46,529 bases of DNA from an uncultured Lachnospiraceae bacterium (lineage in GTDB: Bacteria > Bacillota > Clostridia > Lachnospirales > Lachnospiraceae). This document shows positions 1 to 46,529 of the stretch, piece by piece. The notes beneath the pieces are model-generated. The model had not been told where the DNA came from, ran no database searches, and saw only the letters and a program-made list of their open reading frames with translations. Made by a program: the position numbers and the translations under genes. The stretch lies in contig CALWRT010000162.1 of assembly GCA_944384015.1 (NCBI GenBank), positions 1 to 46,529 of the forward strand, read 5' to 3'. Each line of letters begins with the position of its first letter. Position 1 is the first letter of the stretch.

Positions 1-1184
1 CATGCCAGAATGGTGTCGTCGTCACACAGCTTGTTCAGCAGAGACACGACTCTCTGGGGGGTAATTTCTTCCGTCGTCTCCACAACGGACTGATTCTTCT
101 CCCTCCACTGCGCGTACAATCCTGCAATTTCCTCTTTGACAGGCGCCGCGTCTCTCGTCTCATCCAAGCGATCTAACAGCAGCCGGAGAGTTGCCTTCGC
201 ATCTCCCACCAGCCCGATATCTGTCGTATGCAGCTTGTTCATCTCCGCTTCGTCGATGTCGATGCGGATCTCCTTCTGGCCTGCCTTCGGGATCGTCCAT
301 CCATAGGTAGAATTCTGGCTGAATTTGAAACCGACTGCCAGAATGACGTCTGCCTCTGCCACCAACTTCTTCGATACATCATTGCCTCCCAGGCTTCCCA
401 CAACACCCAGAGACAGCGGATGTGTCTCTTCCATCACGCCTTTTCCTGTCAAGGACGCGGCAGCCGGCATCGCCATGCGCTCCGCCAATTCCGTAATCTC
501 TTCTCTGGCCCCTGATCTCCATGCCCCGCCGCCGATCAGCATCACTGGACGTTTTGCTTCCTTCAGCACAGCGATTGCTTCATCAATCTCTTCCCTGGAC
601 GGAGTCGGACGATGGGCAGGCAGATGCGCCAGCTTCTTGTTGGACGTATACTCCGGTCCAGTATACTCCTCCCGGAACGGCCTCCAGGGGCACTCAATGA
701 ATACCGGTCCCGGCCTCCCGCTTGTGGCCATCTGGGCCGCCGTCTGTACAAGCTCCGGCATCTTATTCACGTGGGGCAGGCAGGCCTGCCATTTTGTCAC
801 AGGCTTTAATACTTCTTTGGAATCTACTACCTGGGAGCCGGTGCCGCGATATCTGGCCGCCAGCCAATCCCCCTCCATCTCGGAGCCGATGGCAATCACC
901 GGTATCGAAGTGTTATATGCCTCTGCCAGACCAGAGATGAATTTGACTGCCCCGCATCCGGCAGTAGCGTCACATACGCCGATTCCGCCGCTCACCCGGG
1001 CGTAGGCATCAGCCGCGAATGTAGCGTCGATCTCATCCCTCATGAGGATGTGCTTGATTCTGGGAGCCTCGTCCAGAATCCCGTAATAGAGAGGCAGCGT
1101 CTGCCCCCCCGGTACGCCGAATACTGCCGTTACCCCGTAATCAGCCAGGAGCTCGGCCATCACATTTCCACCATGTTTTTTCAT
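1..1184 (-). CDS. ThDP-dependent acetolactate synthase-like enzyme, 3' end outside window
   Basis: An open frame of about 394 codons runs off the left edge, so the C-terminal ThDP-binding domain is not visible. The start is an ATG at 1184, preceded by a GGGAG-type ribosome binding site. The N-terminal pyrimidine-binding domain (about residues 1-165) contains VFGVPGG and RDEIDATFAADAYAR; Glu51 in that stretch sits where the family's ThDP-activating Glu is found. The central domain (about 190-330) is the nucleotide-fold TPP_M type. Relatives include acetolactate synthase, benzoylformate decarboxylase, oxalyl-CoA decarboxylase and similar 2-oxo acid enzymes, and the specificity cannot be read from this part. 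It is the last visible gene of the operon that starts at 4723 with a dehydrogenase, a deacetylase and a symporter. A catabolic 2-oxo acid decarboxylase or carboligase is therefore more likely than a branched-chain amino acid biosynthesis role. No regulatory small subunit is visible. Confidence 0.85.
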   Translation of the reverse strand, partial: MKKHGGNVMAELLADYGVTAVFGVPGGQTLPLYYGILDEAPRIKHILMRDEIDATFAADAYARVSGGIGVCDATAGCGAVKFISGLAEAYNTSIPVIAIGSEMEGDWLAARYRGTGSQVVDSKEVLKPVTKWQACLPHVNKMPELVQTAAQMATSGRPGPVFIECPWRPFREEYTGPEYTSNKKLAHLPAHRPTPSREEIDEAIAVLKEAKRPVMLIGGGAWRSGAREEITELAERMAMPAAASLTGKGVMEETHPLSLGVVGSLGGNDVSKKLVAEADVILAVGFKFSQNSTYGWTIPKAGQKEIRIDIDEAEMNKLHTTDIGLVGDAKATLRLLLDRLDETRDAAPVKEEIAGLYAQWREKNQSVVETTEEITPQRVVSLLNKLCDDDTILA

Positions 1185-1214
1185 AATAGTTACTCCCTTT
1201 CTCTTATTTTGTTA

Positions 1215-1241
1215 TTGGGGCCAACAGGTGTCCGGCCCCAA
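1215..1241 (-). terminator. intercistronic hairpin
   Basis: TTGGGGCC (1215-1222) pairs perfectly with GGCCCCAA (1234-1241) across an 11-nt loop, between the symporter stop and the ThDP enzyme start. There is no clean U-tract on the minus strand. It is more likely a partial terminator or an mRNA-stability element than a full stop. Confidence 0.5.
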
Positions 1242-1300
1242 CACTGCCGCAAATCCTTCTTGCCTTCTATCACCCGCTTCACTCAGCCGATAATTATTCT

Positions 1301-2782
1301 TTATACATCTTCGCCTGCGGCCACAGCTTCTTTCAGCTCTTTTCTAGCCTGCTTATAATGCAGATAATTCTCCGACGGGCCAGGCTTCGTGGTGACAAAG
1401 GTTAGGATGACCTGTGTCCCCACCGCCACAATACCGGCCGCATAGGTAATCTCAATGCCGAACGGAGTGCCTCCGAAAATATAGCCATAGATAATCCAGA
1501 CGACACAGACGATAATACCTAACGCCATACTCCAGAACATACATTTCTCATCTGGCCTCTTCCACAGGAGGAAAACCGTGAACGTCAATCCGCACACTGC
1601 CCATATTGTGTAAGCGTTTGACAGAATACTGACAATGTCACTGGACACCAGTCCCAGCAGCTGGAAACCTACGCCGAATACAACGATGAGAGTCTTCGTA
1701 AGACGCATACGGTCTTTCTCTGCCATAGGAGTCTTGCGCATCGGCAGATAAATTTCCACTGCTGTGCTTGCTGTCATCATGATCTGGCTGGGTGCGGTGG
1801 ACATACTGGCCGCCAGCACACCGCAGCTCGCCAGCGCTGCCATAACCGGCCCATAGTGGTTCGCGATCGTATACCACGCAGTGCTCGGCTCAATATCCGG
1901 CCACAGGAACTTGCCGCAGCAGGCGACGATGATCACACACCCGAAGAAGAATACCGCAAAAACCGGAAGCAGCCCCTGAGCCGTGAGCGCGGTCTTCGCT
2001 TTCTTCGCTCCGATAGCCCCGGAGATTGACAGCGCGTTTACCACTGTTACAAAGGGCTGAACCGCCAATGTGCCGATGATGTAGGCCGTACTTCTGGAAC
2101 CGCCGAACAGTTTGAACGTTCCCTGGGGCGCCAGCGTCTGGTATACTTGACCGAAATCCCAGCCAATCGTTGTCATAACAGCAATGAGCATGACAATAAC
2201 TGAGATGCTCAGCATAATAACATGGAGCATATTAATTCTTGCCAGCCCCTTCATGCCTCCCAAGAGTGCCAGCAGTACCATTGCCGCGACGGTCATCGCC
2301 AGCGTGATCGTACCGTCGATGCCCAGCAGAGACTCCAGCAGTCCTGCCACGATAATCGTCTGCGCGCTTACCGCTCCCGCAAATGCCACAAAGATCATAA
2401 CGGATACACAGACAGACACCCGATGGCCGAACAGTTTATCGAAGATCTCTCCCAGGGACGCGCAGCCATACTTGTAAGAAATTGCCCGATAGATCGGTAT
2501 GTAGGCGCAGGTCAATCCCCAGCCGATGATATAGGCGTAGAACGTCCACAGATATCCGATGTCATATTGAATCACCGAGGAAGAATTTCCCACAATATAA
2601 CTTCCGCTGATAACATTGCCGCACATCAGGGCGAATGCCATGAACAGCCCCATACTGTTCTTCCCAGTCGCATAGTCCTCGGCAGTCTCCTGTACCTCTT
2701 TCTTTCTCGTCCTATAGTCCAGATAGAACGACATTGCCACACAAAATAAGAAATATCCAAATACCAATACAATTGTTAACAT
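1301..2782 (-). CDS. sodium:solute symporter (SSS family)
   Basis: A 493-residue polytopic membrane protein. The start ATG at 2782 is preceded by GGAGGAG at good spacing. About 13 hydrophobic segments run through the protein, as in PutP/PanF-type Na+/solute symporters. The SSS core stretch with GSYIVG (about residue 60) and the helix containing SMSTAPSQIMM (about 324-334) are recognisable. It should import an organic acid or similar solute with Na+. It starts 15 nt downstream of the deacetylase stop and lies in the same operon, so it probably imports the substrate of the deacetylase/SDR/ThDP enzyme set. The C-terminus is short and charged and has no attached kinase domain. The substrate cannot be predicted from the sequence alone. 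Confidence 0.88.
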   Translation of the reverse strand: MLTIVLVFGYFLFCVAMSFYLDYRTRKKEVQETAEDYATGKNSMGLFMAFALMCGNVISGSYIVGNSSSVIQYDIGYLWTFYAYIIGWGLTCAYIPIYRAISYKYGCASLGEIFDKLFGHRVSVCVSVMIFVAFAGAVSAQTIIVAGLLESLLGIDGTITLAMTVAAMVLLALLGGMKGLARINMLHVIMLSISVIVMLIAVMTTIGWDFGQVYQTLAPQGTFKLFGGSRSTAYIIGTLAVQPFVTVVNALSISGAIGAKKAKTALTAQGLLPVFAVFFFGCVIIVACCGKFLWPDIEPSTAWYTIANHYGPVMAALASCGVLAASMSTAPSQIMMTASTAVEIYLPMRKTPMAEKDRMRLTKTLIVVFGVGFQLLGLVSSDIVSILSNAYTIWAVCGLTFTVFLLWKRPDEKCMFWSMALGIIVCVVWIIYGYIFGGTPFGIEITYAAGIVAVGTQVILTFVTTKPGPSENYLHYKQARKELKEAVAAGEDV

Positions 2783-2797
2783 AATCTCCTCCTCGAA

Positions 2798-3955
2798 TTA
2801 TAAGTAAATCTGCTGGAACAATACCTTCCCATTTTTCACGGTTGCCATCGGGACAATCAGCCGCTGCAGCTCCATCTCACCCCCATATGGATCTTTCAGC
2901 AGCGTCTTCCTGTCCTCCACTTTGAAGATAGCCGCGTCTCCGGGCTTTCCAGCCTCCATCGTACCGGCGTCTTCGAGGATTCCCCATACCTTTGCCGGCG
3001 TGTAGGTGACCGCCTTCACCACCTCTTCCAGCGACATGCCTGCTTCCATATAGATGGACATCTTCATGGGCAGCCAGCCGGAAGGAGCATAAAAGGCCGT
3101 ATAATTCACAATGTCGGTGGTGATCTGATCCGGCCGGAATCCATCGGCGAATCCCTTGCGGATGCTCTCGAAGGAGCAATGGCTTCTGGCACAGCCGCTC
3201 TCGAAGATGACCCCTCTCTTCCGCGCCGCTTTCACGCAGTCGCACACTTTTCCGTTTTCGTCAAAGATCGTCGTCCCGTTCGCGGGGCGGTAAATATGGG
3301 TAAAGACATCCCCCGCGTCCAGCATATCCAGCGCTTCCTGAAGGGTATACTTGTCTCCCAGATCGCCGAAATGGATCATCAGATGGCAGCGGTGGCCTTC
3401 TTCCCTGAGAATCCTGGCCGTCTTCACTGACTGCTCCAGGCCCTTGAGGGCAAAATCACCGGTGACTTCTTTGTTGATCCTCTGCTTAATCCCGACGAGG
3501 GTGTCCCCGTACTTCTCAAAAAATGGCCGCAGCATTTCCGGCGTTCCATAGTAGGGATCCGGAATTTCCTCGTGAGGAGCCATCAGAACTCCTGAACTTG
3601 TGGGGCTGATGGTAGCCTTGATTGTTGTGTAAGAGGTCACGACCTCTTCCTCATAGAACCCCTTGAAGTTATAGATCCCTGAGCTTCCCGGATCGATACA
3701 GGTAGTCACGCATCCGGGAGGGCATATAATGTCTGCCCGGATACCAAGCTGGCTGCTTCCCGGATTTACATGGATATGCGCGTCGATGAAGCCCGGAGCC
3801 ACATAGCATCCCTCTGCGTTTATTTCCCGCGTCGCTGTTTCCTCTCCTGCTTCCTTCTGTACGAATTTCCCGTCACGGATGTATACGTCTTTCTTCTCAC
3901 AGGTCCCCTGGACAGGATCCAATACCATCCCATTCCGGATAATCATGTCATACAT
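2798..3955 (-). CDS. amidohydrolase/deacetylase-family metallohydrolase
   Basis: A 385-residue enzyme of the amidohydrolase superfamily, close to the group that includes Atu3266 and EF_0837 (deacetylases acting on acetylated hydroxy acids or amino compounds). Visible metal-site residues are His60 and His62 (DAHIH), Lys157 (GIKQR, the probable carbamylated bridge), His195 (LMIHFGD), His220 (FTHIYRP) and Asp281 (TTDI). In relatives I recall a D-x-G-H-G motif near residue 252; here the sequence reads FESGCARSHCSF, so the substrate pocket may differ. The ATG at 3955 has an AGGGGG ribosome binding site. The gene lies 18 nt after the SDR and 15 nt before the symporter. It probably removes an acyl group from the imported compound. 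A dihydroorotase-like or other cyclic amidase activity is possible but less likely. Confidence 0.85.
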   Translation of the reverse strand: MYDMIIRNGMVLDPVQGTCEKKDVYIRDGKFVQKEAGEETATREINAEGCYVAPGFIDAHIHVNPGSSQLGIRADIICPPGCVTTCIDPGSSGIYNFKGFYEEEVVTSYTTIKATISPTSSGVLMAPHEEIPDPYYGTPEMLRPFFEKYGDTLVGIKQRINKEVTGDFALKGLEQSVKTARILREEGHRCHLMIHFGDLGDKYTLQEALDMLDAGDVFTHIYRPANGTTIFDENGKVCDCVKAARKRGVIFESGCARSHCSFESIRKGFADGFRPDQITTDIVNYTAFYAPSGWLPMKMSIYMEAGMSLEEVVKAVTYTPAKVWGILEDAGTMEAGKPGDAAIFKVEDRKTLLKDPYGGEMELQRLIVPMATVKNGKVLFQQIYL

Positions 3956-3973
3956 ACGAAGATCCCCCTTTCT

Positions 3974-4723
3974 TTACGCGATATATCCGCCCAAAATGTC
4001 CACGCACGCCCCAGATACATAGCCTGCCTTCTCTGAAGCGAGGAAGGTGATAACCGAAGCGACCTCTGACGGCTCTCCAATCCTTCCCAGAGGAATCTGG
4101 CTTCTGATCTGGTCCTGAACCTCCTGGGGCAGCACCTTTGTCAGAGCAGTGTTAATTCTTCCGGGAGCCACACAGTTTACTGTAATGTTGTACGGCCCCA
4201 TTTTCTTGGCGAGGGAAAGGGTCATGCCGATGATTCCCGCCTTCGATGAGGAATAATGCACCCCCGCCTTGTTCGCCCCAAATCTGCCGGCCATGGAGGA
4301 CAGGCTGATAATTCTGCCCCAGCGTTTCTCCTTCATCTGATAGAACGCCTGCTGGGAACAGAGAAACGCGCCCAGAAGATTTACTTTCAGTACCTTCTCA
4401 AATTGTTCCGCCGGGATTTCCTCGAAGGGAACCTTCGGCGAGATCGCCGCGTTGTTGACCAGAATGTCCACAGTTCCCAGCTCCTTGGCCGTCCTTGCGA
4501 ACAACTCCTTAATATCTGCTTCTGCGCCGATATCTCCGTGAACATAGATCGCGGTTCCCCCCGCTTTCCGGATATCCTCCGCGGTCTCATTGCCCAGCTC
4601 GTCATTGACATCGTTGATACAGACTTTTACCCCTTCTTCCGCCAGCGCCAGCGCCGTATCACGGCCAATACCCTGGCCTGAACCAGTCACAATTGCTACT
4701 TTTCCGTTGATCCCCAGATCCAT
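3974..4723 (-). CDS. short-chain dehydrogenase/reductase (FabG-like SDR)
   Basis: A 249-residue classical SDR. The frame stays open upstream to 4864, but the ATG at 4723 has an AAGGAG site 7 nt away and begins exactly at the conserved SDR N-terminus, so it was chosen. Motifs: TGSGQGIG (nucleotide binding, about residues 12-19), LVNNAA (about 87-92), the catalytic Ser in SLSSMAG (about 138-141) and Tyr-x-x-x-Lys in YSSSK (about 154-158). It has no neighbouring ACP or fatty acid synthesis genes, so a catabolic alcohol or hydroxy-acid dehydrogenase using NAD(P) is likelier than FabG. It is the first gene of the operon and lies about 50 nt behind a predicted sigma-54 promoter. Confidence 0.9.
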   Translation of the reverse strand: MDLGINGKVAIVTGSGQGIGRDTALALAEEGVKVCINDVNDELGNETAEDIRKAGGTAIYVHGDIGAEADIKELFARTAKELGTVDILVNNAAISPKVPFEEIPAEQFEKVLKVNLLGAFLCSQQAFYQMKEKRWGRIISLSSMAGRFGANKAGVHYSSSKAGIIGMTLSLAKKMGPYNITVNCVAPGRINTALTKVLPQEVQDQIRSQIPLGRIGEPSEVASVITFLASEKAGYVSGACVDILGGYIA

Positions 4724-4775
4724 ACTACCCACTCCTTTTGTATAGAAAATGTTTGCCGTTTCATGAACTATATAA

Positions 4776-4791
4776 AGCAAAAGCCAGTCCA
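4776..4791 (-). promoter_or_regulatory. predicted sigma-54 promoter of the SDR/deacetylase/symporter/ThDP operon
   Basis: On the minus strand this reads TGGACTGGCTTTTGCT: GG, exactly 10 nt, then GC, with an intact TTGC -12 element. The -24 box keeps TGG but departs from TGGCAC. Transcription would start near 4765, giving a leader of about 42 nt before the SDR start at 4723. The divergent neighbour at 5096 encodes a sigma-54 activator, which makes the match much more credible. Confidence 0.6.
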
Positions 4792-4944
4792 ACCGCCTTT
4801 TATGCGCTGATTTTTGTATGAAATTGTATACCTTTAACAAATTCAGCCGCCCGTTTTTTATCATTTGCCCGAAATTTGTAAATGTTTTTTTACTGTTATC
4901 TGTCCCTTATTAGTCTTTAGTATTTATTAGTATCCTAAATAGTC

Positions 4945-4973
4945 TTGACGAAATTTTCCCTGCCTGCTATCCT
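4945..4973 (+). promoter_or_regulatory. predicted sigma-A promoter of the sigma-54 activator gene
   Basis: TTGACG (4945-4950), a 17-bp spacer and TATCCT (4968-4973). Transcription from about 4980 would carry the palindrome at 5038-5063 in the leader. The rest of the divergent gap 4724-5095 holds the sigma-54 promoter, two TTATTAGT direct repeats (4907-4914 and 4924-4931) and AT-rich sequence, with no further gene. Confidence 0.5.
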
Positions 4974-5037
4974 GAAAAAGGGGCCTGCTTTGAGCCTAAC
5001 GCGGGAGTGCGTCTGCGCGAAGCGATCTGTGTATCAT

Positions 5038-5063
5038 AGGCGTCAAAATACCTTTTGACGCCT
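5038..5063. promoter_or_regulatory. perfect palindrome, candidate activator binding site or leader hairpin
   Basis: AGGCGTCAAAA (5038-5048) and TTTTGACGCCT (5053-5063) are perfect inverted repeats around TACC. The site ends 32 nt before the activator start and lies about 250 bp from the divergent sigma-54 promoter. That position would suit an upstream activating sequence with autoregulation. As RNA it would form an 11-bp hairpin. Confidence 0.6.
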
Positions 5064-5095
5064 CCATCATGTTATTGCGAGAAAGGAGTACCGCT

Positions 5096-7144
5096 ATGCC
5101 GAAAAACACACTGGCCGTATTTGCTGAGAATGACTTAGACCGCAACTATCTCTGTCAGATTCTGTCCCGGATATTCTCCTCTTATCTGGAGATTGTCCCC
5201 ATCACGCTCTCCACCGTCAATCTCCTGAAGAAGGAGCCTGCCGCTGTGCTCGTCAATATTACAGCCCTGGCCTATGCCAGGAAATATTTCCCCAACAGCC
5301 GCATTATCTATTCTAAGCGGTTCCTGGACAGTTCAAAGGTTGAGAAGCTGATCGAGCTTCCGGAGGGCACAACGGTCATTGTGGCCAACAAGCCGAAGGC
5401 GATCGCTGAGGAACTCATTGAGAATCTCCACCTGCTGGGGATTAGCCATTTAAAATATATTCCTTACTGGCCGGGATGCGATGTAGATATTTCGTCTTCA
5501 GATATTGTCGTCTATGCCGGCTTCCGCAATTACTGCCCTGACGGCAAGAAAACGTACATTAACTTAGGGCACCGCAATATCACCCCCTCCGTCCTCGCGG
5601 AGATTGTGAAAGCTTATGATCTTCCGTCTGAATTTCTGGATCAGTTCCAAGTACCTGTCATGAAGCAGGTTGTGGACGCCTGTTATCACCTGCGCAATAT
5701 CAACGCCCAGAATGATATCCTTCACACACAGCTCTCCCATATCCTCTCCCTCACCAACACTGCCCTGTTTCATCTGGATGATCACAATAAAGTACTGGCG
5801 ATGAATTCCTACGCGCAAAAGCTTGCCGGCAGCAGCTCCGCATCCACGCCTTTCACGTCCATATTTCCCCACACTCCGCTGTTCTCAGAGCTCTTGTCGG
5901 CAGCTGCCGATGTGGAAGAGGAATATGTCTTCCTCAAGAAGAAGCCCTATATCCTGCGCATACACTATGAGGTGTTCCGGCGCCAGCGGCACTGCTTTGT
6001 AACTCTGACCCCTGCCTCCTCTCTGCGCGTATCCCTGGGGAAGCCGCCGGCTGCCTCCGGCAAAAAGGCCTTTCCCGCGAAATATCATTTCTCGGATATC
6101 CTTGGCCGTTCGGAGGCCATCTCCAAAACAGTCCAGTTAGCTGGATATTATGCGGGCACAGAAGAAAATATACTGATTCTCGGAGAGAGCGGAACAGGGA
6201 AGGAGCTGTTCGCCCAATCCATCCACAACGCGTCCCCCAGGGCAAAGAAGCCTTTTGTCGGCGTCAACTGCGCCGCTATTCCGGATACCCTGATTGAAAG
6301 CGAACTATTCGGATACGAGGAGGGCGCTTTCACAGGAGCCCGGCGGGGCGGACGGCAGGGCCTGTTTCAGAGCGCTGACACGGGCACGATTTTCTTAGAT
6401 GAGATCGGCGATATCTCTCCCTCCGTCCAGAGCCGGCTCCTGCGCGTACTGGAAGAAAGAGAAATCATGCCGGTTGGCTCTGTAAAAATTATCCCGATTG
6501 ATGTCCGCATTATATGCGCCACCAACCGGGATCTCAAACAATTAGTCTCCGAGGGCAAATTCCGGGAGGACCTGTATTACCGCCTGAAAATCCTTACACT
6601 GCACATTCCTCCTCTGCGTGAGCGCCGGGAAGACATTGCTGATATTCTTGCCTCCTTTACCGATTCTCCCACCATCCCGCCGGAATTGGAGGAACAAATC
6701 TACCGCTATTCCTGGCCCGGCAATATCAGGGAGCTTCGCGCTTTTGCCAGCAACCTGAACCTATTTGCGGACAAAAGCATTCCCTCTTCCATCCGCTCCT
6801 CCCTTCTGTCGGATATTTCCCGCGGCTTTTTCAGCGCGGGAAAAGACAAGACAGCCTCTTCCGTCTTATCCGGCCAAGGGCAGCCTGACCCCCTATCCAT
6901 GTCCCGGGAGGACCTTCTGATACTGGAGGGCGTCCGCCATCTCACCTCCAGCGGCAAGACGGCAGGAAGGCTGTCGCTGTCCCGCCTTCCTCAGCTCCTT
7001 GACGCGCATATCACCGAGGCCCGCATCAAGAGCCGGCTCCCTGTCCTGGCGCGGGAAGGCTATCTGCGGATCGGACGCACCCGCCAGGGCATCACCCTCA
7101 CCCCTGAAGGAGAATATGTCCTGAACTCCCACGCCGGCAGTTAA
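5096..7144 (+). CDS. sigma-54-dependent transcriptional activator (PrpR_N-like/PAS/AAA+/winged helix)
   Basis: A 682-residue enhancer-binding protein. The frame could begin at 5069, but the ATG at 5096 has GAAAGGAGT in front of it and is preferred. Domains: an N-terminal sensory region resembling PrpR_N (about 1-170), a PAS-like domain (about 205-300) and an AAA+ domain (about 335-560) with Walker A GESGTGKE (363-370), the sigma-54 contact loop GAFTGA (410-415) and Walker B LDE (Asp435-Glu436). The arginine-rich PPLRERREDI and the SWPGNIREL motif follow. The C-terminal 80 residues do not look like the usual Fis-type helix-turn-helix; they read as a winged helix with LAREGYLRIGRTRQGITLTPEG. 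It is divergent from the SDR operon, which has a sigma-54-type promoter, so it very likely activates that operon in response to a small ligand. Confidence 0.9.
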   Translation: MPKNTLAVFAENDLDRNYLCQILSRIFSSYLEIVPITLSTVNLLKKEPAAVLVNITALAYARKYFPNSRIIYSKRFLDSSKVEKLIELPEGTTVIVANKPKAIAEELIENLHLLGISHLKYIPYWPGCDVDISSSDIVVYAGFRNYCPDGKKTYINLGHRNITPSVLAEIVKAYDLPSEFLDQFQVPVMKQVVDACYHLRNINAQNDILHTQLSHILSLTNTALFHLDDHNKVLAMNSYAQKLAGSSSASTPFTSIFPHTPLFSELLSAAADVEEEYVFLKKKPYILRIHYEVFRRQRHCFVTLTPASSLRVSLGKPPAASGKKAFPAKYHFSDILGRSEAISKTVQLAGYYAGTEENILILGESGTGKELFAQSIHNASPRAKKPFVGVNCAAIPDTLIESELFGYEEGAFTGARRGGRQGLFQSADTGTIFLDEIGDISPSVQSRLLRVLEEREIMPVGSVKIIPIDVRIICATNRDLKQLVSEGKFREDLYYRLKILTLHIPPLRERREDIADILASFTDSPTIPPELEEQIYRYSWPGNIRELRAFASNLNLFADKSIPSSIRSSLLSDISRGFFSAGKDKTASSVLSGQGQPDPLSMSREDLLILEGVRHLTSSGKTAGRLSLSRLPQLLDAHITEARIKSRLPVLAREGYLRIGRTRQGITLTPEGEYVLNSHAGS

Positions 7145-7174
7145 CGCGCTGTCTGCGCTGACCCCATATGCAGA

Positions 7175-7271
7175 GCCTGCGCGGCAGGCTTCCTCCTCCG
7201 CGCGAGCGCCCTCCGGGCGTATCGCGCATAATTTAGGGGCACCACCGAACCATTTGTCCGGGGATGCCCCT
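7175..7271. terminator. three tandem hairpins between convergent genes
   Basis: Three stems in the convergent gap: GCCTGC/GCAGGC with a 3-nt loop (7175-7189); GCGCGA plus CGCCC paired with GGGCG plus TCGCGC (7200-7227); and AGGGGCA/TGCCCCT (7235-7271). None has a long U-tract, but together they probably end transcription of the activator from the left and of the nucleoside operon from the right. Confidence 0.5.
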
Positions 7272-7288
7272 CCGCTGTCAACACCTTA

Positions 7289-8068
7289 TTACAAATATCT
7301 CTCTTTTATAAGAACCGATGCCTCCAGAGCAATCTGGCACATCTGTCTCTGGGCCGGAGCAAAATCCTCCATCCACTCGTCCGTCGTACGGTTGGCATGA
7401 ACCGCGCAGATGCTTCCCGTCAGCACATCATAGAGAGTCCCGAGCGTCATAATCGTCTCAGATTCCATCTCCATATTCAGTATTCGCAGATTCGCGTACT
7501 TCTCCATCATATCCTTCTCATGAAATACGCGGCCTGCTGCGGGGCGGCACTGCCCGGCGAAGAAAGAACCCGTGGACGCGGAGATACCCTTCCAGTATTT
7601 TACGCCCGCCATTTTACACGCCTCTATCAGGCATTCTACCACCTCGAAAGACGCGACCGCCGGATATCCTTGGGGCGCATAGAAGCAGCTTGCCCCTCCC
7701 ATACGCATGGCAGCCGTATTAATCACCATTTCTCCGCAGTGAATCTCCTTGGGGAGCACGCCTGTACCGCCAATCCGGATAAGAGCCCTGGCCCCAAGTT
7801 CAATCAGCTCGATCACCGCAATCTCTGCCGAAGGCGCTCCGATCCCTGTGGAACATATACTGACCGGAATCCCTTTATATGCGCCGGTTCCCACCGTGTA
7901 TTCCCGGTTAGACGCCACAATGCGGAAATCATCGCATAAGCTTTCAAACATACTCACCCTGCCGGGATCGCCCGGCAGCAGCACAATATCCGCCACGTCT
8001 CCCTTCCCGCACATAAGATGCGGAACTTTTCCGCCAAAAGAGGGAGCTTCTGCCGATACCTTATTCAT
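7289..8068 (-). CDS. nucleoside phosphorylase (uridine phosphorylase family)
   Basis: A 259-residue protein of the PNP/UDP family that splits nucleosides with phosphate into base and (deoxy)ribose-1-phosphate in the cytoplasm. Seen: GDPGR near residue 33 (phosphate binding), RIGGTGVLP near 97 and NMEMES near 198 (ribose/base binding). The ATG at 8068 overlaps the stop of the upstream permease as ATGA, so the two are translationally coupled. Being last in a BMP-type nucleoside ABC operon strongly supports a role in using imported nucleosides. The pattern favours uridine phosphorylase over purine phosphorylase, but the exact base specificity is uncertain. Confidence 0.88.
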   Translation of the reverse strand: MNKVSAEAPSFGGKVPHLMCGKGDVADIVLLPGDPGRVSMFESLCDDFRIVASNREYTVGTGAYKGIPVSICSTGIGAPSAEIAVIELIELGARALIRIGGTGVLPKEIHCGEMVINTAAMRMGGASCFYAPQGYPAVASFEVVECLIEACKMAGVKYWKGISASTGSFFAGQCRPAAGRVFHEKDMMEKYANLRILNMEMESETIMTLGTLYDVLTGSICAVHANRTTDEWMEDFAPAQRQMCQIALEASVLIKERYL

Positions 8069-9027
8069 ACCTTCTCCTCCAATCCCTTGGCGCCATTTCC
8101 AACTGCATGCGCAGTTTTTTTCACATGTGTCTCTTCCCTCTTTGTCTTAATTCCCATGATTACCAGGCCGATAATGGTAACCACATAAGGAAGCATGGAC
8201 GCGAACTGGGAAGGCAGCCTATAAGACTGCGCCATATTGCCGACTGCCATAGCAAGACCGAACACAAGGCAGAAGAGCATGGTCAGGGCCGGATTCCCAA
8301 GTCCCATATTCTGGGCGGCAATGGAGATAAAGCCTCTTCCGGCCGTCATATCCGTTGTGAAATACGGCAGATATCCCATAGACATGTACATTCCGCCGAA
8401 GGATGCCAGCAGACCGCTTAACAGCATCGCAATAAATTTTGTCTTCTTGACATTGATACCTACAGAAGCAGCAGCCTCGGGATTTCTTCCTACTGCCCTT
8501 ATCCGCAGTCCCAGCCTTGTCTTATTGATCAGGAACCATACAGCGATCACAGAGAGGAACGCCAGATATACGCACAGGTTGTGGCCAGACAGCAAATCCC
8601 CCAGAACCGGTATGGAAGAGATTCCTGGTATCTCCACATTTGGAAATCTTAGTGACTGAAGGTTAGAAGTATTCTGCTTCATGCCCGTCAGAAGGTATAC
8701 TACGTATACTGTCCCGCCGCTTCCGAGTGTGTTCAGCGCAAGGCCGGCCAGCAGCGGTCTAGCTTCCAGGTACATAACAAAGTAAGCGAAGATAGCTGCT
8801 ATGATGATTCCACAGATAACGCCTACCAGAACGCCTACCAAAAGATTCTGTGTATAGAAACTTCCCAGGACGCCTCCAAGAGCAGCGAACAGCATCATCC
8901 CTTCATAGGCGATACACAAAATATCTGCTTTAGCTCCAATAACAGCGGCCATACCTGTGAAAATCAGCGGTGTGCTCATACGAAGTACAGAGCTGAAAAA
9001 GTCAAAGGAAAATATCACGTCCAGCAT
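8065..9027 (-). CDS. nucleoside ABC transporter permease (second permease)
   Basis: A 320-residue membrane protein with about 8-9 hydrophobic segments, of the BPD_transp_2/branched-chain type used by BMP-dependent nucleoside importers (YufQ/NupQ-like). The frame could begin with GTG at 9033, but the ATG at 9027 sits 9 nt from GGAGG and fits better. The EAA-like cytoplasmic loop with GLRIRAVGRNPEAAASVGI (about 175-193) is typical. It pairs with the permease at 9030-10127, 2 nt upstream, to form the channel. It ends in a basic, poorly conserved tail and overlaps the phosphorylase start by 4 nt. Confidence 0.88.
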   Translation of the reverse strand: MLDVIFSFDFFSSVLRMSTPLIFTGMAAVIGAKADILCIAYEGMMLFAALGGVLGSFYTQNLLVGVLVGVICGIIIAAIFAYFVMYLEARPLLAGLALNTLGSGGTVYVVYLLTGMKQNTSNLQSLRFPNVEIPGISSIPVLGDLLSGHNLCVYLAFLSVIAVWFLINKTRLGLRIRAVGRNPEAAASVGINVKKTKFIAMLLSGLLASFGGMYMSMGYLPYFTTDMTAGRGFISIAAQNMGLGNPALTMLFCLVFGLAMAVGNMAQSYRLPSQFASMLPYVVTIIGLVIMGIKTKREETHVKKTAHAVGNGAKGLEEKV

Positions 9028-9029
9028 AA

Positions 9030-10127
9030 TCACTCACCTCCCTGGGTTCCCAGCTCTTTCTGGGAATTTTTAACGATTGCCTTATGCTCCCATCCTGCCA
9101 TAAATTTCTCAGCAGCCACAAAGATGATAATGACCGCCTGGATAACCTCGATAATTTCCGGAGGAACACTGGAACTGAAGTTCAAAGCGTCTGCAGATGT
9201 CCGGATATAAGCCAGGAACAAGGCCGCCAAAGGCATATACTGAGGCTTGTTGTGACAGAGCACCGCCAGCATGACGCCGTCCCAGCCGTGATTCGTGAAG
9301 TCTGTGTACATAAACCTCTGATAATTTCCCAGTGTTTCTACTGTCCCGCCGATACCTGCCAGACAGCCTGCGAACAGGGAGATACCGATGATGGTCTTAC
9401 CCACAGGCATGCCGGAGTACACGGCAAACTTCTTATTGTTGCCCACGGTGCGGGCAGACAGTCCAAAGCCTGTGCGGTACAGAAGCAGATACGCCGCGAT
9501 AACAGCTATGACACCAAGGATAAGGCCAATATGTATTCTCGGATTCCCAAAGAGTGTAGGAAGGCTGGTAGACTCTGCAAACGGATAAGATGCCTCGAAG
9601 CCTGCCGCCGGATCCCTCAGGGGATTCAAGATAATATACAGTCCAAGATACAGCGCCACATAGTTAATCATCAGAGCCGCTACAATGGTTACGACGTTAT
9701 ACTTTACATGCAGGATTCCCGGAATGCCCATGATCACTGCCCCCGCGGCAGCCCCCGCCAATATGCACAGCGGAATATGGATAATGGCCGGAATTCCTTC
9801 TATAACTCCTACCATAGTAGCCGCGACCGCTCCTGCAAAAAAGGCACCTTCTGCAGCAATGTTAATCTGCCCCGCTGAGTTCACCATACAGATAGCCGTA
9901 CCTGTGAACAGCAGAGGAATAAATTTGGATACAATGGTTGTCATTCTGCTGGAATTCTGCAGCGGCCCGGTCAGAAGTGTTATAAAATCCCCGCCCGGGT
10001 TATCGCTGACGGTCGCAATTAATATGAAAGCGATTACAAGGGAGATCAAAATTGCCACCGCTGTACGCAGAACAGAAAACCGTAGTTCAATCTGCTTGCT
10101 TGAATCCACAACTTTTCCCTTACTCAA
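9030..10127 (-). CDS. nucleoside ABC transporter permease (first permease)
   Basis: A 365-residue membrane protein of the same permease family (YufP/NupP-like), with an N-terminal cytoplasmic stretch, a first membrane helix at about 22-40 and further helices to about residue 350. The TTG at 10127 lies 8 nt behind AGGAGG; the GTG at 10136 would overlap that ribosome binding site and was rejected. The gene overlaps the ATPase stop by 8 nt. The loop GFGLSARTVGNNKKFAVYSGM (from about 220) is the coupling segment that contacts the ATPase. It forms the nucleoside channel with the following permease. Confidence 0.88.
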   Translation of the reverse strand: MSKGKVVDSSKQIELRFSVLRTAVAILISLVIAFILIATVSDNPGGDFITLLTGPLQNSSRMTTIVSKFIPLLFTGTAICMVNSAGQINIAAEGAFFAGAVAATMVGVIEGIPAIIHIPLCILAGAAAGAVIMGIPGILHVKYNVVTIVAALMINYVALYLGLYIILNPLRDPAAGFEASYPFAESTSLPTLFGNPRIHIGLILGVIAVIAAYLLLYRTGFGLSARTVGNNKKFAVYSGMPVGKTIIGISLFAGCLAGIGGTVETLGNYQRFMYTDFTNHGWDGVMLAVLCHNKPQYMPLAALFLAYIRTSADALNFSSSVPPEIIEVIQAVIIIFVAAEKFMAGWEHKAIVKNSQKELGTQGGE

Positions 10128-11715
10128 AGATAACACCTCCTATTTCCTCATCGGTCTGCTTTTTGAGCCCCAGCATATATTCTCCAAGGATCTGTTCGTC
10201 AATCTCCTTGGCATCCGGGAAATAGGCGACGATTTTTCCGCCGTACATGACGAAAATACTGTCGCTGACAGACAGAAGCTCAGTCAAATCCGCCGAAAAC
10301 AGCAGCACAGCTGTCTGCTCATTATCCCGCAGACTTACAATTTTCTTACGTATCATTTCTGCCGCTCCCACGTCGATTCCTCGGGTAGGCTGACAGGCAA
10401 GCAGGAACTTCGGGTGTGAAGTAAACTCTCTGGCCGCGACAACCTTCTGGATATTTCCTCCCGAGAGAGTCTTCACCGCCGCATCTGGCCCATCACATTT
10501 TACAAGGAAATCCTCAATATATTTCCTGCTCTCTTCGTCTTCCTTCTTCCCGTCCAACAGTCCAAATTTCTTGTATTCCGGCCTGTAATAGCGGTCCGCC
10601 ATAATATTTTCCTGGATAGACTGGTTTCTGGACACCCCGTAAGTCATACGGTCCTCGTGCACAAGGGACACGCCCATATTGCGAATCTGGCGAATAGATT
10701 TCTTGCCTTTGATAGACTCTCGGCACACCTGAACGTCTCCCTCCTGAATCGGAAGAAGGCCGGCGATCACATCGGACAATTCAGACTGTCCATTGCCTTC
10801 TACGCCCGCAACGCCCAGTATCTCCCCGGACCGCACGTCGAAAGAAATATCCGAGAAGGATTTCCTCCCCTCTTTGTTCGTATGGCTTAAGTTACGCACC
10901 TTCAGCACAACATCTCCAGGCTTGGCCTGCTCTTTTTCAATATTCAGCATGACATCTCTTCCGATCATCATTCTAGAAATGTCTGTCTCGCTGACATCCT
11001 TGACATCCACCGTCCCCATGGATTTCCCCATACGCAGAACGGTAATTCTGTCGCAGATCTCACGAATCTCATTCAGCTTATGAGAAATAAATACAATGGA
11101 GAATCCCTGATCCCTCAGCTTCTTCAGCTGTATGAACAGTTCTTTAATTTCCTGGGGGGTCAGTACGGCCGTAGGCTCGTCCATCAGAAGGAGCTTTGCT
11201 CCTCTTAGAAGGATTTTCAAGATCTCCACCCGCTGTTTATAGCCTACCGACAGATCCCCGATGATCGCATCCGGGTTTACCTCCAGGTCGTATTTCTTGG
11301 AGACTTCTATCGCCATCCTTCTTGCTTCTTTGTGATTATAGAGAACTCCGTTGACAGGCTCACCGCCAAGCACCATATTATCAGCTACAGTCAAGTTGTC
11401 AACGAGCATAAAATGCTGATGCACCATTCCAATCCCATAATCCAGGGCATCCAGCGGATTTGCGATCTTAACCTCTTGTCCGGCCAGCAGAATTCTCCCG
11501 CCCTCTGGGTTCTCCTGCCCGAACAGAACCTTCATAAGCGTCGTCTTCCCCGCGCCGTTTTCGCCGACCAGCCCGTGGATCTCTCCTTTGCGGACATTGA
11601 AGTTGACATCGCTGTTCGCCACAAATCCGTTTTCATATATTTTTGTAATATGCTCCATCGTCAGCATATCGTCGCCTATCTTGATCCCGTCAAACAGGCT
11701 CTGCTTATCCGGCAT
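10120..11715 (-). CDS. nucleoside ABC transporter ATP-binding protein (two cassettes)
   Basis: A 531-residue double ABC ATPase of the RbsA/YufO type. The start ATG at 11715 has GGAGG 7 nt away; the longer frame to 11775 has no ribosome binding site and would run through a hairpin. Cassette 1 has Walker A GENGAGKTT, signature LSVGYKQR and Walker B LLLMDEPT. Cassette 2 has a degenerate Walker A (GVEGNGQSE) and signature LSGGNIQK, which is normal for this family because only one site is fully active. It powers the two downstream permeases. Confidence 0.92.
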   Translation of the reverse strand: MPDKQSLFDGIKIGDDMLTMEHITKIYENGFVANSDVNFNVRKGEIHGLVGENGAGKTTLMKVLFGQENPEGGRILLAGQEVKIANPLDALDYGIGMVHQHFMLVDNLTVADNMVLGGEPVNGVLYNHKEARRMAIEVSKKYDLEVNPDAIIGDLSVGYKQRVEILKILLRGAKLLLMDEPTAVLTPQEIKELFIQLKKLRDQGFSIVFISHKLNEIREICDRITVLRMGKSMGTVDVKDVSETDISRMMIGRDVMLNIEKEQAKPGDVVLKVRNLSHTNKEGRKSFSDISFDVRSGEILGVAGVEGNGQSELSDVIAGLLPIQEGDVQVCRESIKGKKSIRQIRNMGVSLVHEDRMTYGVSRNQSIQENIMADRYYRPEYKKFGLLDGKKEDEESRKYIEDFLVKCDGPDAAVKTLSGGNIQKVVAAREFTSHPKFLLACQPTRGIDVGAAEMIRKKIVSLRDNEQTAVLLFSADLTELLSVSDSIFVMYGGKIVAYFPDAKEIDEQILGEYMLGLKKQTDEEIGGVIFE

Positions 11716-11749
11716 ATGAATTCCTCCATTCCTATACGCCCTACAAATG

Positions 11750-11787
11750 GGAAAACGCCAGATGACTTCCGTCACATGGCGCTTTCC
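11750..11787 (-). ncRNA. intercistronic hairpin between BMP lipoprotein and ATPase genes
   Basis: On the minus strand GGAAAGCGCCA pairs with TGGCGTTTTCC (one G-U pair), and an inner TGAC/GTCA stem is capped by a GGAA tetraloop. No U-tract follows. Such a structure between a binding-protein gene and its ABC genes usually protects the upstream message, giving more binding protein than ATPase. Confidence 0.5.
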
Positions 11788-11818
11788 TTATCTGCCAGTA
11801 CAGTCTATATACTATCTA

Positions 11819-13030
11819 TTAGTACGGAGCTGCCAGCGCCTCGATCTCTTCAATCTCTTCTGTAGATGCCCCGTAAGCTGTGCTTACTGTGATCTCGCCG
11901 GACGCAATGCCTGCGCTGATCTCATCCAGTGTAGCTTTCATATCATCGGTAACAATTGCCTGATAATACTCATTGTCAGCCAGAGACGCGCCGCCCTCTG
12001 CCATCGATATCTTCATATGAGTACCCCACTGGGCAGTTCCGTTGCCGATCTCTTCTACGATCGGGTATACCATGTTGTAGTAAGCCTTGATAACAGAAGT
12101 TACAATATGCTGTGCGGTCTCCTCGCTTGTCGCGGCAATGTTCGCTGCCTCGTCTGCGTCAGAGCAGATCGCATAGAAGTTATTGTCCAGAGCTGCGTCA
12201 GCCACTGCCAGGTCGCTGTTAGTTACTCCGAATACTACATCAGCACCGCTGTTGTTCTGAGACAGAGCCATCTCTTTCGTCAGAGCAGAGTCTGTATGGT
12301 CGCCAACGAACGAGTACAGTACTTCAATAGATGTGTCAATATACTTAACCCCTTCAATATAGGATACAAGAGAATCCAGGACAGCTGTGGACTCCAGAGC
12401 CCCTACAAAGCCTACCACTTTATCTTCATTTGCATACTCGCAGTCTGTAGATGTTGTCATCATGGCTGCCAGAGCTCCTGCCAGGAAGCATGCTTCATTC
12501 TGAAGCACCTGAACAGAAATCACGTTGGGATTCTTGCCGTCTGTGAAATCCATCTCTGTGTCGAAAATCAAGAACTTCTGATCAGGATAAGCAGCCGCTG
12601 TATTCTGCAGTGCCTCGATCATCGTTCCGAACCCAGTAACGATCAGATCAAACTCCCCAGTCTGGGCAGCCTGCATCAGAGTCGTCTCATATACAGACGT
12701 ATCCATATTGCACTCGTAGGTGCTGACGCTTCCGCCGTTCGCCTCAGTATAGTCGGTCAAAGCAGAGTAAACGTCATCGTTGTTGGTACCGCCGCCCAAG
12801 TTGCCGGTTACGACGAACATAATGTTCATGTCAGAAATTGCTTCTCCGCTCGTCTCCTCTGCCGCCGCCTCATCTGCCGCTGCCTCGTCTCCTGCCGCCT
12901 CATCTGTCGTTGTCTCAGCCTGCGCGGAATCATCGGCAGCTGTGTCGTTGGAACTTCCTGAGCTGCAGCCGCATACGAGCAAGCTCACCATGAGTACCAG
13001 GGAAATAATTGCCATCAGTTTCCTCTTCAA
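11819..13030 (-). CDS. BMP-family nucleoside-binding lipoprotein
   Basis: A 403-residue secreted lipoprotein. It starts with TTG at 13030 behind AAGGAG. The N-terminus has a basic start, a hydrophobic core and a lipobox LVCGC, so Cys21 or the adjacent Cys would be lipidated. An acidic Ala/Glu/Asp/Thr-rich linker (about 25-62) precedes the periplasmic-binding-protein-like BMP domain (about 65-380). Family members (BmpA/PnrA) bind purine and pyrimidine nucleosides and deliver them to ABC permeases. It heads the operon of ATPase, two permeases and nucleoside phosphorylase, and follows an IclR regulator. The ligand is very probably a nucleoside. Confidence 0.9.
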   Translation of the reverse strand: MKRKLMAIISLVLMVSLLVCGCSSGSSNDTAADDSAQAETTTDEAAGDEAAADEAAAEETSGEAISDMNIMFVVTGNLGGGTNNDDVYSALTDYTEANGGSVSTYECNMDTSVYETTLMQAAQTGEFDLIVTGFGTMIEALQNTAAAYPDQKFLIFDTEMDFTDGKNPNVISVQVLQNEACFLAGALAAMMTTSTDCEYANEDKVVGFVGALESTAVLDSLVSYIEGVKYIDTSIEVLYSFVGDHTDSALTKEMALSQNNSGADVVFGVTNSDLAVADAALDNNFYAICSDADEAANIAATSEETAQHIVTSVIKAYYNMVYPIVEEIGNGTAQWGTHMKISMAEGGASLADNEYYQAIVTDDMKATLDEISAGIASGEITVSTAYGASTEEIEEIEALAAPY

Positions 13031-13137
13031 TGTTACCCTCTCCTTTTTAAATTATATTTTTTAAGCGGAGGCGATTGCCTCGCTTATGTTACCTGAGTCA
13101 GCTGCCCGCCGCCTAGGCAGACAGAACATTGTTTTCA

Positions 13138-13159
13138 TTTCATGAAACTAATCATGAAA
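13138..13159. promoter_or_regulatory. inverted repeat upstream of the BMP operon
   Basis: TTTCATGA (13138-13145) and TCATGAAA (13152-13159) are perfect inverted repeats with a 6-bp spacer, and TTTCATGAAA (13138-13147) is itself palindromic. The repeat covers the last codons of the IclR gene and lies about 110 bp in front of the BMP lipoprotein start. It shares TTTC/GAAA half-sites with the palindromes in front of the IclR gene. Confidence 0.45.
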
Positions 13160-13886
13160 TTTCTTTTGAAATCTCTGCCGCATAATATTTCAGTCTCTCA
13201 ATCATTTGTTCATCCAGGGAATTCGTCTCTTTGACAGTCGTTACTGCGATCGCCGCTACAACTCTCTGAGCAGAATCTTGAATAGGGCACGCAATCCCCT
13301 GTACTCCCACCTGAAGCTCTTCATCGATAATCGCGTATCCCTGACTGCGTATCCTCTGCAGTTCATCCAGCAGTTCCTTCAAATCCGTCTTCGTATAAGG
13401 CGTCTCCTGCCTGCGGACTGTCTTCTCAAAGATCTTCATCGCGCGCTCCTGAGGCATATAGGCCGCGAACACCCTGCCTGCCGAAGTGGAATAAAGAGGC
13501 ATTTCCTTTCCTGTTTTTACCATATAAATAGATGCATCCCTATTCTCCACGCAGTCCAGATTCAGCAGCTTGTCCCCGCTCATCACGCAGAGCACGGCCG
13601 TCTTCTGTATCTCCTGAGACAGCCTCCTCATAAATGGTCTAGACAGGGCAACCAGGCTGTCCTGCTCTTTCACCGCAGAACAAAGTGTAAAAATCTTATA
13701 GCTGATATGGTATTTCTTTGTCTCCTCATCCTGAATCACAAAGTGGTTGTCCTTCAGGCTGTTCAGCACCCTATGAGCGGAACTTGCAGGTATCTCTAAT
13801 TTTTGTGATAGCTCAGATACTGAAATCCCCTGCGGCTCTCTGCTGATTATTACCAAGGATTTTAACGCTCTGTCCACTAGCTGCAT
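13152..13886 (-). CDS. IclR-family transcriptional regulator
   Basis: A 244-residue regulator with an N-terminal winged helix-turn-helix (about 1-60: SVSELSQKLEIPASSAHRVLNSL) and a C-terminal effector-binding domain (about 75-244) containing GKEMPLYSTSAGRVFAAYMP and VGVQGIACPI, both typical of IclR. The start is ATG at 13886. It lies directly upstream of the nucleoside transport operon in the same orientation, with a 121-nt gap, so it most likely controls that operon. Palindromes just downstream of its own predicted start point suggest autorepression. The effector is unknown; a nucleoside or sugar phosphate would fit. Confidence 0.92.
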   Translation of the reverse strand: MQLVDRALKSLVIISREPQGISVSELSQKLEIPASSAHRVLNSLKDNHFVIQDEETKKYHISYKIFTLCSAVKEQDSLVALSRPFMRRLSQEIQKTAVLCVMSGDKLLNLDCVENRDASIYMVKTGKEMPLYSTSAGRVFAAYMPQERAMKIFEKTVRRQETPYTKTDLKELLDELQRIRSQGYAIIDEELQVGVQGIACPIQDSAQRVVAAIAVTTVKETNSLDEQMIERLKYYAAEISKEIS

Positions 13887-13907
13887 AATGAATTCCCGCC
13901 CCTTTTC

Positions 13908-13945
13908 ATTCCGTCAAGCGGAATCTCGTTTCATCTAACGGAAAC
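13908..13945. promoter_or_regulatory. two adjacent palindromes, candidate IclR operators
   Basis: ATTCCG-TCAAG-CGGAAT (13908-13924) and GTTTC-N8-GAAAC (13928-13945) lie side by side between the predicted IclR promoter and its start codon. IclR proteins commonly bind such short TTCC/GGAA palindromes, so autoregulation is likely. Confidence 0.5.
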
Positions 13946-13953
13946 ATGAGTTT

Positions 13954-13982
13954 AATCTAACACCTTTCGACACATAAGTCAA
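13954..13982 (-). promoter_or_regulatory. predicted sigma-A promoter of the IclR gene
   Basis: On the minus strand: TTGACT (13982-13977), a 17-bp spacer and TAGATT (13959-13954). Transcription would begin near 13947, directly in front of the two palindromes. Confidence 0.5.
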
Positions 13983-14258
13983 TACATTACTCTAACATTA
14001 TTTCTACTTTTCACAATTTGTACATTTTGCCCGCCTCCTTTTTGTGCATATTGATATCTATTTTAGGAAATTATTTTCAGAATTGCCAGCAATGTTAAAT
14101 GCTGCAGATAGAATAAATAGAAAATCACTTAGAAAACTAATCGTTATCCCTTTTCTCTATGTTCCGTTACAAAAAACAAAAAGCAGAGCCATATCACAGC
14201 TGCCCTGCCTGTTCATAACATATTCATACCCTCTAACCCTTCATCCTTACATATACAA
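13983..14258. other. AT-rich intergenic sequence without a supported gene
   Basis: An AT-rich stretch between the IclR promoter and the stop of the methylglyoxal synthase paralogue. A plus-strand frame at 14044-14262 has no ribosome binding site and no recognisable protein character. I see no clear terminator. Confidence 0.5.
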
Positions 14259-14654
14259 CTAGTTATATAGGCTTCTCCATTCCAGGTCTCCGTTGTCCAG
14301 CGCCTTGACTAACAGCTCCGCCGTCGCCAGATTCGTGGCCACCGGAATATTGTACTGATCACAGAGCGCCAGGATATTATTTACGCTCGGATCATTCTTG
14401 TCAACCAGTTCTGTACTCTTGAAATAAATCACCATGTCCATCTGATTCTGCTCTACAAGAGCCTCCAGCTGCTTTACTCCCCCTAAGCTTCCCGCAATGC
14501 ATTTATGAATCTTCAGATTCGTCGCCGCCTCTATTAAGCTTCCTGTTGTATTCGTTGCATATAAATCATGCTTGCTTAAAATCCCCCGATACGCAATGCA
14601 AAAATTCTGCATCAGGACGCGCTTAGAAGTGTTGGATATCAAACCTATTCTCAT
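14259..14654 (-). CDS. methylglyoxal synthase-like protein lacking catalytic residues
   Basis: A 131-residue MGS-fold protein. The ATG at 14654 follows AAGGGG. It keeps the phosphate-binding stretch YATNTTGSL and the glycine turn AGSLGG, but every acid/base residue known from E. coli MgsA is replaced: His19 and Asp20 by Asn8 and Thr9, Asp71 by Val60, His98 by Asn87, and Asp101 by Ser90. The fold appears intact and the reading frame is clean, so this is not an obvious pseudogene. It probably binds a phosphorylated ligand or pairs with the active enzyme encoded just upstream (14810-15280). Its codon use and AT content look slightly more AT-rich than those of its neighbours. The MGS-like domain assignment is secure; the role is unknown. 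Confidence 0.8.
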   Translation of the reverse strand: MRIGLISNTSKRVLMQNFCIAYRGILSKHDLYATNTTGSLIEAATNLKIHKCIAGSLGGVKQLEALVEQNQMDMVIYFKSTELVDKNDPSVNNILALCDQYNIPVATNLATAELLVKALDNGDLEWRSLYN

Positions 14655-14809
14655 TTTTGCAACACCCCTTCATTTATATGTATATAATTTACATTTTTCA
14701 ATTTATTATATCATAGAGAATTGTGGAATGTCACTATATAACAAAGAATTTTTTGAAATTTCACAATTTGTTAATTTTTTACCGTGCTTTTCTTCAGAGA
14801 ATCGTTTCC

Positions 14810-15280
14810 TTACAGAGTTTGGGCGCGCTCTTGGATATTCCTCCGGAAATTAATGACCTCATGGTCATATTTTTCCCGCATGTAAGGGGATGTAATCAAA
14901 AAATCGGCCGTCGCCTTGTTGTTGGCAATCGGAATATCATATACCTGCGCAATGCGCAGAAGCGCCTTGACATCCGGGTCATGGGGCTGAGCGGTCAAAG
15001 GATCGGAGAAAAAAATCACCAAGTCAATCCTTCCCTCCACAATCTTCGCCCCAATCTGCTGATCTCCGCCCAGGGGGCCGCTGTTGTAGCCCTTCACCCG
15101 AAGACCGGTGTGGTCAGTGATCATCCTGGCCGTCGTACCTGTCCCGCACAGCGTATGCTCCTTCAAAATTTCCTTATTCTGAGCACACCATGCAATCATC
15201 TCCTGCTTCTTGCTGTCGTGGGCGATCAGCGCAATATTTTTCTTCTGGGGTATTGTAAGGGTAATAAAATTGTTCTCCAT
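14810..15280 (-). CDS. mgsA: methylglyoxal synthase
   Basis: A 156-residue enzyme converting dihydroxyacetone phosphate to methylglyoxal and phosphate, a bypass when glycolytic phosphates build up. Catalytic residues match E. coli MgsA: His21-Asp22 (IAHDSK), Asp73 (GPLGGDQQ), and His100 and Asp103 (PHDPDV); the phosphate-binding GTGTTARM is also present. The ATG at 15280 has a strong GGAGGAG site. It follows a transaldolase gene by 137 nt, and that gap holds a large folded structure (15303-15387). A degenerate paralogue lies 155 nt downstream, in the same orientation. Confidence 0.95.
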   Translation of the reverse strand: MENNFITLTIPQKKNIALIAHDSKKQEMIAWCAQNKEILKEHTLCGTGTTARMITDHTGLRVKGYNSGPLGGDQQIGAKIVEGRIDLVIFFSDPLTAQPHDPDVKALLRIAQVYDIPIANNKATADFLITSPYMREKYDHEVINFRRNIQERAQTL

Positions 15281-15302
15281 GTCTGCTCCTCCTTCCCTGC
15301 GG

Positions 15303-15387
15303 CGGCAGTCCGCTGCGTGTACGCTGTTATAAGAACATATCGAGTCTCTTATCCGCAGCCGAAGAGGGCCGCGGATAAGGACTGCCG
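15303..15387 (-). ncRNA. folded leader in front of mgsA
   Basis: A nested structure on the minus strand. The outer stem is CGGCAGTCC with GGACTGCCG (15379-15387 with 15303-15311). Inside it, CTTATCCGC and GCGGATAAG (15371-15379 with 15348-15356) form a 9-bp stem that extends past one mismatch to a CTCTTC loop (15366-15361). The closing stem ends about 20 nt before the mgsA start codon, near its ribosome binding site. No U-tract follows. It could be a cis-regulatory leader or a processing/stability element; it matches no riboswitch class I recognise. Confidence 0.5.
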
Positions 15388-15417
15388 TATAACGTTTTCA
15401 TCAGCTTTCTCTAGGTA

Positions 15418-16071
15418 TTATTCACCAAACACGGCCTTGTAATCCGCCTGGAACTTCGCAATCCCTTGATCAGTAAGCGGATGTTTCACCATCTGTTCAA
15501 TGACGCTGTAAGGTACCGTCGCGATGTCTGCACCTGCCAGCGCGCAGTTCGTCACATGAATTGTATTGCGGATGCTGGCCGCTATAATCTCCGTCTCAAT
15601 CCCATGGATGCCAAAAATCTCCGCGATATCGCTGATCAGATCGATTCCGGGTGTGGAAATATCATCCAAGCGTCCCAAAAACGGCGATACGTAAGCAGCG
15701 CCTGCCCTTGCTGCAAGCAGTGCCTGATTCGCTGTAAACACAAGGGTTACATTTGTTTTAATCCCTTCCTTGGACAGTACTTTCACTGCTTTGAGCCCTT
15801 CCACCGTCATCGGAATTTTTACAACCATATTGGGATGAATCGCCGCAATCTCCCTTCCTTCTTTGATCATTCCTTCCGCATCTACCGTAGTAGCCTTCAC
15901 CTCTCCGCTGATTGGCCCGTCTACGATCGAAGCAATCTCAGCGATCACTTCTTCAAATACCCTCCCCTCCTTGGCAATCAGAGAAGGGTTCGTCGTCACT
16001 CCACAGATAACCCCCATATCATTCGCCTTCCGGATATCGTCTACATTTGCCGTGTCGATGAAAAATTTCAT
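15418..16071 (-). CDS. tal: transaldolase (TalC/FSA family)
   Basis: A 217-residue small-type transaldolase of the class I aldolase fold. The frame continues to 16086, but the ATG at 16071 has GGAGG 8 nt away and starts at the conserved MKFFIDTAN. Lys85 in VVKIPMT is the Schiff-base lysine. Glu57 in GEVKATT occupies the position that is Gln59 in E. coli fructose-6-phosphate aldolase, which favours true transaldolase activity. It moves dihydroxyacetone units in the pentose phosphate pathway. It is upstream of mgsA in the same direction, linking triose-phosphate metabolism. A predicted promoter lies at 16214-16242. Confidence 0.92.
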
Positions 16072-16160
16072 GTTCCTTTCCTCCATTTTCTAAAATCTCG
16101 CGGTGAGGTTCAGCGACTATGCGCTTCTTCTCGTATGCTCCCCAAGGTCTTCCTGTTTCT

Positions 16161-16199
16161 GCTTTCGTTTGAAGCTTTCATTTGAAGCTTTCGTTCGTA
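16161..16199. repeat. three tandem 13-bp repeats in the transaldolase leader
   Basis: GCTTTCGTTTGAA, GCTTTCATTTGAA and GCTTTCGTTCGTA follow each other without a gap. They lie directly downstream of the predicted transaldolase start point, where a repressor or RNA-binding regulator could act. Confidence 0.7.
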
Positions 16200-16213
16200 A
16201 CCTCTGCAAATTT

Positions 16214-16242
16214 ATCATAGCATTTTCCAGCTCATTTGTAAA
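16214..16242 (-). promoter_or_regulatory. predicted sigma-A promoter of the transaldolase gene
   Basis: Minus strand TTTACA (16242-16237), a 17-bp spacer and TATGAT (16219-16214). The start point would be near 16207, giving a leader of about 136 nt that contains the 13-bp repeats. The gap 16243-16429 holds no gene that I can support. Confidence 0.55.
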
Positions 16243-16429
16243 TTGATTTTCCTACTTTTTCAAAAAGCGATTTTGCAGATATGATGCATCCGTTCCGTCC
16301 GCGCCGTCAGCAAAGCCGCGGCTAACGTTGCCCGCATGCAGGTTATGTCTGGACGGCTGCCGTATTTTCTTAATTTTTTGTAAGGTACATAGCAGTCTGG
16401 CCGGAAGTATGATATTATGGGTTATACAT

Positions 16430-16454
16430 TATAATGGTGCCCGCTTTAGCGGGC
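16430..16454 (+). promoter_or_regulatory. -10 element and leader hairpin of the membrane repeat-protein gene
   Basis: TATAAT at 16430-16435 is a consensus -10 box; no good -35 box is seen. GCCCGC-TTTA-GCGGGC (16439-16454) follows at once and would form a perfect hairpin at the very 5' end of the message, which could stabilise it. The ribosome binding site AAGGAGG lies about 20 nt further on. Confidence 0.45.
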
Positions 16455-16484
16455 ATATCGATTTCTATGTAAGGAGGTTCCTTC

Positions 16485-17924
16485 ATGCAGGAAGAAATAA
16501 TTGACCATGAAAAAATAAAAGCTTCGAAGCGAAGACTTCTATACATATTCGGCGCAATGGCTTCTGTCCTTCTGGTGGCTCTTCTTCTATATTATGTCAA
16601 CTGTGTCCGCCCTCTGGATGAGTTCCGCGCCCTGACGGAGGAAGAGGATTACGCCGCCGCCCAGACCTTTTATGACGAGCATTTAACCTCGCTCAGCAGC
16701 AATGCCCAGAAGGCCGGAGAGATCATGTCCGAAAGGCTTCAGGAACTCTGGATTCAATATAGACGAAATGACATTTCCTACGATGTTCTGTCGGCATGCG
16801 CCGAAGCATGTGCCTACTATCCGGAAGCTGCCCAATCCCTAGAAGAGCTTCGTTCCCAGATAGATTCTCTCCAAGCTTCCCGCAGCAGTTACAGCCTGGG
16901 AGAACGTTATATGGAGGAGAGCCGGTATTGGGACGCCTATCAGGCTTTTCAGGAAGTCATGGAGGATGATATTCTCTACGAAGACAGCCAGGCACTGGCC
17001 CAGGAAGCCGCTGATGCTTATTGCAGCCAATTGGCAGAGCAGGCCCGCGCGCTTGCCCAGAACGGGCAGTACGAAGAGGCAATGGCATCGCTGGATCAAG
17101 GGCTTGAAAGGTTTCCCGACAGCAGCGTCCTCTCAGAGGGCAGGCAGGAAGTGTATCTCTCCTATCGGGAATATACGAAGCAGACTCGCCTGAATGAAGC
17201 TCAGTCGCTGTTAGACAGCCAAAATCTCCAGGATGCCCTGTATGTCCTCTCCGAGCTGAAGAAAGAGTTCCCCGAGGATGAACAGACGCTGGCTCTCTGG
17301 GCGCAGTATGAAGATGCCTATGCCTCTTCGGTTCTGACTTCCGCCCAACCCCTCTATGATGCCGGGGATTACAGCGGCGCTCTCGCCGTACTTGAGCCTG
17401 CTGCCGAGCTGCTCCCAGATCGGGAAGACATTCTTTCCCTCTATGAGGAGGCAGATAAGCGAGTGCCCAAATGGCTGTCTGACTTGCCTTGTGAGAATGT
17501 CAGTCTGAGAGGGACGCGCAAGGTGGAAGAGTCCTCGGCAGATATGCAGGGCAATACATACGCCCATGCGATTCTCTATGTGGAGCCAAGCGCCCTGTCT
17601 ATGCAGACAATGCAGTATTCCGAAGGTATGGAGACCTATCAGCTGGGAGGCAATTATACCCGTCTGTTTGCCACCTTGGCCATTAAGCATGATTCCAGAG
17701 GCATTCTCAATGACCAGACCGGGACATTTCGCATCTACGGCGACGGACAGCTTCTGCTGGAGCAGTCCGGAATTTCTCAGTCGAGCGACCCTCTGCCTAT
17801 CGCCCTGGACGTTACCGGCGTCAAGGAACTGACATTGTCATTCACCTCCGGTGCCGGGCTGAAATATTTGCTTGGGAATGCGTGTGTATATGGCATTTAT
17901 GAAGAGCCCGAACAGGAAGCCTAA
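16485..17924 (+). CDS. membrane-anchored TPR-like protein with NPCBM-like C-terminus
   Basis: A 479-residue protein with no exact match that I recognise. The ATG at 16485 follows AAGGAGG. A short basic cytoplasmic tail is followed by one membrane helix (about 19-41), so most of the protein is outside the cell. Residues about 45-330 are alpha-helical and acidic with repeated TPR-like units (for example RYWDAYQAFQEV, GQYEEAMASLDQGL, QDALYVLSELKKEF, GDYSGALAVLEPAAEL). Residues about 345-470 look like a beta-rich NPCBM/galactose-binding domain (YTRLFATLAIKHDS, GTFRIYGDGQLLLEQS, LDVTGVKELTLSFTS). It may scaffold proteins at the cell surface and bind a glycan or the wall. The lipoprotein downstream could be its partner. 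Confidence 0.75.
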   Translation: MQEEIIDHEKIKASKRRLLYIFGAMASVLLVALLLYYVNCVRPLDEFRALTEEEDYAAAQTFYDEHLTSLSSNAQKAGEIMSERLQELWIQYRRNDISYDVLSACAEACAYYPEAAQSLEELRSQIDSLQASRSSYSLGERYMEESRYWDAYQAFQEVMEDDILYEDSQALAQEAADAYCSQLAEQARALAQNGQYEEAMASLDQGLERFPDSSVLSEGRQEVYLSYREYTKQTRLNEAQSLLDSQNLQDALYVLSELKKEFPEDEQTLALWAQYEDAYASSVLTSAQPLYDAGDYSGALAVLEPAAELLPDREDILSLYEEADKRVPKWLSDLPCENVSLRGTRKVEESSADMQGNTYAHAILYVEPSALSMQTMQYSEGMETYQLGGNYTRLFATLAIKHDSRGILNDQTGTFRIYGDGQLLLEQSGISQSSDPLPIALDVTGVKELTLSFTSGAGLKYLLGNACVYGIYEEPEQEA

Positions 17925-18096
17925 GCCGGAAGCGCTCTTGTCTCCTCTGGGAGACCGGGCCGGGGAATCTAAGAAAGCATAAAATTGTAAGAAAAAACAA
18001 ATGATTTTTTATTCATTCTATTTTATGATAGAGATGGCAGCATATTCGGAGACAGGTACTGATCATTTTCTGCCTCCGGGAAAGGAGAATATTTGT

Positions 18097-18846
18097 ATGA
18101 AAAAGAAAACTCTTAGTTCTATTAAGCTCTGTCTGCTCTCTCTTCTTGTTCTAACGCTGGCGTTTTCCGCAGCAGGCTGTTCCAGAAATTCCTCAGAAGA
18201 GACAAGCGCTCCTGCCCAGTCTCCGGAAGATGATACCTTCGAGCCTGACGAGGAACAGTCCGGCTCCGGGGAGACTTCTGAGCAGACTGACGGCGAAGGC
18301 CAGACGGAAAACACAGAGAGTACGGCTGAGCCTTCCCATGACGCTGCTGTAGCCTCTGATCTGAGCAGCGTCTCTGCAGTCTACGACGGAATTGCAAGGG
18401 CAATGTATCAGCCGGATATCTCCAAGGACGGTGTGGCTTATGTGCCCTCCGACAGCAGTTTCTTCTGGCTGGCAGTATATTTCACAGCCAACAATGACAA
18501 TGAGGCTTCCGATGACGGCACTTTCCAACTGCCGACTGCGGACGTTCAGGCTTATGCCGCCGCCTGCTTCGGTTCCTCCCAGTCCCTCCCGGACATCCCC
18601 CAGGACGTGCAGTATGTCACCTATGATTCGGCGTCGGATACTTATACGTTCCGATCCACGGACAACGGAGATATGAGCTCTTCTGTCACGAAGGCCTACA
18701 AGAACTCAAACGGTACATACACGGCCAATGTGGAGCTTAAGACAAGCGAAGGCGTCCTTGCCTCCTATCAGATGACTTTCAAAGACAATACCGCTGAGAG
18801 CGCAAAATTCCCATACAGCGTCACGGCGGCCGAAGTGATCAGCTGA
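18097..18846 (+). CDS. lipoprotein of unknown function
   Basis: A 249-residue lipoprotein. An upstream in-frame ATG at 18001 has no ribosome binding site, whereas the ATG at 18097 has AAAGGAG and opens a perfect signal peptide with lipobox SAAGC. A low-complexity acidic Ser/Glu/Thr/Asp linker (about 28-85) follows, and then a compact domain (about 90-249) with many aromatic and Ser/Thr residues (for example FFWLAVYFTANND, SVTKAYKNSNGTYTANVEL). I do not recognise the domain. It sits 172 nt after the membrane repeat protein on the same strand and ends at a strong terminator. Confidence 0.7.
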   Translation: MKKKTLSSIKLCLLSLLVLTLAFSAAGCSRNSSEETSAPAQSPEDDTFEPDEEQSGSGETSEQTDGEGQTENTESTAEPSHDAAVASDLSSVSAVYDGIARAMYQPDISKDGVAYVPSDSSFFWLAVYFTANNDNEASDDGTFQLPTADVQAYAAACFGSSQSLPDIPQDVQYVTYDSASDTYTFRSTDNGDMSSSVTKAYKNSNGTYTANVELKTSEGVLASYQMTFKDNTAESAKFPYSVTAAEVIS

Positions 18847-18864
18847 TCGCGCACACTTGATCAA

Positions 18865-18904
18865 AACCGGCTCTGCGCTTTTTCTCGCGCAGAGCCGGTT
18901 TTTT
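18865..18904. terminator. strong rho-independent terminator, probably bidirectional
   Basis: AACCGGCTCTGCGC and GCGCAGAGCCGGTT form a perfect 14-bp stem with an 8-nt loop, followed by TTTTTT and preceded by AAAA. It ends the lipoprotein transcript and may also stop read-through from nfnB. The following 18905-19045 holds nothing that I recognise. Confidence 0.9.
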
Positions 18905-19045
18905 ATCTGCCATTCGGCAGAGAGCTTCAGAAGGGATGGACGTCTGGAACCCCCCCATGATCCCTAAGCCGTCTGCATCCTTTCTTCGCTGCAGATATCT
19001 AATCTTCTTCACGGATATGGCAGTCTCCGCGTAAAGGACCGCCCG

Positions 19046-20464
19046 TCAATCTCCCGGCTGATCCTTGACGCTGCCTTTTCCGCCGGAAGTCAAGTACTCA
19101 TCAATGGCTTTCGCCGCTTTTTTCCCAGCTTCCATGGCCAGTATAACCGTCGCCGCTCCTGTTACGGCGTCGCCTCCGGCATAGATGCCTTCTCTGGATG
19201 TTTGTCCCGTCTGCTCATCAGCGACAATACATCTCCATTTATTTGTCTCCAGCCCTTTGGTGGTAGAAGAAATCAGCGAGTTAGGCGATGTCCCCAGCGC
19301 CATAATCACCGTATCGAAATCCATATCGAATTCTGAGCCCTTCACTTCCACCGGCCTTCTTCTTCCAGATTCATCCGGCTCTCCCAGCTCCATCCGGATA
19401 CAGCGCACGCCCCGTACCCAGCCGTTCTCATCCTCCAGGATCTCTACCGGGTTGACAAGCAGATTGAAGATGACCCCTTCTTCCTTCGCATGCTGGACTT
19501 CTTCCACTCTGGCCGGCAGTTCCTCTTCGCTTCTTCTGTATACGATGTGGGTCTCTGACCCCAGCCTAAGCGCTGTCCTTGCCGCGTCCATTGCCACGTT
19601 GCCGCCGCCTACAACAGCCACTTTCCTTCCCAGCTTCACCGGAGTCTCGTAGTCCTCCCGGAACGCCTTCATCAGATTCACCCTTGTGAGCACTTCATTA
19701 GCGGAGAAAACACCGTTGGCATTTTCTCCCGGTATATTCATGAATTTAGGCAGGCCGGCCCCAGAGCCGATAAAGGCAGCCTCATATCCCTCTTCGTCAA
19801 AGAGCTCATCAATGGTCACTGTTTTGCCTACTATGACGTCTGTCTCTATCTTGACGCCCAGTTTCTTCACATTCTCTATCTCATGGCGAATCACCGTATC
19901 CTTCGGCAGACGGAATTCTGGAATTCCATAGACCAGCACGCCGCCCGGCTCGTGGAGGGCTTCAAAAATGGTAACATCATAACCTTTCTTCGCCAGATCG
20001 CCCGCACAAGTTAACCCTGCGGGGCCGCTTCCGATTATGGCCACCTTCCTGCCGCTTCCTTCTTCCTTCTGGGTGAGATCCACCTTATGCTCCCGGCTCC
20101 AATCCGCCACAAAGCGCTCCAGCTTGCCGATGGAGACCGGCTCCCCTTTAATTCCCAAAATGCATTTTCCCTCGCACTGACTCTCCTGTGGGCAGACACG
20201 GCCGCAGATTGCCGGCAAGGCATTGTCCTTGGCGATCGTTCTGGCCGCCTCCTCGAAGTCACCTTCCTTCACATGCTGGATAAATTCCGGTATCTTTATG
20301 TATACGGGACATTTGGATACACACAGAGGGTTTTTACAGTTCAGGCAGCGCGCCGCCTCTTCCTTGGCCTCTTCTTCGTTATAGCCGAGGCATACCTCGT
20401 CAAAATTATGTACTCGTGCCTCCGGCTCCTGTTCTCTCACCGGCACTCTCTTCATTCTATCCAT
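19046..20464 (-). CDS. nfnB: NADP-dependent ferredoxin:NAD+ oxidoreductase large subunit (NfnB; GltD-like)
   Basis: A 472-residue flavoprotein of the glutamate synthase small subunit family. The N-terminal region carries two cysteine clusters for [4Fe-4S] centres (CLNCKNPLCVSKCP near 41-54 and CGRVCPQESQCEGKC near 88-102). Next come an FAD-binding GSGPAGLTCAGDLA (about 146-159) and an NAD(P)-binding GGGNVAMDAARTALRLG (about 286-302). Its start shares one base with the stop of the upstream FAD/[2Fe-2S] subunit gene, which identifies the pair as electron-bifurcating NfnAB rather than glutamate synthase; no large GltB gene is near. The complex couples NADH and reduced ferredoxin oxidation to NADPH formation, in either direction. 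It is soluble and cytoplasmic. Confidence 0.88.
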   Translation of the reverse strand: MDRMKRVPVREQEPEARVHNFDEVCLGYNEEEAKEEAARCLNCKNPLCVSKCPVYIKIPEFIQHVKEGDFEEAARTIAKDNALPAICGRVCPQESQCEGKCILGIKGEPVSIGKLERFVADWSREHKVDLTQKEEGSGRKVAIIGSGPAGLTCAGDLAKKGYDVTIFEALHEPGGVLVYGIPEFRLPKDTVIRHEIENVKKLGVKIETDVIVGKTVTIDELFDEEGYEAAFIGSGAGLPKFMNIPGENANGVFSANEVLTRVNLMKAFREDYETPVKLGRKVAVVGGGNVAMDAARTALRLGSETHIVYRRSEEELPARVEEVQHAKEEGVIFNLLVNPVEILEDENGWVRGVRCIRMELGEPDESGRRRPVEVKGSEFDMDFDTVIMALGTSPNSLISSTTKGLETNKWRCIVADEQTGQTSREGIYAGGDAVTGAATVILAMEAGKKAAKAIDEYLTSGGKGSVKDQPGD

Positions 20465-21360
20465 TACTTGTCACCTCCGTGTCCGCATCCGCAGCTGTGC
20501 TGGATGCCCTGCTCTCTCTCTAACTCCTTCAGTCTCGCTCTGCCTTCTTCTGTCTTGTACATCCCCTGCCTGCGGATGGCTTCGTCAAAATCCAGCAAAT
20601 GCCCGTCGAATTCCGGCCCGTCCACACAGGCGAACTTGACTTTGCCTCCCACGGTAACTCTGCACGCGCCGCACATTCCTGTCCCATCTACCATAATTGT
20701 ATTGATGCTGACAATGGTAGGAATCCCCAGCTCCTTCGTAAGCTGACAGGCGGCGCGCATCATGGGCATTGGCCCTATCACAATCGCTTTGCTGTAGTGT
20801 TTGCCCTCTTCTTGGACAAGCTGCTTCAGCCTGCCTGTCACCATCCCGTGGAAACCTGCCGTCCCGTCGTCTGTGGCGATATAGACATTACCGGCCACCT
20901 TCTGCATCTCTTCCACCAGAATCAGCTGTTCCTTGCTTCTCGCCCCGATGATGACGTCGCTTGCAATCCCTTTCTCACACAGCCACTTCACCTGGGGATA
21001 TACCGGGGCGGTTCCCACGCCTCCCCCGATAAACAAAATGCTTTCCTTCTTCAAATCCTCCAGCGCTTCCCCTGTCATATCGGAAGGATTTCCCAGCGGT
21101 CCCACAACATCCTGGAAGGCATTTCCTTCCTCCAGCAGAGCCATCTGATATGTAGAGCTTCCTACTGTCTGAAAAACGATCGCAATTGTCCCCGCCTGAG
21201 CGTCGTAATCACAGATGGTCAGAGGAATTCGCTCCCCCTTATCATCTGTCTTTACAATGACAAATTGGCCGGGCAGACAAGATCTCGCGATTCTCGGCGC
21301 CTCCACCTTCATGTAATAAATGTTTGTTGCGAGCAGTCTTTTCTCTAATAATCTGTACAT
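20464..21360 (-). CDS. nfnA: NADH-dependent ferredoxin:NADP+ oxidoreductase small subunit (NfnA)
   Basis: A 298-residue FAD/NAD-binding protein of the ferredoxin reductase/PyrK type. The frame is open to 21552, but the ATG at 21360 has GGGGAGGAG just upstream and begins the conserved domain. Seen: an FAD-binding GERIPLTICDYD (about 47-58), an NAD-binding GGGVGTAPVYPQ (about 115-126) and, near the C-terminus, a [2Fe-2S] site with cysteines in GMCGACRV and FACVDGPEFDGH. With nfnB it forms the bifurcating transhydrogenase. A PyrK-type subunit of dihydroorotate dehydrogenase is excluded by the partner gene. An inverted repeat resembling a Rex site lies 21 nt upstream of the start. Confidence 0.88.
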   Translation of the reverse strand: MYRLLEKRLLATNIYYMKVEAPRIARSCLPGQFVIVKTDDKGERIPLTICDYDAQAGTIAIVFQTVGSSTYQMALLEEGNAFQDVVGPLGNPSDMTGEALEDLKKESILFIGGGVGTAPVYPQVKWLCEKGIASDVIIGARSKEQLILVEEMQKVAGNVYIATDDGTAGFHGMVTGRLKQLVQEEGKHYSKAIVIGPMPMMRAACQLTKELGIPTIVSINTIMVDGTGMCGACRVTVGGKVKFACVDGPEFDGHLLDFDEAIRRQGMYKTEEGRARLKELEREQGIQHSCGCGHGGDK

Positions 21361-21380
21361 AGCTCCTCCCCTTACCTGAA

Positions 21381-21401
21381 TTTTGTTATGATACAACAAA
21401 A
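21381..21401. promoter_or_regulatory. inverted repeat upstream of nfnA, Rex-like
   Basis: TTTTGTT-ATGATAC-AACAAAA: perfect 7-bp arms with a 7-bp centre. Rex sites in Firmicutes resemble TTGTTAANNNNTTAACAA; this one has the outer TTGTT/AACAA half-sites but is one base shorter. Redox control of nfnAB by NADH/NAD+ would make sense. Confidence 0.4.
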
Positions 21402-21761
21402 CCTCATTACCTACTCTCTGGTTAGTTCTAAAGAGCGCAGCAATGAGGGTAGTGTTCCTAACGGACATGTCCGCTGAGGCGGGCATTACAATGAAAGAAG
21501 TCCTTGAACGGCTGCGCACTATGTGCCTGCGCCATTCTGCAATGATCCTCAAAAATTATATCATTTTGCAGCTATAAAATCAATTATCAGAATTCATATT
21601 GTTGAAAACCCAAAAGAGTCATCACTTGTGTCATGTGTACAGGGAAAGTCACTTACTTTGCAGTTCCTGTCTTAATATATCCAATATTGCCCGAAATAAT
21701 CACCTAAAGAAGACTGGATTTCCCCTGGATTTCCTCAATCATATCTCCCCATATGGCTTCT
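21402..21761. other. gap upstream of nfnA, no gene supported
   Basis: Contains a perfect 12-bp palindrome CGGACATGTCCG (21462-21473) and CCTCATT/AATGAGG inverted repeats that bracket the region near 21402-21449. I find no coding sequence with a ribosome binding site and no clear -35/-10 pair. The palindrome could be an operator for nfnAB. Confidence 0.45.
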
Positions 21762-22139
21762 TCATATTCCTCTCTTCCGATACTCCTGCGCAAGTTCTTC
21801 TGCCAAACGCAGGGTATTCTTCCAGCCGAATTTCTTTAAATCTACCCAGTATCCCTCCTTTGTCCAGCACACTTCCACGCCCTCTCCCTCCAGAAGAATC
21901 TTCTGCAAGTCGTATGTCTCAAAAGATGCCGCCCCGCTCAAATATCCTCTGGCATTGACTACCCGGTGGGCGGGGGCGCCTTCCCCCAGCAGTCCCATCT
22001 TCAATCCATAGCCGACCTGGCGGGCATTGCTGGGTTTCCCGCATAGAAGGGCGATCTGCCCATAAGTTGCCACTTGACCGTATGGAATACACGCGGCCGC
22101 AATGGCCGCCCGTTTGTAGAATGATTCTTGTCTGTTCAT
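21762..22139 (-). CDS. alkyltransferase-like protein (ATL, MGMT fold without active Cys)
   Basis: A 125-residue protein with the fold of O6-alkylguanine-DNA alkyltransferases. The ATG at 22139 has GGAGG 8 nt away. The DNA-binding helix SNARQVGYGLKMG (Arg40 being the probable base-flipping finger) and the active-site stretch GAPAHRVV are clear. Active enzymes have Pro-Cys-His-Arg; here Cys is replaced by Ala57, as in ATL proteins that bind alkylated guanine without transferring the group and recruit nucleotide excision repair. It lies alone, facing the end of the Ugp-like operon, with a terminator between. Confidence 0.9.
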   Translation of the reverse strand: MNRQESFYKRAAIAAACIPYGQVATYGQIALLCGKPSNARQVGYGLKMGLLGEGAPAHRVVNARGYLSGAASFETYDLQKILLEGEGVEVCWTKEGYWVDLKKFGWKNTLRLAEELAQEYRKRGI

Positions 22140-22288
22140 AACCAGCGCCTCCATCAGACCGGCAGGATGTCTATATTTGTATCCGCATTCCTGTACAATA
22201 TTATAGCACGATTCTCAGCACAGGCCACACAAAATCATCCCTTGGCTGCTCTTCTGGGCAAACAGATGATATCCTCCTGCCAAGCAGC

Positions 22289-22329
22289 AAAAAACAGAAC
22301 GGACGGCGCAGCTTTGGGCCATGCCGTCC
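22289..22329 (-). terminator. rho-independent terminator of the Ugp-like operon
   Basis: GGACGGC/GCCGTCC form the stem (22323-22329 with 22301-22307), followed on the minus strand by GTTCTGTTTTTT. A wider perfect repeat AAACAGATGAT/ATCATCTGTTT (22260-22270 and 22334-22344) encloses it and could form an alternative longer stem. Confidence 0.75.
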
Positions 22330-22377
22330 TGGAATCATCTGTTTCACTATATAGAACGTATATAAATGTCTCTTTCC

Positions 22378-23748
22378 TTACTGCGCGTTAGCCATTTCCA
22401 GCTGCTGGTTTGTGCTCTCCACAGCCATGTTTACCGCTTCCTGCGGATCTCCGCCGTTGAATACCAATTCTGCGCCGGCCATCATATCGTCTCTGATCTG
22501 TACAAGCGTCGTAACGAGAGGCCCTGCTGTAATGGAATTTTGCTGGCCGTTCAGAAGCTGATCTGCCGCTATTTTCATCATAGGCTGTTCTTCATACAGC
22601 GTCTTCATTGTTTCGGTCTCATAGGCCCCTTGATTCACCGGATAATAACCGGTATTCGCTGCCCAGACCGCCTGAACTTCGCTGCTTGCCGCATACGCCA
22701 GGAACTCAAATGCCCCTGCCTGGACATCCTCCGGCAGATCCTTTGACATCACAAAAGCGCCGCCTCCCGCATATACTCCTTGAGGCTCACAATCTGCAAA
22801 ATGAGGAATTCCCGCAATGCCTACTTCAAACGGAGCCGAATCCATGATGCTGGTCGCCCATGCGGACGTCGTAATAAACATGGCGATATCTCCATTATTG
22901 AATCCGGCATTGATGTCATCATCGCTTTCGCCGTAGTTCTCAAAGCCGTCTGCCTCGATCAAATCCTGAATAAATTGGTAGAACCGGAGAAGGCCCTCTT
23001 GGTAAGCAGCTTCTGTAGCTCTGGCCGAACGTCCGTTATCATTGTTCACGATCGGATATCCGCTGTTGGTAAGTAACTGATCCAGCAGATAGCCCCAAGA
23101 GGTAATGGAAAATGCCTTCATCCCTTCATTAGCCTCGGCAATCGCCGAAGCAGCCTCTATGATACCCTCAAAGGTATCCGGAGGAGTATCTAACCCGGCA
23201 TTCTTCAGAGCCTCCACATTATAGTAGACCACCGGTGAAGAACAATTGAAGGGCATTGCATACAGGGATCCTTCTACCGTATAGAAATCAACTGCCTGAG
23301 CCAGCAGCTGGCTGCTGTCGTACTGATATTTTTCCATCATATCGCTGATATTCTCTACCAGACCCGAATCGTACATCGCCTGGATATGCTGGTCTCCAAT
23401 CTGCATAATTGCCGGAGAGCCCTCACCGCCTGCCATGTTAAGGAATTTAGCGTTGGCCTCATCATACTCACCCTGGGCTTCTGCCACAACTTCATACTGA
23501 TCTTGGCTGGCGTTAAAACCATCCACGATGACCTCCAGCTGCTCCAGCCGATCCCCGCTCATCACATGCCAGAGCAGGATTTCCGTCTTGCCCGTGTCCG
23601 CCGCCTCTTCAGTCTCCTGAGCATCGCTCTCTTCACCTGCATTGTCAGCGGCAGCCACTTCTTCAGAGGCTGTTTGAGAACTGCAGGCTGTCAGTCCTGT
23701 CAGTCCAAGTACTGCCATCAGTAATACAGCAATTGCTTTTCTTGTCAT
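22378..23748 (-). CDS. UgpB-like ABC transporter substrate-binding lipoprotein
   Basis: A 456-residue extracellular solute-binding protein (family 1). The frame can start at 23769, but the ATG at 23748 has AAGGAG 9 nt away and directly opens the signal peptide with lipobox LTAC. Stretches line up with E. coli UgpB: LLWHVMSGD, GSPAIMQIGD, MPFNCSSPVVYYN, LKNAGLD and TGYYPVNQGAY. UgpB binds glycerol-3-phosphate and glycerophosphodiesters, so a similar phosphorylated ligand is likely here, although a sugar cannot be excluded. It is the last gene of the seven-gene unit and is followed by a terminator. Confidence 0.85.
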   Translation of the reverse strand: MTRKAIAVLLMAVLGLTGLTACSSQTASEEVAAADNAGEESDAQETEEAADTGKTEILLWHVMSGDRLEQLEVIVDGFNASQDQYEVVAEAQGEYDEANAKFLNMAGGEGSPAIMQIGDQHIQAMYDSGLVENISDMMEKYQYDSSQLLAQAVDFYTVEGSLYAMPFNCSSPVVYYNVEALKNAGLDTPPDTFEGIIEAASAIAEANEGMKAFSITSWGYLLDQLLTNSGYPIVNNDNGRSARATEAAYQEGLLRFYQFIQDLIEADGFENYGESDDDINAGFNNGDIAMFITTSAWATSIMDSAPFEVGIAGIPHFADCEPQGVYAGGGAFVMSKDLPEDVQAGAFEFLAYAASSEVQAVWAANTGYYPVNQGAYETETMKTLYEEQPMMKIAADQLLNGQQNSITAGPLVTTLVQIRDDMMAGAELVFNGGDPQEAVNMAVESTNQQLEMANAQ

Positions 23749-23822
23749 TTTTCTGTTCTCCTTTTTCATTTCTAGTTTCTTCTTGCTGCCTGTAGTTCCC
23801 GCCGGTTAAACCCAGCGGCCAT

Positions 23823-24635
23823 TTATTTCAGCGCCCCTTTTGTCAGTCCTTCCTGCAGACGGCTCTGCCCGAAAAACATCAATATGAGCGTTGGAATCGT
23901 TACGATCATTGTCGCAGCCGCGACAAGGCGGAAATCCTGCTGGGTGTCAGACGCCGACAGCATCCGCAGCCCGATCTGAATCGTCCTGACTTCATCTTTT
24001 GTGGTGGCAATTAAAGGCCACAGGTAGTTGTTCCAGCTTACAAGGAAGCAATAGACCGCCAGTGTGATAATACTGTTCTTTGATAGCGGGACTACTACTT
24101 TCCGGAAAAAATAAAACTGACCTACGCCTGCAATATCGCTGGCCTCTTTCAGTTCCAGCGGAATCTGCTTCATATTTTGTCTCAGCAGGAAAATTCCAAA
24201 GGCCGATCCTATGCACGGCAAAATGATACCTGCATATGTATTCAGCAGCCCTGCGGCATTGATCGTCTGGAAGTTTGTTATCATGAGCACATCCATCGGA
24301 ATCATCATTCCTGACATGAAGAGTCCAAATACAATGCCAGAGCCGCGAAAAGGAATAAAAACAATCGCGTACGCGGCCAGCAGTGCCAGCGCCACCTGGC
24401 AGAAAGTCGTAACAGCCGCGACAATGACGGAATTCTTCATATAATAGAGCAGGTTTGCCTTCGTAAAAGCTTCCGCGTAATTCTCAAAATGGAGCACCTG
24501 GGGCCAATACTGCCCATTCATAATGTCTGCATTATCAGATAAACTTAAAAGAATCGTGAATAGGAGGGGGAACACCATCAAGACCGCAAGCAGGATCAAT
24601 ACGGCATAGAGCAATGCCAAGCTGTATTTTTTCAC
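23823..24635 (-). CDS. ABC transporter permease (UgpE/MalG type)
   Basis: A 270-residue membrane protein with six predicted helices. The start is GTG at 24635 and overlaps the previous permease stop by 4 nt (GTGA). The EAA loop KEASDIAGVGQFYFFRKVVVP (about 182-202) is the ATPase contact site. It forms the translocation channel with the UgpA-type permease. MalG-type permeases of the carbohydrate uptake family 1 also carry glycerol phosphates. Confidence 0.9.
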   Translation of the reverse strand: MKKYSLALLYAVLILLAVLMVFPLLFTILLSLSDNADIMNGQYWPQVLHFENYAEAFTKANLLYYMKNSVIVAAVTTFCQVALALLAAYAIVFIPFRGSGIVFGLFMSGMMIPMDVLMITNFQTINAAGLLNTYAGIILPCIGSAFGIFLLRQNMKQIPLELKEASDIAGVGQFYFFRKVVVPLSKNSIITLAVYCFLVSWNNYLWPLIATTKDEVRTIQIGLRMLSASDTQQDFRLVAAATMIVTIPTLILMFFGQSRLQEGLTKGALK

Positions 24636-25510
24636 TGATAAGTCACCCGCCTTTCTACGATTTTCATTTGAAAGAGAGAGATCCCGGTTACAATCACAAA
24701 GAGCACAACTCCCTGAGCGGCCGCAAAGCTGTAATTATAATTCACAAACACATCCTCATAGATAGAATATACAAGCAGATTTGTGCTGTTAGCCGGTCCC
24801 CCGTGAGTCATCATGTCAATCACACCGAAGGATTGGAACGCATTCACCACTGAGATAACCAGTACATAGAATAGGAAGGGGGAAAGCAGCGGAAGGGTCA
24901 CTCTCTTCAGCCTCTGCCATCCGCTTACTCCCGCGATATCCGCGCATTCATAGTAAGTCTTGTCAATGCTCTTAAGGCCTCCCAGCAGGATTAAATAACA
25001 ATAGCCTGTGTTCATCCAGATAGTGACGATGCTGATCGACACAATGGCAATATCCATATCGGTTAACCATCCAATCTTCTCCCCGCCGAACATCTCGATC
25101 GCCGTATTCAGCAGTCCCATCGTGGGATGGAACATAAACGTCCAGAACATGGAAGCCGCCGCCACAGAAATTCCCATCGTCAAGGTAAAGATTGTCCGAA
25201 AAATCCCCATCCCCTTCCGATCGCGGCTTGTAAGAAGCGCCATGCCTAAAGAGAGAACCATCGTCCCAGGCACGGTCAGAACAATATATACGATCGTATT
25301 CTTCAGACTGATGCGGTAGAGGGCCGACTGGAACAGCCGCACGTAATTATCCAGCCCGCCAAAGCCGATCAGATCTCCCTTGGCATTTGTGGTAAACACA
25401 CTCTGCACACAGGTAAGCACAAACGGGTACAGAGTAAATACTACAAAAATCAACAGTGCCGGCAGCAAATACGCCGCAGCTCCCAGCAGACGATGACGCG
25501 CATGTTTCAT
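24632..25510 (-). CDS. ABC transporter permease (UgpA/MalF type)
   Basis: A 292-residue membrane protein with six helices; the first begins near residue 10. The ATG at 25510 overlaps the ATPase stop as ATGA. The EAA loop YECADIAGVSGWQRLKRVTLP (about 196-216) is intact. It partners the UgpE-type permease and is strictly co-translated with both neighbours. The short N-terminus without extra helices fits UgpA better than enterobacterial MalF. Confidence 0.9.
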   Translation of the reverse strand: MKHARHRLLGAAAYLLPALLIFVVFTLYPFVLTCVQSVFTTNAKGDLIGFGGLDNYVRLFQSALYRISLKNTIVYIVLTVPGTMVLSLGMALLTSRDRKGMGIFRTIFTLTMGISVAAASMFWTFMFHPTMGLLNTAIEMFGGEKIGWLTDMDIAIVSISIVTIWMNTGYCYLILLGGLKSIDKTYYECADIAGVSGWQRLKRVTLPLLSPFLFYVLVISVVNAFQSFGVIDMMTHGGPANSTNLLVYSIYEDVFVNYNYSFAAAQGVVLFVIVTGISLFQMKIVERRVTYQ

Positions 25511-26595
25511 TGGCTTCTTCCTCCATCCTGCCTTATCCTATGTCCGGTATCTTTGTCGAAGAAATAGAGATGCTCTGCATCCACGCCAAGCGTAAGCGCT
25601 TCTCCCGCTTCCGCAGGAATCTGTCCTGGCCACTTGACCACACTGTACCCTTGTCCGTTCTCAAAACTAATCTGCGTCTCGTCCCCGGTGTACTCCACCA
25701 TAGCCGCCTTGGCCTCCAGCACATAGCCCGTGCTCTCGTTCCCCCTCCTGAAATGTTCTGCCCGGATGCCTACTATACACTCCTCCGCCGGCGCGGGACA
25801 TGGCTGTCCGCCGCATCGTCTCAGTATCAGGCTTCCATTCAGACGCAGCCCTTCTTGTTCTGCCCGCGCGCGGAAAATATTCATTTGAGGCATTCCGATA
25901 AAGGTAGCCACCTGAAGATTTTCCGGATCATTATAGACGGTTAACGGCTCCCCAATTTGCTGCACACAGCCTTCGTTGAGCACCATAATCCGATCCCCCA
26001 TCGTCATGGCTTCCACCTGGTCATGGGTGACATAGACGATCGTCAGTCCCAGCATACGCTGAATCCTGCGGATCTCGCCGCGCATCTGTCCCCTCAGTTT
26101 CGCATCCAGATTCGATAGAGGCTCGTCCATCAAACAAATGGGCGTTTGGCTGCAAATGCTTCTTGCCAGCGCCACTCTCTGCCTCTGCCCTCCGGACAGC
26201 TGCGCCGGTTTTCTCTTTAAATACTCTGCCAGTCCCATAATTTCTGCCACTTTATTTAACCGCTCATCCTGTTCCTTTTTAGCCACCTTCCTGGCATCGA
26301 GACCGAACAATATATTATCTCTCACAGTCATATGGGGAAAAAGCGCGTAATTCTGGAAGACCATGGACAAATTTCTTTCCTTAGGCAATAGCTCGTTGGC
26401 ATGCCTCCCATCAATCCACAGATCTCCCGCCGTAATTTCTTCCAACCCCGCAATCATGCGCAGGAGTGTGCTCTTGCCGCACCCAGACGGTCCAAGAAGG
26501 ACGAAGAATTCTCCTTTCTTAATTTCCAGCCCGATATCTCGGATAACCATCGTATTCCCATCATAGCTTTTCGCTATATTTTCCATCTTTATCAT
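25507..26595 (-). CDS. ABC transporter ATP-binding protein (UgpC/MsmK type)
   Basis: A 362-residue ATPase with Walker A GPSGCGKST (about 36-44), Q-loop, signature LSGGQRQRVALARS (about 134-147), Walker B CLMDEPLSNLD and switch His (VTHDQVEAM). The C-terminal regulatory OB/TOBE region (about 240-350) is present, as in UgpC, MalK and MsmK. The ATG at 26595 overlaps the stop of the PHP hydrolase gene as ATGA. This protein energises the two downstream permeases. Coupling to a PHP hydrolase instead of a UgpQ phosphodiesterase is the unusual point. Confidence 0.93.
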   Translation of the reverse strand: MIKMENIAKSYDGNTMVIRDIGLEIKKGEFFVLLGPSGCGKSTLLRMIAGLEEITAGDLWIDGRHANELLPKERNLSMVFQNYALFPHMTVRDNILFGLDARKVAKKEQDERLNKVAEIMGLAEYLKRKPAQLSGGQRQRVALARSICSQTPICLMDEPLSNLDAKLRGQMRGEIRRIQRMLGLTIVYVTHDQVEAMTMGDRIMVLNEGCVQQIGEPLTVYNDPENLQVATFIGMPQMNIFRARAEQEGLRLNGSLILRRCGGQPCPAPAEECIVGIRAEHFRRGNESTGYVLEAKAAMVEYTGDETQISFENGQGYSVVKWPGQIPAEAGEALTLGVDAEHLYFFDKDTGHRIRQDGGRSQ

Positions 26596-27713
26596 CTGTC
26601 GTCATCTCCTGTCAGCATGATGGCGTTGCTCCATGCCGTTTTCCCGTTTTCGTCCACGCACTCCACCCGGATATAGGTTTCCATTCCGCTAAGTCTGTAA
26701 CTCGCATATTCCATGAACTCTCTGTTGGCAAAACGCTCTTCCTCCGTCAAATATCCCTCTTGGCCTTTTAAGACGGTAATGCCGGAGTTCACTGGACCTC
26801 CGCAGATAAAGTTCACCCTCTCAGAAGGGGAGCAGTGTACGTAAGCCACCCCCTCCCGGATACCCCAGTCATAGATCCGCGGGCCTGAAGAGGAATAAAA
26901 GTTTCCGTCCCGCAGACTGCTGACAATCGCTTCATGGGTCAGCTCCTTAGCCTTTACCATAACCCATCCTCCGCAGCTGTCAGGTATCGGCCGGGTATTA
27001 TGATTGTCGTCGGATGCCACTGCGAAAATTTGTCTGCCGGTCTCCAAGATAGAGTCCCAGTCCCTTGTATCTACTCCCAGGCCGCTGTCCAGCACCGTGC
27101 TGTGATTATATATTTCTATCGCCCATACTCCCTCCAGATCCAAAAATTCTTCTGTCAGTACTTTAGACCACAATGGATGATTATACATTGCCAGACAGCC
27201 GCGGCTTCGGAATTCGTCGACCTGACGCTGGGCGGCCTGCAGGCCGTCCCAAGAATCCTGATACATAGCCACCTGCAAATCCTCTCGTGCTCCATATAAT
27301 GGCTTCTTTGCGCTCTCAACCATCTCTTTTGTGCCCAGTATTCCGTGGATATGATGTGTTTTCAGAAGCGCCCGCACATGTTTGCGCTCCTCCAGCCACA
27401 CATCTCTCTCCACCAGCGGATTCTCCTTCGCAGCTGTAATCGGCTTCTCTCCCGCCATTACCAAATTCACGGAACTTTCCGCCCCCGGCAGCACAATAAA
27501 ATCTTCTCTATCCAACTCTTCCCTATAGTCGGCAAATCTCTCATGGTCGCTGATACAGAGAAACTGATATCCATTCTTTCTATAAAGATCAGCCGCCTCT
27601 GCCGGCGACAGAATCCCGTCGGATTGGTTGGTATGGCAATGGAGATTCCCTCTGTACCATTTCCCGCCGGCTGTAAATCCTTTCCTGTTAATCTCCTCTG
27701 GCTTTCGTCTCAT
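26592..27713 (-). CDS. PHP-domain metallohydrolase (CehA/McbA family)
   Basis: A 373-residue enzyme. PHP metal-site motifs are visible: NLHCHTNQSDG (about 24-34), CISDHERF (about 53-60), Glu in LPGAESSV (about 76-83), YNHPLW (about 177-182) and VASDDNHNTRP (about 230-240). Residues after about 270 form a beta-rich tail. PHP enzymes of this group hydrolyse phosphate or carbamate esters; none is fixed by the sequence here. It has no signal peptide, so it should act in the cytoplasm. It is translationally coupled to the Ugp-like ATPase and probably processes the imported compound, for instance a phosphodiester. Confidence 0.85.
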   Translation of the reverse strand: MRRKPEEINRKGFTAGGKWYRGNLHCHTNQSDGILSPAEAADLYRKNGYQFLCISDHERFADYREELDREDFIVLPGAESSVNLVMAGEKPITAAKENPLVERDVWLEERKHVRALLKTHHIHGILGTKEMVESAKKPLYGAREDLQVAMYQDSWDGLQAAQRQVDEFRSRGCLAMYNHPLWSKVLTEEFLDLEGVWAIEIYNHSTVLDSGLGVDTRDWDSILETGRQIFAVASDDNHNTRPIPDSCGGWVMVKAKELTHEAIVSSLRDGNFYSSSGPRIYDWGIREGVAYVHCSPSERVNFICGGPVNSGITVLKGQEGYLTEEERFANREFMEYASYRLSGMETYIRVECVDENGKTAWSNAIMLTGDDDR

Positions 27714-27759
27714 CTGTCTGCCTCTCCTCCCTGTTGCACCTTTTTTGTATTACTTTCGT

Positions 27760-29067
27760 TTACTTTCTGAGTAGATTCCCTGTGCTGCGGCCCTTCTTGC
27801 CAATTGCCGGCACCGACAGCAGCAGCGTGAGCAGTTCTGTCAGCACATAGGCTGCAGTGATCCCTTGATATCCCATATATCTGGTCAGTCCATACGCCCC
27901 TGATATTAAAAATATAACGGTTCTCAGGAACGTCAGGACTGAAGAAAGCTTTCCATTTCCATAAGCATTCAGAACGCCAGCTGTCAAAACATTGATGCCC
28001 ATCGGCAGACATGAAAACGCAATCCACCGGGTTCCTGCCGCGGCAAGGTCATAGGGCAGTGTCCCCGGTTCTAAGAAAATTCTGGTTAAGAGTCCGGATC
28101 CAAAGTATCCAGCCATGCATAATGCAGCTCCGGTCAGAGCCCCAATTTTCATGCTCTTCTTGATAATGCTTCCACATTGCTTCCGGTCTCCTGCCCCATA
28201 GTAATATGAAATCATAGGCGAGACCCCATTGCCAAGGCCGATAAAGACTGCCGCCAAAGCATACTGGATATATCCGATCACCGTATAGGCCGCCACTCCA
28301 TCTTCCTGATAAAAGGATAGGGCTATCTGATTGAAGAACCATATGGTGACTGCATAAGAGAGCTCCAGAACCCCGCCCGCAATGCTCAGCCTGGCAGTCA
28401 TCCCGGCCTCCTCCAGTGCTCCACCCTTCGGCCATTTCAGCTTCAAAGTTCCATATCGGGCCAGAAAGTACATGTCGGCCGTCAGTGTAAGCAGCATTCC
28501 CATGCTCGTAGCTGCCGCTGCTCCGGCCACACCCCAGCCAAGCGGGACGACAAACAAATAGTCCAGCACAATATTCGCGATACCACCTGCAGCCGCGGCC
28601 CCCATGCTGATCCCGGGCATTCCTTGGATACGCAGCAGATAGGTCAGGATCTCTTTCACCACACCAATAGGGTAAGATAAAAGGGCTATCCCTCCGTAGG
28701 CCATGCAATAGTCCATCAGCTCGGGAGTTGCTCCGAGCATCCTCAATATTTGAGGCAGCAGCGGAACGGCAGCAGCAATCAATAGGACACTTATCGCGAT
28801 CCCCAGCACAATCGATACGGTAAATCGTTCGCTGGCCTCTTCCATTTTCCCTTCGCCTATTGCCCTCGCGACCCGGACGCTTCCTCCGGACGCCAGCCCG
28901 AACGCGGCCGCGAACATCACGTTCACAATCGGATAACTGATGTTGATCGCCGCCATCGCGTCAGTACTCACCATATGCCCGACGAAGAGCCCGTCTACGG
29001 TAGTATAAATGGACATGAACAGCATTGTGACAACTGCAGGCACGATATTTTTCAGATAGCTGTTCAA
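27760..29067 (-). CDS. MATE-family efflux transporter
   Basis: A 435-residue polytopic membrane protein with 12 predicted helices in two homologous halves, of the NorM/DinF superfamily. It starts with TTG at 29067, 7 nt behind GGGAG and overlapping the preceding stop as TTGA. Family members exchange Na+ or H+ for cationic drugs or metabolites. Its tight coupling between two PHP hydrolase genes suggests that it may export a product of their reactions rather than act as a general drug pump, but this is an inference from position only. Confidence 0.9.
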   Translation of the reverse strand: MNSYLKNIVPAVVTMLFMSIYTTVDGLFVGHMVSTDAMAAINISYPIVNVMFAAAFGLASGGSVRVARAIGEGKMEEASERFTVSIVLGIAISVLLIAAAVPLLPQILRMLGATPELMDYCMAYGGIALLSYPIGVVKEILTYLLRIQGMPGISMGAAAAGGIANIVLDYLFVVPLGWGVAGAAAATSMGMLLTLTADMYFLARYGTLKLKWPKGGALEEAGMTARLSIAGGVLELSYAVTIWFFNQIALSFYQEDGVAAYTVIGYIQYALAAVFIGLGNGVSPMISYYYGAGDRKQCGSIIKKSMKIGALTGAALCMAGYFGSGLLTRIFLEPGTLPYDLAAAGTRWIAFSCLPMGINVLTAGVLNAYGNGKLSSVLTFLRTVIFLISGAYGLTRYMGYQGITAAYVLTELLTLLLSVPAIGKKGRSTGNLLRK

Positions 29068-29930
29068 TTCTTATCTCCCGCCCCCGCTGTACTTGTCTCC
29101 ACAATCTCCCTGCGAATGGGTTCCCGGTATATGTATGTTGTTAATTCCCGATACCCTATCGCGTATAGGTCTGCCGTTGCCGCAGCAATCCCTTCTCCCA
29201 CATCCTGGGGACGATGGGCGTCCGATCCCACGGTAATGTTCGTTCCGCCGCACGCGCGATACCATTTGAGGAGCTCTCTGTCTGGAAGGAGACTTCCCAG
29301 CCGGCATCGCAGCCCCGAGGTATTCACTTCTATGCCCTTTCCCCTCTTTATCACAGCTTCAAAAATTCTGCGAAACTGCTTCTCATATTTTCTCATATCC
29401 GGTATCCGCCCTGTCTGTTCGCAGATTGCTTTCAGCGGATAGGTGATATGCCCCAAGACATCATAATCTTGAGATTCCGCGACAAATGTCACCGCTTCTA
29501 GATATTGGCCGAATATCGTTTCGGTGTCCGCTCTGGAATAATCGTAGTAGGCCACATCCTTCCCCGGCTCCAGGTTATGCACAGATCCTATAATAAAGTC
29601 TCCTGTAAACTTCCTGCAGCAGGCCGCCGCGCCTTCTGGATCCAGGTTGGCGTTTCCCAGTTCCATTCCCTTTCGGATAACCAACAGGCCTCTGCACTGC
29701 TGATTTACTCTGTCAATCTCTGCTGCGGCCTTGGCGAGGTCGGCTTTTCCTCCCTGCAGGTTCTCTGCAGCCAATTCCACATGGTCGGTGACGGCAATCT
29801 CACTCATTCCTTTTTCCTGCGCGGCCCGCGCTATTTTTTCTATTGTTTGTTCAGAATCATAGGAAAAGGATGAATGAAGATGGTAATCTGTTAAAAACGC
29901 AAAGTTTTTTTCATCGTTTCTTCCCATCAT
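29064..29930 (-). CDS. PHP-domain phosphatase (histidinol-phosphatase HisK-like)
   Basis: A 288-residue enzyme, counting from the ATG at 29930. A longer frame begins with TTG at 29996 without a ribosome binding site and adds a basic leader that is unlike the family. Motifs: DYHLHSSFSYDS (start), AVTDHVEL, KGMELGN, GSVHNLEPG, VLGHITYP, EVNTSG and VGSDAHRPQDVG, together giving the trinuclear metal site. Family members dephosphorylate histidinol phosphate or other phosphomonoesters. No his genes are nearby, and it heads an operon with a MATE transporter, a second PHP enzyme and a Ugp-like importer, so another phosphate ester is likely. Confidence 0.85.
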   Translation of the reverse strand: MMGRNDEKNFAFLTDYHLHSSFSYDSEQTIEKIARAAQEKGMSEIAVTDHVELAAENLQGGKADLAKAAAEIDRVNQQCRGLLVIRKGMELGNANLDPEGAAACCRKFTGDFIIGSVHNLEPGKDVAYYDYSRADTETIFGQYLEAVTFVAESQDYDVLGHITYPLKAICEQTGRIPDMRKYEKQFRRIFEAVIKRGKGIEVNTSGLRCRLGSLLPDRELLKWYRACGGTNITVGSDAHRPQDVGEGIAAATADLYAIGYRELTTYIYREPIRREIVETSTAGAGDKN

Positions 29931-30004
29931 ATCATTTCTTATGTCCTTGTCTTTATGTCTCGTCTTCTTTTCGATTGGTTTCTTATATTTGTACAAATTT
30001 TTGT

Positions 30005-30040
30005 GATTTGTTCAGATACTTCATAAGATTTGTTCAGATA
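30005..30040. promoter_or_regulatory. two direct 14-bp repeats in the operon leader
   Basis: GATTTGTTCAGATA occurs at 30005-30018 and 30027-30040, a period of 22 bp, that is two helical turns. On the minus strand the repeats lie just downstream of a TATAAT box and in front of the PHP/MATE/Ugp operon. They are likely repressor half-sites on one face of the helix. Confidence 0.6.
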
Positions 30041-30073
30041 GCTATCAGATCTATGTATCTCAGGACGGATACT

Positions 30074-30079
30074 ATTATA
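30074..30079 (-). promoter_or_regulatory. -10 box of the PHP/MATE/Ugp-like operon
   Basis: Minus-strand TATAAT. The -35 region (AGAGAG at 17 bp) is poor, so an activator may be required. Transcription would start near 30067 and run through the 14-bp direct repeats. Confidence 0.4.
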
Positions 30080-30203
30080 TGCTATGAAGTTTTTCGCTCT
30101 CTATCATTTTTTTGTTAACTGTTTTTGATTTTTCGTAAATTTCTGATTAATTATATTGTGGAATTTTATATTCAGATATCATATAGAAAAGCTGCGTTCC
30201 CCG

Positions 30204-30348
30204 AAGGGGCTTACGCCCCTTTGGATCCCGCATTGAGCAAAGGACGTTTAAGCCCGGACAGATTTGTCCAAAGCGTTAAACCAAATTGAGAGAACACTGA
30301 TTCCATCAGTGCTGCATTAGGAAAACGCTTGTTCGCGCATTCCTTTAG
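30204..30348. repeat. highly structured intergenic repeat region downstream of the acyl-CoA dehydrogenase
   Basis: Successive inverted repeats: AAGGGGC-TTAC-GCCCCTT (30204-30221); GTTTAA/TTAAAC enclosing GGACA-GATT-TGTCC (about 30246-30280); CACTGAT-TCC-ATCAGTG (30295-30311); and TTAGGAAAACGC (30317-30328) with ATTCCTTTAG (30339-30348). The last parts match, in opposite orientation, the element at 33390-33424. One of the stems may terminate the etf/acd transcript. Confidence 0.55.
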
Positions 30349-30349
30349 A

Positions 30350-31492
30350 TTATTTGACGCCCATCCAGGAAGATATTACCATTTTCTGTACCTCGGACGT
30401 CCCCTCGTAGATTTCTGTGATTTTCGCGTCCCGCATCATCCGCTCGATCGGATAATCCCGCGTATAGCCGTAGCCGCCGAACAGCTGCAGACATCTCCTT
30501 GTCACATCACTGGCAGTCTCCGAGGCCACCAGCTTAGCCATGGCCGCCAGGTGACTGTAGGGTTCATGGGCGTCCTTCGCGCAGGCGGCCCGGTATACGA
30601 GCAGTCTGGCCGCGTCTACCCTGGCCTGCATGGCGGCCAGTTCAAACTGGGTATTCTGGAACTGGGAGAGCCGCTTGCCGAACTGCACCCTCTCCTTCAC
30701 ATAGGGGACAGTCTCGTCGATGGCACCCTGGGCAATTCCAACTGCCTGAGCGGCAATCCCGATCCGGCCTCCGTCCAATGTGATCATAGCCACCTTGAAG
30801 CCCTTGCCCTCCTCTCCCAGAAGATTCTCTTCCGGGACGATACAGTCCTCAAAAATCAGCTCACTGGTGGCCGATCCCCGAATTCCCATCTTCTCCTCAT
30901 GTTTTCCTATAGAAAAGCCTGGGAATCCTTTCTCCACAATAAACGCGGATATGCCGTGATTGCCTTTTTCTTTATCGGTCATGGCCATCACCACATAGAT
31001 GTCGGCCGGGCCCGCGTTTGTGATAAATACCTTGCTTCCATTGAGGACATAATGTCCATCTTTATGTACTGCCGTCGTCTTCTGCCCGGCGGCGTCAGTA
31101 CCGGCTCCGGGTTCTGTAAGTCCAAATGCCCCCAGCTTCTCTCCGCTAGCCAGCGGAACAAGATATTTCTTCTTCTGTTCTTCTGTCCCGAACAGGTAGA
31201 TGGGCGTCGCGCACAGGGAGGTATGCGCCGATACAATCACCCCTGTAGACGCGCACACTCTGGACAGTTCTTCCACACACTGAGCATAGGACAGATTATC
31301 CATGCCTGCTCCCCCGTACTCTTCTGGAAATGGAATTCCAAGCAGTCCCATCTCGGCCATCTTCGCCACAGTCTCCTGGGGGAACCGTTCTTCTCTGTCA
31401 ATGTCCGCCGCCAGAGGCTTTACTTCATTCTGGGCAAAGTCCTGATATAGCGCCTGCAAGTCCTTCTGTTCTTCTGATAAATGAAAATCCAT
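30350..31492 (-). CDS. acyl-CoA dehydrogenase / enoyl-CoA reductase with canonical Glu
   Basis: A 380-residue FAD enzyme closely resembling clostridial butyryl-CoA dehydrogenases. Visible: [11 protein letters not shown] and the KVFITNAG stretch (FAD/substrate binding), [33 protein letters not shown] and Glu363 in EIYEGTSE, the catalytic base. ATG at 31492 follows AGAGG. It lies 16 nt after etfA, so the complex EtfAB-ACAD is co-expressed, as in butyryl-CoA, acryloyl-CoA or caffeyl-CoA reductases. No crotonase, thiolase or hydroxybutyryl-CoA dehydrogenase is beside it, so classical butyrate synthesis is not supported by this locus. It may reduce the CoA ester made by the cluster's CoA-transferases. 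Confidence 0.93.
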
Positions 31493-31508
31493 ATTCTGCC
31501 TCTTTCTC

Positions 31509-32516
31509 TCAGGAATTTTTTAAAGTTTTTATCTCTTCAATCAATGCGGGGATGACATCGAACAAGTTCCCCACAATTCCATAATCCGCCACATCAAAAA
31601 TGGGAGCCTCCGGATCCTTGTTGATGGCGATGATCGTATCGGAGCCTGACATGCCCGCAAGATGCTGAATGGCTCCGGAAATGCCGCAGGCAATGTAAAT
31701 CTTCGGCGCTACTGTCTTGCCGGTCTGTCCCACCTGGTGAGCATGGGGAATCCACCCCGCGTCCACTGCGGCCCTGGATGATCCTACCGCTCCGCCGAGT
31801 ACTTCTGCCAATTCTCGGATGTAGGAGAAATTCTTAGCCTCTCCAAGTCCTCTTCCTCCGGATACGATAATCTCGGCCTCCTCCAGGTTCACAGCCTCAG
31901 CCACTTCTTTTACTCTCTCCAGAAGCTTCGTCTTGACCTTGTCAGCTTCCAGATGAATATCCTCATAGATGACCTCCGCCGTCCTTGTCTCGTCCTTCTC
32001 GCCCTTCTTGAACACCCCGGGTCGTACGGTGCCCATCTGAGGTCTTGTATCCGGGCAGAGAATCCGGGCCATCAGGTTCCCGCCGAACGCCGGGCGGGTC
32101 CATGCCATGTTCCCTGTCTCCTCGTCAATGTCCAGTCCCGTGCAGTCGGCGGTTAGTCCGGTGCGAAGCCGGCAGGCTACTCTTGGCCCGATATCCCGCC
32201 CGTTATTCGTCGCTCCGATCAGCACGATGGACGGCTTATATTTTGTGATCAGCTGCTCCAGGGCGTAAGAAAACGTATCGGTGTTATAATTGAAATACTC
32301 GTATCCTTCCACGACGAGCACCTGGTCAGCCCCGTAGGCGACAGCATTTTTTACAACTTCTTCGGTGTCCTTCCCGATGACCACTGCCACCAGTTTCTCG
32401 CCGGTTTCATCTGCCAGGCGGCGTCCCGGCGTCAGGAGCTCATAGCCGACATTTTTCGCCTTGCCCTCCTCGGTCTCCAGGAATACCCATAGATTCTTAT
32501 ATTCTTCAAAGCTCAT
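31509..32516 (-). CDS. etfA: electron transfer flavoprotein alpha subunit
   Basis: A 335-residue protein. The N-terminal part (about 1-190) has the ETF nucleotide-fold domain, and the C-terminal part (about 210-330) has the FAD-binding VGSSRAAVDAGW, QVGQTGKTVAPKIYIACG, GISGAIQHLAGM and INKDPEAPIFDVADYGIVGN. ATG at 32516 follows AGGAGG. The gene order etfB-etfA-acd with gaps of about 15 nt is that of the flavin-based reductase complexes of anaerobes. No N-terminal ferredoxin extension is present, unlike some caffeate-type EtfA proteins. Confidence 0.96.
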   Translation of the reverse strand: MSFEEYKNLWVFLETEEGKAKNVGYELLTPGRRLADETGEKLVAVVIGKDTEEVVKNAVAYGADQVLVVEGYEYFNYNTDTFSYALEQLITKYKPSIVLIGATNNGRDIGPRVACRLRTGLTADCTGLDIDEETGNMAWTRPAFGGNLMARILCPDTRPQMGTVRPGVFKKGEKDETRTAEVIYEDIHLEADKVKTKLLERVKEVAEAVNLEEAEIIVSGGRGLGEAKNFSYIRELAEVLGGAVGSSRAAVDAGWIPHAHQVGQTGKTVAPKIYIACGISGAIQHLAGMSGSDTIIAINKDPEAPIFDVADYGIVGNLFDVIPALIEEIKTLKNS

Positions 32517-32531
32517 CTTCTCGGCAACCTC

Positions 32532-33332
32532 CTACATGATTTTCGCGTCGGAAAGCAGTCCCACAAGCTCTCTGGCAGCTTCATCGGCCGGCTTTCCCTC
32601 AATCTTGATTCCGTGCTTCTCCCGCACCGGCGTGTAAGTCTTCTTCACCTTCGTGGGAGACCCTTTCAGCCCGCACCTGCTTGTATCGATCGGCATGTCA
32701 GCTGCGGTAAGGGTCGGGATGACCGCCTTATTCGCCGCCATCTTCGAGCGGATCGTCGCGTACCGGGGTTCAAAGGGTGTCTTTACAATGGTGATGACAG
32801 CCGGAAGTTCCGCTGTGATGTAGTCATAACCCTCGTCGCTCTCCCTCTTTACCTGCAGCATCCCATCTTCCATGATCACATCCGACGCATAGGTAATCTG
32901 CGCATAGCCCAAATGTTCTGCCAGCTCTGGGCCTACTTGTCCGGTATCCCCGTCAATGGCCTGCTTGCCGCAGAAGATCAGGTCGAAGGGAGCCCTTTCC
33001 TTCTCTTCTACTGCCTTCAAGGCGACGGAGAGCACATAGCTTGTCGCCAACGTGTCAGAGCCTCCGAAGGCCCTGTCGCTGATTAAATATGCCTGATCTG
33101 CCCCTACAGAGAGACATTCCTTCAAGGCTGCCTTCGCCTGCTCCGGTCCCATGGACATCACGGTCACTTTGCCTCCCACTGCCTCTTTCAGGCGGACAGC
33201 CACCTCCAGGGCGTATCCGTCAAAGGGGTTGACAATGCTTGGCACCCCTGCCCGGATGAGCGTATTGGTCACCGGATCAATCTTAATCTCTGTCGTGTCC
33301 GGAACCTGCTTCACACACACTAAAATATTCAT
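32532..33332 (-). CDS. etfB: electron transfer flavoprotein beta subunit
   Basis: A 266-residue protein, ATG at 33332 behind AAGGAGG. It starts with the typical MNILVCVKQVPDT. The loop AIDGDTGQVGPELAEHLG (about 123-140) matches the pattern found in bifurcating ETFs that bind a second FAD in the beta subunit, in contrast to the AMP-binding mitochondrial type. The complex can therefore probably use NADH to reduce an enoyl-CoA and ferredoxin together. This is a family-based inference; the ferredoxin link also fits the NfnAB pair elsewhere in the window. Confidence 0.95.
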   Translation of the reverse strand: MNILVCVKQVPDTTEIKIDPVTNTLIRAGVPSIVNPFDGYALEVAVRLKEAVGGKVTVMSMGPEQAKAALKECLSVGADQAYLISDRAFGGSDTLATSYVLSVALKAVEEKERAPFDLIFCGKQAIDGDTGQVGPELAEHLGYAQITYASDVIMEDGMLQVKRESDEGYDYITAELPAVITIVKTPFEPRYATIRSKMAANKAVIPTLTAADMPIDTSRCGLKGSPTKVKKTYTPVREKHGIKIEGKPADEAARELVGLLSDAKIM

Positions 33333-33389
33333 AATTTCCTCCTTATTCTTTGCCGGGATACCCGCTTCCCGCAGATATCCCGACTTTTC

Positions 33390-33438
33390 TTAAGGAATCA
33401 CTGATGAAATCAGCGTTTCCCTAACCGAAATCCTATCG
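33390..33438. repeat. short inverted-repeat element upstream of etfB
   Basis: From TTAAGGAAT to CCTAA (33390-33424), with CTGAT-GAA-ATCAG inside, then ACCGA/TCGGT (33424-33440 region). It resembles, in inverted orientation, the element at 30295-30348, so the etfB-etfA-acd set is framed by two copies. Part of it may act as the terminator of the upstream SLC13 gene. Confidence 0.5.
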
Positions 33439-33453
33439 GTTCTATTTGCGGCT

Positions 33454-34722
33454 TTACAGGTAATACACCAGATAGATACCTATCAGAATACAGATACCTG
33501 ACAACACATTGATGAGACCGCCGGCCTTGATATAATCTTTGAACCGGTATCCTGCTGGCTGTACCTGGGTCATACATACGACGGATATCGGTGTCGCAAT
33601 ACCAAGCTTAATGCCGGAAGCGGTGGCCAGGATAATCGGCAGGGGGTCTAATCCAAGTCCCTCGCTGATGACCATGACGATCGGGACGAGAATCGCTGTC
33701 GTGGCTGTATCGTTCATAATATCAGACAGCAGAGATCCTACGATAAACATGATGATGCACATGCCGATGCCGCTCTGGGCAATCGGTCCCGCCAGGTCGA
33801 TGATTGCGTTGGCGATCAGCAGGCCGCCCCCGCTCACATCCAGCGCCTGAGAGAATCCGATGGAGCCGGCGGCGACAATGATGGTCGTCCAAGGCACAGA
33901 ATCCATCGCCTTCTTCGTGTCAATACAGCCTGTCAGCATAACGATCACCGTGCCGATGAGCGGCGCAGTTCCGAAATCGTCAAAATAGAGCAGACCGACA
34001 ATCGTCAAGATAAGGGTAACTCCGCAGATAATCATTTTCCGCTTGTCATATTCTTTTGTCTCCGCCTCTATCGCTGTATTGCTCAGAGGGACATCTTCGA
34101 AGTCGAACCATCTCTCCTGAAGTTTCACGCCCCAGATACCCCAGAAAATGATCAGGATAATCAGCGCCGGAGCCGCGATCAATGTCGGCTCAAAAGCCCC
34201 GATGGAGCGGTATCCCATCTCCACAAGGATGGCTGACGCCGCCACCATAGAGGACGCGCTGAAACCGGTCAGGTTGTTGCCCAGCACGGAGCCGGCTCCC
34301 ATGGGGAAATAGACCATTTTTCTTCGTATCTTCCCGTTGGACTGTACAATGATGCTGTCCACGATGGGAATCATAATCGCGATGGTAAGGGAACCCACAA
34401 TAAAGATTGACAAGAATGAAGAGATCGCCAGAATCGCAATCACGCAGAGCCTCTCATTTTTGCCTCCCACCTTGTACAGCAGGCCGCCGATTTTCTGAGC
34501 GATGCCGTTCTCTATGCAGGCCCGTCCGATAATTGCCATACCTGACATCAGGAACATGATATTGTTGCTGAATCCTCCGTATACGGTGCTCCAGTCCACG
34601 ATCCCCGTAATCGCCATCGCGATCATAGCCATAATCGTCGTCACCCAGATGGGAATCTTCGGTATCAGGTAGAGTATCAGCACGACGAACAAAATGATGA
34701 CCGACAATACATCCATACCCAT
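33454..34722 (-). CDS. SLC13/DASS-family (anion permease) transporter, copy 1
   Basis: A 422-residue membrane protein with about 11 hydrophobic segments, of the ion transporter superfamily that includes dicarboxylate/Na+ symporters and ArsB/NhaD. ATG at 34722 behind GAGGAGGAAG. Seen: an early FLMSGMAIIGRACIENGIAQK, a middle GAGSVLGNNLTGFSASSM and a late SDIMNDTATTAILVP, the last being the usual second substrate/Na+-site motif. It lies after an acyl-CoA dehydrogenase gene, with a perfect hairpin between. It is clearly homologous to the protein at 40876-42156. It probably imports or exchanges the acid handled by this cluster. Confidence 0.87.
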   Translation of the reverse strand: MGMDVLSVIILFVVLILYLIPKIPIWVTTIMAMIAMAITGIVDWSTVYGGFSNNIMFLMSGMAIIGRACIENGIAQKIGGLLYKVGGKNERLCVIAILAISSFLSIFIVGSLTIAIMIPIVDSIIVQSNGKIRRKMVYFPMGAGSVLGNNLTGFSASSMVAASAILVEMGYRSIGAFEPTLIAAPALIILIIFWGIWGVKLQERWFDFEDVPLSNTAIEAETKEYDKRKMIICGVTLILTIVGLLYFDDFGTAPLIGTVIVMLTGCIDTKKAMDSVPWTTIIVAAGSIGFSQALDVSGGGLLIANAIIDLAGPIAQSGIGMCIIMFIVGSLLSDIMNDTATTAILVPIVMVISEGLGLDPLPIILATASGIKLGIATPISVVCMTQVQPAGYRFKDYIKAGGLINVLSGICILIGIYLVYYL

Positions 34723-34756
34723 AAGTTCTTCCTCCTCTTTTCATACTTACATCCAT

Positions 34757-34789
34757 TCCCAGGCGGAGGATGCCCTCCTCCGCCTGGGA
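34757..34789 (-). terminator. perfect 14-bp hairpin between acyl-CoA dehydrogenase and SLC13 genes
   Basis: TCCCAGGCGGAGGA and TCCTCCGCCTGGGA pair fully with a 5-nt loop. No U-tract follows on the minus strand, so it may be a partial terminator or an RNA stabiliser that sets the enzyme-to-transporter ratio. Confidence 0.55.
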
Positions 34790-34805
34790 GCTCTTCTTTG
34801 AAATG

Positions 34806-35984
34806 TTATTTCCTCTCAGGATCTCTGCCCGCCATCGCCTTCATAATGTTCTTGTGCTGGATCTCATTGGTTCCGCTGAAGATCTGGAAGATTTTCGCGT
34901 TTCTCATCAGCCGCTCTACCGGATAATCCTTCATGTACCCATACCCGCCGTATACTTGAACCGCATCCATTGTTGTCTGCATTGTGCAGTCGGAGGTGTA
35001 CATCTTAATCATGTTCGGCAGATATCCGATGGGAATGCCGTCCCTCAGGCAGGTCAGGCCTTCAAATATCATGGAGCGGCATGCTTCTGTCCTAGCCTGC
35101 ATATCGGCCAGCTTAAACCCGATCCCCTGCTGATCGATGATCCGCTTGCCGAACTGCCTTCTTGTCTTCGCGTATTCAATGGCATAGTCCAGGGCAGCCT
35201 GGGCGATGCCCAGGGCAAACGTCGCTCCCAGCGTCCTGCCCTCCATGCTGATCTCCTGCATGCTGATGATGAAGCCTTTTCCCTCTTCCCCGATTACGTG
35301 GTCTGCCGGAACCCGCACATCCTCAAAGATGACTTCCGCCGTCTCATTCAAGTGCAGTCCCATCTTATTTTCTTTCTTGCCGATCTTGACTCCCCGTTCC
35401 TTCTCCACAAGGAAGAATGTCACGCCCTCGCTGACCTTCTTCGTCTTGTCTGTCCAGGCAGCCACAACGAAGAAGTTGGATACCGGCGCCATGGAGATGA
35501 AGCACTTCGTCCCATTGATCACCCACTCATCTCCATCTTTTACTGCGGTTGTGCGCATGGCCGCCGCGTCAGATCCTGCTCCTGCCTCTGTGACGCAGAA
35601 GGAGCCTCTCGCGTCCCCGCTCAAGAACCGCTGTGCCCATTTGGCCTTCTCCTCATCGCTCATCTTCGTGTCAAGTATGAAGTGGAAATACGAGCCGCAG
35701 TTGTGAAATCCCATTGTAAATCCAGCGTCAATCTTGGCCATCTCCTCCGCGATCACACCTTCTGTTACAATATCAAAGCCAAGCCCGCCCCACTCTTCGG
35801 GGATATTCATCGCATAATATCCGGCCTCTGCCAGTTTGTAATGGACGTCCAGCGGGTACTGCCCCAGTCCGCCGTCTGCCTCCTCATATTCCGCAATCTT
35901 TGGAAGCAGTTCCTTCTCTAATATTTTTCTGGCTCCCATAGCCAGTTCTTTCTGTTCTTCTGTCGCGTGACGATAGTTTACCAC
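34806..35984 (-). CDS. acyl-CoA dehydrogenase-family protein without canonical catalytic Glu
   Basis: A 392-residue flavoprotein. The GTG at 35984 lies 8 nt behind GGAGG; the TTG at 35990 is too close to it. The fold and FAD features are complete: CVTEAGAGSDAAAMRTTAV, RRQFGKRI, YGGYGYMKDYPVERLMRNAK and GTNEIQ. However, the residue before GTNE, which is the catalytic Glu in most acyl-CoA dehydrogenases, is Ser370 (QIFSGTNE). The alternative base position in helix G used by isovaleryl-CoA dehydrogenase is a Gly next to Glu (SMEGR). It may work as a reductase, use another base, or pair with the enzyme at 30350. It is the fourth gene of a run after two CoA-transferases and a hydratase. Confidence 0.88.
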   Translation of the reverse strand: MVNYRHATEEQKELAMGARKILEKELLPKIAEYEEADGGLGQYPLDVHYKLAEAGYYAMNIPEEWGGLGFDIVTEGVIAEEMAKIDAGFTMGFHNCGSYFHFILDTKMSDEEKAKWAQRFLSGDARGSFCVTEAGAGSDAAAMRTTAVKDGDEWVINGTKCFISMAPVSNFFVVAAWTDKTKKVSEGVTFFLVEKERGVKIGKKENKMGLHLNETAEVIFEDVRVPADHVIGEEGKGFIISMQEISMEGRTLGATFALGIAQAALDYAIEYAKTRRQFGKRIIDQQGIGFKLADMQARTEACRSMIFEGLTCLRDGIPIGYLPNMIKMYTSDCTMQTTMDAVQVYGGYGYMKDYPVERLMRNAKIFQIFSGTNEIQHKNIMKAMAGRDPERK

Positions 35985-36028
35985 GATCAAATCCTCCTTA
36001 ATGTTTATTCAACTACTGTGAACAGTAA

Positions 36029-36934
36029 CTATTTCCAAATCATCGTTCCATTGCTTACCAGCAGCTTATTGTCCCTGCCGAACAGCTTATAGCACACTTT
36101 GCCCTCTTCCAGCTTCCATCCGTGGAGCTTCAGCGCCTCTCCAGGATAACAGATGCTGCGCAGCTGGCCGCCGAAGTGGGTTACCCTCTCGGTCTGGTAG
36201 GGGATGAGCTTCTGGATCATCATTCTGCAGGCAAACCCAAGGGTACACAGCCCCTGCATAAAGGTCCCCTCGTATCCGTATCCCTTGCCCACCGACGGAT
36301 CTACGTGTGTGCTGTAGGTATCTCCCATCAGGCGGTACAACACTGCCTGATTGTCTGCCAGCTGATCTTCTACGACAAAGTCTGGCTCTCTGTCCGGATA
36401 TACGACGCCGCCGGAGCCTTTGAACGGCTCTCCTCCGAAGTTGCCGAAGGCCGCGTGGTAGTGAAGGCTCGTCAAGTCGGCTACCGGGTTGCCGGCCAGG
36501 TCGAACAAGTTCATGGTCATCTCTCCTACAACGCCCTTGTCTCCCCAGTCGTACACTTTATTTACCCGGTCTTTGGTCAGGAATGTGCCGCCAAAGGGTG
36601 TGACAGGCTTGTAGATATCTACGTCCATGGCCATGTGCAGACGGTTCGGAATATTGCCGTTTCTCGCCTCGATAATGACATCTCCCAGTATCTCATTGGG
36701 CGCGTAGGGCACTTCCCGCACAGGCTGCATCAGAATGGAATTCAGATAGGGCGTCATATAGAAGGTCGGCAGCGCCTTGAAATCTCCGCTCTTTTCATAG
36801 ACATACGGCAGGTCATCCTTCGTCGCCCCTACCGCGATGTTGTAGAGGGCCACGTCCCTCCAGGTGTAGTCCATGCGTCTCGGCCCTAAGCCTGTTCCGA
36901 TAATGTGGGAAAACATGTTTTCTTCTCTGCTCAT
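36029..36934 (-). CDS. MaoC-like (R)-specific enoyl-CoA hydratase, double hot-dog
   Basis: A 301-residue protein. The frame is open to 36970, but the ATG at 36934 has AAAGGAGG in front. The N-terminal half (about 30-165) is a hot-dog domain, and the C-terminal half (about 185-295) carries the hydratase-2 signature: Tyr, then GDTYSTHVDP with Asp205 and His210 as the catalytic pair. In common enzymes the stretch is GDxNPLH and a later His-Gly occurs; here it is Tyr-Ser-Thr and Gln-Gly (TFMQGL), so the pocket differs. It would add or remove water on an enoyl-CoA made from the cluster's CoA-transferases. It is 13 nt downstream of the first CoA-transferase. Confidence 0.83.
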   Translation of the reverse strand: MSREENMFSHIIGTGLGPRRMDYTWRDVALYNIAVGATKDDLPYVYEKSGDFKALPTFYMTPYLNSILMQPVREVPYAPNEILGDVIIEARNGNIPNRLHMAMDVDIYKPVTPFGGTFLTKDRVNKVYDWGDKGVVGEMTMNLFDLAGNPVADLTSLHYHAAFGNFGGEPFKGSGGVVYPDREPDFVVEDQLADNQAVLYRLMGDTYSTHVDPSVGKGYGYEGTFMQGLCTLGFACRMMIQKLIPYQTERVTHFGGQLRSICYPGEALKLHGWKLEEGKVCYKLFGRDNKLLVSNGTMIWK

Positions 36935-36947
36935 ATTCGTTCCTCCT

Positions 36948-38180
36948 TTACTGATTTGGTGAAATATCACCGTACATCTCTTTTGTCTTGGCGGCCGCCT
37001 GCTCCAGCACCGGATCCATGAGCTCGTGGACGGTCTGCGTATCGGCCACCTCAGACAGCACTTCGATCGTATGCTGCCCTAACGCTGCCGCGAGATAATC
37101 TGTCTCCCGCTCCACCCCGCTTATCAACAGCGGATTGCCTGGGACGCGGAAAGTGGTCCCATTCTCATATACCGCATTGACGAAGGACTTGCGGAATTTT
37201 ACCTGGGGATGCTCCTTGACTGCCTCGTAGTCATTGATTCTTCCGTACACAAGCTTCTTAGACTCCAGCAGCCTGATCATGTCCTCGCTGTCGTACTGCG
37301 CGAATACCCGGCGTACTTCCTCCTCCACCTCCAGATAGTTCCTGCCCCGCAGCGCCATCGTGGCGAAGTTGGGATTTTCCAGCCACTGCAGCTGGCCGAG
37401 AGCCTCTGCGAAACTCTTAAATTGAGCATCCGTACCAATGGTAATCATCAGGGGTACGCCGTCTCTGCATAAGAAATCTCCGATGGGGCTGGCCTGCGGG
37501 TAACGGTTGCCGTTGGGTTTGGGGACAATGCCGTTTCGCAGGAAAACACTGAGCATATTCTCCTGAAGAAGCAGCAGGGAGTCCATCATGGACGCGTCAA
37601 TTCTCCGCCCGCGGCCTGTCCGCTGGGCATCCAGCATGCCGATCAGCGTCCCGATGCATCCCATGAGCCCGCCTGAATAGTCGGCGATGGCGCCGCCGCA
37701 CTTTAGTGGGTGCCCGCCTGTCTCTCCCGTAATGCTCATGACACCGGACTCCGCCTGTACAGTCTGATCGAAGGCCGCCCGCCCCGCATAAGGTCCTTCC
37801 TGCCCATAGCCCGAGATGGATGTATAGACAATACGCGGATTGATACTTGCCAGGAGTTCGTAGGTAATGCCGAATTTCTCCATGGTTCCCGGCTTAAAAT
37901 TCTCTACGACAGCGTCTGCTGTCTTGACCAGTTCCAAGAACAAAGCCTTCTGCCTGCTGTCTTTCATATTGAGGACGACAGATTTTTTGCCGCGGTTTCT
38001 TGTGGCGTAGTGGCTGCTGCCTCCTCCCTCCATGATGTTGCCATAGCGGGTGCTGTCTCCTAGCGGCGGGTTTTCAATCTTGATAACTTCCGCGCCGAAA
38101 TCACCGAGTATCATCGTACAGACCGGGCCGGACATAAATTGTGTAAAGTCCAGAATACGGAGCCCCTCCAAAGGCTTCAT
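36948..38180 (-). CDS. class III CoA-transferase (CaiB/BaiF family), copy 1
   Basis: A 410-residue CoA-transferase. ATG at 38180 behind AAAGGAGG. It begins with LRILDFTQFMSGPVCTMILGDFGAEVIKIE, the standard N-terminal fold split here as LRILDFTQF and GDFGAEVIKIE. The catalytic Asp138 lies in AAFDQTVQAESG. Family members move CoA between carboxylic acids without ATP (carnitine, formyl/oxalate, bile acid and 2-hydroxy acid types). It neighbours a second, distantly related CoA-transferase, a MaoC hydratase and an acyl-CoA dehydrogenase, so it should activate or recycle the acid handled by the cluster. Confidence 0.93.
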   Translation of the reverse strand: MKPLEGLRILDFTQFMSGPVCTMILGDFGAEVIKIENPPLGDSTRYGNIMEGGGSSHYATRNRGKKSVVLNMKDSRQKALFLELVKTADAVVENFKPGTMEKFGITYELLASINPRIVYTSISGYGQEGPYAGRAAFDQTVQAESGVMSITGETGGHPLKCGGAIADYSGGLMGCIGTLIGMLDAQRTGRGRRIDASMMDSLLLLQENMLSVFLRNGIVPKPNGNRYPQASPIGDFLCRDGVPLMITIGTDAQFKSFAEALGQLQWLENPNFATMALRGRNYLEVEEEVRRVFAQYDSEDMIRLLESKKLVYGRINDYEAVKEHPQVKFRKSFVNAVYENGTTFRVPGNPLLISGVERETDYLAAALGQHTIEVLSEVADTQTVHELMDPVLEQAAAKTKEMYGDISPNQ

Positions 38181-38226
38181 GCCGATTCCTCCTTTCCTCT
38201 TTCCGCGGCCGCCGTTATCCGGCGCC

Positions 38227-39423
38227 TTACTTGCTGCTGCCCGCGGCCCCTTCGTTCAGCATCTGCTGGATATCTTCGTCTGCATAGCCATATTCTTTCA
38301 GAATTTCTATCGTATGTTCGCCGATCTTGGGCCCTCTCTCATGCCGTTCGGTCCCGCTGTCCACATTGTTGAATTTGATAGGCGAGGCCGGGACAACAAT
38401 CTCTCCATCTGTGCTGTCTGCCGGCGGAACTGTGGCCTTGATCTTGTACAAGTATTTATTGGCCAGCGCCTGGGGATCTTTCATAACTTCCTCCGTTGTC
38501 TGGACAATGTTCACCGGCGCGTCGATGGATTTCAGCCTTCTAATCGCCTCGTCCCTTGTCATTTTGCTGAAGGCTTCATCCAAAATTGCCGTGAACTCTC
38601 TGGAATGCTCCTTCATCGTATCCTCATAGGAGCTGTACTTCCCTACCAGATCCGGGCGGTCAATGACCTCTGTCAGGAATCGGTTGAAATAGCGGTCGAA
38701 CTGGTTGAACAAGGACAGCACGAACCATTTGCCGTCTGAGCACTGATAGGTGTTATTCAGCGGACGCCTCGGCTCCAGCCTGGACTTCGGATATTTCTCT
38801 CCATACTGTACTTCCACAATCGCGTCATGGTTGATATAGATCGCCGTGGACAGGAGGGAGCACATAACCTGGCACCCTTCCCCTGTCTTCTCTTTTCCGT
38901 ACAGTGCCGCCGCAATGCCTCCGAACAGGAGCCCGCCGGTAGAGATGTCTCCGACTGCGATCGGCGGCACGACCAGAGTGCCTTTCTCCGCGATATCTAC
39001 CAGCATGCCGCCTTTGGCCCAATAGGCCACCGGGTCGTACCCCGCGTCATTGGCCTCCTCGCCCTCTGTGCCGAATCCGGTCAGAACCGCATAGATCAGA
39101 TCCGGGCGGTCCTTCTTCAGCGTCTCGTAGTCCAGCCCCAATTTCTTGACTGCCTTGGGCCGGTAATTTGTCACAAATACGTCAGTTCCCGCGATGAGCC
39201 GCCGCATGGCCTCCATCCCCTTCTCGGTCTTCAGGTTCAGCGCGATTGCCCGTTTTCCCGTTGTATAGAAGTCGTATTTGTGGACATCTCTCGTGGAGCT
39301 GCCGGTGAGCGGCTCTACCCAGATCACTTCCGCCCCGAATTCACACAGCAGCTTCGTGGCAGAAGGGCCTGACCCCGCCAGGCAGAAGTCCAACACTTTC
39401 ACCCCTTTTAGTGGTTGATACAT
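38227..39423 (-). CDS. class III CoA-transferase (CaiB/BaiF family), copy 2
   Basis: A 398-residue CoA-transferase with ATG at 39423 behind CGAGGAGG. The N-terminus has VKVLDFCLAGSGPSATKLLCEF and GAEVIWVEP. The predicted catalytic Asp130 sits in DAGYDPVAYWAKGG, a version seen in relatives acting on 2-hydroxy acids and aromatic acids (HadA/FldA-like). It differs clearly from the neighbouring copy. It starts the run CoA-T2, CoA-T1, hydratase and acyl-CoA dehydrogenase. The pair may handle separate donor/acceptor acids, or form a heteromer. Confidence 0.92.
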   Translation of the reverse strand: MYQPLKGVKVLDFCLAGSGPSATKLLCEFGAEVIWVEPLTGSSTRDVHKYDFYTTGKRAIALNLKTEKGMEAMRRLIAGTDVFVTNYRPKAVKKLGLDYETLKKDRPDLIYAVLTGFGTEGEEANDAGYDPVAYWAKGGMLVDIAEKGTLVVPPIAVGDISTGGLLFGGIAAALYGKEKTGEGCQVMCSLLSTAIYINHDAIVEVQYGEKYPKSRLEPRRPLNNTYQCSDGKWFVLSLFNQFDRYFNRFLTEVIDRPDLVGKYSSYEDTMKEHSREFTAILDEAFSKMTRDEAIRRLKSIDAPVNIVQTTEEVMKDPQALANKYLYKIKATVPPADSTDGEIVVPASPIKFNNVDSGTERHERGPKIGEHTIEILKEYGYADEDIQQMLNEGAAGSSK

Positions 39424-39538
39424 TGCAATACCTCCTCGTGAAAAATTTGATAGCTACATCATAGCAACCGGATAAATGGAAGGGAAATTCATAGATTTCA
39501 TTTCAAAGATTCATAACGTTCATCCGCAAAACCGCTCC

Positions 39539-40861
39539 TCAGCCCAGCCATACCGCCAGCGGCAGTCCCACGCACAAGGATGCCAGCACCGGGATTGCCA
39601 TACATGTCACCCATATAGGAAAGTAAGCCTCCCTCACCGATGTGTGATAGTCGCTGATGCACACCTGCAGGCTTCCGTTGTACGGCATGGTTCCCAAGGA
39701 CAGCGCACCCATGCACAGCATCCGGTGCAGATATCCCATGGAAATCCCCGATGCTCCATAGGATGCGAACAGGGGCATCAGATACGGGATTACCGTATTC
39801 AGCGCATTGATGGCGGAGCCGGTACAGACGGACATCACGGCCCCCGCGCCGAAGGCCAGGAGATAGGGCTGTATTTCCATACTCCCCAAATGTTCCAACA
39901 GATATTGGAACGCAGGCGTCTCCATCAGAACGCCGCCGAGTCCTCCGGCCAGCGACACCGTCGCGATATTCCCCACGCCTTTCAGAAATCCGGACTCTGT
40001 CAGCCTAAGCCATCTCCTCGGCGGCAGCCTCCGGACATGCAGCAGGGCACCTGCGGCCGCTCCGGCGAACAGGGCAGCCTGTATGGGAAATGCGCATAGG
40101 TTATACAACATGAGGACAAGCAAGATGGGCAGCACTGCCCGCACGGCCCGCCGGCCGCATCCCTCTCCCTCTGTCATTTCGCCGCGCCAGCCTGTATCAC
40201 CCGCATTGTTGCCGAAGGTGCGTCCCTTCTTCCTCCACCGCCTTGCCTGCCACACCAGATAGCAAATATCCAGAATACCCATCATAGCACATGCCGCAAG
40301 ACCCGGGACAGCTCCAGCCCCCATATCGGTTCCCATCAATTCAATACATACCGTGTTATGGCTGGAAGGCGTGTACGGGGCGCATAGGACAAAGCTCCAC
40401 GCCCCGCATATCATGCCTGCCAGTCCGATATCCCTGGAATAATTTGCCTTCCTGCACAGAGAAATGGCCACGGGAGCTGCCACCTGGTAGACCCCAATCG
40501 CCACCATCCCCCCCAGGGTAAGCAGCGCTGAAAGCACACAGACCGAGGCGGGTGCGTATTCCGCAGGGATATGCAGCGCAATCCATTCCGCCAGATCGTC
40601 TGTCGCTTTTGTCTCGATCATAACTTGGGAAAATACTGATACCGCGATGAAGGTAAACAGCAGATTTTGAAAAGTGCCTCCGGCACTTCCCGCAAAGGTG
40701 ACGAACAGTCCCTCTGTGACAGGAAGCCCGGAGGTCAAAAGGATGAGTATGGAGGCAAGCGGAGCTGCCAATACCATAGAGTAACCTCGGTAACAGGCAA
40801 AGGACATGACAAAAATGGCTGCCAGCATACCTGCGAAACTCACAATCAGAGAAATCGACAT
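39539..40861 (-). CDS. GntP/CitMHS-like carboxylate permease
   Basis: A 440-residue membrane protein with about 12 hydrophobic segments and a charged central loop (about 198-240). The pattern resembles the GntP family of gluconate and other hydroxy-acid permeases, with the stretch CAPYTPSSHNTVCIELMGTD and, near the C-terminus, CTGSAINALNTVIPYLMPL. ATG at 40861 has only a weak ribosome binding site (GGGTGA), 14 nt after the SLC13 copy 2 stop, so translation coupling is likely. A hydroxy acid substrate would fit the CoA-linked enzymes downstream. Confidence 0.75.
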   Translation of the reverse strand: MSISLIVSFAGMLAAIFVMSFACYRGYSMVLAAPLASILILLTSGLPVTEGLFVTFAGSAGGTFQNLLFTFIAVSVFSQVMIETKATDDLAEWIALHIPAEYAPASVCVLSALLTLGGMVAIGVYQVAAPVAISLCRKANYSRDIGLAGMICGAWSFVLCAPYTPSSHNTVCIELMGTDMGAGAVPGLAACAMMGILDICYLVWQARRWRKKGRTFGNNAGDTGWRGEMTEGEGCGRRAVRAVLPILLVLMLYNLCAFPIQAALFAGAAAGALLHVRRLPPRRWLRLTESGFLKGVGNIATVSLAGGLGGVLMETPAFQYLLEHLGSMEIQPYLLAFGAGAVMSVCTGSAINALNTVIPYLMPLFASYGASGISMGYLHRMLCMGALSLGTMPYNGSLQVCISDYHTSVREAYFPIWVTCMAIPVLASLCVGLPLAVWLG

Positions 40862-40875
40862 AACTTATCACCCAT

Positions 40876-42156
40876 CTAGAAATACAGTACATGCAAAGCG
40901 ACTGCCGTGACAATCACCGACAGGATATTCAGGAATCCTCCCATACGCAGATAATCCTTGGCGCGGTATCCGGCGGTCAGCGTCATAGTAATGGTCGATA
41001 CACAGATGGGCGTGGATACCGACAGATTGACGCCGACGGCCACGGCCATCACGAAGGGGAACGGGTCATACGAGAAATTCTGGGCCATCATCAGGCTGAT
41101 TGGCACGAGCATGACCGCCGCTGCCGTGTTGGAGCAGAAATTGGAGATCAGCGTGCTGATAATCAGCATGGTCAGGCACATGGCGAAGGGCGTGGTGCTG
41201 ATGGTCCCTACCAGATCCAGCAGGACATTGGCCGCCAGCTGGGCGCCGCCGCCCACTTCCAGCCCCTTCGCGAATCCAATGGCTCCTCCCACGATGATAA
41301 TCGTATTCCAGTCAATTTTGCGGAACACGGTCTTCTCGTCCAGGCACTTGGCAAGGATGAGAATCGTCGCCCCAGCCAAGGCCACCGCCGCGATATCAAT
41401 GACCCCGATGTAGAAGAAGACCAGGCAGCAGCAGAATACTACTGCCGTAAAGATCATTTTTTTCTTGCTGCGCCGTTCATTCACTTCTTCTTTCTCCACG
41501 TAATCAGGCAGTACATCCGGGAAGTCAAAGATCTTATCCTGCATCCGATACCCAAAGGTCATGTATACAAGAAGACAGGCGATATAGGCTGGAGCCCCCA
41601 CCGGCAGCGGTGCCAAGAAAGCCACGTCTCCGCCGTGCCACAGGGAGGAATTCTCTAGGAGTCCTATGGATGTCATCATGGATATGGATCCGATAATGGA
41701 CATATTGCTGCTGAGGATCCCTGCCACCGCGATGGGATAATAGGCATCTTTGCGCCGGATGGCTTCCCCTTTCGATTCCCTGGCCATACTGTCTACAATG
41801 GGCATCATCAAAAGCAGAACTGTCGTGGAAGTAAAGAAGATAGACATAAATCCAGCCGCGAGGAAGAATAGTACGACAAGCCACTTTTTCTTCGCCCTCA
41901 GATGGCTGGTCAAAAATTTCCCGATCGCCTGCGCCAGCCCGGTCTCCGTAAATGCCTCCCCAATGATCATCAGCCCTGCCGTCGTGAGGGTGGCGCTGGC
42001 CGCGAAGCCGGAGAACGCCTCTTCATAGGTAAGTACCCCGGTAATTGCCATTGCCAGCATGGCGAAAATCGTTGTCACCGACAGCGGAATTTTTTCTGTC
42101 ACATACAGGACAATGGCTATAGCCACGATAATAATAGATGTAACCGCCGTGTTCAT
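40876..42156 (-). CDS. SLC13/DASS-family (anion permease) transporter, copy 2
   Basis: A 426-residue membrane protein homologous to the one at 33454-34722 along its length (shared IPxxVTTIxAMxAMAITG and MMPIVDSM-type motifs). ATG at 42156 follows AAGGGG. It is the first gene transcribed away from the LysR regulator, so it should be directly regulated by it. Na+-dependent uptake of a di- or monocarboxylate is the usual role. Having two SLC13 copies and a GntP-type permease in one cluster suggests several related acids or substrate/product exchange. Confidence 0.87.
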   Translation of the reverse strand: MNTAVTSIIIVAIAIVLYVTEKIPLSVTTIFAMLAMAITGVLTYEEAFSGFAASATLTTAGLMIIGEAFTETGLAQAIGKFLTSHLRAKKKWLVVLFFLAAGFMSIFFTSTTVLLLMMPIVDSMARESKGEAIRRKDAYYPIAVAGILSSNMSIIGSISMMTSIGLLENSSLWHGGDVAFLAPLPVGAPAYIACLLVYMTFGYRMQDKIFDFPDVLPDYVEKEEVNERRSKKKMIFTAVVFCCCLVFFYIGVIDIAAVALAGATILILAKCLDEKTVFRKIDWNTIIIVGGAIGFAKGLEVGGGAQLAANVLLDLVGTISTTPFAMCLTMLIISTLISNFCSNTAAAVMLVPISLMMAQNFSYDPFPFVMAVAVGVNLSVSTPICVSTITMTLTAGYRAKDYLRMGGFLNILSVIVTAVALHVLYF

Positions 42157-42179
42157 TTGTAAAACCCCTTTCTCTTGTT

Positions 42180-42291
42180 AAGTTCTTTGCTGCTCTTCTT
42201 CTTTTCCTTTCTGTCATATTCATTTTCTTAACCTTGAAGTATTTCAGATTTTGTGCTAGTTTTATAATGAATTGACAAAAAGTTCTTTGCT
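42180..42291. promoter_or_regulatory. divergent control region between SLC13 and LysR genes
   Basis: The 12-mer AAGTTCTTTGCT occurs at 42180-42191 and again at 42280-42291, exactly 100 bp apart, one in front of each gene. TTGAAGTATTTCA (42234-42246) has the T-N11-A shape with a partial dyad typical of LysR boxes. TATAAT at 42263-42268 is the likely -10 of the LysR gene. Confidence 0.5.
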
Positions 42292-42306
42292 TTAGGAGGA
42301 AATACT

Positions 42307-43197
42307 ATGAATCTTCAACAACTCATTTACTTTCGTGAAGTTGCATCTACCTTACATTTTACCAAGGCGGCTGAGAATTTATATATTTCCCAGTCCACGC
42401 TGAGTCATGCCATCAACTCCCTGGAACGGGAATTGGATGCCCCCCTTTTCAGCCGGCAGATCGGCACGAAAGTGTTTCTCACGAAATACGGAGAAGAATT
42501 TCTTCCCTATGTGAATACCATCCTCCAGTCCATCGAGGACGGCAAGGCCTCCGTCAAAAAGCTCCGAGATCCATACAGCGGCGTCGTCCGCTTTGCCTAT
42601 GGTTTTATCAATGCTTTCGAGATTGTCAGCAATGTCTTCCGCCAGTACTACCTGGAGAATCCTGACAGCAATATATCCATTCAATTTATCATCAACAATG
42701 GCCGCAAGCCTCTGGAAGATCTGCTGATCGCGAATGAAGTGGATCTGGCTTTTACCACTACCATTCCCCAGGGCAATAAAGTATTTGAACACGTTCCCCT
42801 CTACACTCAGCAGTTATTCGTCTATCTTCCGAAAGATCATCCTCTTGCCCGCCGTTCCTTCCTGCATGTGGATGACATCAAGGAGCAGCCCCTGCTCCTC
42901 TACAATCAAGGAGGCAATCTGGCCAACCATGTATGTGAAATGTTCACATCCCGCGGCTATCGTCCGAACATTCTTCGATATGTAGGCGATTGGATGGAAC
43001 AGTTCATGCTTGTCTGCATTGGGATGGGAATTACCGTCTCCCCAATGATCCCATTAAACGGCATGAATTTGGCAGTTCTCCCTCTGGCGGAAAAAGACGC
43101 TCAGAGAGAACTCTTCTTATACTGGCTGAAAGATTCTATGATGTCTACCGCAGTACAGTTTATCCGCGACTATTTCATTGAGCATATTCCTAAGTAA
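42307..43197 (+). CDS. LysR-family transcriptional regulator
   Basis: A 296-residue LysR regulator. ATG at 42307 follows AGGAGG. The N-terminal winged helix-turn-helix (about 1-60) contains FREVASTLHFTKAAENLYISQ-type sequence, split as FREVASTLHFTKAA and LYISQSTLSHAI. The rest (about 90-290) is the LysR substrate-binding domain. It is divergent from the SLC13/GntP genes, and downstream of these come the CoA-transferases, hydratase and dehydrogenases, so it probably senses the acid or its CoA-derived product and controls at least the transporter operon. It ends at a bidirectional terminator. Confidence 0.94.
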   Translation: MNLQQLIYFREVASTLHFTKAAENLYISQSTLSHAINSLERELDAPLFSRQIGTKVFLTKYGEEFLPYVNTILQSIEDGKASVKKLRDPYSGVVRFAYGFINAFEIVSNVFRQYYLENPDSNISIQFIINNGRKPLEDLLIANEVDLAFTTTIPQGNKVFEHVPLYTQQLFVYLPKDHPLARRSFLHVDDIKEQPLLLYNQGGNLANHVCEMFTSRGYRPNILRYVGDWMEQFMLVCIGMGITVSPMIPLNGMNLAVLPLAEKDAQRELFLYWLKDSMMSTAVQFIRDYFIEHIPK

Positions 43198-43332
43198 ACG
43201 CCTATTTCGTCGTGTTTACCTAGACAGACATTTCTATATCGTGTTTAGCGTAGCAAATTTTTTCTCTTTACTGAAATGAAGGCTTTTCATCTTTAAGTTT
43301 TATATCCTTCATCACCGCCGAATGCAGAAAAA
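43198..43332. other. short gap after the LysR gene
   Basis: AT-rich, with no coding frame and no promoter that I can support; it leads into the shared terminator. Confidence 0.5.
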
Positions 43333-43379
43333 GCTCTGCCGGTCCTGATTGTTTCCAGAACCGGCAGAGCCTGCTTTTT
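43333..43379. terminator. bidirectional rho-independent terminator
   Basis: GCTCTGCCGGTCCTG and CAGAACCGGCAGAGC form a 15-bp stem with one mismatch and an 8-nt loop, followed by CTGCTTTTT and preceded by AAAAA. It serves the convergent LysR and GPH transporter genes. Confidence 0.88.
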
Positions 43380-43494
43380 GCCGCTTTTCTGCACCTCCTT
43401 AAACTATTTTTCCACTATGTTCTCATCTGTCATTTATACAGCCCAAACGACATGAAAAAATTGCATCTTTCTAGTTTTCATCTTGTCTCTTTAT

Positions 43495-44901
43495 CTATTT
43501 CGTAATCTCTTCTATCCCTTCTGTCGCGTAAGGCAGCCCTTCCTGCCTTCTTCGCAGCGCCTCCTTCAGCAGTCTATGGTTTTCTTTTGTGATTTTATAC
43601 TGCCTGCAAATCAAAATGCCAAGTACCGCGATCGCCATAGGTACAAACATAATCATGGAAGACAGGTTTTGCAGCATTTGTTCCCCTTGTACGCTTTTTG
43701 TCGGATCAAAGTGAATCAGATCCAGAGAAATCCCCGCAGCCCCCATTCCGACAGAGACACCTAACTTCATAAAGAAACTGTTCACCGACGTCAGCAGTCC
43801 TTCTCTGCGGCTTCCGTTTTTGAATTCATCCACTTCCGCAATATCGTAAGTCATAGAATAGACAATCGTCCAGAACATGCTTACCCCATGCAGCTTAATG
43901 ATCTGGGCCAAAATAGCGAAAGGCAGCGTGTGGGGGCAAAAGTACAGGATCACATATCCTCCCACAATCAACAGAAAGGAAACGATACCTGTCGTTTTCT
44001 TTCCCATCTTTGCTGACAGCCCTTCTGCCGTAAAAGAAGCGAACAGCGCGCACACCGTTCCAATCAGCCCGACAAAGGAGATCTGTGCTGAGTCAAATTG
44101 AAAGATATATGTCCACATGTACATATTCGTACTTGAACCGATGCCGATAATCAAGTTTGTCAGAAAGGAAATCAACACAATTTTCTGATATTCACGGATT
44201 TTTAAAATCTGAGGAAATTCCCGGAAAATGGTCTTAAGCGAGTAAGAGGTTACTCTATTCTCCGAGGGGGTATCATACTTTCTCAGCAAAAATCCGGTGA
44301 TAAAAAATGCGGCCGCTGATATTCCCCCGTATAGCCCGCCCAGAGTTCCCCACGCCTGTGAACGGCTTCCCTGCCACTGAGTAAAAAGTTCAATCAGCGG
44401 AAGGGTTCCTGCCACTACGGCAATATCTCCAAAACTCATAAAAATGCGGGCCCATTTTCTTATTTTTGTTCTCTCATCATAGTCGGTTGTCAGATCTGCC
44501 CCGAATGCCAGATATGGTATATCCGTACAGGTAAAAAAGAGCCAGAATAAAATGTTTACGATCAGGTAGTATACGATCTTGCCGGTATCCGAAATGTTAG
44601 GATTCTGAAACAGCGCAAATACCGTAAGTCCCAGCGGAATTGAAAACGCGAGCAAAAAAGGGGATCTTCTCCCTGCCCGGAATCGGCTGTTGTCAGAGTA
44701 ATATCCGATGATCGGATCCGTGACGGCATCCCACACAACCGCGATAAAGGAAATAACTCCCGCAATGGCTGGCCGGATTCCTGCTATTGTTGTGAGAAAA
44801 TAAATAAAATAGCTGTAAAATAAATTGTAGCTCAGAGAATCTCCCAGAGACCCCGCCCCGTATGCAAAATTTCTATAGAAATGTCTTCCTTCCTTCTTCA
44901 T
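43495..44901 (-). CDS. GPH-family sugar:cation symporter (MFS)
   Basis: A 468-residue membrane protein, starting at ATG 44901 behind AAGGGG; the TTG at 44925 has no ribosome binding site. Typical glycoside-pentoside-hexuronide symporter features: YGAGSLGDSLSYNLFYSYF, AVVWDAVTDPIIGYYSDN with the conserved Asp pair, and PYLAFGADLTTDYDERT (about 145-162). It should import a glycoside, pentoside or hexuronide with Na+ or H+. No glycosidase is adjacent, so the substrate cannot be deduced. It follows an MFS transporter gene on the same strand with a 134-nt gap. Confidence 0.88.
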   Translation of the reverse strand: MKKEGRHFYRNFAYGAGSLGDSLSYNLFYSYFIYFLTTIAGIRPAIAGVISFIAVVWDAVTDPIIGYYSDNSRFRAGRRSPFLLAFSIPLGLTVFALFQNPNISDTGKIVYYLIVNILFWLFFTCTDIPYLAFGADLTTDYDERTKIRKWARIFMSFGDIAVVAGTLPLIELFTQWQGSRSQAWGTLGGLYGGISAAAFFITGFLLRKYDTPSENRVTSYSLKTIFREFPQILKIREYQKIVLISFLTNLIIGIGSSTNMYMWTYIFQFDSAQISFVGLIGTVCALFASFTAEGLSAKMGKKTTGIVSFLLIVGGYVILYFCPHTLPFAILAQIIKLHGVSMFWTIVYSMTYDIAEVDEFKNGSRREGLLTSVNSFFMKLGVSVGMGAAGISLDLIHFDPTKSVQGEQMLQNLSSMIMFVPMAIAVLGILICRQYKITKENHRLLKEALRRRQEGLPYATEGIEEITK

Positions 44902-44942
44902 TTTGTCCCCTTGCCCTTCCGTCAATTAATTACAATCAGCCC

Positions 44943-44982
44943 GGCGCCGGTATGCAGAAGGTCATCTTTATCTACCGGCGCC
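44943..44982 (-). terminator. GC-rich hairpin after the MFS gene
   Basis: GGCGCCGGTA/TACCGGCGCC form a perfect 10-bp stem with a 20-nt loop between the MFS stop and the GPH transporter start. There is no U-tract, so termination is uncertain. Confidence 0.45.
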
Positions 44983-45035
44983 AGGCATATATTCGCCTTT
45001 TGTTCTACAACAGGCCCAATCTCAATGTACGAGTC

Positions 45036-46274
45036 CTACTTTGCCGCAGCAAGCCGGTTATGCACACGGATAATATAGCATGCGCAGGCGATTCCAGCCG
45101 CACAGCACACTAGCATCGTAAGAAAGATATAGGTATAGCCCTGATTTCCATAGTTATCCAGCCAAGCGCCGAACATCTGGTGGATGAACAGGTCCGGCAG
45201 ATAGCCTACCATACTGGATACAGCCGCTACAATCCCGGCCACTTCCGTTGCAACGCCTGCCTCCGGCGGAGTGGCAAACTGCATACTCTCCAGCACGCGG
45301 CTGCTTGCCACGATCGCCAGTGAAACAACTACCATGACCGCGATGGAGAGATGACTTCCTCCCACAAGCACGCCCACAAGAACCACGGAACAGATCACAA
45401 AGATATAAGCCATCACCTTGCTGATCGTCCCAAATTTATCACCCAGCCAGCCTGCCAGCGGTACAAAGACAACTGCCAGTCCATAATTGCGGATTACTCC
45501 GAATACCTGGGACGAACTCGCGTCGAATCCAAAAACATCGGCAAAGTAAGGGGTAAAATAAGTGCCTCCCGCCATAAACGCATAGCAGAAAAATACAAGA
45601 AACGCAATTACCCAGGTGACAGGATTTTTCAGGGTGTTGATCAGCACACGCCCAGATACCTTTTCTTTCTTTTCCAGCACAACAGCCTCCTTAGGGAAGC
45701 GGAAGAATATCAGCGTAATTAAGCCTGTCACAATGTTGAAGCAGGCATACATGATCAGCACATTGCGGAACGCATTGGGAGTTCCCTCAAACATGGCGTA
45801 GATACCGTTGCCGATAAATCCGATCAGAGTCGCGACGATAAGCGCCAGCACACTGGACATCGCGTAAGTCTTGCCGATACTTCCCGCCGGGGCCAGCATA
45901 CGCACCGCCTTAATGGAGCCGCCCATATACAGCAGATTGGTGGTGACGGCAAAAAGTACCCACGCGATAATAAACACGGTATAATTCAGGTTAAACGCCG
46001 CCCACAATCCGACGACACCTGTGGAGACAGAAGAGACCACCATCGCCATCTTCGGGTCTGTCCTGTCCACGATCCATCCTCCCGGGATATAGATCGCTGT
46101 GGAAACCAACGTGAAGACTGTCATCAAGACACCCACCTGGCTTCTGGTTACGCCTAGAGCTCCCACCAACTCATTGTAATATGTCGTCTGAATATAAGGA
46201 ATCATAAAAATTGTGGCACTGATTAAACTTCTGCATATCAGCGAAACTACAATTCGCATTCTGTCATTTTTCAT
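45036..46274 (-). CDS. major facilitator superfamily transporter
   Basis: A 412-residue membrane protein with 12 predicted helices. ATG at 46274 behind GAAGGAG. The A-like loop motif between helices 2 and 3 reads GGWIVDRTDPKMAM (about 61-74), and GWLGDKFGTISK (about 257-268) is its second-half counterpart. The overall layout resembles oxalate/formate or organic acid MFS transporters. It follows, by 61 nt, the stop of a partly visible gene and precedes the GPH transporter. The substrate is unknown. Confidence 0.88.
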   Translation of the reverse strand: MKNDRMRIVVSLICRSLISATIFMIPYIQTTYYNELVGALGVTRSQVGVLMTVFTLVSTAIYIPGGWIVDRTDPKMAMVVSSVSTGVVGLWAAFNLNYTVFIIAWVLFAVTTNLLYMGGSIKAVRMLAPAGSIGKTYAMSSVLALIVATLIGFIGNGIYAMFEGTPNAFRNVLIMYACFNIVTGLITLIFFRFPKEAVVLEKKEKVSGRVLINTLKNPVTWVIAFLVFFCYAFMAGGTYFTPYFADVFGFDASSSQVFGVIRNYGLAVVFVPLAGWLGDKFGTISKVMAYIFVICSVVLVGVLVGGSHLSIAVMVVVSLAIVASSRVLESMQFATPPEAGVATEVAGIVAAVSSMVGYLPDLFIHQMFGAWLDNYGNQGYTYIFLTMLVCCAAGIACACYIIRVHNRLAAAK

Positions 46275-46335
46275 TTGCTACTCCTTCCATTCTGTGAATC
46301 CCTCACAGCATTACCCTTCTGTTATCGTCTATATC

Positions 46336-46529
46336 TCACATCGTTACCATCTTTACAAGTGTCTGGGCCAGGCCCTCCACACACTGCCCGCTCACATATC
46401 CGGCGCGCCAGTTCTCCTCCCAAACAGGCAGAGACACCGACAATGTCCGACAGCCGCACTCCACCAGAGAGTCAGCGCTGTCAATCGCCGCGCTGGCAAG
46501 CTGCGGCCGGCAAAAGCAATGCCGCAGTG
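46336..46529 (-). CDS. 3' end of an unrecognised gene
   Basis: An open minus-strand frame of 64 codons enters from the right edge and stops with TGA at 46336-46338. The end of the protein contains ASAAIDSADSLVECGCRTL, then VSLPVWEENWRAG and YVSGQCVEGLAQTLVKMV. The two other minus-strand frames meet stops, and this frame has natural composition (amphipathic helix at the end), so it is probably real. I do not recognise the family. It is in the same orientation as the downstream MFS gene and may share its operon. Confidence 0.5.
   Translation of the reverse strand, partial: LRHCFCRPQLASAAIDSADSLVECGCRTLSVSLPVWEENWRAGYVSGQCVEGLAQTLVKMVTM

Follow-up and report, generated by a model that had tools for sequence, protein, structure and literature searches.

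The gut-bacterial acyl-CoA dehydrogenase (ACAD)-like protein encoded at 34806–35984 on the minus strand of the window (the whole 46,529-nucleotide stretch analyzed here) carries Ser370 in its J-K loop where the canonical enzymes have a catalytic Glu. We consider it probable that this is a flavin-dependent acyl-CoA dehydrogenase/enoyl-CoA reductase, linked to electron-transfer flavoprotein (ETF), with its base moved to Glu248, as in isovaleryl-CoA dehydrogenase (IVD), LCAD, and CaiA. On this view helix G (Glu248) would have taken over the catalytic acid/base from the J-K loop (Ser370), and Glu248 would exchange the alpha proton. This base arrangement is known in kind from those three enzymes, and the protein is most likely an ordinary enzyme whose base has moved.

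The 392-residue reading frame likely starts with GTG at 35984, which has GGAGG 8 nt upstream; a TTG at 35990 was rejected as the start, its spacing to GGAGG being too short. Matches to PF02771, PF02770, and PF00441 (the N-terminal, middle, and C-terminal ACAD domains) are all above gathering scores. Ser370, in the context FQIFSGTNE, is encoded by AGC at 34875–34877 (minus strand), and translation and alignment place it at the canonical J-K loop Glu (MCAD Glu376). The Glu before GT that characterizes MCAD/SCAD-type enzymes is therefore absent. The sequence-only reading gave the right coordinates and residue number, without the minus strand, and was also correct that Ser370 replaces the catalytic Glu, as seen from the AGC codon and from Glu363 in the EIYEGTSE motif of the partner dehydrogenase at 30350. 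Its statement that the FAD-binding features are complete is borne out by the motifs TEAGAGSD and KCFIS, and RRQFG is present as well.

Across the 113 acyl-CoA dehydrogenases of the compared loci, only two have Ser at the J-K position, both from one clade of Ser-type and Gly-type enzymes (the Ser/Gly clade). The second of them, L093, comes from another genome, is 66% identical, and encodes the same Ser and Glu pair with the codons TCC and GAA. The source genome is a draft assembly of 187 contigs, so that Ser370 might be attributed to a sequencing or assembly error or to a decaying gene. However, AGC differs from GAA and GAG at all three bases and L093 encodes Ser through another codon, which excludes a read error; with an intact frame and close relatives in existence, the probability of this explanation is negligible.

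Register within helix G was counted from the conserved G-x-G-F that opens the helix, using the PDB sequences of IVD (1ivh) and LCAD (8w0t) as references. Both enzymes use a helix-G Glu as base (PMC11153573), and it lies 11 residues past the second Gly of G-x-G-F. Glu248 (codon GAG, 35241–35243, minus strand) stands 11 residues beyond Gly237, and thus in the alignment occupies exactly the catalytic position, matching IVD Glu254 and LCAD Glu291. Based on this alignment and its location in model helix 237–252, we propose Glu248 as the catalytic acid/base. Every member of the Ser/Gly clade has one extra helix-G residue, and the alignment puts this insertion directly after 248, at Gly249 (35238–35240, minus strand; alignment and model). 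Earlier it had been noted that the alternative site in helix G lacks Glu, which does not hold when the count begins at G-x-G-F. The miss probably arose from counting from the C-terminal side, across the insertion, because the clade’s extra residue puts Glu one place off when one counts back from the C-terminal segment of helix G. With a helix-G Glu and a non-acid J-K residue, the protein has base placement of the IVD/LCAD type, which is a mechanistic class and not a clade.

The two sites show an inverse relation across the family. In an alignment-based count of 113 distinct ACAD-like sequences, a helix-G Glu was found in none of the 101 dehydrogenases with Glu or Asp in the J-K loop, as against eight of the 12 without, which have Ser, Gly, Ala, or Pro at that position. 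The remaining four are sisters of the Ser370 enzyme, and outside the Ser/Gly clade a helix-G Glu is present in all sequences lacking a J-K acid (6/6). Fisher’s test returned a value of about 1e-9, which overstates the independence of the sequences because they are related.

The AlphaFold model of the Ser370 protein displays a complete ACAD fold with a mean pLDDT of 94.9, and within the core the values are lowest about residues 241–250 (about 85). Helix G runs from 237 to 252, breaks at 253, and resumes from 254 to 274, compared with an unbroken helix G at 231–267 in the control model of the 30350 partner. Glu248 sits within an uninterrupted helical stretch of the predicted structure, and because the break comes after it, the extra residue is predicted to be absorbed beyond Glu248, so that this Glu keeps the register set at the helix start. 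The one-residue insertion beside Glu248 could nonetheless turn its side chain away. VIA-align superposition of the model on IVD (8sgr) gave a Z of 50.8 and an rmsd of 1.7 over 383 aligned residues, and the top structural hits (IVD, isobutyryl-CoA dehydrogenase, the short/branched-chain enzyme, and further ACADs) scored equally, with Z of about 50. A separate feature of the model is a split helix E (87–97 and 100–104, in the region of residues 84–104); the predicted helix E of the partner is single (81–101). LCAD unwinds helix E, enlarging its pocket (PMC11153573).

Known enzymes with a comparable arrangement resemble the Ser370 protein to differing degrees. IVD (1ivh, 8sgr) shares the helix-G Glu (Glu254), the lack of a J-K Glu, the ETF linkage, and the fold (Z about 50), but is only 29% identical and has no insertion in helix G, and its J-K residue is Ala, not Ser. 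At this identity the Ser370 protein does not belong to the isovaleryl-CoA dehydrogenase family; its place in the tree is within the Glu-type ACADs of gut clostridia. LCAD (8w0t, 8w0z) likewise has its Glu (Glu291) in helix G, with Gly at the J-K position, while differing in identity (31%), in its substrates, and in an unbroken helix G. The LCAD Glu291Gln variant is inactive (PMC11153573). E. coli CaiA (K-12 sequence) also has a helix-G Glu without a J-K acid, its loop motif being SGG, and its neighbors include a class III CoA-transferase and the Etf-like FixAB. It differs in being 27% identical, in lacking the helix-G insertion, and in having the hydratase CaiD, a crotonase, rather than a MaoC-type enzyme. 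The MCAD double mutant T255E/E376G (1egd, 1ege), a match in the fold search, is an engineered version of the same base transfer, although it is a human laboratory mutant with Gly instead of Ser. The sequence-only reading had offered three options, and among these the use of a different base is the best supported, by the alignment of Glu248, the inverse family pattern, CaiA, and the model.

Several more specific identities were considered and rejected. AcrC, an acryloyl-CoA reductase, is the best NCBIfam match of the Ser370 protein and shares an Etf gene neighborhood, but the score of 320 bits compares with a cutoff of 640 bits (NF042972), and the 30350 partner is much nearer at 541 bits. Scores for CaiA (NF002885; 155 bits against a cutoff of 540) and 3-sulfinopropanoyl-CoA desulfinase (NF042439; 230 bits against 600) likewise fall far short of their cutoffs, as does the score for cyclohexane-carbonyl-CoA dehydrogenase in NCBIfam. 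A further known ACAD without a J-K Glu is IaaF, a benzylmalonyl-CoA dehydrogenase; it is decarboxylating and ETF-independent and has a GGG motif (PMC8360864) where the Ser370 enzyme has FSG.

The surrounding genes suggest a CoA-ester pathway connected to ETF. Directly upstream on the minus strand lies a MaoC/MFE-2 hydratase-2-type enoyl-CoA hydratase (36029–36934; PF22622, PF01575) that keeps its GDxxxxH motif, followed on the same strand by two class III CoA-transferases, CaiB1 (36948–38180; profile matches, orthologues) and CaiB2 (38227–39423; profile matches, relatives), a GntP-like permease (39539–40861; Pfam), and a DASS/CitMHS-type anion permease (40876–42156; profile matches), with a divergent LysR-type regulator on the plus strand (42307–43197; profile matches). 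Downstream of the dehydrogenase, all on the minus strand, are another DASS/CitMHS-type anion permease (33454–34722; profile matches), EtfB (32532–33332; translation, with 58–82% identical genes in other Etf clusters), an AcrA-like EtfA (31509–32516; NCBIfam match), and the second acyl-CoA dehydrogenase (30350–31492), which is AcrC-like and has the canonical Glu363 (NCBIfam match, translation, control model).

Both CoA-transferases appear from their sequences to keep the Asp of the formyl-CoA transferase active-site motif (GDxxxGG or ADxxGG). CaiB1 has orthologues that are 72% (L104) and 67% (L102) identical, and CaiB2 has relatives that are 54% and 42% identical, all next to Gly-type sisters of the Ser370 enzyme. 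In another genus, the Gly-type sister L118 is accompanied by EtfA, EtfB, LysR, MaoC, a CoA-transferase, and a GntP-like permease. The recurrence of these gene sets links the Glu-less enzymes to CoA activation, with an additional link to ETF in L118 and the window. The two class III CoA-transferases (36948–39423) are adjacent and different, and by analogy with the bbu pathway, in which two such enzymes, BbuB/C, make a hetero-oligomer (PMC8364193), they may form one too. Elsewhere, in clusters of related dehydrogenases, the translations at L110:13571–14998 and L106:15044–16432 resemble MmgE/PrpD-family proteins. We found no literature specific to this gene cluster in gut bacteria.

Taken together, the CoA-transferases, MaoC, EtfAB, and transporters suggest an ETF-linked enoyl-CoA reductase. 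An acid (hydroxy acid) would be imported by the transporters, the adjacent CoA-transferases would attach CoA, and the MaoC hydratase would then yield the enoyl-CoA, hydration being reversible; judging from gene context, the Ser370 enzyme would reduce this product, EtfAB supplying the electrons. From the transporters and transferases, the substrate may be a carboxylic acid and might be a dicarboxylate. Given an anaerobe with a hydratase and the analogy with CaiA, the reductive direction seems likelier than the oxidative one. A stricter version holds that the protein is a CaiA-type one-way enoyl-CoA reductase, with its base in helix G and a reaction that in the cell would run only toward reduction; such an enzyme would fit relocation of the base to Glu248, the difference being one of direction alone. 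CaiA places its Glu likewise and is encoded near CaiB, CaiD, and FixAB, and the MaoC and EtfAB genes beside the dehydrogenase fit hydration/dehydration followed by reduction. However, base placement leaves the direction free, since IVD and LCAD oxidize, and we judge the chances of a locked reductase to be evenly balanced. The earlier proposal of a one-way reductase is accordingly plausible from context and from CaiA, which is annotated as a crotonobetainyl-CoA reductase, but is not a consequence of the Ser alone.

The presence of a second, canonical dehydrogenase in the same Etf cluster raises the question of whether the Ser370 protein lacks catalysis of its own, or plays a supporting role, as one subunit of a heteromer with this partner at 30350; a heteromer had also been suggested in the sequence-only reading. 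Pairs of different dehydrogenases with EtfAB recur in this genome, which has 14 ACAD matches, and would fit such an association. The two proteins are, however, a mere 38% identical, and the FAD and CoA motifs of the Ser370 protein are intact. No second dehydrogenase was found beside the L118 Gly-type sister and its EtfAB on their 13-kb contig, and both Etf and a 30350-type partner are absent from the L101 and L104 contigs. The 2.8-Mb source genome has four further Etf clusters (L105, L106, L107, L108) with 85–87% identical copies of the 30350 protein, which is therefore not dedicated to the Ser370 enzyme. Each of these copies lies near a different, more divergent dehydrogenase. Because contigs with sister genes do not carry the partner, an obligate heteromer was set aside as the leading explanation, and we regard a heteromer with the 30350 protein as very improbable.

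In a tree of 50 sequences, the Ser pair (98/95), the Gly trio (100/99), and the union of these two sister groups (100/98) were recovered, and the Ser/Gly clade adjoins the Asp-type L097 (100/99); this entire group branches within Glu-type enzymes from the same genomes and from related ones. L118 joins the clade in the tree as a further Gly-type lineage. As its branching order within the clade is not fixed by the tree, either a gain of Glu248 in the Ser branch or its loss in the Gly lineages would account for the distribution. The clade is rare: it was found in the source genome, in two genomes from the sequence scan, and in one more (Gly-type) among 397 genomes of the family, and at the thresholds used no further members were found in 392 genomes of the order and 398 of the phylum beyond the source genome. 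The outgroup enzyme (L097, L103) has a J-K Asp (SIFDGTNQ) and no helix-G insertion, and adjoins MaoC, a CoA-transferase, and a GntP-like permease. A four-residue insertion, ADGG (residues 36–39, before a conserved Y/F-P), occurs only in the Ser/Gly clade and is absent from L097 and the Glu-type enzymes.

The Gly-type sisters (L091/L092, the same as L010/L009; L095; and L118:5684–6916) combine a J-K Gly with Ala, Thr, or Trp in helix G, leaving both known base positions without a carboxylate. Their gene clusters are intact, one of them with EtfAB and MaoC. A ten-sequence comparison yielded only D37, G38, G39, H48, I103, W177, S185, E196, K378, N379, and R387 as clade-specific residues, and none of these eleven appears, on sequence grounds, to be an obvious candidate for a new base common to the clade. 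Since the sister branch without Glu248 retained its genes, a base may be dispensable in this subfamily. The Ser370 protein itself could be a base-independent flavoenzyme whose catalysis involves no proton abstraction by Ser370 or Glu248, acting for example through loss of an alpha-carboxylate or through water protonation in a one-way reductase. The similar gene sets around sisters with Ala, Thr, or Trp at 248 favor this, as do IaaF and 3-sulfinopropionyl-CoA desulfinase, ACADs without a J-K Glu that use other routes, decarboxylation in the case of IaaF (PMC8360864). Yet both the Ser370 protein and L093 retain Glu248 at a position proven in other ACADs, and a malonyl-type substrate is unsupported, making base independence of this protein unlikely. 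Somewhat less unlikely, though still doubtful, is that this small, Lachnospiraceae-type subfamily as a whole (Ser370/Glu248 and Gly/no-base enzymes) performs ETF-linked CoA-ester chemistry without a carboxylate base, via a decarboxylative or substrate-assisted carbanion or strict one-way reduction, with Glu248 a partial or secondary solution.

Relocation of the base to Glu248 thus stands as the preferred reading of the Ser370 enzyme, and the Gly sister branch is the better lead to new chemistry. A missing catalytic residue is easily misread in this family because the ACAD base has two sites that are far apart in sequence, and here a one-residue insertion conceals the second. If Glu248 is the base, the Ser370 enzyme would represent a further move of the base between these two sites, within a small clade that branches inside the Glu-type enzymes. 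The base-less sisters in intact gene clusters, in turn, make carboxylate-free, ETF-linked dehydrogenase catalysis a testable question.
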